This document shows positions 1 to 46,074 of a stretch of DNA of 46,074 nucleotides, piece by piece; within the stretch, counting starts at the first letter, position 1, and each line of letters starts with the position of its first letter. Location of the stretch: IMG/VR virus record IMGVR_UViG_3300025154_000158, positions 1 through 46,074 of that record; one strand, given 5' to 3'. A program made the translations under genes and the position numbers. This stretch comes from a virus. A model generated the notes under the pieces. That model was given only the letters and a program-made list of their open reading frames with translations. It did no database searches and was not told the DNA's origin.

Positions 1-2
1 CA

Positions 3-146
3 AAGGCATTGAAGATTGGTGCAGTGTTCTTGTTTGCGCTCTCTCGTCCTACAGGTGATGCATTCACTGGTGATGCGTTTTTACATGAAGTCGGAGTACA
101 CTACCAAAGGGACACACTAGGTAGCCGACAGATGGCTATAAAATAG
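3..146 (+). CDS. C-terminal end of an unknown late protein (5' truncated)
   Basis: An open frame enters from the left edge and runs 47 codons to a TAG at 144-146. Its stop overlaps the ribosome binding site of the next gene, as expected for a real upstream member of the same operon. The visible tail has a short hydrophobic stretch followed by a polar end and matches no family I recognise. It lies just before the small membrane proteins of the lysis block, so it could be the end of a tail-tip protein or of a lysis enzyme. This cannot be decided from 47 residues. Confidence 0.5.
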   Translation, partial: KALKIGAVFLFALSRPTGDAFTGDAFLHEVGVHYQRDTLGSRQMAIK

Positions 147-158
147 GAGGTTGCTTGT

Positions 159-479
159 ATGAATCAGGTTGTTGTAGACGTGTGTACAGGAGTAGCAGTT
201 GTTGCAGGAGGAGGAATAGTGATGTTTGTAGGTACACTATTTGTTAAGCGTGTTAACGGATTCTTCTGTCGTGTGAACAGTGCGCTTATCACATTGCAAT
301 CAACTGGTGATACCATAGCCTTGATGCAGATTAATTCTGCAAAGCGTATCCAAGAGAACAGGATTATATTCAGAGCGTTACGAAGTATCATAGATGCGCT
401 TCAGACAGGTGTTGCTAATGGCAATGTTACTGAGGCGAAGCATGATATCGACAAATATCTCAATGAATGCATTGACTAG
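159..479 (+). CDS. Small membrane protein, holin candidate
   Basis: A 106-residue protein whose first 30 residues are hydrophobic and glycine/valine rich (a membrane segment at about residues 8-28), followed by a Lys/Arg stop-transfer patch and an amphipathic, mostly helical C-terminal half. A strong TAGGAGG ribosome site lies 8 nt before the ATG. One N-terminal membrane helix plus a soluble helical tail fits a class III holin or pinholin, or an accessory lysis protein. The assignment rests on its position beside another small membrane protein and the spanin-like pair. No family signature is recognised. Confidence 0.6.
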   Translation: MNQVVVDVCTGVAVVAGGGIVMFVGTLFVKRVNGFFCRVNSALITLQSTGDTIALMQINSAKRIQENRIIFRALRSIIDALQTGVANGNVTEAKHDIDKYLNECID

Positions 480-488
480 AGGTGTGTG

Positions 489-752
489 ATGAATATTAAA
501 GAAAGTGATGCTCCAAAGAATAGCATGTTGCAAGACCCTGTAGGTGATACTAGCTCAAAAAGAGTTGCTGGATTTGTATCACTGTTTGTTGCAATGGTCA
601 TAGCAATATTTGTCTGCATTATGGCCAGCACTGGCAAAAACATACCAGCATCAGACCTTATTGAAAGTATATTCTACGGTCTTTTATTTTACTCAGGAAC
701 AGCGTTCGCACTCACGTTGCCAGAACACTGGTCTAAAACACTCAAGGAGTGA
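489..752 (+). CDS. Small two-helix membrane protein, holin candidate
   Basis: An 87-residue protein with two hydrophobic segments (about residues 26-47 and 60-78) joined by a short polar turn, and polar ends. Size and topology are those of a class II holin. AGAGGTG lies just upstream; a GTG three bases earlier is possible, but the ATG at 489 has better spacing. The gene follows the preceding membrane protein by 9 bases and precedes the spanin-like genes by 5, so it is part of one lysis operon. Holin function is inferred from topology and place, not from a sequence match. Confidence 0.65.
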   Translation: MNIKESDAPKNSMLQDPVGDTSSKRVAGFVSLFVAMVIAIFVCIMASTGKNIPASDLIESIFYGLLFYSGTAFALTLPEHWSKTLKE

Positions 753-757
753 TACAA

Positions 758-1165
758 ATGAAAAGGTGGTTAATAAATGCGTGGAACTGGATTAAAAAGA
801 ATTTTAAGTATATTCTGTATCCTTTTGCTCTTATCCTCGGTGCTGTACTCGGAAGGACTATCACCCTTAGAGGAGCTAAAGCAGATATTGCAAAGCTACG
901 TGCAGACTACATCGAGCTTGAACGACAGGCAGACGCTCTACGAGAAGAGCTTAGCAAACTTCGAGATATCTCAACAGGTGATAAAGAGCGACTTGCAAGT
1001 ATTGCAAAGCAATTGGACAAAGAGAGAGCAGAGTTTGACAAACTTCGAGATAATACAAGTGGAGCAGGGGAAGATATCGATAAGCTTGCAGAAAATAACA
1101 AACGATTTGCAGATTGGATTGCAAAATATGGAAAGGAAGTTAGCAGTATACAAAGTGCTGAATAA
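758..1165 (+). CDS. Inner-membrane spanin-like coiled-coil protein (Rz-like)
   Basis: A 135-residue protein with a basic N-terminus, one membrane helix at about residues 16-34, then about 90 residues of charged heptad-type coiled coil rich in Leu, Ala, Glu and Lys. This N-in, periplasmic coiled-coil design is that of i-spanins, which with an outer-membrane partner disrupt the outer membrane at the end of lysis. AAGGAG lies 8 nt before the ATG at 758; an upstream in-frame GTG at 749 falls inside the Shine-Dalgarno and is less likely. Almost the whole gene is overlapped by a second gene in another frame, as in lambda Rz/Rz1. Confidence 0.7.
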   Translation: MKRWLINAWNWIKKNFKYILYPFALILGAVLGRTITLRGAKADIAKLRADYIELERQADALREELSKLRDISTGDKERLASIAKQLDKERAEFDKLRDNTSGAGEDIDKLAENNKRFADWIAKYGKEVSSIQSAE

Positions 1166-1232
1166 CATCCTGTTCTGTGTTGCAGGAGCAACTGTCACAT
1201 ACATAGTAGTTGATAAAGTGTTTCTAAAGTAA
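777..1232 (+). CDS. Secreted, C-terminally membrane-anchored coiled-coil protein overlapping the i-spanin
   Basis: A 151-residue protein read in the +1 frame of the preceding gene. It has a typical signal peptide (basic start, hydrophobic run at about residues 9-22, likely cut after LYS near residue 25), a helical coiled-coil centre, and a C-terminal membrane helix at about residues 127-147. Its own AAGGTGG sits 7 nt before the ATG inside the upstream gene. No lipobox cysteine is visible, so it is not a classical o-spanin lipoprotein; it may be a partner spanin of another kind. Signal peptide, coiled coil and anchor in one frame argue against a chance open frame. It ends 4 bases before the terminator stem. 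Confidence 0.65.
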   Translation: MRGTGLKRILSIFCILLLLSSVLYSEGLSPLEELKQILQSYVQTTSSLNDRQTLYEKSLANFEISQQVIKSDLQVLQSNWTKREQSLTNFEIIQVEQGKISISLQKITNDLQIGLQNMERKLAVYKVLNNILFCVAGATVTYIVVDKVFLK

Positions 1233-1236
1233 TAAA

Positions 1237-1262
1237 AAGAGCCCCCTTAAGAGGGGGCTCTT
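1237..1262. terminator. Bidirectional rho-independent terminator between lysis and early operons
   Basis: AAGAGCCCCC at 1237-1246 pairs with GGGGGCTCTT at 1253-1262 around a six-base TTAAGA centre whose outer T and A can also pair. An A-rich run on the left gives a T-run on the other strand, so it can stop both converging transcripts. The stop codon and last few codons of the minus-strand nuclease gene lie inside the stem. Confidence 0.9.
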
Positions 1263-1663
1263 AGCTGTACAAAGAAATCATCCAAGTCTTCAACCGCCAC
1301 ATATCTCAGTGGACTCACAAGTCCTGCAAGAGCCCTGTGGAAGTCAGACCTGTCATACTCCTCCTGTATGCTCTCATTGACAGCGAAGAAGAATCCCAAG
1401 TCAGTCACCATCCCAAGCACCGACAAGCCACCTTTGCGATAGTAGCTCCTGAGCCATGCGTACTGTGCTGGCCTGAACGGAATCTTCACAAGACCAGTAC
1501 GCTTCGCCGTGACCATCACAGCCTTGGCCTCCATCCACCCCGAGCAGCTCACGTTCACCAAATGCATGTCGGGCGTCCCTAGGTTCAGCTTGTTCTCCAC
1601 ACGGTAGAACTTGGTGCTCGTAGCTTTATCTTTCACTGTGTCATATAATTTGCTTTCCAGCAT
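1247..1663 (-). CDS. VRR-NUC-type PD-(D/E)XK nuclease
   Basis: A 138-residue protein with the PD-(D/E)XK pattern of VRR-NUC / Holliday-junction-resolvase-like enzymes: GTPD at about residues 29-32, then WMEAKA at about 43-48 giving the E-x-K pair, followed by the QYAWL helix typical of these folds. Such small nucleases act as structure-specific or nicking endonucleases in phage DNA processing. GGGAGGTG precedes the ATG by 4 bases. It is the last gene of the long leftward operon, overlaps the preceding gene by 23 bp, and its C-terminus is encoded inside the terminator stem. Confidence 0.8.
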   Translation of the reverse strand: MLESKLYDTVKDKATSTKFYRVENKLNLGTPDMHLVNVSCSGWMEAKAVMVTAKRTGLVKIPFRPAQYAWLRSYYRKGGLSVLGMVTDLGFFFAVNESIQEEYDRSDFHRALAGLVSPLRYVAVEDLDDFFVQLRAPS

Positions 1664-1946
1664 GTGTCACCTCCCTCACCCTGTATGTACGTGGTCTTAT
1701 CGCAAGGAACGACACCTCGTCAACACTGAGCTCACGTCCGTGCTTGTCCTTTGGTATCCTCATCTGTATCTCAGTGTACAGGCCCGTCTTCGCCGCCAGA
1801 TTGTATGGCAACACACCGTACACATGTTTTCCAATGACGTCCGACACATCGGCGTATGACATGCATGGCGTGCCTTCAGCCACCATTCCTATCTTCACAA
1901 GATACTTGTACAATGACAAATGCCGTGTGACAACTAAACTTTCCAT
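1641..1946 (-). CDS. csx16-like: Csx16-like protein (Cas_VVA1548 family), candidate viral ring nuclease
   Basis: A 101-residue protein carrying, in order and at the usual spacing, the blocks I know from Csx16: an N-terminal V-T-R-H (residues 6-9), a central GVLPYNLAA (44-52) and a HGRELSVDE block (69-77). Csx16 is a type III CRISPR accessory protein assigned to the ring nucleases that remove cyclic oligoadenylate. No cas genes lie nearby; here it stands alone between DNA polymerase and a nuclease at the end of a phage operon, which points to an anti-CRISPR use. The start at 1946 is chosen because family members begin a few residues before the RH motif; an ATG at 1958 is possible but lacks ribosome-site spacing. 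Family assignment is from memory. Confidence 0.7.
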   Translation of the reverse strand: MESLVVTRHLSLYKYLVKIGMVAEGTPCMSYADVSDVIGKHVYGVLPYNLAAKTGLYTEIQMRIPKDKHGRELSVDEVSFLAIRPRTYRVREVTHAGKQII

Positions 1947-1973
1947 CTTGTATACCATCCTTCTGCAATCATT

Positions 1974-4097
1974 TCATTTCGTTGCCTTGGCTTTCTTTTC
2001 CGCTTTGATGTCTTTGCACAGTTGGATGATTCGTCCAACTTCTTCTTCCACATTCTCGTCTGTAAGTCCTGCAAGCCAATCCTCCTGTGTGATGTCCAAA
2101 TCCGTGAAGTCTATCTCACTCACACTTGCCCAATCTGCTCCAAGTTCAAGCTCGGCTTTCAATGGGACACGTAGCTTGTAAGCGTTCTCCATCAGGCTCT
2201 TGACACGGAACACTTCACGGATACCCTTGGCAGTCTTCGGCACTGATATGTCAAGCTCATCATGCACAGTCAAATGCCATGACAAAGTATCAAGGACACC
2301 GGACTTGTACACATCGACCATCGCTTTCTTCATGATGTCAGCGGCACTGCCTTGTATGAGTCTGTTCATCATGATGTACGTCTTGTCTCGATCTATGAGC
2401 CTTGAACGCCGACCAGCAAGTGTCCTGATGTATCCTCTTGACTTTGCAACGTCACCAACGCTGTTCATGGTCATCTTCACATATGGAGCGTTCTCATGGT
2501 ATACGGACAGCATCGCTTCCGCATAGTCCTTCGCCCAACCAAACAGTCTTGACATCTTTTTTCGTCCCATGCCATACATACAACCGAAGTTCATATTCTT
2601 TGCAGAGCTTCTTCCGAGTCCTGTGAGGTTCATGATATATTGGTGGTAGTCTGTGTGCGGGTCATTGTTGTACGTGTCCACGAGCTCCCTACTTCCTGTG
2701 CCACTCGCATAGTGCGCAAGACATCGGTACTCGACCTGTGAGTAATCGAGCTTCACCCACCAACAATTCGGCAAAGGTTTGAACGGCTCACGACACAGCT
2801 TGCCCCAATACTTGTCACGTCCAGTGGATGGAATTTGTTGTAGATTTGGATTGCTCATGCTGAAACGTCCAGAGCGTGTGCCATAGTCATCGGTCTTCAT
2901 CGTGTGTATTGTCGGGTGGATTCTGCCATCAGGACACATGGTCTTCTTCAACGAGCCTTGCAAGAACGTGCCAATCATCTTGTTGGCTTTGCGTATGAAC
3001 AGTATGTCCTTGAGCATCTTGTTCATTTCAACATCTTCATCGTCACCAAAGTTCTTATCAATCGCTTCAAAGAAGTCCTTTCCTATTGTCGGTCTGCACG
3101 TTCCTAGAGCCTTGTGCCGCCCACCAGTTATGTCAAGAAGAGTATCCGACATCGTGCCTTCCTTGATGCACTCCATGATATCTTGAGCTTCCTCGTAGGA
3201 TACAATTTCCTCGACTTCCTTGCCACGGTTATTTGTATACGTGAATTTGTACGGATGCTGGATACCAAGCCTGTCAAACAATTCCTTGAGTTGCTTAGGG
3301 CTGTTCAGGTTTATCTTGCCATGCTCACGTTCGAACGCAATCTCGCACTCTTCCTTTCTACATGTGGCAAGGTACGAGTTTACATCACGCACTGATGCAT
3401 CGACAGGCGTTCCAGTCATCTGCATGTGGAGCTTGGCACGCAATAGGTCTGTCTCCATTTTGAACAATGGAATCAAGTCCTGTTCCTCCATGAGCTTCCA
3501 CTGGATATCAAAGATTGCAAGCGGCTCTCGTACATCATCGAGTGCATATTTGTATACAAGGAAGTATGGCATTTTCCACAGCCATTTCCGTGCATCACCA
3601 GTCCAGCCGTTCTGTGCACAATACTCATCAATCTCAGTCTTGAATTTTCCCTTACCGAGATACTTATGCGCTTGGAAGTCCAAGCTGTACTGCCCCTGAT
3701 TCTCGTCCAATAACGGCTCTGCAACCTGTATGTCATACAGGTCTCCGTTGACCTTCAGACACAAGCCCTTGCCACGCCATGCGAACTTAGCCGTATCGCC
3801 TTTCCAGTTCTCCAACCAATCCACATCATACGTGATGTTCGCTCCGAGCTTCGGCATGGGCATTGCAAGCACGTAGCGCAAGTATTCAACGTTCTGCTCT
3901 CGTTCTTTCGCCGTGCAGTCATTGTGCCCAATGTTGTAGTATTCTGCGAAGCCAGCATCATCTGCAATTGCCACGCCAAGAATATAGCCATCATTGCGGT
4001 ACACGCCTGGCCCTAAGTCATCGGAAATCCCTGGGTCATACGTTTCTATGTCCACACAGAGTATCTTCGATTTGCTTACGTCTTTGTATTTAGCCAT
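1974..4097 (-). CDS. polA-like: Family A DNA polymerase with 3'-5' proofreading domain
   Basis: A 707-residue replicative polymerase. The N-terminal proofreading exonuclease shows Exo I (DIETYD, residues 16-21), Exo II (NITYD, near 88) and Exo III (YALDD). The polymerase palm and fingers show motif A DYSQVEYR near 449, motif B (RSSAK...FG..YG) near 495 and motif C HDELD near 610. Length and order match phage PolA enzymes lacking the 5' nuclease domain. It starts 8 bp inside the end of the upstream zinc-finger gene, so the two are translationally coupled. It is the main replicase of the phage together with the primase and helicases encoded upstream. Confidence 0.95.
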   Translation of the reverse strand: MAKYKDVSKSKILCVDIETYDPGISDDLGPGVYRNDGYILGVAIADDAGFAEYYNIGHNDCTAKEREQNVEYLRYVLAMPMPKLGANITYDVDWLENWKGDTAKFAWRGKGLCLKVNGDLYDIQVAEPLLDENQGQYSLDFQAHKYLGKGKFKTEIDEYCAQNGWTGDARKWLWKMPYFLVYKYALDDVREPLAIFDIQWKLMEEQDLIPLFKMETDLLRAKLHMQMTGTPVDASVRDVNSYLATCRKEECEIAFEREHGKINLNSPKQLKELFDRLGIQHPYKFTYTNNRGKEVEEIVSYEEAQDIMECIKEGTMSDTLLDITGGRHKALGTCRPTIGKDFFEAIDKNFGDDEDVEMNKMLKDILFIRKANKMIGTFLQGSLKKTMCPDGRIHPTIHTMKTDDYGTRSGRFSMSNPNLQQIPSTGRDKYWGKLCREPFKPLPNCWWVKLDYSQVEYRCLAHYASGTGSRELVDTYNNDPHTDYHQYIMNLTGLGRSSAKNMNFGCMYGMGRKKMSRLFGWAKDYAEAMLSVYHENAPYVKMTMNSVGDVAKSRGYIRTLAGRRSRLIDRDKTYIMMNRLIQGSAADIMKKAMVDVYKSGVLDTLSWHLTVHDELDISVPKTAKGIREVFRVKSLMENAYKLRVPLKAELELGADWASVSEIDFTDLDITQEDWLAGLTDENVEEEVGRIIQLCKDIKAEKKAKATK

Positions 4098-4482
4098 TCT
4101 TCTTGTCCCTCAGTGCGTTGCGTAAGCTCGCCGCTTCGATGTAGCATTTGTGGCTACAGTATCTCTGCAAGCCGTGCGCCGATTCAAACTCAGCACCACA
4201 ATGCAAACACTTGCGTACTGTTGGCTCGATTCTGGTGTAGTAGATACCACCTGCTTTTGCAAGCTCGTAGCATGTGTGTGAACAGAATCTCTTGTTGCTG
4301 ATGCTTGTGCTGAACGTCACGCCACACTGCTCACACACATGGTCTTCAATCGGTCTTTTCGTGCGTTGCTTGTAATTCTTAAACACAATGTCCCTGCATT
4401 TTTCTGAGCAGTACTTCTGATTGTTTCTGTAAGGCGTGAACACTTTGCCGCACAGTCCACACTTCCTTCTGATGTCTTCCAT
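4090..4482 (-). CDS. Protein with three tandem zinc-knuckle repeats
   Basis: A 130-residue protein made of three repeats of about 40 residues, each with C-x2-C, then an aromatic/basic stretch, then (Y/F)CS-x-xC-type pairs (CGLC...CSEKC; CEQC...CSHTC; CLHC...CSHKC). This is a treble-clef or zinc-ribbon array likely to bind nucleic acid. GGAGG lies 4 bases before the ATG. It is the first gene downstream of the promoter at 4557-4585 and overlaps the DNA polymerase start, so it may be a polymerase-associated or regulatory factor. Function is otherwise unknown. Confidence 0.8.
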   Translation of the reverse strand: MEDIRRKCGLCGKVFTPYRNNQKYCSEKCRDIVFKNYKQRTKRPIEDHVCEQCGVTFSTSISNKRFCSHTCYELAKAGGIYYTRIEPTVRKCLHCGAEFESAHGLQRYCSHKCYIEAASLRNALRDKKNG

Positions 4483-4556
4483 GATTCCTCCGAAACTGAC
4501 CTTTTTCAGTCATGCCAGATTATTGATTGTCGAACTAAGTAGCTATGGGTGGCATA
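4483..4556 (-). promoter_or_regulatory. Conserved leader downstream of the 4.5-kb promoter
   Basis: Read on the minus strand, this leader holds CCACC, 19 further bases, the block AATCAATAATCTGGCATG and then TGAAAAAGGTCA, before the GGAGG and ATG of the zinc-finger gene. The same blocks with identical spacing occur after the plus-strand promoter at 27806-27834. ACTGA and TCAGT around AAAAGG can form a small hairpin followed by TTT. Confidence 0.6.
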
Positions 4557-4585
4557 CTTATATGTCCTGACTACAGCCACTACAA
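4557..4585 (-). promoter_or_regulatory. Promoter TTGTAG-N17-TATAAG for the polymerase operon
   Basis: On the minus strand, TTGTAG (4580-4585) and TATAAG (4557-4562) are 17 bp apart. The spacer contains CTGTAGTCAGGACA, closely matching the spacer of the promoter at 27806-27834. AATCAATGATT overlaps and extends upstream of the -35 box (4585-4595). It lies directly upstream of the zinc-finger and polymerase genes. Confidence 0.6.
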
Positions 4586-4604
4586 ATCATTGATTCGATA
4601 ATGA

Positions 4605-4787
4605 CTATAGGAACGTCTTTCCCTGCTTCTCAGGCTCACGTTTATCCTCATCAAGACCGAGTGTAAGCTGTTTCTCATCCTCAATCATCTTGTCAAGAGC
4701 CTTCTTCAGTGCTTGCACACGTGCCAGCTCCTTATAAGCCTTACCTTCCAGCACAATAAGCTTATCTCGAAATTCTTGAATTTTCAT
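4605..4787 (-). CDS. Small coiled-coil hypothetical protein
   Basis: A 60-residue, highly charged, helical protein (Lys, Glu and Leu rich, heptad-like spacing), with no family I can name. AAGGAG precedes the ATG by 8-9 bases. It overlaps the end of the MazG-like gene by 26 bp and is the last gene before the small control region at 4.48-4.60 kb. Confidence 0.65.
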   Translation of the reverse strand: MKIQEFRDKLIVLEGKAYKELARVQALKKALDKMIEDEKQLTLGLDEDKREPEKQGKTFL

Positions 4788-5088
4788 CTTTCATCTCCTT
4801 AATCTTTTTGCGTGCCACATCAGCTTGCATCATGGCATAGTTGGCGACATCCACACACTCTTCAATTATGCGTGTAAGGCACTCAATATCCCTGTTTGGA
4901 TTCATAAGCTCGTCCTGAAGCTCTCCAATTTCTTCATGCATCATGCCGTTCAATCCTTCAATACTACGTGCTGTCCAATCACCACGCTCAATGCGCTTTG
5001 TCAGCTTCTTGGACATTTCATTCCTGAACCAATCCACGGCATAGGCTCTCCGCACCATCTCGTGCGTTGCATTCACCTTGTCATTCAT
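4762..5088 (-). CDS. MazG-like nucleotide pyrophosphohydrolase
   Basis: A 108-residue all-helical protein with the two metal-binding acidic motifs of the all-alpha NTP-PPase fold: HEEIGELQDE (about 51-60) and EECVDVAN (about 76-83). Such enzymes hydrolyse (d)NTPs to monophosphates; in phages they shape the nucleotide pool or lower alarmone-type signals. AGGAGGAG sits 7 bases before the ATG at 5088; a TTG at 5094 is less likely. It overlaps the helicase gene by 8 bp. The substrate cannot be read from the sequence. Confidence 0.75.
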   Translation of the reverse strand: MNDKVNATHEMVRRAYAVDWFRNEMSKKLTKRIERGDWTARSIEGLNGMMHEEIGELQDELMNPNRDIECLTRIIEECVDVANYAMMQADVARKKIKEMKDENSRISR

Positions 5089-6535
5089 ACACAATCTCCT
5101 CCTGATAAGTTATCTTCGGTCGCTGAAATTCAGCGAAGCTCTCTACGTCCATATAGTTATCATAGCCATAATTTGAATTGCTATGCACAATATGCAGTTC
5201 CTTCTTGGCTCGTGTGCAAGCGACATACAAACATCTAAGCTCCGAATCCTCGTGCTTTAGATAGTTGTCACGTACGTTCTTGGTCACGTCAAGCATGACG
5301 ACCACTTTGTCTGCCTCGCCACCCTTCACACCATGTATGGTGTTTATCATGAGCCGCCTGTCATACACATTCGGTCTGTGTGCAATCAAGTCTCTATAAT
5401 AGTTTGCATCATCAATATCAAGATTGAATCGTTTGTACCAAGGCTCGGCGCTGCCCATGTCATTGCGTAGAAAATGTGCTGTCACGAGTCTGTCTACCTC
5501 ACTCTTATAGCTTCCTGTCTTACGCATCTGCTCATATGCATTGATTGCCCTGATGACTTTTTCATCAACAGAATGTTCTGTTTTGTCAACATAAGCAAAG
5601 CCTCTTTTCCGTAGCATTTCCCTGTACTGCTTGAGATACAGATTGTTGCGTGACAGGAAGTAATAAGATGACGTTGCATCAATCTCAACGTCTTCAATGC
5701 TGTTGTGGAAGTATACCAAGCCACCCGACATGTTTGGAGCGAACTTCTTTTCCACACGTTGACTCATCATGTCAGTTATACGTGTCGAGAAGTTCAGGAT
5801 GTTTGAGGGCATACGATTGCTCTTCTCAAGCACCACTTTATTGCCATCAAGATTCAAGAAGTGCTCAACGTCTGCACCGTTCCACTCATATATTGCTTGG
5901 TCATCATCACCTGCGATGTACACATGGTCACACTCACCGAACGCAATCTCACACATATTCCACTGCAACGTGGTCAAGTCCTGAGCCTCGTCAATGATTG
6001 CAATCTTCACTGGCACTGGCTGTCCAGATTCAACAAAGAATGAAATCATGTCGGTGAAATCAGCATACCCATGGCGTGCCTTGTACGCATCATAGCTCTT
6101 CGCCACGACTTCAAATGAACGCATGTTGATGTCAAGCGCACAGCTCTCAGCCGCTTTTGGATTGTTCTTGCGTAGGAAGTAATAGAACAGATACTTATCA
6201 TCATCACTGTTGAAATCCTCAGTGTAGTATCCTGTGAAGTTCATGTTCATGAGGTCTGAGAATTGTTTGTACTGCTTGCGACCCATAATATCGTCACGTG
6301 CAAGTTGAGCCTGTGCATATGCTATCGAGTGCAGTGTTCTAAAATAAGGAAACTCCTCACTTGCATATCCAAATCTCTCCATCGCACGTGTGCGACCTTC
6401 ATAAGCACCCTTCTTGGTGAACGACACGAAAGCTATCTCTGATGGTTTGTAGTCCTCAAGAAGTTTTTCGAGAAGGTTCAATAGATACCAAGTCTTGCCA
6501 CAACCTGGCCCTCCGTATATGATTGTCTGTTTCAA
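5081..6535 (-). CDS. UvrD/Rep-like superfamily 1 DNA helicase
   Basis: A 484-residue SF1A helicase with motif I GGPGCGKT (residues 8-15), motif Ia around FVSFTKKGA, motif II IDEAQD near 181, motif III GDDDQAIYEWNGAD near 207, a TIHGVKGGEAD motif V, and motif VI with CTRAKKEL near 442. It is shorter than PcrA/UvrD (about 700 residues), in line with compact phage helicases of the Dda type. The start is a TTG that overlaps the TGA of the primase gene, with GGAG 8 bases upstream inside the primase coding end. Likely role: unwinding at the fork or recombination-dependent replication. Confidence 0.9.
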   Translation of the reverse strand: MKQTIIYGGPGCGKTWYLLNLLEKLLEDYKPSEIAFVSFTKKGAYEGRTRAMERFGYASEEFPYFRTLHSIAYAQAQLARDDIMGRKQYKQFSDLMNMNFTGYYTEDFNSDDDKYLFYYFLRKNNPKAAESCALDINMRSFEVVAKSYDAYKARHGYADFTDMISFFVESGQPVPVKIAIIDEAQDLTTLQWNMCEIAFGECDHVYIAGDDDQAIYEWNGADVEHFLNLDGNKVVLEKSNRMPSNILNFSTRITDMMSQRVEKKFAPNMSGGLVYFHNSIEDVEIDATSSYYFLSRNNLYLKQYREMLRKRGFAYVDKTEHSVDEKVIRAINAYEQMRKTGSYKSEVDRLVTAHFLRNDMGSAEPWYKRFNLDIDDANYYRDLIAHRPNVYDRRLMINTIHGVKGGEADKVVVMLDVTKNVRDNYLKHEDSELRCLYVACTRAKKELHIVHSNSNYGYDNYMDVESFAEFQRPKITYQEEIVYE

Positions 6536-8172
6536 TATGCATTCTCCTTCAATCCAGCCGCATCTGCCGCTTCAAGTTCTTTCACAGCACCTTCGATGTC
6601 CACCATATCCTCATTCTCTTGCAGATTCTTTGCGTAAGCTATCTGGTCTATTGCATACAGCCTGTATTGCTTCGCCTTGTCACCAGTTCCGATACGCACA
6701 CGCACATCATAGCATCCAAAGTCTCTCATTTTTGAGTGCATTTCTGCTGGCTGATAATGCTTGAATTGTTTCGTGATGAACACGAAGTCCGTCAGGTCTC
6801 TTGGCTTGAACAGATATCTCGATGCTTTGTCATCAAAGAACACACGCTTCTGGTTCACACCTTCAAGTGTGACTGCTGGCGCACGTCCAGTGATGAAATC
6901 ACATATCAAAGACTTCAAGATGGATATTGGTGACGTATCGAACGTCATCTCGATTGCAATAATCTTTATGTCAACAAGAGCGTCACGCACCAACTTCGCC
7001 CACGACTCGACCTTGAGCTTCGGAGGTAAGACGTACAGCTCACGGAAACACAACTGCTGAAAAGTATCCTGATGTATTATCTCCATCTCATTCTTGAACC
7101 GTAGGCATTTCCATTCAGTGTCACCCTGTGCACGGACGAGCCACTCATAGTACGGCACGTCTTGCTTGTATTGTGTGAGTTGTCCATACTCTAGGTTTGA
7201 GAAGTATCCGTCTGTCTTTCCTACACCAAACTCTCGCATCTTGCATTCTGTTTTGTTGCAGTACTCAACACATGGAAACTCCTTGCATCTGTAGTTGTAG
7301 TCTTTCTTTCTCAATGAGTTTATGACGGTCAATTCTAGCTCGTTGTTTGTTACAGGAGCTTTCATCGAGTTGTTCACTTCATATAGGTACTGCTCAAAGA
7401 ACGCCTCGTTCTTCTTCTTCAAGTAAGCACCGAATGAGAACAGATAGTTGTTTCGACCTTCGTTCTCACCAACGGCGTTCAACAGCCAGATTGTCTGCAA
7501 GCATGGTGGAGCATCACTGTACGGCAGTTGATTGATGAAAGACAGTACTTCCTCAATTGTCTTCACCTTGCTCTTGATGTACAGCAATGCTTCCTCAAGT
7601 GTAGCCGAGTGTCCTTCGATAATCGCCGCTTGCCGTGTGTTCTCCGCATTGTAGTACGGAAGATTTATCCAGTTGCCAACGCTTCCAGCTTGCACACGTG
7701 CTTGCTTCGGAAATATCTCAATAAGAACGTTGCGCTGTTTCTTAACAAACACATCCATCATGAGGACTGAAGCCATCTTGCGTGTTGCCTCTATCGCATC
7801 CTTCGCCTGTGTCCACTCTTTCAGGAACATGTAGATATGCAATCCACCTGATTTGGACTTGAAAGGTACGAGAGGAAAGTTATTGCGTTCTATAGCTTGT
7901 ATGAATATGTCAAGACTTGTGTCATAAATGTCAATGTCAATAACCGTGAATCTGCACTCGCCTTCTTTATTTACAGGCACAACTCCCAAGCCCAACTTTC
8001 CATCAAGGTGAGCTTGGTACAATTCCTGTGTGACGAGCTTATCTTTTACCGTTCTATTATCGCCTTTCTCCTTCGCGCCATCCTGAAAGTTGTACGTATG
8101 TTGTCCGTACCCTGTTTCAGAACCTTTGAAGAATGAAGCGAACTCAGATATTTGATATGCTGATACGCCCAT
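6532..8172 (-). CDS. Archaeo-eukaryotic-type primase/polymerase with cysteine cluster
   Basis: A 546-residue protein. The N-terminal third is an AEP (PrimPol) domain: catalytic D-x-D at D79 and D81 (VIDIDIYD), SGGLHIYMF with H112, and EIFPKQ (152-157) followed by NWINLP, the layout seen in AEP primases of the TOTE type. A cysteine cluster (CKEFPCVEYCNKTEC, about 297-311), probably zinc or iron-sulfur binding, is followed by FGVG and about 230 further residues without a family I can name. No helicase Walker motifs are present. It would make primers for the family A polymerase. AAGGTG precedes the ATG by 8 bases. Confidence 0.8.
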   Translation of the reverse strand: MGVSAYQISEFASFFKGSETGYGQHTYNFQDGAKEKGDNRTVKDKLVTQELYQAHLDGKLGLGVVPVNKEGECRFTVIDIDIYDTSLDIFIQAIERNNFPLVPFKSKSGGLHIYMFLKEWTQAKDAIEATRKMASVLMMDVFVKKQRNVLIEIFPKQARVQAGSVGNWINLPYYNAENTRQAAIIEGHSATLEEALLYIKSKVKTIEEVLSFINQLPYSDAPPCLQTIWLLNAVGENEGRNNYLFSFGAYLKKKNEAFFEQYLYEVNNSMKAPVTNNELELTVINSLRKKDYNYRCKEFPCVEYCNKTECKMREFGVGKTDGYFSNLEYGQLTQYKQDVPYYEWLVRAQGDTEWKCLRFKNEMEIIHQDTFQQLCFRELYVLPPKLKVESWAKLVRDALVDIKIIAIEMTFDTSPISILKSLICDFITGRAPAVTLEGVNQKRVFFDDKASRYLFKPRDLTDFVFITKQFKHYQPAEMHSKMRDFGCYDVRVRIGTGDKAKQYRLYAIDQIAYAKNLQENEDMVDIEGAVKELEAADAAGLKENAY

Positions 8173-8176
8173 GGTG

Positions 8177-8836
8177 TCACACCTTCTTTGATTTGTTGTA
8201 CTTATTGTATGTCGTGTAATAGAAGTCGCACAGAGTCTTGTCGGACTCTATAAAAGATATGAACTTTCTAATTTGTGTTGAAAGCTCATCACGTACGGTG
8301 TCAAAGCTGTCCACATGAAAATGAACCTCATGGACATCCTTCAATTTGTTGCATTCTTCGTCAAGCCATTCGCATATTAGATATGTGAAATCTGGAATCA
8401 GTGTCGCAAGTGGATATACACGGTGTTGCCATTTTGTGAGATACTGGCTGTCACCTTTGAAGTTGGCTGTTGTCTTGATATCTACAATCTCTTTTGGCTC
8501 TGTCTTCTTAAGACAGTCAATGACACCACCGATGTAGTACTCAATTTTATCGACTATGATGGTGAAGCTGACCTTCTGCTGAAAGAAGAATCCCTGCAAG
8601 CGTCTGAGGACTTTCATGTAATTGTCGGAATATGTAAGCGTGCTCAAGTCCTTGAACACATCTTCATACACGTGCTGTTCAAAAGCTGTCCCTGCTTCCA
8701 TGGCAGGAGTCGGCTTCCACGGCTGTCTGCTCAACGTTCCTGTGATGTCGTTGAGTGCTTTCTCTCTCCAACTTGGAGGACACTTCATGAGCCAGTCGTA
8801 GCTATCCAATAATGTCGGTGCAATAAGTAATGACAT
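8177..8836 (-). CDS. Cas4/RecB-like PD-(D/E)XK nuclease
   Basis: A 219-residue protein with the RecB-family nuclease pattern: GTAFEQHVYEDV (about 48-59), GGVIDCL (about 103), EIVDIKTT (about 115-122, the D..D-x-K core) and a following WQHRVYPLA helix like the Q-xxx-Y motif. No four-cysteine iron-sulfur cluster typical of Cas4 is visible. In phage replication modules such exonucleases sit beside a ssDNA-binding protein and helicases and act in end resection or recombination; that matches the neighbours. It lies 4 bp upstream of the primase gene. Confidence 0.8.
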   Translation of the reverse strand: MSLLIAPTLLDSYDWLMKCPPSWREKALNDITGTLSRQPWKPTPAMEAGTAFEQHVYEDVFKDLSTLTYSDNYMKVLRRLQGFFFQQKVSFTIIVDKIEYYIGGVIDCLKKTEPKEIVDIKTTANFKGDSQYLTKWQHRVYPLATLIPDFTYLICEWLDEECNKLKDVHEVHFHVDSFDTVRDELSTQIRKFISFIESDKTLCDFYYTTYNKYNKSKKV

Positions 8837-8873
8837 GATACTCTCCTATGAATGATGTGATGTGTGAAGACAG

Positions 8874-8905
8874 ACTATGCCCACCAATTGTATGATGGGC
8901 ATAGT
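8874..8905. repeat. Intergenic inverted repeat (10-bp stem)
   Basis: ACTATGCCCA (8874-8883) and TGGGCATAGT (8896-8905) form a perfect 10-bp stem with a 12-nt loop, between the ssDNA-binding candidate and the nuclease gene. No T-run follows on the minus strand, so it may be a processing or stability hairpin or a T-poor terminator. Confidence 0.75.
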
Positions 8906-8915
8906 ACATGTGATT

Positions 8916-9686
8916 CTAGTAAGAGTGCTCTGCTGTGACGGTCTTCTGCGCCGTGCCTGTGCCACCTTCAATGAGGCTGTAGTCCACGCTCTTCTGCTCA
9001 AGGAGCTTGCGCTGTTCGACCGCTTCGAGGTACAGTTTCTCGTCCACGTAGCCTTTGAAGCTGTATGTCAACTGCCACCATGTCTGTTCACCGTTGTCTA
9101 CCTCCACGCTCTCAGCGGTGTACACTTGGTGGTACGGAAGGGCACGAGTCCCATCTGCGAACCTGTTGGACAGCATCATGGAGTTGAGCTTCTTTGCGTT
9201 CTTGATGTCTGCGGAGTCTGCCGAGAACACAACAACACCATCAGCCTCATGCCCCTGCATGACCCAATAGAACATGTATGTGTCTTGGAGCAGGTTGCCT
9301 TCACGTGTGACCCATTTGCCAAACACGGTCTTGTCCACAGCCTTCTGCTCGGCTTGCACTGGTGTGTGATATCCAACGAATCCGCCACGGTTTGGCTTCC
9401 ACTCGACAAAGATGTGCTCAAACTTCACGACTGTGAAGTCAACAATCTTGCCATAGTTCTTGTGTGTGATTGTGTTCACCAAGTCACCGATGGTTGCACC
9501 ATCGATAAATTCATTTCTCTTTCTGCTGAGCTCAGGGCTCTGTGCATTGAGCACTTTGATGAACGGAATTGCCATGGTGTTCACATTCAGGTCTTCAAAG
9601 CCCTGAGAAGAGTCCTGTGCGTTCAGGAATGCTGGTGCGCTCGTCTTCTTCAATTCAATGTCTGTCGTTGCTTTTGTCTCTGCCAT
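8916..9686 (-). CDS. Probable phage single-stranded DNA-binding protein
   Basis: A 256-residue acidic protein placed between a RecB-like nuclease and a conserved phage coiled-coil protein. It contains an IPFIKVLNAQSPELSRK stretch followed by GATIGDLVN, a pattern I associate with phage ssDNA-binding-like replication proteins, and a middle region rich in aromatic and beta-type residues that could be an OB fold. The classical acidic C-terminal tail is not clear. AGGAGA lies 8 bases before the ATG. The assignment is by pattern and neighbourhood; a structural-protein role is less likely in this operon. Confidence 0.5.
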   Translation of the reverse strand: MAETKATTDIELKKTSAPAFLNAQDSSQGFEDLNVNTMAIPFIKVLNAQSPELSRKRNEFIDGATIGDLVNTITHKNYGKIVDFTVVKFEHIFVEWKPNRGGFVGYHTPVQAEQKAVDKTVFGKWVTREGNLLQDTYMFYWVMQGHEADGVVVFSADSADIKNAKKLNSMMLSNRFADGTRALPYHQVYTAESVEVDNGEQTWWQLTYSFKGYVDEKLYLEAVEQRKLLEQKSVDYSLIEGGTGTAQKTVTAEHSY

Positions 9687-9697
9687 CTTCGTATCTC

Positions 9698-10288
9698 CTA
9701 TTTAATCTTCGTCTTACTAAGTAAGAACACACTGCACCAATCTGGTAGCGATGAAACTGGAACATATTTGCCTGTTATGTATCCAACTTCCCTTTCTTCC
9801 CCTTCGACATCAAGACCACATAATGTCTTGAAGAACTTCTTCAACGTTTGAGGGTGCACGTTCCTATCGGCACTGTATGGAACATCATGTGAGTCAAAGA
9901 ACTCAAATATCTGTTTCAACAAATCCGATGGAACACGGTCAACGGCGAACATCGTCTTAATGATGTCGTCCTCTTTACGTTCGGCAAGCCATTTGAAGAA
10001 CGCCTCACGGTCTTTGATTGTTACATTTGCATCGTCCTTAATCTCCACAACCTTGCCATTTGAGAGCTTAATACGTGACAAACCTTTTGACTTCAGCAGA
10101 TTCGGTATCTCTTCCATAGAGACACGCTTCAATGACTCTTCAGCCACCTTCAACTGCTGTTCCAAATAACTGACGGTCTCCTGCAACTCCAACTGTCTCT
10201 GCACGAGTTGATTGAGCACCGAGAGAGAGTCTCCACTGACAGCTTCGACTAGCTCTTCATTTTTGAGAAACGATGGTCGTTCATTCAT
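9698..10288 (-). CDS. Conserved phage coiled-coil protein of the replication module
   Basis: A 196-residue protein with a helical coiled coil at about residues 15-60, a small beta segment (RIKLSNGKVVEIKDD), then a mixed domain with a FFKWLAERKEDDIIKT stretch and a C-terminal HPQTLKKFF motif. This order is familiar from unnamed proteins next to ssDNA-binding and helicase genes in many phages, but I know no proven function. The ATG at 10288 is preferred over GTG at 10294 because AAGGAG is 7 bases upstream. Confidence 0.65.
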   Translation of the reverse strand: MNERPSFLKNEELVEAVSGDSLSVLNQLVQRQLELQETVSYLEQQLKVAEESLKRVSMEEIPNLLKSKGLSRIKLSNGKVVEIKDDANVTIKDREAFFKWLAERKEDDIIKTMFAVDRVPSDLLKQIFEFFDSHDVPYSADRNVHPQTLKKFFKTLCGLDVEGEEREVGYITGKYVPVSSLPDWCSVFLLSKTKIK

Positions 10289-10299
10289 CCACACACTCC

Positions 10300-11940
10300 T
10301 TAATAATCTGCCTCTTCCGTATCCTTCAGCATGTCTTCAACTGACATGTCTTTGAAATAATCATTCATGTCACGTCCAGTACCGATATTCTCATGTACTT
10401 TCTCATCCATGGTATGCTTGTACACAATGTCTTTGTATACACACGTTCCAATCATTCCATTGCGGTGCGACCTGTCCTCAGCCTGAAGCCTGTCCTCGAC
10501 CTTATACGTGTTGCTGTAAAAGTATTGCAACGTTGCGTGCTGGAAGTTGAGCCCAAAGCCACCTGTTGCGGTGTTACCTATAAAGATGTCGTACTTGCCA
10601 GCCTTGAAGTCATTCGCAATCTCCGCACGCTTCTCAGAGTCCACACCACCATAGTATAGAGCACAGTTGTATGTCTTTGACAATGCCTTGTGCACCGCTT
10701 GAAGCTCGGCAACAAACGCACACCACACGATGACCTTTGTCGTCTCGAAGTTGACCTCTTCCAAGTCCTCAAGCAATGCGTTTATCTTTGCATTCTTGTC
10801 AGATATTGGAACAGCCACACGTTCTTCCTTGGCCTCGACATCATAAGGAAAGAATCCACCACATACCTGCATGAGCCGTAGTGTGAGCGACATCTTGTTC
10901 GTGACAGTAAGCTCCTGCCCACGATACTCGGCGTACAGCTTCTCTTTCAGATTCTTGTACACAGTCTGCTGTTCATCTGGCATGTCAACAAACACGGTCT
11001 CGTACACCTTTGGAGGCAAATCAAGACAATCCGTCTTCAGTGCAACCATCGTGAGAGGTTCAATCAATTTCTTGAGCTGTTCAAGATTCTTGAACTTCTG
11101 AAAGGTGTCATGAGTATCGATGTACTTCACGTTTGACTCCGAAACGCCGTGCATCGCACCTATGCGCTCATAGTCAACCGCCGTAAGAACAGGCTCGTAA
11201 CCTCGTAAAGCTATGTCCTTCTTGTCCATCGCTATGTGATGTTTGACGATTGCGAACGTCTTCTCATCAATGAGAGTGTTGTACGGCTTGCCTGTTATCG
11301 GATTGGCAGAGCGCATCATGATTCCGAACCTGTGCTCAAACACAAAGTAATTGCAGTCAAAGTAATTCTTTTTCAAGAACTCAAACTGTGACCACAGATT
11401 GAACGGCGATTTCGTGACAGGTGTTCCAGTGAGTATGCATCTGCATCCGTACTTCTGTAGCAGGTGTATATTCTTGGAGCGCACGGCGTTTGGATTCTTG
11501 ATACGTGTTGATTCATCCAGTATAATCATGACACGGTTTGTCTTCACAAATGAAGCGACATACGGAATGTGTGTCTTGGTCTGGAACGCTTCGACATTGA
11601 TTGCGAACACTTTCAGAAATTCAATCTTATTTGATAGGAAGAATCTCAGAGAGTTTTCGTAGTAACGTCTATGCAGGTGTGAAGCCTTATATTTGACCGC
11701 TTTGTACGGCACGCCACAGTGCAATGGGAACTGCTCATCAATCCACTGCGTGTGTATGTTGTTTGGAGCTATCACCATGACTGCATCTATCTCTCCCTTC
11801 AAATATTTATGAACGGCTATGTCAATGGCGGTCTTGCTCTTTCCTGTTCCCATGTCAAAGAAAAGCGCAAATGCGTCCATGTCTTTGAATTTGTCAAAGG
11901 CTTCCTGTTGATGCTTGTAGGGCTGTGTTTTAAATATCAT
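10300..11940 (-). CDS. SNF2-like superfamily 2 helicase/translocase
   Basis: A 546-residue protein with Walker A GTGKS (31-35), a DEST-type motif II (near 140), LTGTP motif III (near 165), NTATGGFGLNF motif V and QAEDRSHRNGM motif VI. This is the compact phage SNF2/DEAD-like ATPase that translocates on double-stranded DNA, probably in replication, recombination or packaging-linked repair. It overlaps the end of the upstream HTH gene by 11 bp. GGAAG precedes the ATG. Confidence 0.9.
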   Translation of the reverse strand: MIFKTQPYKHQQEAFDKFKDMDAFALFFDMGTGKSKTAIDIAVHKYLKGEIDAVMVIAPNNIHTQWIDEQFPLHCGVPYKAVKYKASHLHRRYYENSLRFFLSNKIEFLKVFAINVEAFQTKTHIPYVASFVKTNRVMIILDESTRIKNPNAVRSKNIHLLQKYGCRCILTGTPVTKSPFNLWSQFEFLKKNYFDCNYFVFEHRFGIMMRSANPITGKPYNTLIDEKTFAIVKHHIAMDKKDIALRGYEPVLTAVDYERIGAMHGVSESNVKYIDTHDTFQKFKNLEQLKKLIEPLTMVALKTDCLDLPPKVYETVFVDMPDEQQTVYKNLKEKLYAEYRGQELTVTNKMSLTLRLMQVCGGFFPYDVEAKEERVAVPISDKNAKINALLEDLEEVNFETTKVIVWCAFVAELQAVHKALSKTYNCALYYGGVDSEKRAEIANDFKAGKYDIFIGNTATGGFGLNFQHATLQYFYSNTYKVEDRLQAEDRSHRNGMIGTCVYKDIVYKHTMDEKVHENIGTGRDMNDYFKDMSVEDMLKDTEEADY

Positions 11941-12313
11941 TTTCTTCCATTGCTTCCTTCACAGTCTTGTAATGAATGCATGACAAACACTCGTGACCGC
12001 AATGCAGAACGACCCTCGTTCCACAGAATCCGACAGATGTGCACACAATCAGCTCATCGTCCTGAAACTCGAAATGGAACACTGCATCATCATCACGACC
12101 CTGCATCCTGAACGGATACTCGTGGAGCTCCGATAATGGAATGAAAGGCTTATCGAAAGCATACACAGCCTTCAGTTTTCTCAACGAGTTTCCATAGGTC
12201 AGCAACCTGCGTACCGTAGATACACTACGACCTATCAGGTTTGCAAAGCCCTCGATTGTCACGCAATCTATACCTTCAAGTTCTGCAACTGGTATTCCGT
12301 GAACTTTCTTCAT
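11930..12313 (-). CDS. Putative HTH DNA-binding protein with cysteine-rich tail
   Basis: A 127-residue protein. Residues 18-60 look like a winged-helix/excisionase-type HTH (TIEGFANLIGRSVSTVRRLL, then FIPLSEL), followed by a beta-rich part and a C-terminal CGHECLSC cluster that may bind zinc. It is the first gene behind the promoter at 12355-12383, which is flanked by a 10-bp inverted repeat, so it may regulate its own operon. AAGGAG lies 8 bases before the ATG. Confidence 0.6.
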   Translation of the reverse strand: MKKVHGIPVAELEGIDCVTIEGFANLIGRSVSTVRRLLTYGNSLRKLKAVYAFDKPFIPLSELHEYPFRMQGRDDDAVFHFEFQDDELIVCTSVGFCGTRVVLHCGHECLSCIHYKTVKEAMEENDI

Positions 12314-12354
12314 TTCTATATCTCCTTACATTAAATGTAACTGGTATGCTTAAT

Positions 12355-12383
12355 ATAATAGCATATGTCTCAACTAAAGTCAA
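12355..12383 (-). promoter_or_regulatory. Sigma-70 promoter TTGACT-N17-TATTAT with extended -10
   Basis: On the minus strand TTGACT (12378-12383) and TATTAT (12355-12360) are separated by exactly 17 bp, with TGC before the -10 box. It drives the HTH gene and the SNF2, ssDNA-binding, nuclease, primase and helicase genes that follow. Confidence 0.85.
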
Positions 12384-12407
12384 GTACTTTTATCAAAACA
12401 TATGCTA
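12359..12407. promoter_or_regulatory. Inverted-repeat operator candidate around the 12.37-kb promoter
   Basis: TAGCATATGT (12359-12368) and ACATATGCTA (12398-12407) are perfect 10-bp inverted copies 29 bp apart. One overlaps the -10/spacer, the other lies just upstream of the -35. This is the layout of a two-site operator, with the adjacent HTH protein as an obvious candidate binder. Confidence 0.55.
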
Positions 12408-12462
12408 GTTTTGACTCGTGACATCACCCCTATGTACAGGAGCGAGCTCTGTATTGTGGCGT

Positions 12463-12639
12463 TCACCACCCACCATGTCCACCGTGGTCATTCGAATTTC
12501 CGCCCTTGCCCCTCTGTGTGTCGGGGAGTCCTTTCGTGAGCATGTGCACTGCATAGATGAACAGCACTACAAATGCAACAGGAAAGAACAGTATCCCCAA
12601 CACAACCTTCACCCACAACGGTATCTCATTCTTCGTCAT
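12463..12639 (-). CDS. Small single-span membrane protein
   Basis: A 58-residue protein: a short polar start, one long membrane helix (about residues 8-32), then a polar Gly/His/Asp-rich tail ending in GGHGGW. GAGG lies 7 bases before the ATG at 12639, inside the end of the upstream gene (14-bp overlap). A longer in-frame start at 12693 would add a polar stretch with no ribosome site. Function unknown. Confidence 0.6.
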   Translation of the reverse strand: MTKNEIPLWVKVVLGILFFPVAFVVLFIYAVHMLTKGLPDTQRGKGGNSNDHGGHGGW

Positions 12640-13042
12640 GCTCGGCCTCGTATGGATATGCGTAACGCCACGATTCACCGTGGTTGTCCACAAAAGGCCG
12701 TTCCCTTCTCGTGCTGAACCCTGTCAGTCGCTTGAGTCTGTCAATGTTCTGAGCATCCACGTGAACTGCAATCGTCTCAAGATGATTGCCGAACCAGAAC
12801 TGCTTCAGTTCCATGCCATGTGCCTGTGTCGCCAGATGCAACACCTTGCTCTGGTCATAGTGCTCATGCTCTTCACATGGTCTGTCAAACGAGTAACCGC
12901 TACGTGACATGCGCCCATTGGCATACAGCTTGTTCACTGTGACCTCATGAAGCCCTGTATACTCAGCGACAGCTTCAGAACCGTACAGTGACGTCACATA
13001 AGTGCCATGCTTGTATATGTCCATCTTTTTCTTGTTGTTCAT
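12626..13042 (-). CDS. Hypothetical protein with NUMOD/HTH-like N-terminus
   Basis: A 138-residue protein. After a lysine-rich start, residues 20-52 (SEAVAEYTGLHEVTVNKL and following) resemble the small NUMOD1-type HTH found next to homing endonucleases, but no nuclease motif follows. The rest is histidine-rich and mixed. Its helix-turn-helix part resembles in layout that of the 11930-12313 protein. AGGAGC precedes the ATG by 7 bases. Possibly a small DNA-binding regulator. Confidence 0.6.
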   Translation of the reverse strand: MNNKKKMDIYKHGTYVTSLYGSEAVAEYTGLHEVTVNKLYANGRMSRSGYSFDRPCEEHEHYDQSKVLHLATQAHGMELKQFWFGNHLETIAVHVDAQNIDRLKRLTGFSTRRERPFVDNHGESWRYAYPYEAEHDEE

Positions 13043-13051
13043 TGCATGCTC

Positions 13052-13237
13052 CTAATCATATGGTTCTGCCTTGTGCGCCGCCTTGTCCTCATCAATCTGC
13101 TCAACGCAATCGAAGCGACAGCAGTTCACAGCACCCTCAAAATCGCTGAACACGCCACCACACTGTGGGCATACGTATATATGTTGTGCCGTTTTCTCAA
13201 TAAGCTCTTCCTTCTCTTCAACCGTCAAGAATCTCAT
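13052..13237 (-). CDS. Small zinc-ribbon-like protein
   Basis: A 61-residue acidic protein with a CPQCGG knuckle (about residues 23-28) and further cysteines (NCCRFDC) 16 residues later, consistent with one zinc site. A strong AGAGGAG precedes the ATG. It overlaps the previous gene by 4 bases. Role unknown. Confidence 0.65.
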   Translation of the reverse strand: MRFLTVEEKEELIEKTAQHIYVCPQCGGVFSDFEGAVNCCRFDCVEQIDEDKAAHKAEPYD

Positions 13238-13491
13238 GAGCTTCTCCTCTCGTCACGCTTTCTGTACAAGTCCATCTTTTCCTCGGCTGGCTTGTCTGAT
13301 GCGCACAGTTTCAAATGACGGACTTCACAGTGATGTGCCTTATCCAGCTTGCACATCCAGTTGTGTAGCCACGAATCGCTTGCACCTGCTGGATACACAC
13401 CGAGCACTTCGTTGCAATCCACGCACCGTATCTCCCAATATCCGTTTGCGAACTGCTTCTTCAGTCCTTCAAGCTTTTGTCTCTTCGGCAT
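13234..13491 (-). CDS. Small cysteine/histidine-containing hypothetical protein
   Basis: An 85-residue basic protein with C-x2-C (CVDC, about 23-26), a later CKLDKAHHC and one more Cys, so a zinc site is plausible. AGGAGG precedes the ATG by 7-8 bases. It overlaps ThyX by 23 bp and the next gene by 4 bp. No family recognised. Confidence 0.6.
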   Translation of the reverse strand: MPKRQKLEGLKKQFANGYWEIRCVDCNEVLGVYPAGASDSWLHNWMCKLDKAHHCEVRHLKLCASDKPAEEKMDLYRKRDERRSS

Positions 13492-14086
13492 AATCGGCCT
13501 CCTTCACGATGTAGTCATACACATTTGGAAAATACGGCTTTATCAATCTCAGCATGGAAGCCGCAAACCATCTCGTCTCACTCTGTGCATGAGGACTGAC
13601 ACGTTGCTTGCACATGCCGATGAAATTGCGTAGGTCATACTGGATGTACACCGTGGTCATTGTGCCGAGCAACAAGACGTTGCGTGCATCTTCACGTGCG
13701 GCACCAGCTTCAACCATATCATTGTACAGCGCAAGCGATTCAGATTTCAATTTGTCAATCCGACTTGATATCTCAGGATTCTTCCTGCACTTCAAGGACA
13801 CATATGCATCAGGTGGTGCATCAGTATGGCGCAATGACCTCTCGTTGTAATGTGCCGTGCGGTGTCTCATCAACTGCCGTGCTACCGTGATTGGGCAATG
13901 GAGCTCAAACGTGATGCTTCCAAACTCCAATGGTGACAGGTGTCCCCATGACAGGAGCTTCTTCACGTCAGGGCCTGTTGCACTGTCACGTGACACACCT
14001 GCAATTTTGCTAATGTCTTCTTCAGCGATGTTCGATATGTATGAGAGCTTCACGTGTCCATAGCCGTGACTATCTTTCTTGTCCAT
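13469..14086 (-). CDS. thyX: Flavin-dependent thymidylate synthase ThyX
   Basis: A 205-residue protein with the ThyX signature R-H-R-x7-S (R74 to S84, RHRTAHYNERS). The preceding GHLSPLEF and following helices are also typical. It makes dTMP from dUMP using FAD/NADPH and methylene-tetrahydrofolate, supplying the replication fork. The ATG at 14086 follows a strong GGAGG; an upstream ATG at 14149 is in frame but has no such site and would exceed the usual size. It belongs with the other nucleotide-pool enzymes of this operon. Confidence 0.93.
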   Translation of the reverse strand: MDKKDSHGYGHVKLSYISNIAEEDISKIAGVSRDSATGPDVKKLLSWGHLSPLEFGSITFELHCPITVARQLMRHRTAHYNERSLRHTDAPPDAYVSLKCRKNPEISSRIDKLKSESLALYNDMVEAGAAREDARNVLLLGTMTTVYIQYDLRNFIGMCKQRVSPHAQSETRWFAASMLRLIKPYFPNVYDYIVKEADYAEETKA

Positions 14087-14303
14087 TGATTTCCTCCAGA
14101 ATTGATATAGTGCACAATGAGTTTCGACATGGAATCTCTTCATCTGCACGCCAGAAAGACTTAAGCCCTTCTACTATTTTTGTAGTGAGCGCAAGAGGAT
14201 AAAATTCATCCACATCAGTGTCAAAATCGTCCATAGCCACAGCAGTAAAATTCCCCTTTCTTCTGTGCCTTACTTCGACTGCTTGTCCTTTTAATACTTG
14301 CAT
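14070..14303 (-). CDS. Small hypothetical protein
   Basis: A 77-residue protein of mixed composition with a beta-type first half (a basic VEVRHRRKG turn) and a helical second half. The start at 14303 follows AAGGAGA within the end of the upstream gene; an in-frame start at 14342 lacks a site. It overlaps ThyX by 17 bp. Not recognised. Confidence 0.6.
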   Translation of the reverse strand: MQVLKGQAVEVRHRRKGNFTAVAMDDFDTDVDEFYPLALTTKIVEGLKSFWRADEEIPCRNSLCTISILEEINGQER

Positions 14304-14923
14304 ACCACAATCTCTCCTTTGTATCTGCGTGCGTTTGTCCAAATTGTCACAGTGTACGGTTTTCGCTCGATAAACTTTACTTTGTGAAAATCGTCAACGC
14401 ATATGAAGCCGCTGTTGTCAGGGCATAGACCTTCAAAAATTCTTTGATGCCATGTGTCCTCATCGTCTTCCTTGACCTCTATAATCTCACCATATTTTGG
14501 TGCCCACTCACGAAGTTCCAGCACTCCACCGTTCTTTTCAAAGCGTGCCTTGTCAACCTCGACCACATAGTCAGGATACGTCTTGAGCCCCTGCACATAC
14601 TCAATGAACGTCTGCGTGCCACGTTTCTTCCTGTGCCATTCGACAAACAATGCATCGCACATGAGGTGCGCCAAGTGTGACAGGCCGGATTCAGGGTCGA
14701 GCTCTTCCTCTTCCACGAAATACTTCACCCAATGGCGCATGATTGCATCTGCATATGCACCGAAGTGCGACACTTTCTTCCAATTGTCCATGGCGTACTT
14801 GGTCTTCGCACCATACTCAAGCACCTTCACGACCTCTTCCAAAGCATCCATTGGAAGCAACGTCCACCGTGTCTTCCCTTTTGTCTCCTTGAATCCTTCA
14901 CTGCTCGTTTTTACTTCACTCAT
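14291..14923 (-). CDS. dATP/dGTP diphosphohydrolase-like protein with extra C-terminal domain
   Basis: A 210-residue protein. Residues 18-95 match the all-alpha dATP/dGTP diphosphohydrolase N-terminal family: LLPMDAL, YGAKTKY (37-43), NW (47-48), RHW (63-65), then D-P-E-S-G-L-x-H-x-x-H (76-86) and D90. The family contains MazZ-type enzymes that trim (d)NTPs. The last 110 residues form an unrelated beta-rich domain. No PurZ gene is seen in the window, so general nucleotide-pool control is the safer reading. It overlaps the following small gene by 13 bp. Confidence 0.8.
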   Translation of the reverse strand: MSEVKTSSEGFKETKGKTRWTLLPMDALEEVVKVLEYGAKTKYAMDNWKKVSHFGAYADAIMRHWVKYFVEEEELDPESGLSHLAHLMCDALFVEWHRKKRGTQTFIEYVQGLKTYPDYVVEVDKARFEKNGGVLELREWAPKYGEIIEVKEDDEDTWHQRIFEGLCPDNSGFICVDDFHKVKFIERKPYTVTIWTNARRYKGEIVVCKY

Positions 14924-15455
14924 GCTGTTTTTCCTTCAAGATAGCCAATTTCTCGTTAGCTTTACGCAGATTTTCCTCTGCCTCCTGCACGTCCTTTTCC
15001 GCATCATCTATGTTCACGTGCTTCATTGCCTCAATCTTCCATGCACTCAGAGCTTCCAACAGACCATATATCTGCTCATCAGTGCAGTAGAACGTGCTGT
15101 TTAGATTGTCATAGAAGAATACAGGTACTTTTTGATGTATCTCATTCAGACCATACTTCCTGTGTGAATCATACTCAGTAAGTGTGTTTATGTACACAGT
15201 CCATAGATATGCATCATGCTCCTTAGAATAATTAATCACATACCTTCTTGAGCCTGATGCAAAGTGACCCCTGCACACGCCGTTGTAAGTCCTGACGGTC
15301 TTGTAGTACTTTGCAACAGTCACCCAATCCTCTTCACCAGTTATCAAGCTTTCTAGAATCTGCTTCGCAAACATGGGATGCTTTTCTGCAAAGGCTGAAG
15401 CCTTTTCCATCTGTGCTCTCATTGTGCTCAACTTCTCTTCACACTCTTTGTTCAT
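14916..15455 (-). CDS. Hypothetical protein with C-terminal coiled coil
   Basis: A 179-residue protein with a helical start, an aromatic/beta-rich centre and a charged coiled-coil end (about 145-177). AAAGGAG lies 5-6 bases before the ATG at 15455; a longer start at 15521 has no site. It overlaps the next gene by 8 bp. No known family. Confidence 0.65.
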   Translation of the reverse strand: MNKECEEKLSTMRAQMEKASAFAEKHPMFAKQILESLITGEEDWVTVAKYYKTVRTYNGVCRGHFASGSRRYVINYSKEHDAYLWTVYINTLTEYDSHRKYGLNEIHQKVPVFFYDNLNSTFYCTDEQIYGLLEALSAWKIEAMKHVNIDDAEKDVQEAEENLRKANEKLAILKEKQHE

Positions 15456-15456
15456 C

Positions 15457-15756
15457 CTATGCTCCTTTTTCTGGTGTCGGGAATGGCGTGACGTTCTCTT
15501 CCACGACCTCTGTGTCGTCACCCTCGGTATTCACATCATCAAACTCAGGGTCTGAGTCCGTGACGAGCGTGTTCTCAATCTTGAGCTGATACAATGTCTG
15601 CATCGGTATGAATATCTCGATGCTCGATGCATCACCGTACAACTTCTTCATCATGCGGAGGTCGAGCTTGACCTTCACTCTCTGCACGTTCACGGATGTC
15701 TCCAAGCTCGCCTTGAAGCACGAGCCTTCAAATTCTTTCACTGGCACTATAGCCAT
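15457..15756 (-). CDS. Small hypothetical protein with acidic C-terminus
   Basis: A 99-residue protein with a beta-type, basic first half (VNVQRVKVKLDLR) and a strongly acidic tail of Asp/Glu/Val/Thr (about 65-90). An acidic tail on a small basic domain is seen in ssDNA-binding proteins, but no OB motif is clear. AAGGAGA precedes the ATG at 15756; a longer start at 15867 is not supported. Confidence 0.6.
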   Translation of the reverse strand: MAIVPVKEFEGSCFKASLETSVNVQRVKVKLDLRMMKKLYGDASSIEIFIPMQTLYQLKIENTLVTDSDPEFDDVNTEGDDTEVVEENVTPFPTPEKGA

Positions 15757-15772
15757 ACGATTCTCCTTAAGT

Positions 15773-15803
15773 GGTGCACGGCACTCAACGAATGACGTGC
15801 ACC
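15773..15803. repeat. Intergenic inverted repeat (8-bp stem)
   Basis: GGTGCACG (15773-15780) and CGTGCACC (15796-15803) with a 15-nt loop, in the 107-bp space upstream of the 99-residue protein. No T-run follows; possible processing hairpin or operator. Confidence 0.6.
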
Positions 15804-15863
15804 GTGTATAATGACCCATGCAACGCATGAGAGGGCAAACATAGATACAACGTGCGTGAGGAC

Positions 15864-17273
15864 TCAAACGCCACGCATGATATCAGCGACCGTTCCTTTC
15901 ACCGAGACCTTCTTGTCATAGTATGGCATGAGCTTTTCCATTCCAGCACTACTGCGTTTTGCCAGCTCAAGGACTTTGTTGCATGTGGATGCGAACTCCT
16001 CAAAGCTCCCACTATCCCAATTGCACAGCGCATCGAGCTCACGTTGCTTCTGTGCCTTTTCTTCAGCCTCAAGCTCCACAATCCGAGCCCTGTATTTCTT
16101 CAGGAGCTCGCTGATAGCATCAAAATCACGCCCAAAGAACGTATTGCGCATGAATGGCATATTGCGCATGAAAGCTGGTGTTGCCTCGCCATTCCCATTG
16201 TCTGCAATGCATATCATGTCTTCCAATGCATCGGCCATGTTTTTCAATGAATCAAGCTCTGCAACGCAGGTCAGTTCAAGCTGAAGTCCTTTCATAAATG
16301 ACAGATATTTCTGCCAGATTTTGTACAATCTCGGCACGTTCCTGTCCTTCGCTCTGAGCTCCACACATAGAGCTTTTTCTTTTTCGCTGAAGGCCTCACG
16401 CATCTTGTTCATCTCCTGTGCTTGCTCATGATTCTCATTCCGTAATGCATTAAGTTCAAGCTCCAAGCTATTCACGTCACCCACCGTTCTCTTTGAACGT
16501 CTCTTGTCAGTCACCTCGTCCCTCCGTATCATCTGAGCATTCTTGTTCATTCCTTCATCCTGCCTTTGCACGTTTTGTGCATCCAGTATAGTTTGCTTTA
16601 TGCCATCAAAAGACGGCTTCAGTCCAGTGCCAAACCAACCTGTAAGAACATGTGGTTCACTGAGTGTCCCGTTGTACAGTCTAGTGCATTCACCAGTCCT
16701 TTTGTTCAAAAGGAAGCCATATAATGAGAATTGTTTGACTCGCTGTGTCTGCGCTTCCAGATTGAATTTGTCACGGAACGGTAGCTTGCCTATTCTTTCC
16801 AACATCTCATGATAGGTGACTGGCTCTATTGGAGCGCATGCGTTGGACACACCAGTGAACACGTTCTCCTTCAGCATCCTCCACCTCTCAAACTCACCAA
16901 TCTCCTTGGCATATCTTGAGGCACTGCCTAGACGTGAATGCACTATGAACCATTGTGCCAAGCTTGGTAAACCAACGTACTCACCATGTGAGCCTAGCCA
17001 GCACTCCTTTGAACCTATCCAACACTCATGTAGCTTGTTGTATGCCATCGTTCCGTTGTACTTGCTTAGAATGCCTAGCACATGCATCTCTTGCTCTGCT
17101 GTTACAGTGTTCTCAAACATACCAGTGCTTCCATGACTCCAATCACCTTCAAGTTCCTTCTTCAAGGCAGACATATCGTGTGACATGTCACGTGCAGCCT
17201 CACCACTCTTTTTTATAAAGTCTTGCAATGTACGTGCACCATCACAAAGCTCTTTAAACGTACACTGTTTCAT
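15864..17273 (-). CDS. Large hypothetical protein with central coiled coil
   Basis: A 469-residue protein, the largest unknown of the leftward operon. Helical N-terminus, a mixed middle with the near-repeat CWIGSKECWLGSHG (about 84-97), a charged coiled-coil zone (about 265-310) and a helical C-terminus with a second small repeat (MRNMPFMRN). No enzyme motif, membrane helix or signal peptide is visible. AGAGGAG precedes the ATG. The repeats look like short local duplications. Possibly a cytoplasmic host-takeover or DNA-associated protein, with no direct evidence. Confidence 0.7.
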   Translation of the reverse strand: MKQCTFKELCDGARTLQDFIKKSGEAARDMSHDMSALKKELEGDWSHGSTGMFENTVTAEQEMHVLGILSKYNGTMAYNKLHECWIGSKECWLGSHGEYVGLPSLAQWFIVHSRLGSASRYAKEIGEFERWRMLKENVFTGVSNACAPIEPVTYHEMLERIGKLPFRDKFNLEAQTQRVKQFSLYGFLLNKRTGECTRLYNGTLSEPHVLTGWFGTGLKPSFDGIKQTILDAQNVQRQDEGMNKNAQMIRRDEVTDKRRSKRTVGDVNSLELELNALRNENHEQAQEMNKMREAFSEKEKALCVELRAKDRNVPRLYKIWQKYLSFMKGLQLELTCVAELDSLKNMADALEDMICIADNGNGEATPAFMRNMPFMRNTFFGRDFDAISELLKKYRARIVELEAEEKAQKQRELDALCNWDSGSFEEFASTCNKVLELAKRSSAGMEKLMPYYDKKVSVKGTVADIMRGV

Positions 17274-17469
17274 GCTTTCTCCTCTGAGCTATGCGCTCCT
17301 TCTTGCTCATCTTCGGCTTTATTCTTGGTTGCACATGGCCAATCCGTGATTGAATCACCGCGACTCCGCACAGCTTACAAATGCCCACGAACCCTTTGCC
17401 CTCGACAAACCTCTTTGTTTCGTCATCAATCTCATGCTTGCAATTGTGAACATACACTTGTTCTGTCAT
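17254..17469 (-). CDS. Small basic CxxC protein
   Basis: A 71-residue basic protein with a C..H pair near the start and CKLC (about 31-34), then a Lys/Arg-rich C-terminus, consistent with a small zinc-binding nucleic-acid protein. AAAGGAG precedes the ATG. It overlaps the large unknown gene by 20 bp. Confidence 0.6.
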   Translation of the reverse strand: MTEQVYVHNCKHEIDDETKRFVEGKGFVGICKLCGVAVIQSRIGHVQPRIKPKMSKKERIAQRRKHETVYV

Positions 17470-17768
17470 GATTGCTCCTTTGGACGCTCGTCCACAAACG
17501 TATCAAAAGTCAAATGCTTTTTGCACAGTGACAAATCAGTTCTTCCTGTCTCTTTGTATGTGCCTGTATCAAAATCGTAATCCTCTTCTGCTGTCGGCTC
17601 TCCGAACAATGGACACCAATCACCACACTGACGGTGAAAGATAGTTGTTGTGTTTGTGTTGTTACCATCAATCTGTGTACTGTCCACAGAGTAAGGACAC
17701 TGCTGGTCTTTTGGTTGATTTCCGTGTACAACGTACAAGAATCCATATCTATCAATCTTCCCTTTCAT
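17466..17768 (-). CDS. Hypothetical protein with scattered cysteines
   Basis: A 100-residue protein with CPYS, QCGDWCPLFG and a later single Cys, plus an acidic middle. Four or more cysteines suggest metal binding. The ATG at 17768 follows AAGGAG within the upstream gene end (17-bp overlap). Not recognised. Confidence 0.6.
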   Translation of the reverse strand: MKGKIDRYGFLYVVHGNQPKDQQCPYSVDSTQIDGNNTNTTTIFHRQCGDWCPLFGEPTAEEDYDFDTGTYKETGRTDLSLCKKHLTFDTFVDERPKEQS

Positions 17769-17943
17769 CTTCACGCTCCTTCGCCACTGATTTAAGCTCT
17801 TTATCAAGTTTTTCAATTGAGTCAAGTAGAGCTTCCTTTGCTATTCCCATAGCTAAGAGCTCAACGACAGTGTTCACAAAACGTGAGCTCAATCTCCTGT
17901 ACCTTCTAAAGCGTATATACTTAGAGACACATATAATCTTCAT
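17752..17943 (-). CDS. Small basic/coiled-coil hypothetical protein
   Basis: A 63-residue protein with an arginine-rich start and a helical, charged C-terminal half. A strong GGAGG lies 7 bases before the ATG at 17943, and the ATG overlaps the stop of the upstream small zinc protein (ATGA), so the two are coupled. An in-frame start at 17994 lies inside that gene and is not needed. Confidence 0.6.
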   Translation of the reverse strand: MKIICVSKYIRFRRYRRLSSRFVNTVVELLAMGIAKEALLDSIEKLDKELKSVAKEREDERED

Positions 17944-18080
17944 TTGTATTCCTCCACCCTTACCGTGCTCATGCAGTATGGACACGTGACACACAAGGCG
18001 TGGTCACTCCAACGTTCAAACGTGTCCTCTTCATCATAGTAGAAGTCGCTTCCACATTCAATACAGCTTGCTACTGGCAT
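17940..18080 (-). CDS. Very small zinc-ribbon protein
   Basis: A 46-residue frame from ATG at 18080 to TGA at 17940. It has two C-x2-C knuckles (CIEC at about 6-9 and CPYC at about 33-36) 23 residues apart, the layout of a rubredoxin- or zinc-ribbon-type site, with an acidic loop between. AGAGG precedes the ATG by 7 bases. It overlaps the genes on both sides by 4 and 10 bp, exactly filling the gap, which supports it as a real gene. Confidence 0.7.
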   Translation of the reverse strand: MPVASCIECGSDFYYDEEDTFERWSDHALCVTCPYCMSTVRVEEYK

Positions 18081-18394
18081 TTCAGTGCCTCTATCTCTCT
18101 TTGAAGCCTCTCAATGAAGTTTTCCCTGCGCTCGATAATCCACTTGAGTTGCTTTATCTCTTCTTGCAATGACCTCTCAGTATTCTTTGCGTATTCTTCA
18201 GTACGCCTCATGGCATCCTTATGCTCACTTTCAAGCATTGTCTTAGGATAGCAGTCAGTCTTTGACTCGTTTGCATACTTCTCATTATCAACACAAGCTT
18301 TCTCAAACTTCTCAAGCTTGCTCTGCATTTCTTCAGTAGCTTGCTCTTGTGTGATAATTTCCATTTCAATCGCTACGTCTATCTGCCAATCCAT
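18071..18394 (-). CDS. Coiled-coil hypothetical protein
   Basis: A 107-residue, strongly charged helical protein (Glu/Lys/Gln rich, heptad pattern in the second half). GGGAGG is 7 bases before the ATG at 18394; the in-frame ATG at 18400 is too close to it. It follows the upstream gene by 2 bases. Function unknown. Confidence 0.6.
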   Translation of the reverse strand: MDWQIDVAIEMEIITQEQATEEMQSKLEKFEKACVDNEKYANESKTDCYPKTMLESEHKDAMRRTEEYAKNTERSLQEEIKQLKWIIERRENFIERLQREIEALKCQ

Positions 18395-18396
18395 CC

Positions 18397-19110
18397 TCAT
18401 GCCTCCCTGCTCACAGGCGAATCATCATCGTCAAAGAACCAATTGTCAGCGAGCTCTTTCCATGAAATACACTTATCACCAGTGTAGGTCAAGCTTACTA
18501 TCTCCACACAAATCTTGTGAAGAGATATTATTTTGTACGACACACTATTTGTTCTATGTATCCACCTCTCACGGTGTGGCTTGAAGGTCTCATAGTCAAA
18601 TGGCACACGCTGTTTTGTCTTTGTTTGTGCTGGTGCGATAATAGTTCCATTGATAGGCTCTATCTTAATACCATACCATACCATGACACCATAAGCTGGC
18701 TTTCCATCCATGAAGTCCTTCATGCTCTCCGGTTTTACAATCACAACTCCACCGGACTCTTTCCTGATGAACACACGTATAAACGTTTTTGTCATGTAAT
18801 GAACAAGTATGAGCTCACCAAACTTCGGAGTCCATGTGCTATCATTCTGCACATCACAATGCGGTGTCGCTTCCTTGAGCTCAAGCTGTGTCTCCACGTA
18901 TGGTGCGATGAATCGCACACGCCTCTTTGTCATGCCATTCATGACCAGAAAGTGATAGAGCACGTTTTTGTGAGGGTCTATTCCGTCTAATATTCCTACT
19001 TTTGCATCACTTCCATCATACTTGATGAATCCAATCACACTCTTTCCAATCAAACTCCTAACTTCCTGTGAAGTCGCATCCCAAATCACCTTGCTCTTGT
19101 CGATTTTCAT
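18397..19110 (-). CDS. Hypothetical beta-rich protein, possibly related to 19980-20798
   Basis: A 237-residue protein with no named domain. The segment around residues 90-115 (PKFGELILVHYMTKTFIRV) resembles the repeat unit of the 272-residue neighbour (GDRVLVRDHDYDKWVERTF), suggesting a shared small beta domain. AAGGAG precedes the ATG by 7 bases. No membrane or signal segment. Confidence 0.65.
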   Translation of the reverse strand: MKIDKSKVIWDATSQEVRSLIGKSVIGFIKYDGSDAKVGILDGIDPHKNVLYHFLVMNGMTKRRVRFIAPYVETQLELKEATPHCDVQNDSTWTPKFGELILVHYMTKTFIRVFIRKESGGVVIVKPESMKDFMDGKPAYGVMVWYGIKIEPINGTIIAPAQTKTKQRVPFDYETFKPHRERWIHRTNSVSYKIISLHKICVEIVSLTYTGDKCISWKELADNWFFDDDDSPVSREA

Positions 19111-19120
19111 GTTGGTCTCC

Positions 19121-19507
19121 TTACCATGTAAACCAGAATACTATACGACAATCTTCTATTGTACGCGGAAGATTGAATATGTCCTTGTGCAATACATCCT
19201 GCACAAATCTGCTGTACAGAGGTCTGAACATCGTGCTCTTGACGAGTTTTTCAGCAATCCTCTTGCGCTCCACAAGCCACACACGAAGTTGCTCACACTC
19301 TTCACGACCAATGCACCCAATATCCTTGCCTTCATCTTCTTCCAAAGCATACTGTGTCGCTGGATTCAAGTCAACAGGCTTTGTTTTTGACAGAAGTTGC
19401 AGTTGGTCATAGAAAAGTCCCCAACGCTCAGTATCAAAGTAATTTGTGCCATGTTCCCATCTTCCGTTCATGAATAACTCGGTGTGCACATAAATATCTA
19501 TTCCCAT
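19121..19507 (-). CDS. Hypothetical protein
   Basis: A 128-residue soluble protein, aromatic-rich at both ends (beginning MGIDIYVHTELF), helical in the middle (CEQLRVWLVERKRIAEKL). AGGAGA precedes the ATG by 7 bases. It resembles other unnamed phage early proteins only in general character. Confidence 0.6.
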   Translation of the reverse strand: MGIDIYVHTELFMNGRWEHGTNYFDTERWGLFYDQLQLLSKTKPVDLNPATQYALEEDEGKDIGCIGREECEQLRVWLVERKRIAEKLVKSTMFRPLYSRFVQDVLHKDIFNLPRTIEDCRIVFWFTW

Positions 19508-19516
19508 ACAAATCTC

Positions 19517-19987
19517 CTATTCGTGAGGATACGGGTCGTCATTGACCTCGCATCCAATCTTCTCCAACAAACTCAAGTGCACACGCTTGCTCACCCTATC
19601 ATGAACAATGTGTGCATATCCACCATTGATGCACGCCACACGCCAAACCGTTCCAGCGTATCTCACAAACTCGTCAGGTGCAAACTGCTGGTGCGCATAC
19701 AATTTATCCATGTCGTGCACTCCTGTGTCCTCGTCAATCACGTTGATTTTCACTTTGCCCTCCCTGTATTCTTCAACTTCACAGCACATGTACTGCTTGC
19801 ATTCCTTGAACGTCCTGCCAATCTTCAGGTATCCAATCAAATCAAGATATCCACCTTCGCGTTCCTGTAGGATGCACCTGCCATTTATAAGCTCACCTGT
19901 TGATTTGTCCCTGAACCTTGCGAACGGATAGCATTCATTGGAAGGTCTTCCGAGCCACGTTCCGTCTGCAAGCTGTATGTTAGGCAT
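19517..19987 (-). CDS. Hypothetical protein
   Basis: A 156-residue soluble protein, beta-rich with scattered cysteines (a CC pair near 68). AAGGAA precedes the ATG. It overlaps the upstream gene by 8 bp and sits 9 bp before the next, as in the rest of this operon. Not recognised. Confidence 0.6.
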   Translation of the reverse strand: MPNIQLADGTWLGRPSNECYPFARFRDKSTGELINGRCILQEREGGYLDLIGYLKIGRTFKECKQYMCCEVEEYREGKVKINVIDEDTGVHDMDKLYAHQQFAPDEFVRYAGTVWRVACINGGYAHIVHDRVSKRVHLSLLEKIGCEVNDDPYPHE

Positions 19988-20798
19988 TGCGTGTTTCCTT
20001 ATTCAATGGAACAATCTCGACAGGTAAATCCAGAGTTACATGATCAAACAGAGCACTGCCATCCTGATTGTGCGGGACGCATATTGTTCCATTCCCATAA
20101 TTCACAATCTTATTGTCAGACGTCACAAGACGCGCACCGAGAGTGCCACATTCAACGTGCAGTGTTACTGTTTCACGTGGTGGCATAGGCTCTGCGTTCA
20201 CATAGTCTACTAATTCAAAAGGCTTTCCGTTAAAATACTCTTTCTCAAAATTGCCTGCAACACAGACATATGGTGCTCTTGCACCTTCAATATAGCCCAT
20301 GAATACACGCTCTTTCTTATTGTTGCCATTGGCATCCCATACCAAAATCCGTTCACCACGATTGAAAGGACACTTTGATGTAGCAATTGCATCGGTCAGT
20401 GGCTTCACGTATTTCCACCAAATTCCACTGACACGTTCACCCTTGTTGAAATTTTCCTCAGCAAGGTTGCCGACACAGGAGACTCCATCTTCCTGATATT
20501 CCAGAAATGTACGCTCAACCCATTTGTCATAATCATGGTCACGCACCAGCACCCTGTCACCACGCTTGAACAAGCATGCTGAATCGACTTCATAAAAGTC
20601 GTCAAGATTTCCCCAATTCCAATCATATTGCTGAGGGTCATCTTCAAACACAGCACAATGCATACTGAAGTTAAGCGTTGTCTTTGTGCATTTATGTGGC
20701 TTGCCATCCATCATGAACGTCATGCTTTTATGATTCCAATTTGGCTGAATCACGCCTTGATACCTATACCATTTTCCTTCTTCAAATTTAGTAATCAT
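19980..20798 (-). CDS. Hypothetical protein with internal tandem duplication
   Basis: A 272-residue protein containing two copies of a unit of about 65 residues. Copy 1 (from about 96) has RGDRVLVRD, ERTFLEYQEDG, CVGNLAEENFNKG; copy 2 (from about 165) has RGERILVWD, ERVFMGYIEGA, CVAGNFEKEYFNG. The units look like small beta barrels with a conserved (R/K)G-(D/E)-R-(I/V)-LV start. AAGGAGG lies 4-5 bases before the ATG at 20798; a longer start at 20861 is not supported. Role unknown. Confidence 0.65.
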   Translation of the reverse strand: MITKFEEGKWYRYQGVIQPNWNHKSMTFMMDGKPHKCTKTTLNFSMHCAVFEDDPQQYDWNWGNLDDFYEVDSACLFKRGDRVLVRDHDYDKWVERTFLEYQEDGVSCVGNLAEENFNKGERVSGIWWKYVKPLTDAIATSKCPFNRGERILVWDANGNNKKERVFMGYIEGARAPYVCVAGNFEKEYFNGKPFELVDYVNAEPMPPRETVTLHVECGTLGARLVTSDNKIVNYGNGTICVPHNQDGSALFDHVTLDLPVEIVPLNKETRNA

Positions 20799-20820
20799 TT
20801 GTCCTCCTTGTGTCATAATT

Positions 20821-20852
20821 GGTGTGGCACACCCTGTACGATGCACCACACC
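20821..20852. repeat. Intergenic inverted repeat (7-bp stem)
   Basis: GGTGTGG (20821-20827) and CCACACC (20846-20852) flank an 18-nt loop, between the tRNA-like element and the 272-residue protein gene. Possible RNA processing hairpin. Confidence 0.55.
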
Positions 20853-20911
20853 CCGAACCATGAGACCACGGATAATCGATGTGATAAGTCACTCATACGA
20901 GCAGACTTTAT

Positions 20912-21004
20912 GTGGACGGTAGGACTTGAACCTACATCTCTGTTGCTTCCGAGTGTAACAGCACTCTCCGCTGGCCAGTATGTTGCCAGTTACACCACGT
21001 CCAC
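20912..21004 (-). tRNA. tRNA-like element, anticodon unassigned (93 nt)
   Basis: On the minus strand the ends pair as a perfect 7-bp acceptor stem (GTGGACG with CGTCCAC). Next to the 3' arm is a perfect T-arm, GTAGG-TTCAAGT-CCTAC, and after the 5' arm a D-like arm GTGT...ACAT with GG in the loop. The middle does not fold normally: CTGTT pairs with AACAG around a 12-nt loop, and about 17 extra bases lie before it. No CCA is encoded. It may be an unusual type II tRNA, a decayed tRNA or a tRNA mimic. Confidence 0.5.
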
Positions 21005-21018
21005 TATGAACTATCTCT

Positions 21019-21321
21019 TCACAGCATGACACCATTGCCATGCACTGCAATCTCATTGAACACGTTTCTCCAATATGCACAGCCCTCGTTGCTTGTTGTC
21101 CATAAGAATGCATGCAACAACAGGTACATGTCCAATCGGCTCTTGTGACACTCCACAATCTTCTTGACTCTCAGTGCAAGCTCCACGTCACATGCATCCA
21201 TGATGTTTGCGATGAATGCACGCCGAACGCCGTATGACAATTTCTTCCAATCATCAAACTTATGCAACTGGTACACCACCGTTGCATGCATCTGCTTTCT
21301 TGTTCGTAGCGCATCTTTCAT
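21019..21321 (-). CDS. Hypothetical protein
   Basis: A 100-residue, mainly helical, basic protein with no motif I recognise. GGGAG precedes the ATG by 8 bases. It ends 15 bp before the tRNA-like element and overlaps the upstream gene by 4 bp. Confidence 0.6.
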   Translation of the reverse strand: MKDALRTRKQMHATVVYQLHKFDDWKKLSYGVRRAFIANIMDACDVELALRVKKIVECHKSRLDMYLLLHAFLWTTSNEGCAYWRNVFNEIAVHGNGVML

Positions 21322-21515
21322 TTGAATGCTCCCTTTTTATGTTTTAAGCTCAGCACAGACATCAAGATTGCTACGCTTGCATAGTCTAAATCAGTTTCAG
21401 GCTCACGAAAGTTTATGTACGTGCACTTCCCTACTTTATCATTTTTACGGTGAGCCTTATCCATTGAATTTATCTTCTTTCGCATTGTAAACTCATCTGC
21501 ACTAAGTCTCTTCAT
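21318..21515 (-). CDS. Small basic hypothetical protein
   Basis: A 65-residue protein, lysine-rich in the first half with a hydrophobic helical segment (YASVAILMSVLSL) near the end. AAGGTGG precedes the ATG by 7 bases. It overlaps both neighbours by 4 bp. Confidence 0.6.
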   Translation of the reverse strand: MKRLSADEFTMRKKINSMDKAHRKNDKVGKCTYINFREPETDLDYASVAILMSVLSLKHKKGAFK

Positions 21516-22024
21516 TTGGATTCCACCTTGCGCTTCAGCAGTCTCTTCACAGCGTGCAGGTTGCAGTGATATGCATCCTCATACATCTTCATCACACGCT
21601 CCACATCTTGGTCTGAGAACTCGTACAGGCCATCACCTACAGGCTTCGTGCAGTCCTGATAGTATGACTTACTGCACACCTCGTGCGCTCCGTCCCATAG
21701 CGTGTACTCATCGCCTTCACGGAACACTAAGATTACTTTTCCATCCAAGTCATAGCGCACGGCGCACTCCAAGACTTCTATGAACATGACTTCATCTTTA
21801 TCTGGTCTGTTTCGGTGACTGCATGATTCGTGGATACTTGGCGCTATATCCGTATTACAATCAACAATGCTACTCATGAAATAGCATAGGTTGCATGATT
21901 GTATTCCGTTCTTAAACTTTGCAGGTCTGTCACAGCTATCAGCCACCAACAATCTCACGCTCTTTTTCTCAAATTTGTTATAGTATGTGAACACTTCTCC
22001 GACCTTGTGAAACTTTCTCTTCAT
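21512..22024 (-). CDS. Cysteine-containing hypothetical protein
   Basis: A 170-residue protein with a beta-rich first part, a CNLCYF motif near residue 44 and further Cys/His (CNTD, CSH) that could complete a zinc site, and a helical C-terminus. AAGGAGC precedes the ATG at 22024 by 7 bases; a start at 22054 is not needed. Not recognised. Confidence 0.6.
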   Translation of the reverse strand: MKRKFHKVGEVFTYYNKFEKKSVRLLVADSCDRPAKFKNGIQSCNLCYFMSSIVDCNTDIAPSIHESCSHRNRPDKDEVMFIEVLECAVRYDLDGKVILVFREGDEYTLWDGAHEVCSKSYYQDCTKPVGDGLYEFSDQDVERVMKMYEDAYHCNLHAVKRLLKRKVESK

Positions 22025-22056
22025 AGTATGCTCCTTATTTGATACGTGATACAATT

Positions 22057-22132
22057 ACAAACGGTAGGCTTTGAACCTACAATCGGAGTATACAACGTAT
22101 GACTCCAATTCAGCGCCGTTCACCACGCTTGT
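22057..22132 (-). tRNA. tRNA-like element, anticodon unassigned (76 nt)
   Basis: Minus-strand ends ACAAGCG and CGTTTGT form a 7-bp acceptor stem (one G-U pair), followed inward by a perfect T-arm GTAGG-TTCAAAG-CCTAC. The anticodon-position stem GGAGT/ACTCC is perfect but closes a 12-nt loop instead of 7; inside it ATAC and GTAT can pair again. Removing five bases (CATAC) would leave a normal-size loop with TGT in the anticodon place, so a tRNA-Thr ancestor is possible. The D-arm is weak. No CCA is encoded. Confidence 0.5.
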
Positions 22133-22226
22133 ACATTACTACAATTTAGTGCATTCAATTTAATTGATGATGTGGCCTAATCATGTTCCACTGGCATGTG
22201 GTTATTATTGGTTTTGAAACAGTTGG

Positions 22227-22424
22227 CTACATGTACCAAAGACATGCGCTTGCGACATATCCACCGGAATACTCCGAGGAAGATTGTACGTTGCATGATA
22301 CTATGTTCGTGATCACTTCTATTGCATCGGGTAACACATATGCTACAACTACACCAAGTGCCATCACCACGACAATGAACATGCACAGTATCAATACAAA
22401 GACACCAAAATCATGTATTTTCAT
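22227..22424 (-). CDS. Small membrane protein
   Basis: A 65-residue protein with a long hydrophobic segment (about residues 6-32, very Val/Leu/Ile rich) and a polar, serine-rich C-terminus with two cysteines. AAAGGAGC precedes the ATG at 22424. It overlaps the upstream gene by 14 bp. Possibly an inner-membrane host-takeover protein; no family recognised. Confidence 0.6.
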   Translation of the reverse strand: MKIHDFGVFVLILCMFIVVVMALGVVVAYVLPDAIEVITNIVSCNVQSSSEYSGGYVASACLWYM

Positions 22425-22695
22425 TTGGGCTCCTTTTCGGTGCTCTTTTCTTAGGGGCATACGGTATACAGTAGTCGCTATGTACATGGTATTCACAAAC
22501 TTCACCACTTTTATTCTTCACTCTCACTACTCCAAAATCAGGAACTATTCCAAATTTCACGATTTTCTTGTCACAGTCACGTTGCCATGTGTCATGCTCA
22601 CGCAATTCCTTCACCAGCTCATTTTCTTCCTTTCTAAGTCTGGCGTGTGAATCCTTTGCGTACTGCTCAACAGTGAAGCGCATTTTAGTTGCCAT
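22411..22695 (-). CDS. Hypothetical charged protein
   Basis: A 94-residue protein with a helical charged first half and a basic, proline-rich tail. A run of A followed by AAGGAG precedes the ATG. It ends inside the following membrane-protein gene. Not recognised. Confidence 0.6.
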   Translation of the reverse strand: MATKMRFTVEQYAKDSHARLRKEENELVKELREHDTWQRDCDKKIVKFGIVPDFGVVRVKNKSGEVCEYHVHSDYCIPYAPKKRAPKRSPNENT

Positions 22696-22744
22696 GCTTT
22701 TTCTCCTTTTTTTTTTGTGTGTACAATTATCAAACTCGTACTTA

Positions 22745-22924
22745 CTATTTCTTCACCCTACGCTTCACAATCTTCATGGCTTTGTAGTCCCAATCATTCT
22801 CAGCGTACTCCCCACGCCGTGCTCTTGCCTCTTTCATCGTCTCCTCAGTGCACACACATTCAAATCCAGCACCATAATCCAACATCACGTCATACCTGTC
22901 CACAGTCTTCCGTACGTATTTCAT
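22745..22924 (-). CDS. Small basic hypothetical protein
   Basis: A 59-residue protein with a basic C-terminus and one CVC pair in the middle. AGGAGG lies 8 bases before the ATG at 22924; the ATG at 22930 is too close to it. It stands between two intergenic hairpins. Not recognised. Confidence 0.55.
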   Translation of the reverse strand: MKYVRKTVDRYDVMLDYGAGFECVCTEETMKEARARRGEYAENDWDYKAMKIVKRRVKK

Positions 22925-22949
22925 GCCCATGTCCTCCTACGAACTTCGC

Positions 22950-22970
22950 CGTGCACCATCAAAATGCACG
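22950..22970. repeat. Intergenic inverted repeat (6-bp stem)
   Basis: CGTGCA (22950-22955) and TGCACG (22965-22970) with a 9-nt loop, just upstream of the 59-residue gene on the minus strand. No other function visible. Confidence 0.45.
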
Positions 22971-23067
22971 ACAATTATCAATCTCATCGAAACCGATTCC
23001 ACGCAATCCATACACTGCAAATAGCCTGTGTTGACAAGACTAGCACCATATGAATCGTGTGCAAGCG

Positions 23068-23109
23068 ATAAGAGAGGCGCACCTCACCAGTAGAAATGCG
23101 CCCTCTTAT
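23068..23109. terminator. Terminator hairpin after the 23.1-23.7 kb gene
   Basis: ATAAGAGAGGCGCA (23068-23081) pairs with TGCGCCCTCTTAT (23097-23109), with one bulged base and a 15-nt loop. It lies 28 bp beyond the stop of the 182-residue protein on the minus strand. The T-run is short (CTTAT), so efficiency is uncertain. Confidence 0.65.
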
Positions 23110-23136
23110 GTGTGGCTCTTAGACCACCGTGCTCAA

Positions 23137-23685
23137 TCAATACTTTCCGTCTTCCTCGACTTCCACCGCAACCTCGCCACCTTCATCGGGTGTATCGGTC
23201 TCTTTTGGCAAATATCCAGTCCAGCCTTCGGGTGCATTCGCACCAGTCGCAACCAACTGGTAATCGGTCAAGTGAGGCTTGTCTGCATTGGGCACCGCCA
23301 CAATCCAAGCCCTCTCTTCAGGCTTCGCCTTTTTGATGCACTCAGTGACCAACAGACCGATGCGGTCTTTTCCGATTCCGTACTCAAGGTACACGTCCAT
23401 GCCCTTGACCACAGACCCGACACCACTGAACATGGCAAGGAACTGCTGTCTCAACGTCACACGCTGAGCCTTGGGTGCCCTCTCGTGCGCCACGCGCTCT
23501 TCACCAATCATCTTCTCGAAATCCTTGATTAACTGCTCGTCAAACGAGTTGACAATCAGAGATTTCACCGAAGTCCAGTTTGCACGTATGTTGCTCTTCA
23601 TACGAGCCCATTCAATCGCTCTCTCTTCTTTCTTCGCCTGAGCCAAAGCCTCTTTTTCAGTCAGTGTCAATTCTACTTCTGCCAT
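23137..23685 (-). CDS. Hypothetical early protein, strongly promoted
   Basis: A 182-residue protein: charged helical start, a conserved-looking central block (FDEQLIKDFEKMIGEERV), a beta-rich second half (VYLEYGIGKDRIGLLVTEC) and an acidic C-terminus (about the last 20 residues). The acidic tail resembles that of ssDNA-binding proteins, but no OB motif is evident. It is a single-gene unit, with its own sigma-70 promoter at 23760-23788 and a terminator hairpin at 23068-23109, suggesting high early expression. The ATG at 23685 follows AAGGAA. Role unknown. Confidence 0.7.
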   Translation of the reverse strand: MAEVELTLTEKEALAQAKKEERAIEWARMKSNIRANWTSVKSLIVNSFDEQLIKDFEKMIGEERVAHERAPKAQRVTLRQQFLAMFSGVGSVVKGMDVYLEYGIGKDRIGLLVTECIKKAKPEERAWIVAVPNADKPHLTDYQLVATGANAPEGWTGYLPKETDTPDEGGEVAVEVEEDGKY

Positions 23686-23759
23686 TTGTTTTTCTTCCTT
23701 GTTCAATACCATATTCTTTGAAGCGGTCAACGACCACTTTTTTCTCTGATTACAATTAT

Positions 23760-23788
23760 ATACTAGCACCTATGTACCATATTGTCAA
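23760..23788 (-). promoter_or_regulatory. Sigma-70 promoter TTGACA-N17-TAGTAT with extended -10
   Basis: On the minus strand a perfect TTGACA (23783-23788), 17 bp spacer ending in TGC, and TAGTAT (23760-23765). It lies about 75 bp upstream of the ATG at 23685. The TGC before the -10 box is shared with the 12.37-kb promoter. Confidence 0.8.
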
Positions 23789-23973
23789 TACTGAATTTCA
23801 ATTATTTTATATGCTGGACACAGGGTGCAGATGCTGTACGTCTATTCTTGACAGAATGCTGGAATGTGTCAGGAATAGACAACCATCGGAACGTGCTGTA
23901 CAATTATCTAACTGGTGCATGCAATGCTTGGAACGTGATGCACTGCATAGTGTGCAGGATGTGCGTTGCAGGA

Positions 23974-23993
23974 TGTGTGGTGCACGCCACACA
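23974..23993. repeat. Inverted repeat (7-bp stem)
   Basis: TGTGTGG (23974-23980) and CCACACA (23987-23993) around TGCACG, in non-coding DNA; one of several hairpins built on GTGTGG/CACGCC-type sequence. Confidence 0.5.
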
Positions 23994-24244
23994 GTAGTGT
24001 AAATTCTGATTTGTGTGCAATAAGATTCTTTTTTCTATTCACGATGAGTGAACGATGCACACCGCACGCCACGTTGTCAAAATAGGCTGGCATTTTGAAC
24101 GTGACACTCCCTATATAGGGCTCGGAAAAGCTTGAAAAGACCTTATCCAATCATTGATGTAAATGTAGTCAATATATAGATTTAAATCATTGATTTTAAC
24201 TTGGCATGTGTTAACTAATTGGTGATATACTGAAAGGACACAAA

Positions 24245-24408
24245 AGTCACACCGTGTCACACTTTTGGTCTCGTAAGTCTATATAGTGCAATGAGTTGCG
24301 AGCGTGTGACAGATGTGACAACTGTGACAGGGGTTCAAAATTTAGGTACGCTTTACTTATAAGACTTGAAAAATGACCCCCCATGTCACATTTGGTGCAC
24401 TTGTCACA
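24245..24408. repeat. Iteron-like TGTGACA array
   Basis: TGTGACA occurs three times in direct order at 24305, 24314 and 24323 (9-bp period). Its complement TGTCACA occurs at 24255, 24384 and 24402 (the last two 18 bp apart), with a one-base variant at 24245. Within this array CAAAAGT and ACTTTTG (24241-24247, 24261-24267) form a further inverted repeat. Regular spacing near one helical turn suggests binding sites for a replication initiator or regulator. Confidence 0.65.
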
Positions 24409-24719
24409 CGGCGTGTATCTCTTGTCGCCATATACATTTACCTCGTCAACTTTATTCCCATCGAACAGTTGTACATTTCATTTAAATACCGTGTTCTCAA
24501 GTACCACTCTACTAGTTTCTTTACAATACCAAACGCTTGAATATTTGTGCAGTTTAACTTCACTTTCTATATGCTTGTATTAAAGAAAAATAGCCAAACC
24601 CCTCCCTTATAGAAATGAACGTGGCGTGCGTTGTGCATTGTGTATCCTGCATCACATGATGTTTGTCATGCTTAGTAGGCTGTGTGTCGTGCATCACACG
24701 CCATTTGATAGTTGTCTGG

Positions 24720-24745
24720 TGGCGTGCACTGTGTGCCACACGCCA
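24720..24745. repeat. Inverted repeat TGGCGTG/CACGCCA
   Basis: TGGCGTG (24720-24726) and CACGCCA (24739-24745), 12-nt loop, immediately downstream (minus strand) of the 123-residue gene; T-poor terminator or binding site. Confidence 0.5.
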
Positions 24746-24751
24746 TTACTA

Positions 24752-25123
24752 CTAGGATATTGTCACAGAAACAGTTCCATCACCTAGTATTAATTGTCGG
24801 GTGGTGAGCGACACTTGACACCTGTCATAGTCCATCATCACGTTAAGTGATAGTCTCCCGATGATATGCACTATGAGCAATGAGTCGTCAATGAGCACAC
24901 TGTACTTGTCGGCTTGATAATTGTCAACCGTTCCGTCACGTCTTTTGACTTTGATTGACACATGGCGTGTGTCGGTAAACGTGTGGCGTGTATAGGTGAA
25001 CCCCTTGGGTTCGCCATCGCTTACAACGTATGGGAATCGTTTGTACACCTTGCCGTGTTTGTACTCGGCTTCGTTTACAAGAAAGTGCTCTGCAATCGTG
25101 TGTAGTGTGCTGTCATTACTCAT
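24752..25123 (-). CDS. Hypothetical early protein
   Basis: A 123-residue, beta-rich soluble protein without recognised motifs. GGAGG lies 9 bases before the ATG at 25123, inside the end of the preceding gene (8-bp overlap). It is the last gene of the small early cluster 24752-27205, whose members are short and Thr/Asn/Ile rich compared with the replication genes. Confidence 0.6.
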   Translation of the reverse strand: MSNDSTLHTIAEHFLVNEAEYKHGKVYKRFPYVVSDGEPKGFTYTRHTFTDTRHVSIKVKRRDGTVDNYQADKYSVLIDDSLLIVHIIGRLSLNVMMDYDRCQVSLTTRQLILGDGTVSVTIS

Positions 25124-25565
25124 TCCAATCAACCTCCATTTCAAAAGAGTAGTCCTTTCCAAGGCATTGTGAGAGTGCGCCATATCCGAATCCTAAACCG
25201 CTGTGATAGTTTGTTGGTAGGTCACAAACTAGTGGTGTCGTGCCATGATAGAGAATGTTGTTGCTACGTGTGAATCGTTCCATCTGGTGGATAGGTTCAA
25301 GCACGTCAACGATGTCATTCAATCGCTTGATAGTGGTTGGCGAGCACCACCCGCCATTGGTGATAGTGATTGCGTTGTTGCCATGTGACGACCACGTTAC
25401 GGTGCACAGCACAGTGTCATACATGGTGATAGTGATTACATTGTCGTACACCGTCTTTCCATTGTATTCGTGTGACGGTGTCGTGTGTTGCACGTGCATG
25501 TACGGATAGCGTGCACGCAATGCCTTAGCGTTGCTTAGGATAGTGTTGAATTGTGATTGTGTCAT
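25116..25565 (-). CDS. Small early phage protein with GGW..TT.KRLN motif
   Basis: A 149-residue protein. Its centre has beta strands with VTWSSHGNNAITITNGGW followed by SPTTIKRLNDI, a pattern resembling unnamed phage proteins with GGW-x-T-x-TTK-x-RIN. A start region like SQFNTILSNAKALRARYP also fits that type. Function unknown. Its ATG overlaps the stop of the preceding gene (TAATG), so the two are coupled. Confidence 0.6.
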   Translation of the reverse strand: MTQSQFNTILSNAKALRARYPYMHVQHTTPSHEYNGKTVYDNVITITMYDTVLCTVTWSSHGNNAITITNGGWCSPTTIKRLNDIVDVLEPIHQMERFTRSNNILYHGTTPLVCDLPTNYHSGLGFGYGALSQCLGKDYSFEMEVDWNE

Positions 25566-25897
25566 TATAAACCTGCCTTGTGTTCGATGTTGATAGTGCT
25601 GATAGTGAACGTGTCATGATTCTTTCCAGTGTAGCGATATTCAGCGTGTAGCGTGCCAATAGTAGGTGTCAAGTAGTGATACTTCAATGACCAAAGGTGA
25701 CGGAACATTGCTTGAATACTGGCGTTATCCGTGCGTATCTCTATCATGTTGGAATAGACTACGAGAGTAGCACTATCATTTTGCATGATATGATACTGTT
25801 GATACAGTCCAGTACTCTGATATTTTGTGATGAACTCTTTTAACACGTTCTGTTCAATCAGTGATTTGACCGCACTCTGTACTTGTTTCTTTGTCAT
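25565..25897 (-). CDS. Small early phage protein
   Basis: A 110-residue protein, helical start (residues 1-25), then several beta strands. The strand-helix order (LVVYSNMIEIRTDNASIQAM) parallels that of its neighbours at 25116 and 25912, so the three may be distant paralogues. AAAGAGAGG precedes the ATG. Not recognised. Confidence 0.55.
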   Translation of the reverse strand: MTKKQVQSAVKSLIEQNVLKEFITKYQSTGLYQQYHIMQNDSATLVVYSNMIEIRTDNASIQAMFRHLWSLKYHYLTPTIGTLHAEYRYTGKNHDTFTISTINIEHKAGL

Positions 25898-25911
25898 TTG
25901 CTTGCCTCTCT

Positions 25912-26256
25912 TTATAAATAGTAGCGGTTTGAATCCAGTACAATAGTGTACACGAGTCCATTAGTATGCTGAATAGTACCAGATTTGATAAGTTTGTCTT
26001 TCTCTAGTGTACGTCCACACCAACTAGTAAAGCCGTATTCCTGCATAAAGTTGTACACATGACGTTTAGTAGTGTTTGAATAGTCGTAGTGTGGAAATAG
26101 CGTTACCGTGCGCAATTTGCTATCAATTACTACGCACAAGGAATTGTACGAACGCAACGCTGTCAAGCTGTTAATCCGTGTTGTGGCGTGCGTGTTGTGG
26201 CGTTTGTTAGTCATTGTCTGCATACTGCTGATGGTACAGAATTCTTCTCTTGTCAT
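25912..26256 (-). CDS. Small early phage protein
   Basis: A 114-residue basic protein with strands VVIDSKLRTVTLFPHYDY then NTTKRHVYNFMQEYG, reminiscent of the GGW-TTK-RIN type seen next door. The leader AGAGAGGTACTATT before the ATG closely matches that of the 26360-26752 gene. Function unknown. Confidence 0.55.
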   Translation of the reverse strand: MTREEFCTISSMQTMTNKRHNTHATTRINSLTALRSYNSLCVVIDSKLRTVTLFPHYDYSNTTKRHVYNFMQEYGFTSWCGRTLEKDKLIKSGTIQHTNGLVYTIVLDSNRYYL

Positions 26257-26280
26257 AATAGTACCTCTCTGTTAGTGATT

Positions 26281-26297
26281 ATTCCATCAGATGGAAT
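26281..26297. repeat. Palindrome upstream of the 26.26-kb gene
   Basis: ATTCCAT-CAG-ATGGAAT, 7-bp arms, 25 bp upstream of the ATG at 26256; operator or leader hairpin. Confidence 0.45.
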
Positions 26298-26359
26298 TCT
26301 AAGCACGCCATGTAATGAGCATGGATTACAGCATGTTTACTGTTGCGTGCTTTATTGTG

Positions 26360-26752
26360 CTACATTACGAGTCTGATTGGTTCGTCCATCCAAGTAGTGT
26401 ATATCCAGATTCCAACGAACTTTTCATGATGCAAATAGGTGTCAAACTCGATTGATTTGATGCATTCCCATGGTATTGATGGAATAGCAAAGAGTGCGTG
26501 ACAGCGTGACGATGCCATTAATCCGTTGTCCGTGCACGTTACGGATATGCCATTACTGTACACTTGTTCGCCAAAGGTAGTCCATGAATTGGTTGGAATG
26601 TTAGTCATTCTAGGGAACATTTCACGCAATTCTAGGATAGCGTTGCCCAAATTGAACTTACTGTAGCAATCTGTTTCTGTGGTATCCGTCCATACCTTTA
26701 CTTTTCCGACAACAATGTTGTCCTGCTGATAGTCCGTTACATTCTTAAGCAT
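26360..26752 (-). CDS. Small early phage protein
   Basis: A 130-residue beta-rich protein with aromatic residues clustered in the C-terminal third (GIWIYTTWMDEPIRLVM end). AGAGAGGTACTACA precedes the ATG, nearly the same leader as at 26256. No family recognised. Confidence 0.55.
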   Translation of the reverse strand: MLKNVTDYQQDNIVVGKVKVWTDTTETDCYSKFNLGNAILELREMFPRMTNIPTNSWTTFGEQVYSNGISVTCTDNGLMASSRCHALFAIPSIPWECIKSIEFDTYLHHEKFVGIWIYTTWMDEPIRLVM

Positions 26753-26767
26753 TGTAGTACCTCTCTT

Positions 26768-26959
26768 TTAGTATGTTACGATAGTATTTGGTTGACCTTT
26801 GTAGTGGTCAATAATAGCCTGTCTTGTGCCGATAGCGTCTTCTTTGGAATCCGTGTAGTACGTTGCGCTTTCGTCCAGCTTCCCATTAACATACACCGTT
26901 ACCCTATATTCGTTCAATGCTGGATTGCGCTTTACTTTGCATATCCTCACATTATCCAT
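26768..26959 (-). CDS. Small early protein
   Basis: A 63-residue protein with a three-strand/one-helix look (EYRVTVYVNGKL, then DSKEDAIGTRQAIIDHY). AAGAGAGG precedes the ATG by 6-7 bases. A 7-bp hairpin (26975-26991) lies just upstream of the ribosome site. Not recognised. Confidence 0.55.
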   Translation of the reverse strand: MDNVRICKVKRNPALNEYRVTVYVNGKLDESATYYTDSKEDAIGTRQAIIDHYKGQPNTIVTY

Positions 26960-26974
26960 ATTTGTCCTCTCTTT

Positions 26975-27007
26975 ACATGCCTATGGCATGTTGTGCAGAC
27001 TGCGCAA
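26975..27007. promoter_or_regulatory. Tandem hairpins upstream of the 63-residue gene
   Basis: ACATGCC-TAT-GGCATGT (26975-26991) is a perfect 7-bp stem with a 3-nt loop. The overlapping TTGTGC/GCGCAA (26991-26996, 27002-27007) forms a second stem, so the two compete over a few bases. They lie between two genes on the minus strand and could control expression or processing. Confidence 0.5.
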
Positions 27008-27025
27008 CAGTGATAACCTACCTAC

Positions 27026-27205
27026 CTACCAATCAATTCCTATACCAGACTTTTCAAATTCTTCGTTTAAATCAATAACTTCGGGCTCTTGCTTTTCAGC
27101 ACTATCAAAAGCTATATCAATAAGCATATTCATAATAAGTTTGTCTATAGCTCTTGAGAAGTTTTCAAATGCTACTTTATTGGCGCAATCCACACAACAC
27201 GCCAT
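27026..27205 (-). CDS. Very small acidic protein with CC..C cluster
   Basis: A 59-residue frame from ATG 27205 to TAG 27026. It starts with three cysteines (residues 3, 4 and 7), continues as a helix with Phe/Leu/Ile spacing (FENFSRAIDKLIMNML) and ends acidic. Composition looks like a real protein, and it fills the space between the early promoter and the next gene. No good Shine-Dalgarno is visible, so confidence is moderate. Confidence 0.5.
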   Translation of the reverse strand: MACCVDCANKVAFENFSRAIDKLIMNMLIDIAFDSAEKQEPEVIDLNEEFEKSGIGIDW

Positions 27206-27254
27206 TATGTGTTGTGTTTCTAACTATGCATATTCACTGTTGTTAGGTGAATAA

Positions 27255-27273
27255 ATCCTGTATTCTAGGATTG
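27255..27273. repeat. Hairpin AATCCT/AGGATT
   Basis: AATCCT (27255-27260) and AGGATT (27268-27273) around a 7-nt loop in the leader of the early transcript; possible attenuator. Confidence 0.4.
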
Positions 27274-27482
27274 TAACGTATGCTTATAGCATTTGTTACT
27301 GTTCGTTTGTCGATTGCCCCACCCTATTACTTGCGCCTGTCACATGCGGTGTATTTCCGGTTTCGGGGAAACCCTTTCAATTCAGTCCAACAGCCTTGGT
27401 TTGCGTGTTGTCTGTAACGGTGTGTGTCGCACGGCCTTGGATGTTTTGCCTGCATCCGTCACCGCCTGTCGTCTGGTATTGT

Positions 27483-27491
27483 CTAACCCAT
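27483..27491 (-). CDS. Two-codon minigene (Met-Gly-stop)
   Basis: ATG GGT TAG on the minus strand, preceded 8 bases upstream by GAGGAGG and about 20 bases downstream of the expected start of transcription from a near-consensus promoter. Everything needed for strong initiation is present, yet the frame stops after two codons. It may be a regulatory minigene, a leader peptide or a gene inactivated by a frameshift (a shifted frame stays open for about 35 codons). Confidence 0.45.
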   Translation of the reverse strand: MG

Positions 27492-27517
27492 GGCTATCGC
27501 CTCCTCTATCTGAATAT

Positions 27518-27546
27518 AGTATACTCTATCTCACTTCAGATGTCAA
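27518..27546 (-). promoter_or_regulatory. Strong early promoter TTGACA-N17-TATACT
   Basis: On the minus strand a perfect TTGACA (27541-27546), 17 bp spacer, and TATACT (27518-27523). It faces the early gene cluster 24752-27205. A 14-bp palindrome (27556-27569) lies 9 bp upstream of the -35 box. Confidence 0.88.
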
Positions 27547-27555
27547 TAGTAATTA

Positions 27556-27569
27556 TTGAAATATTTCAA
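27556..27569. promoter_or_regulatory. 14-bp perfect palindrome upstream of early promoter
   Basis: TTGAAATATTTCAA is its own reverse complement and sits immediately upstream of the early -35 box, a usual place for an activator or repressor dimer. Confidence 0.5.
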
Positions 27570-27687
27570 ATATTTTTATAAAACGACCTTGACAAACGTG
27601 AACACAGGCGCAGGGCCTCGTTGCCGTGCGTCAATTATTTTTTATTTTTTATATAATATAGTATAGCGTATACCACTTATAGCTGTC

Positions 27688-27757
27688 GGGTGGCGCACGC
27701 CATTTGCTGACCTTATCATAACACAATGGGTGTCGCACGCCATTTGCTGACCTTATC
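27688..27757. repeat. 30-bp direct repeat, 40-bp period
   Basis: The units 27688-27717 and 27728-27757 differ at one base (G or T at the sixth position) and contain CGCACGCCATTTGCTGACC. They lie beside an AT-rich run (about 27626-27665). Shorter related CACGCCATTTG motifs occur at 24695 and 24737. Possible initiator or regulator binding sites. Confidence 0.75.
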
Positions 27758-27805
27758 CAAACATTGATTGAACAGCACCCAACGCTCATTATCTTCATCA
27801 ATGCT

Positions 27806-27834
27806 TTGTAAAGACTGTAGTTTGGATGTATAAC
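27806..27834 (+). promoter_or_regulatory. Promoter TTGTAA-N17-TATAAC with conserved leader
   Basis: TTGTAA (27806-27811), 17 bp, TATAAC (27829-27834). Boxes and spacer (GACTGTAGTTTGGATG) closely match the minus-strand promoter at 4557-4585. It precedes the late operon, upstream of a second promoter at 27972. Confidence 0.6.
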
Positions 27835-27905
27835 TACACCACCGAGCCTGAGTTAAAGCTCCAATCATTGATTTGGCATGTTGAGGAAAGGTCATGCCAG
27901 CTTTT
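27835..27905 (+). ncRNA. Short leader RNA element ending in a terminator-like hairpin
   Basis: Downstream of the promoter come CCACC, a GAGC/GCTC stem, the block AATCATTGATTTGGCATG and then TGAGGAAAGGTCA. TGGCATG (27874-27880) and CATGCCA (27893-27899) form a stem with a 12-nt loop followed by TTTT at 27902-27905. The product would be a short RNA of about 65 nt, or a leader controlled by antitermination. Block spacing is identical to the 4.5-kb leader. Confidence 0.5.
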
Positions 27906-27971
27906 GATGATTGTCACCACAAAAGATAGCCGTTATCACGTACATATTTCGCATCTGTGTCAGAATCGGTA

Positions 27972-28000
27972 TTGACTTATACATGCTTGTGTCGTACACT
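27972..28000 (+). promoter_or_regulatory. Late-operon promoter TTGACT-N17-TACACT
   Basis: TTGACT (27972-27977), 17 bp spacer, TACACT (27995-28000), then GAGGTGG at 28007-28013 and the first late gene at 28021. Confidence 0.8.
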
Positions 28001-28020
28001 GTAGATGAGGTGGAATACCC

Positions 28021-28380
28021 ATGCGAGACCTAGCCGAGACCCGACAAATCATAATCAACACGTACCAGAGGACACACGATTATGAGATGTCCCTTCGGAT
28101 TGTCGGCATCAATGACAAATCGGAGCGTGTGATAATTGAATCAGACGGTTTGTTTTGGGCAACGATAACTCGAATCGAAGCTGAGTTCTGTGCATCCTTC
28201 ACTGAGACACTGCAAGAGTTGATGTATCACGGAAAGAACGAGAATGTCAGGCTTCAAGCGGCTGTGAAGTTGGGAGAGATTTGGCATCGAGATAAGTTCA
28301 GTGCACAGAAGAAGGATGAGGACGAACACACTGTCAACCTGCATCTCTATCTGCCCGATAACGGACGTACAGCGAAGTAA
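28021..28380 (+). CDS. terS-like: Probable terminase small subunit
   Basis: A 119-residue protein: N-terminal helices (about 1-30), a beta/turn centre and a helical C-terminal half (ETLQELMYHGKNENVRLQAAVKLG) then a charged tail. Size, position directly before the large terminase and at the start of the late operon fit a small terminase, which recognises the packaging site. No clear HTH motif can be proven by eye. GAGGTGG lies 7 bases before the ATG. Confidence 0.65.
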   Translation: MRDLAETRQIIINTYQRTHDYEMSLRIVGINDKSERVIIESDGLFWATITRIEAEFCASFTETLQELMYHGKNENVRLQAAVKLGEIWHRDKFSAQKKDEDEHTVNLHLYLPDNGRTAK

Positions 28381-28432
28381 ACGTAGCAGTGGTGGGTGCA
28401 TCACCGTTTTGATAATTGTACACGAGGAAGTG

Positions 28433-28449
28433 CGGGCGTTGCCCGTTTT
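28433..28449 (+). terminator. Weak terminator/attenuator between terS and terL
   Basis: CGGGC-GTT-GCCCG (28433-28445) followed by TTTT (28446-28449). The stem is short, so it may only attenuate transcription into the terminase gene. The 172-bp gap around it holds no convincing gene. Confidence 0.5.
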
Positions 28450-28552
28450 GTAGGCTGGCTTGGAAGTTGGTAGAATGAAGATTCATCCACCATGGTGTGG
28501 AAGGAGTTCGTGGGACGCTAAGGCGCACCATGCTGAGGATGGAGCGTGACGT

Positions 28553-30004
28553 ATGCCGCAGAGGATAGCAGATGTAGAGCAGAGCATGGCAAAGGTGAAG
28601 AGTATAAAGCCGAACCCTGGGCCACAAGAGCAGTTCTTGGCTACTAATGCAGACATAGCTATATTCGGAGGTGCTGCTGGAGGTGGGAAATCATACAGCC
28701 TGCTCATGGAATCATTGAGGTATGTCGGGGTGCGTGGATATGAGTGCGCGATATTCAGACGGGAAGCCACACAGATAACCTCTGGTGGTGGACTGTGGGA
28801 CACGGCGCACATCTTGTATCCAGCCTTTGGTGGAGAACCGAGGACTACGCCACGGCACTTCTGGACATTTCCTGCTGGCTCGAAGATTGCGTTTGCGCAC
28901 CTACAACACGACAAGAGCGTGAAAGCGTGGGATGGTGCACAGCTCACATTGGTTGGCTTTGATGAATTGCAACACTTCACGGAGGCACAGTTCTTTTACA
29001 TGCTGTCGAGGAACCGTTCAACGTGCGGCGTGCGGTCTTACATGCGTGCCACGTGCAACCCCGACCCTGATTCGTTCTTGGTGAAGTTGTTGGCATGGTG
29101 GATTGACGAGGAAGGCTATCCGATTCCTGAACGTTCCGGTGTCGTGCGTTGGTTCATAAGACAGAACGGCGAGCTTATTTGGTTTAATTCGTATGACGAG
29201 TGCTATGCGCTGTATCATAAGGAGATAGACTCAGGTGATGCAAGTCCTAAGAGCTTTACGTTCATTCGTTCAACGCTGGAGGACAATCCTGCTCTGATGG
29301 AGCTTGACAAAGGCTACAAGGGCAACTTGAATTCGATGTTTGAATATGAACGGCTGAGATTGCTGAAAGGAAACTGGTTTGCACGACCGCAAGCTGGCGA
29401 GATGTTCAAGACTGGCTACTGGAAATACATAGACCGTGATGACATGCCCCGCATTGACAAGATGAAGGGCATTGTGCGTTATTGGGATAGGGCTGGAACA
29501 TTGCCGAGTGACAAGAATCCTGACCCTGACTGGACTGCTGGTTGCTACATGATGCTGAGTCCTGATGATAATTTGTACATATATGACATGCGGCATGCGA
29601 GATTGGAGCCACATGATGTGGAAATGCTTGTGAAGGACACTGCGGAGCAGGACACACGTGAAGTTCCTATCTGGCTCGAACGTGACCCTGGGCAAGCTGG
29701 CAAGGCTGAAGTTGCTTATTACATCAGGAATCTAATGGGGTATGACCTGCACCAACGTCAGAAAAGGACGTCAAAGTTGTCTTATTGGAGGCCGTTTGCA
29801 TCACAGGTGAAGGCTGGCAACGTGTATTTGGTCAGAGCACCGTGGAATAGAACATTTGTTGATGAGCTGGCGTCTGTGACCGATGGTTCACAAACAACAC
29901 ATGATGACCAAGCTGATGCCGCATCGGGAGCTTTCATGGTTTTGGCAAAGATGATGAAAGATGACATCAGTGATAGCAAGGCAACGAAGAACATGGGGGT
30001 ATGA
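28553..30004 (+). CDS. terL: Terminase large subunit (packaging ATPase-nuclease)
   Basis: A 483-residue protein with an N-terminal ATPase: FGGAAGGGKS Walker A (38-47), LVGFDELQ Walker B (near 134-142), CNPD coupling motif (near 168). The C-terminal RNase H-like nuclease has RYWDRAG (near 313) and DDQADAA (near 458), giving the metal-binding acidic residues. Full usual length. It cuts and pumps DNA into the prohead with the portal and small subunit. The start at 28553 follows GGAG; an internal ATG at 28586 just before the conserved part is an alternative. Confidence 0.95.
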   Translation: MPQRIADVEQSMAKVKSIKPNPGPQEQFLATNADIAIFGGAAGGGKSYSLLMESLRYVGVRGYECAIFRREATQITSGGGLWDTAHILYPAFGGEPRTTPRHFWTFPAGSKIAFAHLQHDKSVKAWDGAQLTLVGFDELQHFTEAQFFYMLSRNRSTCGVRSYMRATCNPDPDSFLVKLLAWWIDEEGYPIPERSGVVRWFIRQNGELIWFNSYDECYALYHKEIDSGDASPKSFTFIRSTLEDNPALMELDKGYKGNLNSMFEYERLRLLKGNWFARPQAGEMFKTGYWKYIDRDDMPRIDKMKGIVRYWDRAGTLPSDKNPDPDWTAGCYMMLSPDDNLYIYDMRHARLEPHDVEMLVKDTAEQDTREVPIWLERDPGQAGKAEVAYYIRNLMGYDLHQRQKRTSKLSYWRPFASQVKAGNVYLVRAPWNRTFVDELASVTDGSQTTHDDQADAASGAFMVLAKMMKDDISDSKATKNMGV

Positions 30005-30005
30005 C

Positions 30006-30290
30006 GTGAGAAAGAAGGAACGCCGAGCGCTGAAAGAGCGAGTGTACAAGCAGGAATTGGTGAGATTGGAAGGCGAGATGCAGGCACAGGCCGATTATCA
30101 TGCGAAATTGCGTGAATATGTGAACGTGCATGGCTCAGACAACCTTCCTGTGGAGCATAAGAGAAACGTGAAAGCGGCTTTTGAGTCGATTTCATGGGAG
30201 AAAGACCCTGTTGTGTGTGCTAAAATAGAGAAAACGGCGAAGATTGCAACGAAAAACGTTCTTAAACGAGGAATTATACAATGGGCATAA
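30006..30290 (+). CDS. Small basic coiled-coil protein between terminase and portal
   Basis: A 94-residue, strongly charged helical protein (Lys/Arg/Glu rich). A GTG start at 30006 is preferred because it lies just after the terminase stop and behind a GGGGG run; an ATG at 29961 in the same frame lies inside terL. It overlaps the portal start by 10 bp. Possibly a packaging or head-assembly accessory protein; unproven. Confidence 0.6.
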   Translation: MRKKERRALKERVYKQELVRLEGEMQAQADYHAKLREYVNVHGSDNLPVEHKRNVKAAFESISWEKDPVVCAKIEKTAKIATKNVLKRGIIQWA

Positions 30291-31843
30291 AGAGCAAGGC
30301 GAAAGCATGGCTAAGGTCAATACTCAGCGATAGATTGAACGATGAATTGTTCGATTGGTCTGCTCGTCCACGTGCTTTTGTCATGAATACCCGTCAAAAT
30401 GGCAGTACTCCCGTGCTTGACACGGCGAATCCCGCTGTCATTGACCATGCTCTTGTGCGTGGATTGTACCGAAACACACTGAATCAGTACGCTTTGGCTG
30501 GACAATTGGTGAAGCCGATAATCGACTCGAACGTGTCGTTCATCGGTGTTCCCACGTTGCGCTCCACCAATGCGAAGACAATGCAAGCAATTGATGGATT
30601 CAAGAACACTCTTCCGTGGCAATCCGTGCATCGGATAGCGGAAAGAGAGGGCACGGCGTACGTCTGGCCTCAAGTGCAACCGAATGGGGAGCTAAAACTA
30701 GTCGTTTTGCGACCCGAGATTGTGAAAACCATCTGCATTGACCCATTGACAAAAGAAGTAAATGCTTATATACTAGAAGATAGGTTCACCTATAAGGACA
30801 CGTCCGACATTACCAAAAACATCACAATCACCACAGTCATTGATGCAAAACAGATGAAGCAGACCATAGTTGCCGATGATGGTAGATTGAACGTGAAGGA
30901 CAACGTAGTCAGGAACGTGTTCGGATTCATACCTATTGTAGCATTTGTGAATGACGCCGAGCCTTGGGAATCACGTGGACATAGTGAAATAGAGAACATC
31001 GAGCCACAGTTGAAGCTATACAATGATATTTCTGTGGAAGCTGTACGTTCACAGAAGCGCGATGGACATCCCAAGATGAAAGTTACGACCAGCAACGTAC
31101 GAAAATGGGTCGAGCGCAACTATGGTGTCGGAATGTATGAGCTTCTATTGGCAGGGCAAGCTAAATTGTCACTGGACGATAGGGATTTGTACATTTGTGA
31201 GTCCTCAGGCATTGATGGCGAGGGTGACGAAGATGTTCAATATGTCGAAGCTAGTCGGACTACCGGAGAGTTCAATTCTCTATCTGAAAAATCATTCACA
31301 AACATCGTGGAAGGTGCGCAAACACCGGAAATCATCTTTGGTGCGAACATGGGCACTTCTCTTGCTTCAGTTCGTGAGCAACGTCCTGCTTATATAAAGA
31401 AGATTGAGAAGAAACAGCTTCAGTACGAGGCGAGTTGGAGAAAGGTAATTAACGTAGCACTCCAAGTCAAGGGTGTTGCTTCATTTGAAGAGTACGATTT
31501 TGATGACTTCAATATGGTTTGGCCTACTCCTGACTTCTCATCAGAGAAAGAGAAAGCTGACACGGTGAACGTCATGTCTACATCATTGGTCAAGATGAAG
31601 TCAGCGAACATGATGGGTGACAAAGCGATACACAATACGTTGAAACAGCTTGGTATTTTGCAGGTTCAGCAGGACTACAAGGAATATGCGAAGGACGTTG
31701 AAGAGACCGCAAAGCTCATGAAAGAACGTAATCCTGATAAGATTGCAGAACAGGACAACAAGATGAATCAGCGCGTGGCAGACGGTGATTATGACAACAC
31801 CGTGCCGAACAAGGATAAAAGCGAGGAAGATGATGCCAAATAA
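30281..31843 (+). CDS. Portal protein
   Basis: A 520-residue protein in the portal position. N-terminal helical part with RNTLNQYALAGQLVKPIID, a central beta-rich wing, the YNDISVEAVRSQ helix, and a C-terminal MVWPTPDFSSEKEKAD segment followed by an acidic tail, all usual for SPP1/T4-like portals. It forms the dodecameric ring through which DNA passes and binds terminase. Its end overlaps the protease gene by 11 bp. Confidence 0.85.
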   Translation: MGIKSKAKAWLRSILSDRLNDELFDWSARPRAFVMNTRQNGSTPVLDTANPAVIDHALVRGLYRNTLNQYALAGQLVKPIIDSNVSFIGVPTLRSTNAKTMQAIDGFKNTLPWQSVHRIAEREGTAYVWPQVQPNGELKLVVLRPEIVKTICIDPLTKEVNAYILEDRFTYKDTSDITKNITITTVIDAKQMKQTIVADDGRLNVKDNVVRNVFGFIPIVAFVNDAEPWESRGHSEIENIEPQLKLYNDISVEAVRSQKRDGHPKMKVTTSNVRKWVERNYGVGMYELLLAGQAKLSLDDRDLYICESSGIDGEGDEDVQYVEASRTTGEFNSLSEKSFTNIVEGAQTPEIIFGANMGTSLASVREQRPAYIKKIEKKQLQYEASWRKVINVALQVKGVASFEEYDFDDFNMVWPTPDFSSEKEKADTVNVMSTSLVKMKSANMMGDKAIHNTLKQLGILQVQQDYKEYAKDVEETAKLMKERNPDKIAEQDNKMNQRVADGDYDNTVPNKDKSEEDDAK

Positions 31844-32984
31844 AGTCAAGAATGAGTTGTATAATGCACGATTCAGCACTCGTGTGATTGGCGGTGCAGG
31901 TGTTGAGGCAGAGTCAATTCCAATTGGCAATCCTACTGCTGTCGAGACTTTGTTCAAGGACATGGAAGCAATTGAGTTCGTGAACGAGGTTCTGCTTGGC
32001 GAAGAGCACCCGACTGATGATTGGTCTGGAAATATCATACTTACGGAGGATTGGGCACGCTCGTTTGCGAATGCTGTGAATACACGTCCTGGCCTTCTGT
32101 ACACAAAAGGACATGAGGATGCTGCACAGCATTGGGCGACTCGTGCTATTGCTGGTGGATACATCATCGGTGGAAAAATGGAGAACGGTAGGTTGCTGTT
32201 GCGTAACCGTCTTCTTGTAAAGAAAAACGAGACTGACAAAGAGTTTGTAGAGCAGACTAAACGTGAGATTGCGGCTGGTATGTTGTCCACTTCTACTGGT
32301 GACATTCAGAAACGCCGAATAGAGTTCGTTGAGGACGGAAAGTACAAGCAGTATGCGGTCGAGTCCGTGAAGAATCAGACCAATGCGCTTGTGGAGCACG
32401 ACATGCATGCATCCGATGCAAAGATTGTAAGTGCTAATTTTAGACTCGGTTACTATGACAGTAACGATAGATTTGTGGGTGTAGAACCCAACGCCACAGA
32501 CGGTGGTGGGAATCATGACAAAGGAGAAGAAACCATGGGATTCAAAGAAACTGTTGAGATTATCAAGACAGCTTTGAAAAGTGGCGAGGGAGACATGCCC
32601 ACTCTGCTCAAAGAGCTTGGACTTGAAGTCGTCACGGAAGAGGTCAAGACTGCTGTTGCACGTCTTAAGGCCGCTGAAGACAAAGTTGGAGATATCAGCG
32701 TGTTTGTGTCTGGTATCGTGACGGAACGTGAAGCCAATTTCACCACAATCAAGTCGGCAAAGCTCAAAGAAGCTTTCACTGACAGTATTGTGCATGAAGT
32801 TGCAGAGTCTTTGTTCAGTGTAAAAGCTGGTGGAGAAAAAGAGATTACGGAAGAGATTGCAAGACTCAAAGGTCTTGGAGTCATCAAGAACATCCAGACC
32901 GACCTCGCCTCACGAGTTGGCTATGTGCCGAGTGGTGATGAGAGTGCGGCTGGTACTAAGAACACTGGTGCTGTGGAGGCTTAA
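31833..32984 (+). CDS. Prohead protease fused to scaffold-like domain
   Basis: A 383-residue protein. Residues 1-215 resemble a phage prohead serine protease: KGHED with H94, AIAGGYIIGG (105-114), and GMLSTSTGD (149-157) supplying the candidate catalytic serine. Residues about 230-370 are helical and charged, like a scaffolding domain, and include an internal ATG at 32535 (after GGAGAAG) that could yield a separate scaffold protein, as in many phages. The main start at 31833 is chosen from GAGG 6 bases upstream. Confidence 0.7.
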   Translation: MPNKVKNELYNARFSTRVIGGAGVEAESIPIGNPTAVETLFKDMEAIEFVNEVLLGEEHPTDDWSGNIILTEDWARSFANAVNTRPGLLYTKGHEDAAQHWATRAIAGGYIIGGKMENGRLLLRNRLLVKKNETDKEFVEQTKREIAAGMLSTSTGDIQKRRIEFVEDGKYKQYAVESVKNQTNALVEHDMHASDAKIVSANFRLGYYDSNDRFVGVEPNATDGGGNHDKGEETMGFKETVEIIKTALKSGEGDMPTLLKELGLEVVTEEVKTAVARLKAAEDKVGDISVFVSGIVTEREANFTTIKSAKLKEAFTDSIVHEVAESLFSVKAGGEKEITEEIARLKGLGVIKNIQTDLASRVGYVPSGDESAAGTKNTGAVEA

Positions 32985-32986
32985 TT

Positions 32987-33949
32987 ATGGCTATGATAGC
33001 TTACGAAGAGAACTACAATTTTCACGAAGAAACCTTGCAGGATGTCTTGCAGGAAGTAACCAACAATACCACTAGAGCACTGCTTCACAATGAACTGGTG
33101 TATCTTAGCGGATATTTTGGTGAAGTGTGTGAGCCTGTCAGCATTGCCGCTGGGCTTACTGGGTACATCAACATCAACCACAACCGCACAATCCGTACCG
33201 AACAGGTCGGAACCGGTGCACTGCTCAGTGGCGATTTCGCTGTTGGTGGCACTGTGTACGTCATTCCTCAGGTCAATGGAAGCGAAGCTCTTCTGGTCAA
33301 TCAGAATACTCTGATCAATCCAGCGAAGCCTGTCGGTATCTGTGTGGCGTTCGCCGCTGACAATTCATGGGTGACTTTCAGACCGTTCGTGCAGACTGCT
33401 GACTTGGGGCTGATTCGTGACATCGATGGAATCATCTCTGACATCACCGATGCAATCGACCTGCTCAATGATGCTGTAACTGAGACTGGCTCTGTGTTGC
33501 AGATGATTGAGGACGAGGCACAGGAAGCTACGTTCACTCCTACCGTAGGAAGTGGAATCTCTGCTGTGACTTTGAAGACCGCACTTCTTGAAGTCGGAAC
33601 CGATGTAGAGGCAATCAAAGAGAAGCATTTCCTGATGGTCGAGCTTGCTGTTGGTGCTGATGCTTCTGGTGCTGGACTTGCATTCACCAATGCGACCACT
33701 GGTCTTGCCGTTGGTGACAAGATTGTGGACGCTCATGTGATTTGTGACACTTCGAATGGTGCTGGAACACTGAAGCTGAAGCACACTGGCGGAGCTGACA
33801 TCACTGCGGCTCTTGCGTGTACGACTGTTGATGTGCTTGCTCGTGCGGCTCTGCTTACTGATGGTGTGCTGACTGCAAATGGGCTGACAATCATCGCTAA
33901 TGGTGCGGCTGACCGTGGCCGTATGTATCTGACCTATATCAAGGCATAA
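32987..33949 (+). CDS. Head decoration or capsid-associated protein
   Basis: A 320-residue protein between the protease and the major capsid protein. The N-terminal about 130 residues are beta-rich (YGININ-like strands, VGTGALLSGDFAVGGTVYV), like head decoration proteins; a helical coiled-coil linker follows (about 135-185), then a second Ala/Gly/Thr-rich beta domain. This trimeric-fibre-like design suggests a head fibre or cement protein exposed on the capsid. Composition (very high Ala, Thr, Val) is typical of abundant structural proteins. Confidence 0.65.
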   Translation: MAMIAYEENYNFHEETLQDVLQEVTNNTTRALLHNELVYLSGYFGEVCEPVSIAAGLTGYININHNRTIRTEQVGTGALLSGDFAVGGTVYVIPQVNGSEALLVNQNTLINPAKPVGICVAFAADNSWVTFRPFVQTADLGLIRDIDGIISDITDAIDLLNDAVTETGSVLQMIEDEAQEATFTPTVGSGISAVTLKTALLEVGTDVEAIKEKHFLMVELAVGADASGAGLAFTNATTGLAVGDKIVDAHVICDTSNGAGTLKLKHTGGADITAALACTTVDVLARAALLTDGVLTANGLTIIANGAADRGRMYLTYIKA

Positions 33950-33960
33950 GGAGAATGACC

Positions 33961-35160
33961 ATGAATATTATCACTAGAGACACCCTTGCGAACGACCTTC
34001 AGACTCGTTTCGCATCAGGGCTGAAGGTGTCCGTTGAACCGGACAAGGCGGCTCGTGTCGCCAACACAGTATTTGGGAAAGCCTCCAATGCCATGAATCC
34101 AGCAATGTTCAGAGCATTGGACTCGAACGTGAAGGATATCTCTTCCACGAACACCATCAACATCAGTGGCAACTACAGCTCTGGTTTTGACGTTCCGTTT
34201 GTTGAGAATCAGTCCGTCCGTCAGCTTATCACATCCGGTAAGTTCTCTTCAAACTCGCTTCCTGTCAACTGGCAACAGTTCTGGGATGCGATGCGGATTG
34301 ACCTTACCATGAAGAAGACACTGCATCAGACCATCCGTCAGGAAATCTACCAGATGGTGTCCATGCCGAACGCCACTCGTATCATGACCCTGCAAGAAAT
34401 GTTCCCGTATGCCTTTGAGTTCCTTGACAACAATGGCGAAGGGCAGTCGGTTCCTCTCGGTGAGAAACTGCTTGGTCAGAAAGACACCATGACGTTCTAT
34501 ATCAAGGCCACTGGCTTTGTGTTCACGTTGCTTGGTCAGCTTTTTGATATCACTCTCGACATGGCTAAGATGAACGATGGTGTTGCCATGGCGTACGCGC
34601 TGCAACGTGACGAGGATGCAATCAAGCCGATTCTTGATTACAGCTACTCCGGCACACAGCAGACTGCGGCTTACGTTGATGCAGCGGCAAAACGTCAGGA
34701 GCTCCTGTACAATACCATTGTTGATGGTATCGATGACCTTGGAAATCGTGTTGACCCGTTCACAAATGAAAAGATTCCGACTTCTGGACTCGTGTTGCTT
34801 GGCTCGACCTACGACCTGAACCACATCCAACAGGTGATGTCTGGTCTCCCGTCCACCAACGAGCGTGTCTATGGTCAGATTCCTCAGATTTCCAAAATGG
34901 TTGCGTATGATACCGAATACATCCAGTTCGGCAACAGAACCCGCACGTTCACTGGTGTCACCGCTGGTAAAGTGTATTTGATCAAACCGAACAGATACAT
35001 GACCATCGCCACCAAACGTGAACTGACCATGGAAGCCGATGCAAAACCAGACGTGTTGACTCTTGCAAGAGAGGAACGGTCTTGGTACTACTGTGAAGCG
35101 ATTTACAATGCGATTGGTATCGCCAATTTCATTCAGGAAATCACCCTCCCAACTTGGTAG
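33961..35160 (+). CDS. Major capsid protein (HK97-type)
   Basis: A 399-residue protein at the standard position after protease and decoration genes. It has an N-terminal arm, a long amphipathic spine-type helix region (VNWQQFWDAMRIDLTMKKTL) and beta-rich P-domain segments, in keeping with the HK97 fold, though the fold itself cannot be shown by eye. AAGGAG lies 7 bases before the ATG at 33961; the ATG at 33955 is too close. A strong hairpin follows the gene. Confidence 0.8.
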   Translation: MNIITRDTLANDLQTRFASGLKVSVEPDKAARVANTVFGKASNAMNPAMFRALDSNVKDISSTNTINISGNYSSGFDVPFVENQSVRQLITSGKFSSNSLPVNWQQFWDAMRIDLTMKKTLHQTIRQEIYQMVSMPNATRIMTLQEMFPYAFEFLDNNGEGQSVPLGEKLLGQKDTMTFYIKATGFVFTLLGQLFDITLDMAKMNDGVAMAYALQRDEDAIKPILDYSYSGTQQTAAYVDAAAKRQELLYNTIVDGIDDLGNRVDPFTNEKIPTSGLVLLGSTYDLNHIQQVMSGLPSTNERVYGQIPQISKMVAYDTEYIQFGNRTRTFTGVTAGKVYLIKPNRYMTIATKRELTMEADAKPDVLTLAREERSWYYCEAIYNAIGIANFIQEITLPTW

Positions 35161-35178
35161 CCCTCCTTGTTCATACCC

Positions 35179-35207
35179 GACTACAGGAGCTTGCCACTCC
35201 TGTAGTC
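35179..35207 (+). terminator. Hairpin after the major capsid gene
   Basis: GACTACAGGAG (35179-35189) and CTCCTGTAGTC (35197-35207) form a perfect 11-bp stem with a 7-nt loop; only a short T-run (CCTTTG) follows. A partial terminator or mRNA-stabilising hairpin. Confidence 0.7.
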
Positions 35208-35223
35208 ACCTTTGAGGTGAAAG

Positions 35224-35586
35224 ATGACAAATCTTGAGAAGCTGAAATGGTACATGTATCCGTACTATCAAACGTACGAGTATGAAACCATCCTTGACGA
35301 GTATATTACCACCTACGGTAGCGTGGAGCGTGCCGCTTCCGCATTATGGGGTGAACTTCCGCCACGCATAGCATCTGGTGGCATAAAGTCATATGATACT
35401 GGTGCATCATCCACGGTCTTTCAAGATTTGAACAAAATAACTGACTATTGCAGAGAGCGTGCCAAGCATTATGAAATGGTGGCTCGTGACAGTGAGACGA
35501 ATGGCTCGATTATTGCGAGAACACGCAGGACTCGTATTGTTGGAGGAGCTAATGATAGACAGTATGTTGGCTTCGATTATGATTGA
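35224..35586 (+). CDS. Head-tail connector (head completion) candidate
   Basis: A 120-residue, mostly helical protein directly after the capsid gene, where the first connector usually lies. It has an aromatic N-terminus (LKWYMYPYYQTYEYET), then helices. GAGGTG precedes the ATG. The size matches gp6/gp15-type adaptor proteins that bind the portal; the assignment is by place and character. Confidence 0.6.
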   Translation: MTNLEKLKWYMYPYYQTYEYETILDEYITTYGSVERAASALWGELPPRIASGGIKSYDTGASSTVFQDLNKITDYCRERAKHYEMVARDSETNGSIIARTRRTRIVGGANDRQYVGFDYD

Positions 35587-36046
35587 ACAACTGCGTGAAG
35601 TTGAGATGGGTAGGATTCTGAGTAATCCTGTCACGATAAGATTGAATTATCGTGAGACAAAAGACAATGGATTTGGTGTTCTTATACCAGATTTGTCCAA
35701 AGCTTTATACTACGTGGAATCCTATCCGTTCATGATAGCACCTGAGCAGACACCAGTCTTGAAGGTCGCTGGAACAGAGTCTCCATTTGGAATTGCAAAC
35801 CAAAGTATTCTCATGATACCATATGACAATACATGGCTGAAAGAGAACATGGTCTTTGATGCGAATCAGAGAAGATATAAGATACTGTCCATCAATACGA
35901 ATGTGATGATGGGTGGTGTGATAAGCAAGATGGCTAGGCTTCAGGATGTGACAGAGACAATCGATGTATCTTCAGACCTTGCGGTAATTGGAGATGCTGG
36001 CGTGCTGTTTGATGGTAGTGATGCATTTGTGATAGGAGAGGCATAA
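35552..36046 (+). CDS. Head-tail connector / stopper candidate
   Basis: A 164-residue beta-rich protein. GGAGGAG lies about 5 bases before the ATG at 35552 inside the previous gene (35-bp overlap); an earlier in-frame ATG at 35459 lies deeper in that gene without support. Position between adaptor and tail completion proteins suggests a stopper or neck protein. Not recognised by sequence. Confidence 0.6.
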   Translation: MIDSMLASIMIEQLREVEMGRILSNPVTIRLNYRETKDNGFGVLIPDLSKALYYVESYPFMIAPEQTPVLKVAGTESPFGIANQSILMIPYDNTWLKENMVFDANQRRYKILSINTNVMMGGVISKMARLQDVTETIDVSSDLAVIGDAGVLFDGSDAFVIGEA

Positions 36047-36243
36047 TGGACAGCATATTCATATCGTTGGTCGGTGCTGAGATTGATGAAGGCCAGTTGT
36101 TGATGGCCATATCACGGAAGACCGCATACCGTATGCTTATCGAGCTTGCCACGAACCTTGGTCTGTCTGACACAGGTGTGTCAATGGAAAACATAAGACA
36201 ACCTGTCATGAAAGAAGATGATGACCTTCTTCCAGCGAGGTAG
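36046..36243 (+). CDS. Small neck-region protein
   Basis: A 65-residue acidic, helical protein whose ATG overlaps the stop of the preceding gene by one base. It lies inside the connector gene run, so a structural or assembly role is likely; no family recognised. Confidence 0.55.
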   Translation: MDSIFISLVGAEIDEGQLLMAISRKTAYRMLIELATNLGLSDTGVSMENIRQPVMKEDDDLLPAR

Positions 36244-36246
36244 CAT

Positions 36247-36666
36247 ATGGCCTTGATTCGTGGTGTGACAAGAGTAACATCGACTGATGTTCTGAAGGTG
36301 CTTGCTAATATTCAGAAGATATACAAAGGACGTGAGGAACAGGCATTCTGGATTGCACAGGAATTTGCAGATGCAATTGATAGGGATTTTGATGCGATTC
36401 AGCGTTCCAAGAGACCATGGACAAAGGGTGCGTTCTGGAAAAACAGAACTGGTCATGCGGCAGGTGGGTGGTACACAGAGGCATGGAAGGTTGGAAAGAA
36501 CGTTGGATTCACCATCTCGCACAGTGCAAACACACGGTATGCGGAGCAGTTGGAAGGGTATGTCACCAGCAAGAAAGGTGACACGAGCGTGAACATCATG
36601 ATGAACCAGTATGCAAACAACTTTCTGACCGAGCTATATCTTTTATATGGAGGTGATAATGCTTAA
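36247..36666 (+). CDS. HK97 gp10-like tail completion protein
   Basis: A 139-residue protein with a helical N-terminus (VLANIQKIYKG...EEFADAIDRDF-like) and a WTKGAFWKNRTGHAAGGW segment followed by strands and AEQLEGY, the order seen in HK97 gp10 / neck proteins (R-T-G..L, then Y-A..-E-G). It joins the tail to the head. It overlaps the next gene by 8 bp. Confidence 0.7.
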   Translation: MALIRGVTRVTSTDVLKVLANIQKIYKGREEQAFWIAQEFADAIDRDFDAIQRSKRPWTKGAFWKNRTGHAAGGWYTEAWKVGKNVGFTISHSANTRYAEQLEGYVTSKKGDTSVNIMMNQYANNFLTELYLLYGGDNA

Positions 36667-37057
36667 AGCTCTTGTAAACTATATCAAAGCAAACACATCC
36701 ATAGCACGTGTGCTTCCTGAAGGTGGCTTGAACCAGAACATGGGTGCTGGCACTGAGGCGTACATTGAAGTGCATGAGATAGAGAAGTTTGGTGCATTCC
36801 GTAGCTCGAATAGAAACAGCACTGTTGAGTTCGGTGTCAAGGTGTGCTTTCCAATAAATCATCAGATTGACTTGGACAATTTCGTACTGTTTGAACTATT
36901 TACAGCACTTGATAGAAAGGTTCTGACAGTTACGAATGGCACGACTGTTTCATATGTCCAAATGGAAGTCACATCCGATGTGTCTGGTGTTAATCGCGAG
37001 GATGATGGGTACATATCACGAGAAAGGCTGGTGTCAATGCCTTGCAGATGGAGGTGA
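36659..37057 (+). CDS. Minor tail protein / tail terminator candidate
   Basis: A 132-residue mixed alpha/beta protein (MLKALVNYIKANTSIA start, strands around VEFGVKVCF, later VSYVQMEVTSD), fitting the gpU/tail-terminator position between gp10-like and tail tube genes. GGAGGTG precedes the ATG at 36659; an in-frame ATG at 36647 overlaps that site. Assignment by size, position and secondary-structure feel. Confidence 0.6.
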   Translation: MLKALVNYIKANTSIARVLPEGGLNQNMGAGTEAYIEVHEIEKFGAFRSSNRNSTVEFGVKVCFPINHQIDLDNFVLFELFTALDRKVLTVTNGTTVSYVQMEVTSDVSGVNREDDGYISRERLVSMPCRWR

Positions 37058-37059
37058 GC

Positions 37060-37233
37060 ATGAGATTCAAGTATTATCTTGGTAGCGTGCTGGTGTGTGA
37101 ATCGGATTCCAAAGTCCACTTCACTGCTGGTTATCCTGCCATTGTCGAAAAAGAAGAAGAGGTGAAAGCCTCAAAGAAGACGAAATCAACTGTAGTGTCT
37201 ACAGTAGAGAATGAAGTGAAGGAGGAACTGTAA
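37060..37233 (+). CDS. Small structural-region protein with charged tail
   Basis: A 57-residue protein: short beta-type start, then a Lys/Glu-rich tail. GGAGG precedes the ATG at 37060 by 5 bases. Its stop overlaps the tail tube ATG by one base, so translation is coupled. Function unknown. Confidence 0.6.
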   Translation: MRFKYYLGSVLVCESDSKVHFTAGYPAIVEKEEEVKASKKTKSTVVSTVENEVKEEL

Positions 37234-38177
37234 TGGGTTTCACAAAAGACAGAAAAACTGGTTTTTCTAATGAAGGATTCCGTATACGGCGTGTGAATCC
37301 AGATGGTACGTACCCTGCTGTAGACAATCATCTTGGTTTTACAGGTACGGTGGATGCATCAGCTCTCGGAGCTACCGATGTGCTTTCGTATCGTTGGGAT
37401 GGTGTTGGTGCATTCGCTGACATTGTGTGCAACCTTACTGCTGTCGGTGCTGACCCGACTGCGGCGACTCCGCTTGAGATTGCAACGGCGCTGAATCTGA
37501 TTGCAGGCTTTTCGGCTCAGTTCATCGCTTCTGTAGATTCTACTACGAGTCGGTTGCTGATTGAAAACGCCGTGGCTGTGACGGGCAAGACGTATCTTGA
37601 ACTGAAAGGCGATATTGCTATTGGCCTCGGTTTTGGTGCGAGTGGCGATGCATCTGCAATGGGCACTCAGTTTGTGGAGTGCTATGATGACTCTGCGGCT
37701 ATCGCTTTGCCTAAGAACTGGAAAGACGGCGAAGAGATTGAGCAGGAGTCCGGCAGTGGTAACATCGACTCGATGCTGATTGACGGAGTGCTGAAAGGCG
37801 TGAATCCTTCAATCGCTCTCACCGATGAGATGTACGAGCTGAAGCAGATGCTCATGGGTGGCTTATGGGATGACACTCTTACTGAGTACACTCCCCCGAC
37901 ATCGGAACTCGTGGTCGCACCGCTATGTGCCGCTGAGATTTTCGTTGCCAAATACGGGAAGGGCTCTCAGCACCGTGGCGACATGACTGGCTACAAGATG
38001 TACAAGATTCCACGCATGACTGGACACGAGACCGACCTTTCTCACGAAGTCAAGGGTTGGGCGGCTTACCAGTTTGAATGCATGGCCTCTGAGTACATGG
38101 AAGGAACCGTGCGTAAGCCTGGCTATACTGAGAAAGAGCTGACCATTGCACAAGCGACTACTCTCGGTATTGTATAA
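37233..38177 (+). CDS. Major tail tube protein
   Basis: A 314-residue protein rich in Ala, Gly, Thr and beta strands, with a GFTGTVDASALGATDVLSY region and a C-terminal stretch typical of tube subunits. It is followed by a strong terminator and by the chaperone and tape measure genes, the standard order of siphoviruses. No sheath gene follows, so the tail is non-contractile. AAGGAGG precedes the ATG. Confidence 0.75.
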   Translation: MGFTKDRKTGFSNEGFRIRRVNPDGTYPAVDNHLGFTGTVDASALGATDVLSYRWDGVGAFADIVCNLTAVGADPTAATPLEIATALNLIAGFSAQFIASVDSTTSRLLIENAVAVTGKTYLELKGDIAIGLGFGASGDASAMGTQFVECYDDSAAIALPKNWKDGEEIEQESGSGNIDSMLIDGVLKGVNPSIALTDEMYELKQMLMGGLWDDTLTEYTPPTSELVVAPLCAAEIFVAKYGKGSQHRGDMTGYKMYKIPRMTGHETDLSHEVKGWAAYQFECMASEYMEGTVRKPGYTEKELTIAQATTLGIV

Positions 38178-38195
38178 TCTAGCGAACGTAACACT

Positions 38196-38227
38196 AGGGG
38201 TGGTCATTGAACAGGCCACCCCTTTTT
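38196..38227 (+). terminator. Rho-independent terminator after the tail tube gene
   Basis: AGGGGTGG (38196-38203) and CCACCCCT (38216-38223) form an 8-bp stem with a 12-nt loop followed by a T-run (38223-38227). Read-through would set a lower level of the tape measure and distal tail genes than of the tube. Confidence 0.85.
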
Positions 38228-38241
38228 AAAAAGGAAAGGGT

Positions 38242-38943
38242 ATGGACGTACATGGCAAGGACGGACTACAGGTTATAAAAGAGAATACAGAAGTGCCGAT
38301 TCTTCTTCCTTGGAATGGGGAATTTGGTGTTTTCATTATACGCATGTTGAACGCCACTCAGCTTAGAGCCTGTGGCGACTTCACGACACTGGAACTTGAT
38401 ACTGAAGAGGACGATACAAAAGCTCCTGACTTTGAAGCGATAAAGAGCTTGAAGAACATGCAGGAGAAGATGTTCACGCTTGCTCTTGTGAAGCCTACAT
38501 TCAATGAGATGTGTGATATTCTTGAAGTGTCGGCTACCATGCAACGATTTCGTGGGACACTCAAGCATGCACGAGAGCAGATACGTCTCGTTGAGGATGT
38601 TGAGGAAGCTCACAAATATGAGGAAGAGATAGACTTTTACGAGAATGCTCTTGGATTCCTTCTTCCAGACGATTTTTCTGCCGCACTCACGGCTCTCTTG
38701 TTGCAGAAGGATAACACGGACATACGTAAGGTCACGAAGGAGATGCTCTTCGAGGCCGCAATTATGGCAGAGAAAGGCCATGACAATCCATCAGACCATA
38801 TAAGCGGTGTGTTCACGGACTTCCAACATGAGGACATCAACAAATATGCGTGGATTGAGCTTGCCAAGTACAAGGAAATGCAGGATACCGACAAGAGCGC
38901 AAATGGTCGTGTGTGGGTACGTGGTAAGAAAAGGAGAAAATAA
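38242..38943 (+). CDS. Tail assembly chaperone
   Basis: A 233-residue, mainly helical and acidic protein immediately before the tape measure gene, with a basic C-terminus (VRGKKRRK). Position and size match gpG-type chaperones that coat the tape measure. No overlapping second frame extends it, so the usual programmed frameshift to a GT product is not evident. AAAAAGGAAAGG precedes the ATG; the stop TAA overlaps the tape measure ATG by one base. Confidence 0.7.
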   Translation: MDVHGKDGLQVIKENTEVPILLPWNGEFGVFIIRMLNATQLRACGDFTTLELDTEEDDTKAPDFEAIKSLKNMQEKMFTLALVKPTFNEMCDILEVSATMQRFRGTLKHAREQIRLVEDVEEAHKYEEEIDFYENALGFLLPDDFSAALTALLLQKDNTDIRKVTKEMLFEAAIMAEKGHDNPSDHISGVFTDFQHEDINKYAWIELAKYKEMQDTDKSANGRVWVRGKKRRK

Positions 38944-41900
38944 TGCCTGATGCTGGTGTAATCAATAGCTCTATACGTATAGATATATTCAAGCTACAAT
39001 CAGACTGGATGAAAGTGAACACTGCATTTAAGTTGGGCAGTGCGCAAGCGTCTAAGGCTGTTGAAACATTGTCATTGGATGTTGATTCTCTTTTGAAACG
39101 GCAGGGAAAGACACTTCTCAAGCTGTCATCCATGTTTCCGAAGCTTCGTGCACAGTACATAGCTCTCGCAAAGTCTGCCAAAGACCCTGAAGAACGCAAG
39201 GCTTATGAGGACAAGATTGCTGTCATTGAAGCTTTGATGCTGAAAGTGGAGAAGTATGCTGACCGTTCCAAGAAGATTGCAGAGACAAAGAAGCGCAAAG
39301 AGAAGGAAGAAGCGGCACTTGCAAAAGAGACTGCTGATGCGGTAGTCCTTGCAGAACAGCAAAAGCAAGCCGCTATGAAGAACAGCATTGGCGTGAAGGT
39401 GCTCACCATCGTGAAGTCCTTGTTGTACTACAAGGTCATCATGACAGCGATGCGTGCCATTGGGCGAGCGGTGCGTGAAGCGGCTACCGCAACGGTTGAT
39501 TACGAACAGCAGCTTGCCAATACCCAATCAGTGGCGCAGGGCACATCAAAAGACTTGCGTGCTCTTGATGCGGCAGCTCGGCGTGCTGGTGAGACGACAC
39601 GTTTCACTGCTCGTGAGTCTGCCGAAGCACTATACTTCATGGCCTCCGCTGGATATTCGGCTACCGAGTCCATACAGGCTCTTGACGGTACGCTTGCCAT
39701 GGCACAGGCCACTGGTCAGTCGTTGCAGAGCACATCGGAAGTACTTGCTGTCACAATCGCTCAGTTTGGCTTGGAAGCCTCCGAGTCTATGCGCGTGGCG
39801 AACGCCATGACAGCAGGTATCACGAGTTCGCAAGCAACCATGGATAAGTATAAGACCTCGTTGTACCAAGTCGGCCCTGTTGCGGCTGGAACTGGTCGTA
39901 GCTTGGAGGAAGTGCTTGGTATCTTGAACGTCATGTACGATTCAGGTATGCAAGCATCACGTGCTGGTCGTGCAATGCGCAATGCCATGGCAGAGCTGTC
40001 CAATGAATCAAGTGCGACCGTGAAGAAGCTCACTGCAATGGGTATTGCGTTTGAGGATATCGATGTAACTCAGAACTCTCTCGTTGATGTGTTTGGCACA
40101 TTGAACGATGCTGGATTGTCAACTGGTCAGATTATGAAGGCTTTTGGCAAAGTAATCGGGCCTCAGATGCAGGTCATCATCCGGTCTTCGCGTGAGGAGC
40201 TTGAACGCTATACCAAAGAAGTCACCAACACAAACAAGGCTGTTCTTGCGGCGCACATACAGAACGACACTCTTCAGGGCGACCAGTATCGCTTGAAGTC
40301 TGCATGGGAAGCTTTGGCAATCTCTATCGGAAACAACCTCATTCCAGCATTCAGGTCTGTCATCCAATCGATGTTTGAGGGCATACGTGCCGTGAACATT
40401 TGGGTGAAGAGGCTCAGTGGTGTGCATAGCATTGCTGATGACTTCTCACGCACCATGAACACTTTGAAGGAGCGGCAGGATGAGTACAGTCGTTTGACAA
40501 GTTTGTTGAATGACAAGACCATTGCGCTCACTGCAAGTGAACGAAAACTGTATGAACAGAGGCTTCGACAAGCGGCTCTAGACATATCGGCTTCATTGCG
40601 TGAATTGTCAAATGATTATGAGGACGTTATTCAGAAGCAAGCAAATCTTGAGCGAGCGAATGCACTGGCAGAGAGCTTTCAAAAGCAACAGGAAGAATAT
40701 GAAAAGCTTGTAACATTATATCAATCATATGATTTCAGCACTATGGAAGCAAAGCGTGCTAGTGCAATCAAAAAAGCTCTTTTTTCGAGCTATCAGAATT
40801 TGACATCAAGTCAGCAGAAGATACGTGCTGAGTATAATATCATGCTAGGATTGGTTGATGAATCAACAAGAGAAACACTCACAAAGTTGTTTAAAGGTGT
40901 TGCACGTATTCCTGTTGAAGTTGATAAGAGCAATGCGAAAATAGGTGCTGTTCTTGCACAGCCCTTTGGTGATGCAGATGCTTTCATACAAGCTATGTCT
41001 GACCCAAACTATTACAAGGGTATCACAGCGACCATGGGCTACGCTGTGCAGTCATTCGCAAATGCAACTGAAGTAGCATTCATTGATACTGGCCTCGCCG
41101 TTGCCGCCGCTTCAAATGACATCGACAATGCATTGAAGGCATTTGCACAGACCACAGAAGAGACTGTATTTCAAGTCGCCAAGCTGTATGCGGCTGAACA
41201 AATTACTGAGAAACACATGATGTCATTGAATCCAGTGCTCAGAGAGCGCATCAAGAATCAGGCAGAACTCTTGAAGCTTGAGAAGAAGACTGCTGATGAC
41301 ACTGTGGAGTATGAGGCTATCGAGGCAATGCGTGAACAGCTAGACTTATCAAGTAAAGTCAATGAAGCTACTGTAGAGCTCAACAAGACAATGCTTGATA
41401 ATGCCATTGACATGCTCACGTCCAGCTCAAATATTGAGACAGCGAGCGCGGGATTTGATGAGCTCCGTGCATCGGTAATCGCAGAGACAGAAGCTCTTCG
41501 TGCACAGGCACAGGCACAGTATGATGCGAACGAGGCTGTTGTTGAGGAAGCTGAAAACGTAGGCCCTGCTACTCTAGCCGCATTGAGACTAATCAACACA
41601 CGTCAGCTTGAAAATGAAATGCTGAAAGCAAGTCTGTTTGAGACTCAGAAGCTCATGAAGGTTGAGCGTGAACGGCTCGCCGCACTTGGATTGCTTGAAA
41701 GTGCAGAGCTAGATAGGCTCACCACGCTTGAGAACTCATACAAGACCTCTCAGTCAGTGTTCCAGAAGTACTATGAAGAGCTTGCCAACGCGGAATTGAA
41801 GGAACGTGAGGAAGCGGTGAAGACCGCATATGACAAGGCTCAGAGTCTTGATGCTATCGGCAAGGCGTACCAGATGGAGCTCAATCTGCTTGTTGCAAAG

Positions 41901-43292
41901 AACGCGGCGAAGATGGATGAGCTCAAGACTTCTGCCGAGAAGGAAGCGACCGCACAGCAGGAGGCTCTTGCTGAATGGGAACGTGAGGCTAAGGTTGCCT
42001 ATGACCAAGATGTGCTGAATCTGAAGGAAGCCAATATAGCCAAGAAGAATGACTCCATAACTCGTGAAGCACAGCGTATATCTGAGGCTGAGTCTCTACG
42101 TACGGAAGAGCTTGCCTCATTGGCTATCGACTATGCAAAGAACGCTATCACGCTTAAAAAGTACGAGGCTGATAAGATTCAGACAAACAAGGATGCTGAT
42201 GCTGAGATATCATTGGCACATGAAGAAGGTACCATAGAGCGTGAGGCTATTGATGCTGACTCGAAGACACAGCTTGTAAAAGCTGAAGAGGAGCATACTG
42301 CAAGGGTCATTGCAGAGCATGCAAAGCTGAACAATCTGCTTATCTATCTTGGCATAACACTTAATGATGCACAGAAAGCGCAGTTCGCTGAGTACCTCAA
42401 ATGGATTGAGGAAGCTGGCGTTAAGCAGAAGACTGCCGCAGAGAAGCTTGCCGATGCGATATTCGAGGATACCAAGAAGCTCGTCACCACAATCACAGGC
42501 ATGGTTGGGGACATTGATGCAATCATGGACTCTGCACTTGAACGCCAGCTTGACCGCATGGACAGGGCACTGAAAGCTCTTACAGACTATTATGACGAGC
42601 AGGAAATTCTTGCAAAGGAAACGGCTGGCGTTGAGGAAGACACTGAGCGTGAGAAGCTTGAGAAGAACCTTATGGAGGCGCAGAAATCAGCAGATGGCGA
42701 GGCAATCATAGAGGCCGAGAAAGAGCTCAAACGTTTTGACATCAAGCAGGATTTTGATGCGAAACGGAAGAAGGCTGATGAGGATGCGGCATGGGCAAAG
42801 GCACAGCTTGAATACAAGTACGCCATGATATCATGGGGCTTGAATGCGGCGCGTGTCGCGTCCGAAGCGGCTCTTGCTATCATTACGGCAATACGTGCGG
42901 CGGCTAGTGCACCTTTGTTAAAGGGGTGGATGATTGGAGCTACAGCGGTAGCGGCTGGTACGCAGGTCGCCGCACATGTTGCTTCAAAGCCGAGTGCTCC
43001 CGTAAAGGCTGACTACTTCGGAACCGGTGGTATGATACATGGAACATCAGAGGGTACTATGGTTGTAGCTGGTGAGCGCAACAGGACTGAGGCCATATTC
43101 AATCCAGAGCAGATGGCAAATCTTTTGCTTGCGATTGGAAATGGTAAGATGTCTGGAACGTCAGAGCCCATGCAGGTGACGTTTATCATGCAGGCTCCTG
43201 ATGGGCGTGAGACTGCTCGTGAGACAGTAGGACTGATTAACAAAGGCCAATTCTTAATTGACCCGAAAAAAGGTGTAAGGAAGGTGTCGTAA
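38943..43292 (+). CDS. Tail tape measure protein
   Basis: A 1449-residue protein. Residues about 180-450 hold the TP901-type tape measure core (ARRAGETTRFTARESAEALY, then MASAGYSATESIQALDGTL and ASRAGRAMRNAMAELS). Long coiled coils follow (about 500-1300), then hydrophobic Ala-rich helices near 1320-1350 (IITAIRAAASAP, GATAVAAGTQVAAH), then a GTGGMIHGTSEGTMVVAGE segment. At about 0.15 nm per residue the tail would be roughly 200 nm. It sets tail length and may help DNA entry at the inner membrane. GGAG precedes the ATG. Confidence 0.93.
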   Translation: MPDAGVINSSIRIDIFKLQSDWMKVNTAFKLGSAQASKAVETLSLDVDSLLKRQGKTLLKLSSMFPKLRAQYIALAKSAKDPEERKAYEDKIAVIEALMLKVEKYADRSKKIAETKKRKEKEEAALAKETADAVVLAEQQKQAAMKNSIGVKVLTIVKSLLYYKVIMTAMRAIGRAVREAATATVDYEQQLANTQSVAQGTSKDLRALDAAARRAGETTRFTARESAEALYFMASAGYSATESIQALDGTLAMAQATGQSLQSTSEVLAVTIAQFGLEASESMRVANAMTAGITSSQATMDKYKTSLYQVGPVAAGTGRSLEEVLGILNVMYDSGMQASRAGRAMRNAMAELSNESSATVKKLTAMGIAFEDIDVTQNSLVDVFGTLNDAGLSTGQIMKAFGKVIGPQMQVIIRSSREELERYTKEVTNTNKAVLAAHIQNDTLQGDQYRLKSAWEALAISIGNNLIPAFRSVIQSMFEGIRAVNIWVKRLSGVHSIADDFSRTMNTLKERQDEYSRLTSLLNDKTIALTASERKLYEQRLRQAALDISASLRELSNDYEDVIQKQANLERANALAESFQKQQEEYEKLVTLYQSYDFSTMEAKRASAIKKALFSSYQNLTSSQQKIRAEYNIMLGLVDESTRETLTKLFKGVARIPVEVDKSNAKIGAVLAQPFGDADAFIQAMSDPNYYKGITATMGYAVQSFANATEVAFIDTGLAVAAASNDIDNALKAFAQTTEETVFQVAKLYAAEQITEKHMMSLNPVLRERIKNQAELLKLEKKTADDTVEYEAIEAMREQLDLSSKVNEATVELNKTMLDNAIDMLTSSSNIETASAGFDELRASVIAETEALRAQAQAQYDANEAVVEEAENVGPATLAALRLINTRQLENEMLKASLFETQKLMKVERERLAALGLLESAELDRLTTLENSYKTSQSVFQKYYEELANAELKEREEAVKTAYDKAQSLDAIGKAYQMELNLLVAKNAAKMDELKTSAEKEATAQQEALAEWEREAKVAYDQDVLNLKEANIAKKNDSITREAQRISEAESLRTEELASLAIDYAKNAITLKKYEADKIQTNKDADAEISLAHEEGTIEREAIDADSKTQLVKAEEEHTARVIAEHAKLNNLLIYLGITLNDAQKAQFAEYLKWIEEAGVKQKTAAEKLADAIFEDTKKLVTTITGMVGDIDAIMDSALERQLDRMDRALKALTDYYDEQEILAKETAGVEEDTEREKLEKNLMEAQKSADGEAIIEAEKELKRFDIKQDFDAKRKKADEDAAWAKAQLEYKYAMISWGLNAARVASEAALAIITAIRAAASAPLLKGWMIGATAVAAGTQVAAHVASKPSAPVKADYFGTGGMIHGTSEGTMVVAGERNRTEAIFNPEQMANLLLAIGNGKMSGTSEPMQVTFIMQAPDGRETARETVGLINKGQFLIDPKKGVRKVS

Positions 43293-44023
43293 TGAGAGTA
43301 CTGTATAACAACGTGGCGATTGAGGCGGCTATAACAGCAACATCCGAGAACGTGAACTTTCCCTTGGGCAATCTGTTTGTTCCAGCCCTGTCCACGCCGT
43401 ACAGGTCTCTGGCGACCCCTGTAGACCTTTATCTAACCTTTGATGTGGAAGAGGCGATAAATTGCATTTCATTGGCTGGACACAACTTGACAACACTCAG
43501 ATACAGGGTGTATGATATAGGTGACAATATTGTTGAGGATGTCAGCTTAATCGAGGTCGAACCAACGGCGATGATATATCTATCACAATCAACAGCGAAG
43601 AAGATACGTCTCACGATGAACTCCGATGAGACCTACATTTCGATTGGTGCTTTGTTCACTGGCATGTATTATCAAATGCCTTATCCAGTTGCCTACTATG
43701 ACGAGACGATTGAGATGACCAACGAACGCTTTGAAACGGCGTTCGGTCAGGTCTTCGGAAGTGATGGAGAGTTTTTACAGACATATTCGCCTGAATTTGT
43801 CAACATAACCATGGCACAGTTCAACGCAATCAAAACGATGCTTGAAGCTGTGCGTAATTTTGTACCTCTGTTTGTTGATATGACGGAGGATGCTCATGAA
43901 TACAAGGCTCCTCTGTACTGCACGGTGAGCCTCGATTCAATCCCGAACTCCCGCTATTCAAGAGCGAATAGGATTGATGGTCAGAAGCGCACGATTTCAT
44001 TGAAAATCAGGGAGGCCAAGTAA
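43292..44023 (+). CDS. Distal tail protein
   Basis: A 243-residue beta-rich protein right after the tape measure. The first 110 residues (NCISLAGHNLTTLRYRVY, KKIRLTMNSDETYISIG) look like a galactose-binding/F5-8-type jelly roll; the rest resembles a distal tail ring. It overlaps both neighbours by one base. Likely part of the tail tip complex; exact role not readable. Confidence 0.65.
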   Translation: MRVLYNNVAIEAAITATSENVNFPLGNLFVPALSTPYRSLATPVDLYLTFDVEEAINCISLAGHNLTTLRYRVYDIGDNIVEDVSLIEVEPTAMIYLSQSTAKKIRLTMNSDETYISIGALFTGMYYQMPYPVAYYDETIEMTNERFETAFGQVFGSDGEFLQTYSPEFVNITMAQFNAIKTMLEAVRNFVPLFVDMTEDAHEYKAPLYCTVSLDSIPNSRYSRANRIDGQKRTISLKIREAK

Positions 44024-44958
44024 TGGCTATAACGAAACTTATAAGTCCAAACACGTCAGTCCCTGTTGTAGAGGGTGATTGGGCTCTTGCAATGGCACAG
44101 ATGACAGCACTCAAGACAGTAATGAGTGGAAATCAGATGGTGCTTACGCAGTGGACGAACACTTCTACGCTATCCAAGCTTGCCAACGGTGCATATATAC
44201 ATCATCTTGGCGCGATATATGTGGTTGACACTGAGGACTTCGCCATAACAGTTCCAGCGGCTGATGGTACGTATTATATACGTATTGTCGATGATGGTGC
44301 TGATTCATTGGATGTCGATTTTGTCACGGACATATCGGGTTACAACTGGAATCCATCGTACAACGGCATGTATCATAATGATGGATACCAAGTCCTTCCA
44401 TATCAGATTGCTGTGTCAGGTACTGTCACAGTGTTCACCAAGCGCAAGATTCTGAATTTCCATCGGAGCACAGGATTCTTGACCGTGGACTATCTTGGAA
44501 ATATCATCACTGCCACGATACTTGGCGGTGCTGTGGTGTGTAGTACAATTGACACTGGCTTTGGCGCAGTAGAAGTTGGTCAGAATTTGCGCACGACTGA
44601 TAATGTAGAGTTTAATCTTATACGCTCCACGTTTAACAAACTTTCACCTTTGTTCATGCAAGGAAACATAGGCTCATCCACACAGGACTATTTCGCTGAT
44701 GCAGTCAAGACACATGTTCTAGCTCTGAATGCTACTGAGTCATACTGGGACGATGTGTATTTAGCTTGCTGTGGTGGTTTTTACACCACTGCAAATGCAT
44801 TTGTACTAGTTGTGGCCATTAAAATACATTGTACTGCTGGCTCTATATCTTCTGTAGATATGTATGGGGCTAGCATGACTGGTGTAATTACAACGCTTAC
44901 AGCAACTCTTGGCTCTAGCACTGCTTTTGCAAATCAATACATGATTCACATACTGTAG
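44023..44958 (+). CDS. Tail tip / receptor-binding candidate protein
   Basis: A 311-residue beta-rich protein with many Thr, Ser, Gly and Ala and aromatic clusters (YNWNPSYNGMYHNDGYQ). The last third (about 190-305) has the light, repetitive composition of fibre-like proteins. Position after the distal tail gene fits a host-contact protein, but no chaperone or peptidase motif is seen. Confidence 0.55.
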   Translation: MAITKLISPNTSVPVVEGDWALAMAQMTALKTVMSGNQMVLTQWTNTSTLSKLANGAYIHHLGAIYVVDTEDFAITVPAADGTYYIRIVDDGADSLDVDFVTDISGYNWNPSYNGMYHNDGYQVLPYQIAVSGTVTVFTKRKILNFHRSTGFLTVDYLGNIITATILGGAVVCSTIDTGFGAVEVGQNLRTTDNVEFNLIRSTFNKLSPLFMQGNIGSSTQDYFADAVKTHVLALNATESYWDDVYLACCGGFYTTANAFVLVVAIKIHCTAGSISSVDMYGASMTGVITTLTATLGSSTAFANQYMIHIL

Positions 44959-44966
44959 GGATATAA

Positions 44967-46074
44967 ATGTTAATATTCGAGTACACACGCCGCATGGACT
45001 TACAGCCGACAGACCTCATCAACCATGCCCCTCTCATTTGGAGATGGACGAATCCTGCATTGGTTGTGGCTGACTTCTATAGTGTGACTTTTGGTGCATT
45101 GCTCGATGTGTCACCTGCGAACCGCTATATCTTCGTGGACGCCAAGGTCGGTACGAGATTCCTTGCGAACGTGTATACATACTCTGACCTGCTCCTTGTT
45201 CCGTACAGTTTCTATTGGGACAGGACGAATCAGATTGGCTATTTCCATTTTCCCTATGACGTGCATCCATTCACCTTTCCAAGCATGTCGCTCTCACGTG
45301 TGTACGGTGCAACGGACGAAGAAGCAATTGTGTTCGATGGCATTTTGTATCCGACCATACTGCTCAGCAAGCCTGTCATACGGCGAGAGGTCGAGCCTGT
45401 CGTGTACCAGAAGCTTGCCACACAGAGCCTCAGCGTGCAGTTGCGCAACGACATGGTGTACACCATAGACTCTGTGACACATAAGCCGATTCTCAGCTAC
45501 AGGTTTGATGACCTGTCAGATATCACAGGGCAGACAACATACTGGAAGTACGGTGCTGATGGTTGCACATATGAACAGCTTAAAGTATTGCACAAGGGAA
45601 TCATTGTTGATTATGACCTGAAACCAAATGATGTCACGTTCGAGTGCGATGACAAGCGCACCATGCAGGATGCAGAATGGCCTACATATACCTATCAGAA
45701 TGCTGGATATGACGAGACAGACGTAGAGGAAGGAAAGTTCACGGAGCCTATTCCTGACGGATATGGCCCTCATGTCAACATGCCATGTGTCTGTGTGAAC
45801 AGGACAAAATGCGTTCTGGAGTTTGACGAAGATGACATTATTGTCAATATGCCGGAAAGCAGGACTCCATATGATTTGCTTACATGGTCGAACAGTGGCT
45901 TCAGTACTTTTATCAAAGCCAATGTCACGATTTCAGGATTCCCTTACTTCTTCGCGCAGAAGGCCGCCGCAACTGAGAATACTGGAAATATCGTGAAATC
46001 ATTCCGTGCCACAAAACCTACTCAGAAATTCAGTGGATACATCATGCGTGGAACGCAGGGTGGAGTCACACGGC
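44967..46074 (+). CDS. Large tail protein, 3' truncated by the window edge
   Basis: The frame from ATG 44967 stays open for 369 codons to the end of the window. The product is beta-rich with many Tyr, Pro, Asp and Val, starts MLIFEYTRRMDLQPTDLINH and shows no enzyme motif so far. A large protein following the distal tail gene in siphoviruses is often the tail hub or baseplate protein, which is my working call. The spacer has GGGAT before the ATG, a weak ribosome site. Confidence 0.65.
   Translation, partial: MLIFEYTRRMDLQPTDLINHAPLIWRWTNPALVVADFYSVTFGALLDVSPANRYIFVDAKVGTRFLANVYTYSDLLLVPYSFYWDRTNQIGYFHFPYDVHPFTFPSMSLSRVYGATDEEAIVFDGILYPTILLSKPVIRREVEPVVYQKLATQSLSVQLRNDMVYTIDSVTHKPILSYRFDDLSDITGQTTYWKYGADGCTYEQLKVLHKGIIVDYDLKPNDVTFECDDKRTMQDAEWPTYTYQNAGYDETDVEEGKFTEPIPDGYGPHVNMPCVCVNRTKCVLEFDEDDIIVNMPESRTPYDLLTWSNSGFSTFIKANVTISGFPYFFAQKAAATENTGNIVKSFRATKPTQKFSGYIMRGTQGGVTR

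Follow-up and report, generated by a model that had tools for sequence, protein, structure and literature searches.

Two promoter-like elements, A and B, each standing directly upstream of a block of genes, form what we judge from their comparison to be a real, lineage-specific pair of regulatory elements in this phage. The two copies keep a fixed internal spacing, are conserved block by block and hold their position in a relative, and their motifs recur. Our preferred reading, held with moderate confidence, is that A is a copy of a phage-specific promoter module that would be used by the host RNA polymerase, probably together with a DNA-binding protein of the phage or the host. Throughout, the window is the whole stretch of DNA analysed (46,074 nt), and G003 is its 52-kb relative IMGVR_UViG_3300025010_000015, about 91-93% identical to the window across most of the genome and less so in places. 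The initial annotation had proposed that A gives a short terminated RNA, acting as a small regulatory RNA or as an attenuator. A conserved element with a predicted promoter and a leader is indeed present upstream of the late block. The terminated RNA now appears doubtful, and a simpler explanation at the level of DNA would replace the attenuator; for the rest, this is ordinary phage promoter anatomy.

Table 1. Elements A and B and the features around them, with positions in the window.
Feature	Position	Strand	Remarks
Element A, 98-nt core	27797-27894	+	66/98 ungapped identity to B; 98/98 in G003
Order of parts in element A			dyad, -35, CTGTAGT, -10 dyad, spacer, dyad 2, TGGCATG, AAAGGTCA
Element B	4497-4601	-	TTATC-N2-ATCAATGATT, TTGTAG-N17-TATAAG, second dyad, TGGCATG
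Further dyad-like site upstream of A, CCAAACATTGATTG	27757-27770	+	in the window and near-identical contigs; absent in G003
Compound operator-like motif TTATC-N3-ATCAATGCT	27789-27805	+	directly upstream of the -35
Predicted promoter TTGTAA-N17-TATAAC	27806-27834	+	-35 at 27806-27811, 17-nt spacer, -10 at 27829-27834; B has TTGTAG-N17-TATAAG; identical in G003
Inverted repeat GGAYRTATAASTAYRCC	27824-27840	+	spans the -10 and the expected start
Second dyad AATCATTGATT, then TGGCATG, in the leader	27863-27880	+	block conserved between A and B, 16/19
Proposed terminator TGGCATG/CATGCCA + TTTT	27874-27905	+	doubtful; arms 27874-27880 and 27893-27899, TTTT 27902-27905
Leader ORF of 11 codons, MPAFDDCHHKR	27894-27929	+	GAGG 7 nt upstream; possible, speculative
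Second sigma-70-like promoter TTGACT-N17-TACACT	27972-28000	+	scan 9/12; both hexamers identical in G003
First late-block ORF, 119 aa	28021-28380	+	terminase-small-subunit candidate by position only
130-aa protein directly after B	4090-4482	-	three CxxC...C...C zinc-ribbon repeats
Locus C, non-coding	24143-24206	+	TTATC-CA-ATCATTGATG, TATATAGA stretch, second dyad, TGGCATG

Genomic setting and relatives

The window is a virus record with the gene content of a tailed phage. Genes running leftward from about 27 kb include helicases, an AEP-type primase and a family A DNA polymerase, and those running rightward from 28 kb include the large terminase, the portal and the tape measure; element A is sited in the non-coding DNA that separates these two blocks. 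Upstream of A, the window and G003 are unrelated across much of the stretch. Downstream of the A hairpin, 5 of the 119 positions before the first late gene (27902-28020) differ, as do 26% of those in the next intergenic DNA at 28381-28552.

The promoter pattern of the elements matched seven stretches in six viral contigs, all from the lineage of the window's phage. Seven of the 22 stretches matched by the 3' block pattern come from the same lineage and the remaining 15 were taken as chance, as was the single one of eight dyad-pattern matches that fell outside it (L077, within a long ORF). On these matches the element appears only in the window's lineage within the viral collection. Three places in Pseudobutyrivibrio, from the genome collection, are mutually very similar and look like one conserved host locus, and were rejected as copies of A or B. 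A terminase scan of the genome contigs returned no relative, the annotated phage collection had no DNA match to positions 23700-28700 of the window, and the other terminase and portal relatives, at 47% identity or less, are too distant for use on the element. Element A is also carried by contigs G001, G002 and G004 and element B by L031 and L032; all are near-identical to the window and thus add no independent evidence.

Several other features of these records are worth recording. About 65 extra bases in G001 (6239-6302) and G002 are absent from the window at 27177-27184, and contig G004 starts exactly at that site, which marks a population variant or an assembly break. A 15-bp tandem repeat (CGTGCGAACCATTGC) makes up both ends of the G003 contig (L023 1-120 and the end of L025), which suggests a possibly circular molecule that was broken within the repeat array. 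A tRNA is matched by Rfam on the minus strand at 20911-21004 (47 bits over 94 bases) and is not called by ARAGORN; a long variable arm or an insertion may be the cause, or the tRNA may be degenerate. A 105-aa protein encoded at 1641-1958 on the minus strand matches Cas_VVA1548 (PF09652, E 1.1e-13), a putative CRISPR-associated family, here in a phage.

Two copies conserved in blocks

Aligned from +27797 with the minus strand of B at 4594-4497, A shows 66 ungapped matches in 98 positions, whereas the best of 30 dinucleotide shuffles reaches 47; the description of A in the initial annotation as a plus-strand copy of an element is therefore sound. Neither the window nor G003 holds a third full copy, and both copies are kept in G003, A in full and B at 92 of 98 positions. 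The matches between A and B are gathered in blocks, comprising 21 of 25 positions over the dyad, the -35 and CTGTAGT, 12 of 15 from the -10 to CCACC, the second dyad with TGGCATG (Table 1), and all eight of AAAGGTCA. The spacers between the blocks have kept their lengths and match at 3 of 7, 6 of 18 and 0 of 6 positions. Short blocks at fixed distances amid diverged spacers fit binding of a protein to DNA better than a folded RNA.

We also considered A and B as protein-coding on either strand. The 32 differences between them fall 7, 14 and 11 to the three codon positions and are thus not gathered in any one of them. Four of the six reading frames contain stops in both copies, and the two that are open in A have stops in B. 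Coding is accordingly unlikely.

Descent could account for the conservation, since there are only two copies, in one lineage that has one more-diverged member. Nor is the 107-nt stretch of identity at A unusual for window and G003, a mosaic pair: of their 82 identical runs measuring 60 nt or more, 30 are as long. The leader of A parallels that of B up to AAAGGTCA, after which B continues into a ribosome site and a gene, and A into the 11-codon ORF only. This would fit a history in which the promoter and leader of the zinc-ribbon gene were copied beside the terminase genes as a by-product of duplication, the short ORF and the hairpin being functionless remnants. We consider such an origin distinctly improbable, since A is identical in G003 at every position of its core while nearby non-coding DNA has diverged.

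A weak predicted promoter with an operator-like motif

The promoter that the initial annotation placed in A is present in the letters and is conserved in both B and G003, but its likeness to the sigma-70 consensus is weak taken alone. With 9 of 12 positions matching and no T at the end of the -10, it goes unlisted in a sigma-70 scan; what supports it instead is that the twin copy has conserved it.

The compound motif upstream of the -35, written as TT[AG]TC-N1-3-A[TA]CA[AT]TG, occurs five times in the window (at A, B and C, at 27753 and once within the first late gene) against a mean of 0.37 in 150 shuffles, none of which has five. Because this pattern was composed after the window sites had been seen, the count in G003 is the fairer test, although the sites there are orthologous: three occur, one each at A, B and C only, against a mean of 0.41, and 1 of 150 shuffles reaches three. 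The exact form AATCAnTGATT is found four times in the window, three of them at A, B and C and one intragenic, and never in 12 shuffles. Dyads with up to two mismatches show no excess in the window (30 found, 40 expected). At both predicted promoters, then, an operator-like motif stands at a fixed distance from conserved hexamers, as in phage regulated promoters, and in each genome the motif itself is present at three intergenic loci.

Locus C is a partial relative of A and B, having the dyad and TGGCATG in common with them. Its first dyad and TATATAGA are kept in G003; its second dyad and TGGCATG are not. Close to it, TGTGACA/TGTCACA is repeated at 24240-24420 in non-coding DNA that is largely conserved in G003, a possible replication origin or operator array.

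The consensus for IHF is WATCARNNNNTTR, and both AATCAATGATTTG of B and the reverse complement of the second dyad of C fit it. A and B might then be IHF/HU-type bending sites, or sites for packaging or replication, and not promoters; A also adjoins the terminase genes. Several sites, however, mismatch the consensus, the conserved letters extend beyond it, and B lies far from the terminase genes, which together leave this explanation very improbable.

In each genome the inverted repeat GGAYRTATAASTAYRCC is confined to A and B, which differ from one another in both members of two of its pairs. Two-sided changes of this kind arise in 0.9% of null trials when the positions of the substitutions are free and in 17% when they are fixed, and the repeat may be a DNA dyad or chance. 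Since it lies over the -10, it could act as RNA only if transcription starts further upstream.

A small hairpin with two compensated pairs, GGAYRUAUAASUAYRCC, is one reason to ask whether A and B are instead two copies of a cis-acting RNA, a put-like antiterminator or another leader, serving two operons. A leader element of about 70-100 nt does head two gene blocks, as putL and putR do, and the B stretch of the window folds well, with a z-score of -3.79. Yet the compensated hairpin overlaps the -10, so that its transcription would require a start further upstream, the consensus energy is only -7.5 kcal/mol, and the B fold drops to a z-score of -1.79 in G003. The main leader hairpin is not common to A and B (no pair is changed on both sides, and the 3' arm is a gap in B), and a shared A/B fold was rejected as the main stems are not in common. 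Neither A nor B has a match in Rfam 15 at the gathering score. We regard a cis-acting RNA as an improbable account of the pair.

The leader hairpin and the proposed short RNA

Intrinsic terminators consist of a stable, G+C-rich, short-loop hairpin with a U run at once after it. The initial annotation took the hairpin and TTTT about 65 nt past the expected start for such a terminator; the letters are there, but as a terminator they read poorly. The hairpin has eight pairs, one of them G-U, around a 12-nt loop, at about -9.8 kcal/mol. Counts of hairpins with a T-rich tail and eight pairs or more are 10 on the plus strand and 9 on the minus strand, compared with 4-10 per strand in six mononucleotide shuffles. 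The leader has a folding z-score of -1.78, which does not rise above chance, and its most stable fold places the T run inside a longer hairpin at 27862-27913. G003 has the same hairpin and leader as far as 27901, and T27902C then gives it the tail CTTT. In the comparison with B, the 3' arm falls in the alignment gap and five of nine outer pairs are counted as broken.

This evidence bears on whether transcription from promoter A stops at the hairpin to give a 60-70 nt RNA, with regulated read-through by an attenuator or by Q-like antitermination before the late genes. In its favour, a hairpin with four T does stand at that distance and is unchanged with the leader in G003 up to 27901, and the conserved CTGTAGT..GGA block between the -35 and the -10 has a position at which phage lambda might have its Q binding element. 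The long loop of a weak hairpin, the four T of which G003 loses one, and the lack of the 3' arm in B make the short RNA doubtful; in addition, hairpin-plus-T sites occur at chance number, the alternative pairing described below is lost in G003, and no Q protein of PF06530 or PF03589 was found in the two genomes. Overall we hold the short RNA to be unlikely.

The clearest terminator-like hairpin of the phage lies on the minus strand at 1262-1237, with 11 pairs (AAGAGCCCCC/GGGGGCTCTT), seven of them G-C, and a T-rich tail; it is likely the terminator that ends the leftward block. It looks unlike the hairpin of A, which we count in favour of A being a promoter module. As to the possible 11-codon ORF of the leader, G003 retains its start and stop and differs within it by two changes, one synonymous and the other altering an amino acid.

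An upstream strand able to pair with the leader had also been proposed, with the consequence that the base of the terminator would be contested. The pairing does exist, CCAAACATTGATTG forming 13 pairs with 27862-27876 at -11.7 kcal/mol, but it lies within the range of random stretches. For a 65-nt upstream stretch the duplex with the leader comes to -15.5 kcal/mol, the 5% level for random stretches of the window being -17.0, and the upstream stretch of G003 forms a different duplex with the leader at -17.3 kcal/mol, close to the 5% level of the window null. The pairing arises because the near-palindromic AATCAwTGATT is complementary to every further copy of itself, and would be expected whenever copies of such a site lie close together. 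The contested base did not survive scrutiny: its partner precedes the predicted start, would be in the RNA only if transcription begins further upstream, and is absent in G003. An attenuator working by alternative pairing, which would need a conserved competing helix inside the transcript, was rejected on the same two grounds. The neighbouring stretch at 27688-27763 holds two 36-nt direct repeats, 92% alike and containing CGCACGCCATTTGCTGACCTTATC; CACGCCA motifs related to them recur at 24052-24760.

Downstream genes and a proposed mode of action

The first late-block ORF directly precedes the large terminase gene (28553-30004) and has no convincing family match. On the other side, the zinc-ribbon protein has weak HNH/NinG matches, and its gene is followed by that of the family A DNA polymerase (4097-1974). 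The zinc-ribbon protein is a candidate DNA-binding protein, and by its position only a candidate for the regulator. Searches for known regulators found members of the Q families PF06530 and PF03589 in neither of the two genomes, no PF06323 in either (the search control was silent), and no Ogr/Delta protein in either of the two records, both of which may be incomplete. None of the proteins scanned belonged clearly to a regulator family, and the small ones gave a single regulator-like hit, a Cox match below the cut-off.

In the promoter module that we favour, a protein would bind TTRTC-N2/3-ATCAWTGAT just upstream of the weak -35, its site centred at about -40 from the expected start. Class II activators occupy this position. 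The same protein might also bind the second dyad within the leader, 67 bp away. Copy B would drive the zinc-ribbon gene and the DNA polymerase (4482-1974, minus strand), and copy A the late block from 28021, in tandem with the more ordinary sigma-70-like promoter at 27972, so that replication and packaging genes would be raised together. The hairpin of A would not be a dedicated terminator, and transcription would be expected to run through it. For both elements we infer promoter activity, a start site, an activator or repressor, timing and read-through.

A bolder version, which we think improbable, would have the two-copy element couple the polymerase and packaging operons through one regulator, perhaps the zinc-ribbon protein, that reads TTRTC-N2/3-ATCAWTGAT together with the -10 inverted repeat, the leader also affecting elongation. 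If the promoter-module reading is right, a single type of promoter links replication with packaging in this phage, and two copies with matched motifs offer a direct handle for finding the regulator.

Comparison with known systems

The late promoter of lambda is followed by a short leader and a terminator before the late genes. A resembles this layout in having a predicted promoter, a short leader and a possible terminator before late genes, and in the conserved letters between the -35 and the -10. It differs in that the hairpin is weak, a second copy stands before a polymerase gene, and Q proteins of PF06530 or PF03589 were not found in the two genomes. The DNA element on which Q loads lies next to a promoter-proximal pause (PMC7171158). 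A might be under Q-type late control, with the same low probability as the short RNA.

The put RNAs of HK022 are about 70 nt long (PMC9378689), and there too two related elements head two operons. They have two stem-loops in common, whereas A and B have no leader stems in common; with no two stem-loops conserved in both copies, identity with put RNA was rejected. IsrK of Salmonella Gifsy-1 is a short phage RNA whose end is in part read through to give a longer transcript (PMC4825925), and this would be the model for A if the short-RNA reading were right.

The late promoters of P2 are a similar phage-specific type of promoter, with an Ogr/Delta activator for which neither of our two genomes gave a match. 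The middle promoters of T4 carry a MotA box (a/t)(a/t)(a/t)TGCTTtA at 12 +/- 1 bp from the -10 (PMC2988021). A and B do not fit this type of middle promoter: TGCTTTG of A ends 20 bp before the -10, away from the MotA spacing, and B has TGATTTG. The dyad of A and B ends 23 bp upstream of the -10, where A has ATGCTTT at the wrong distance and B ATGATTT. Their likeness to T4 middle promoters would lie in the architecture: a box specific to the phage takes the place of the -35 or overlaps it, at promoters that serve replication genes, together with the host RNA polymerase and a host-type -10.
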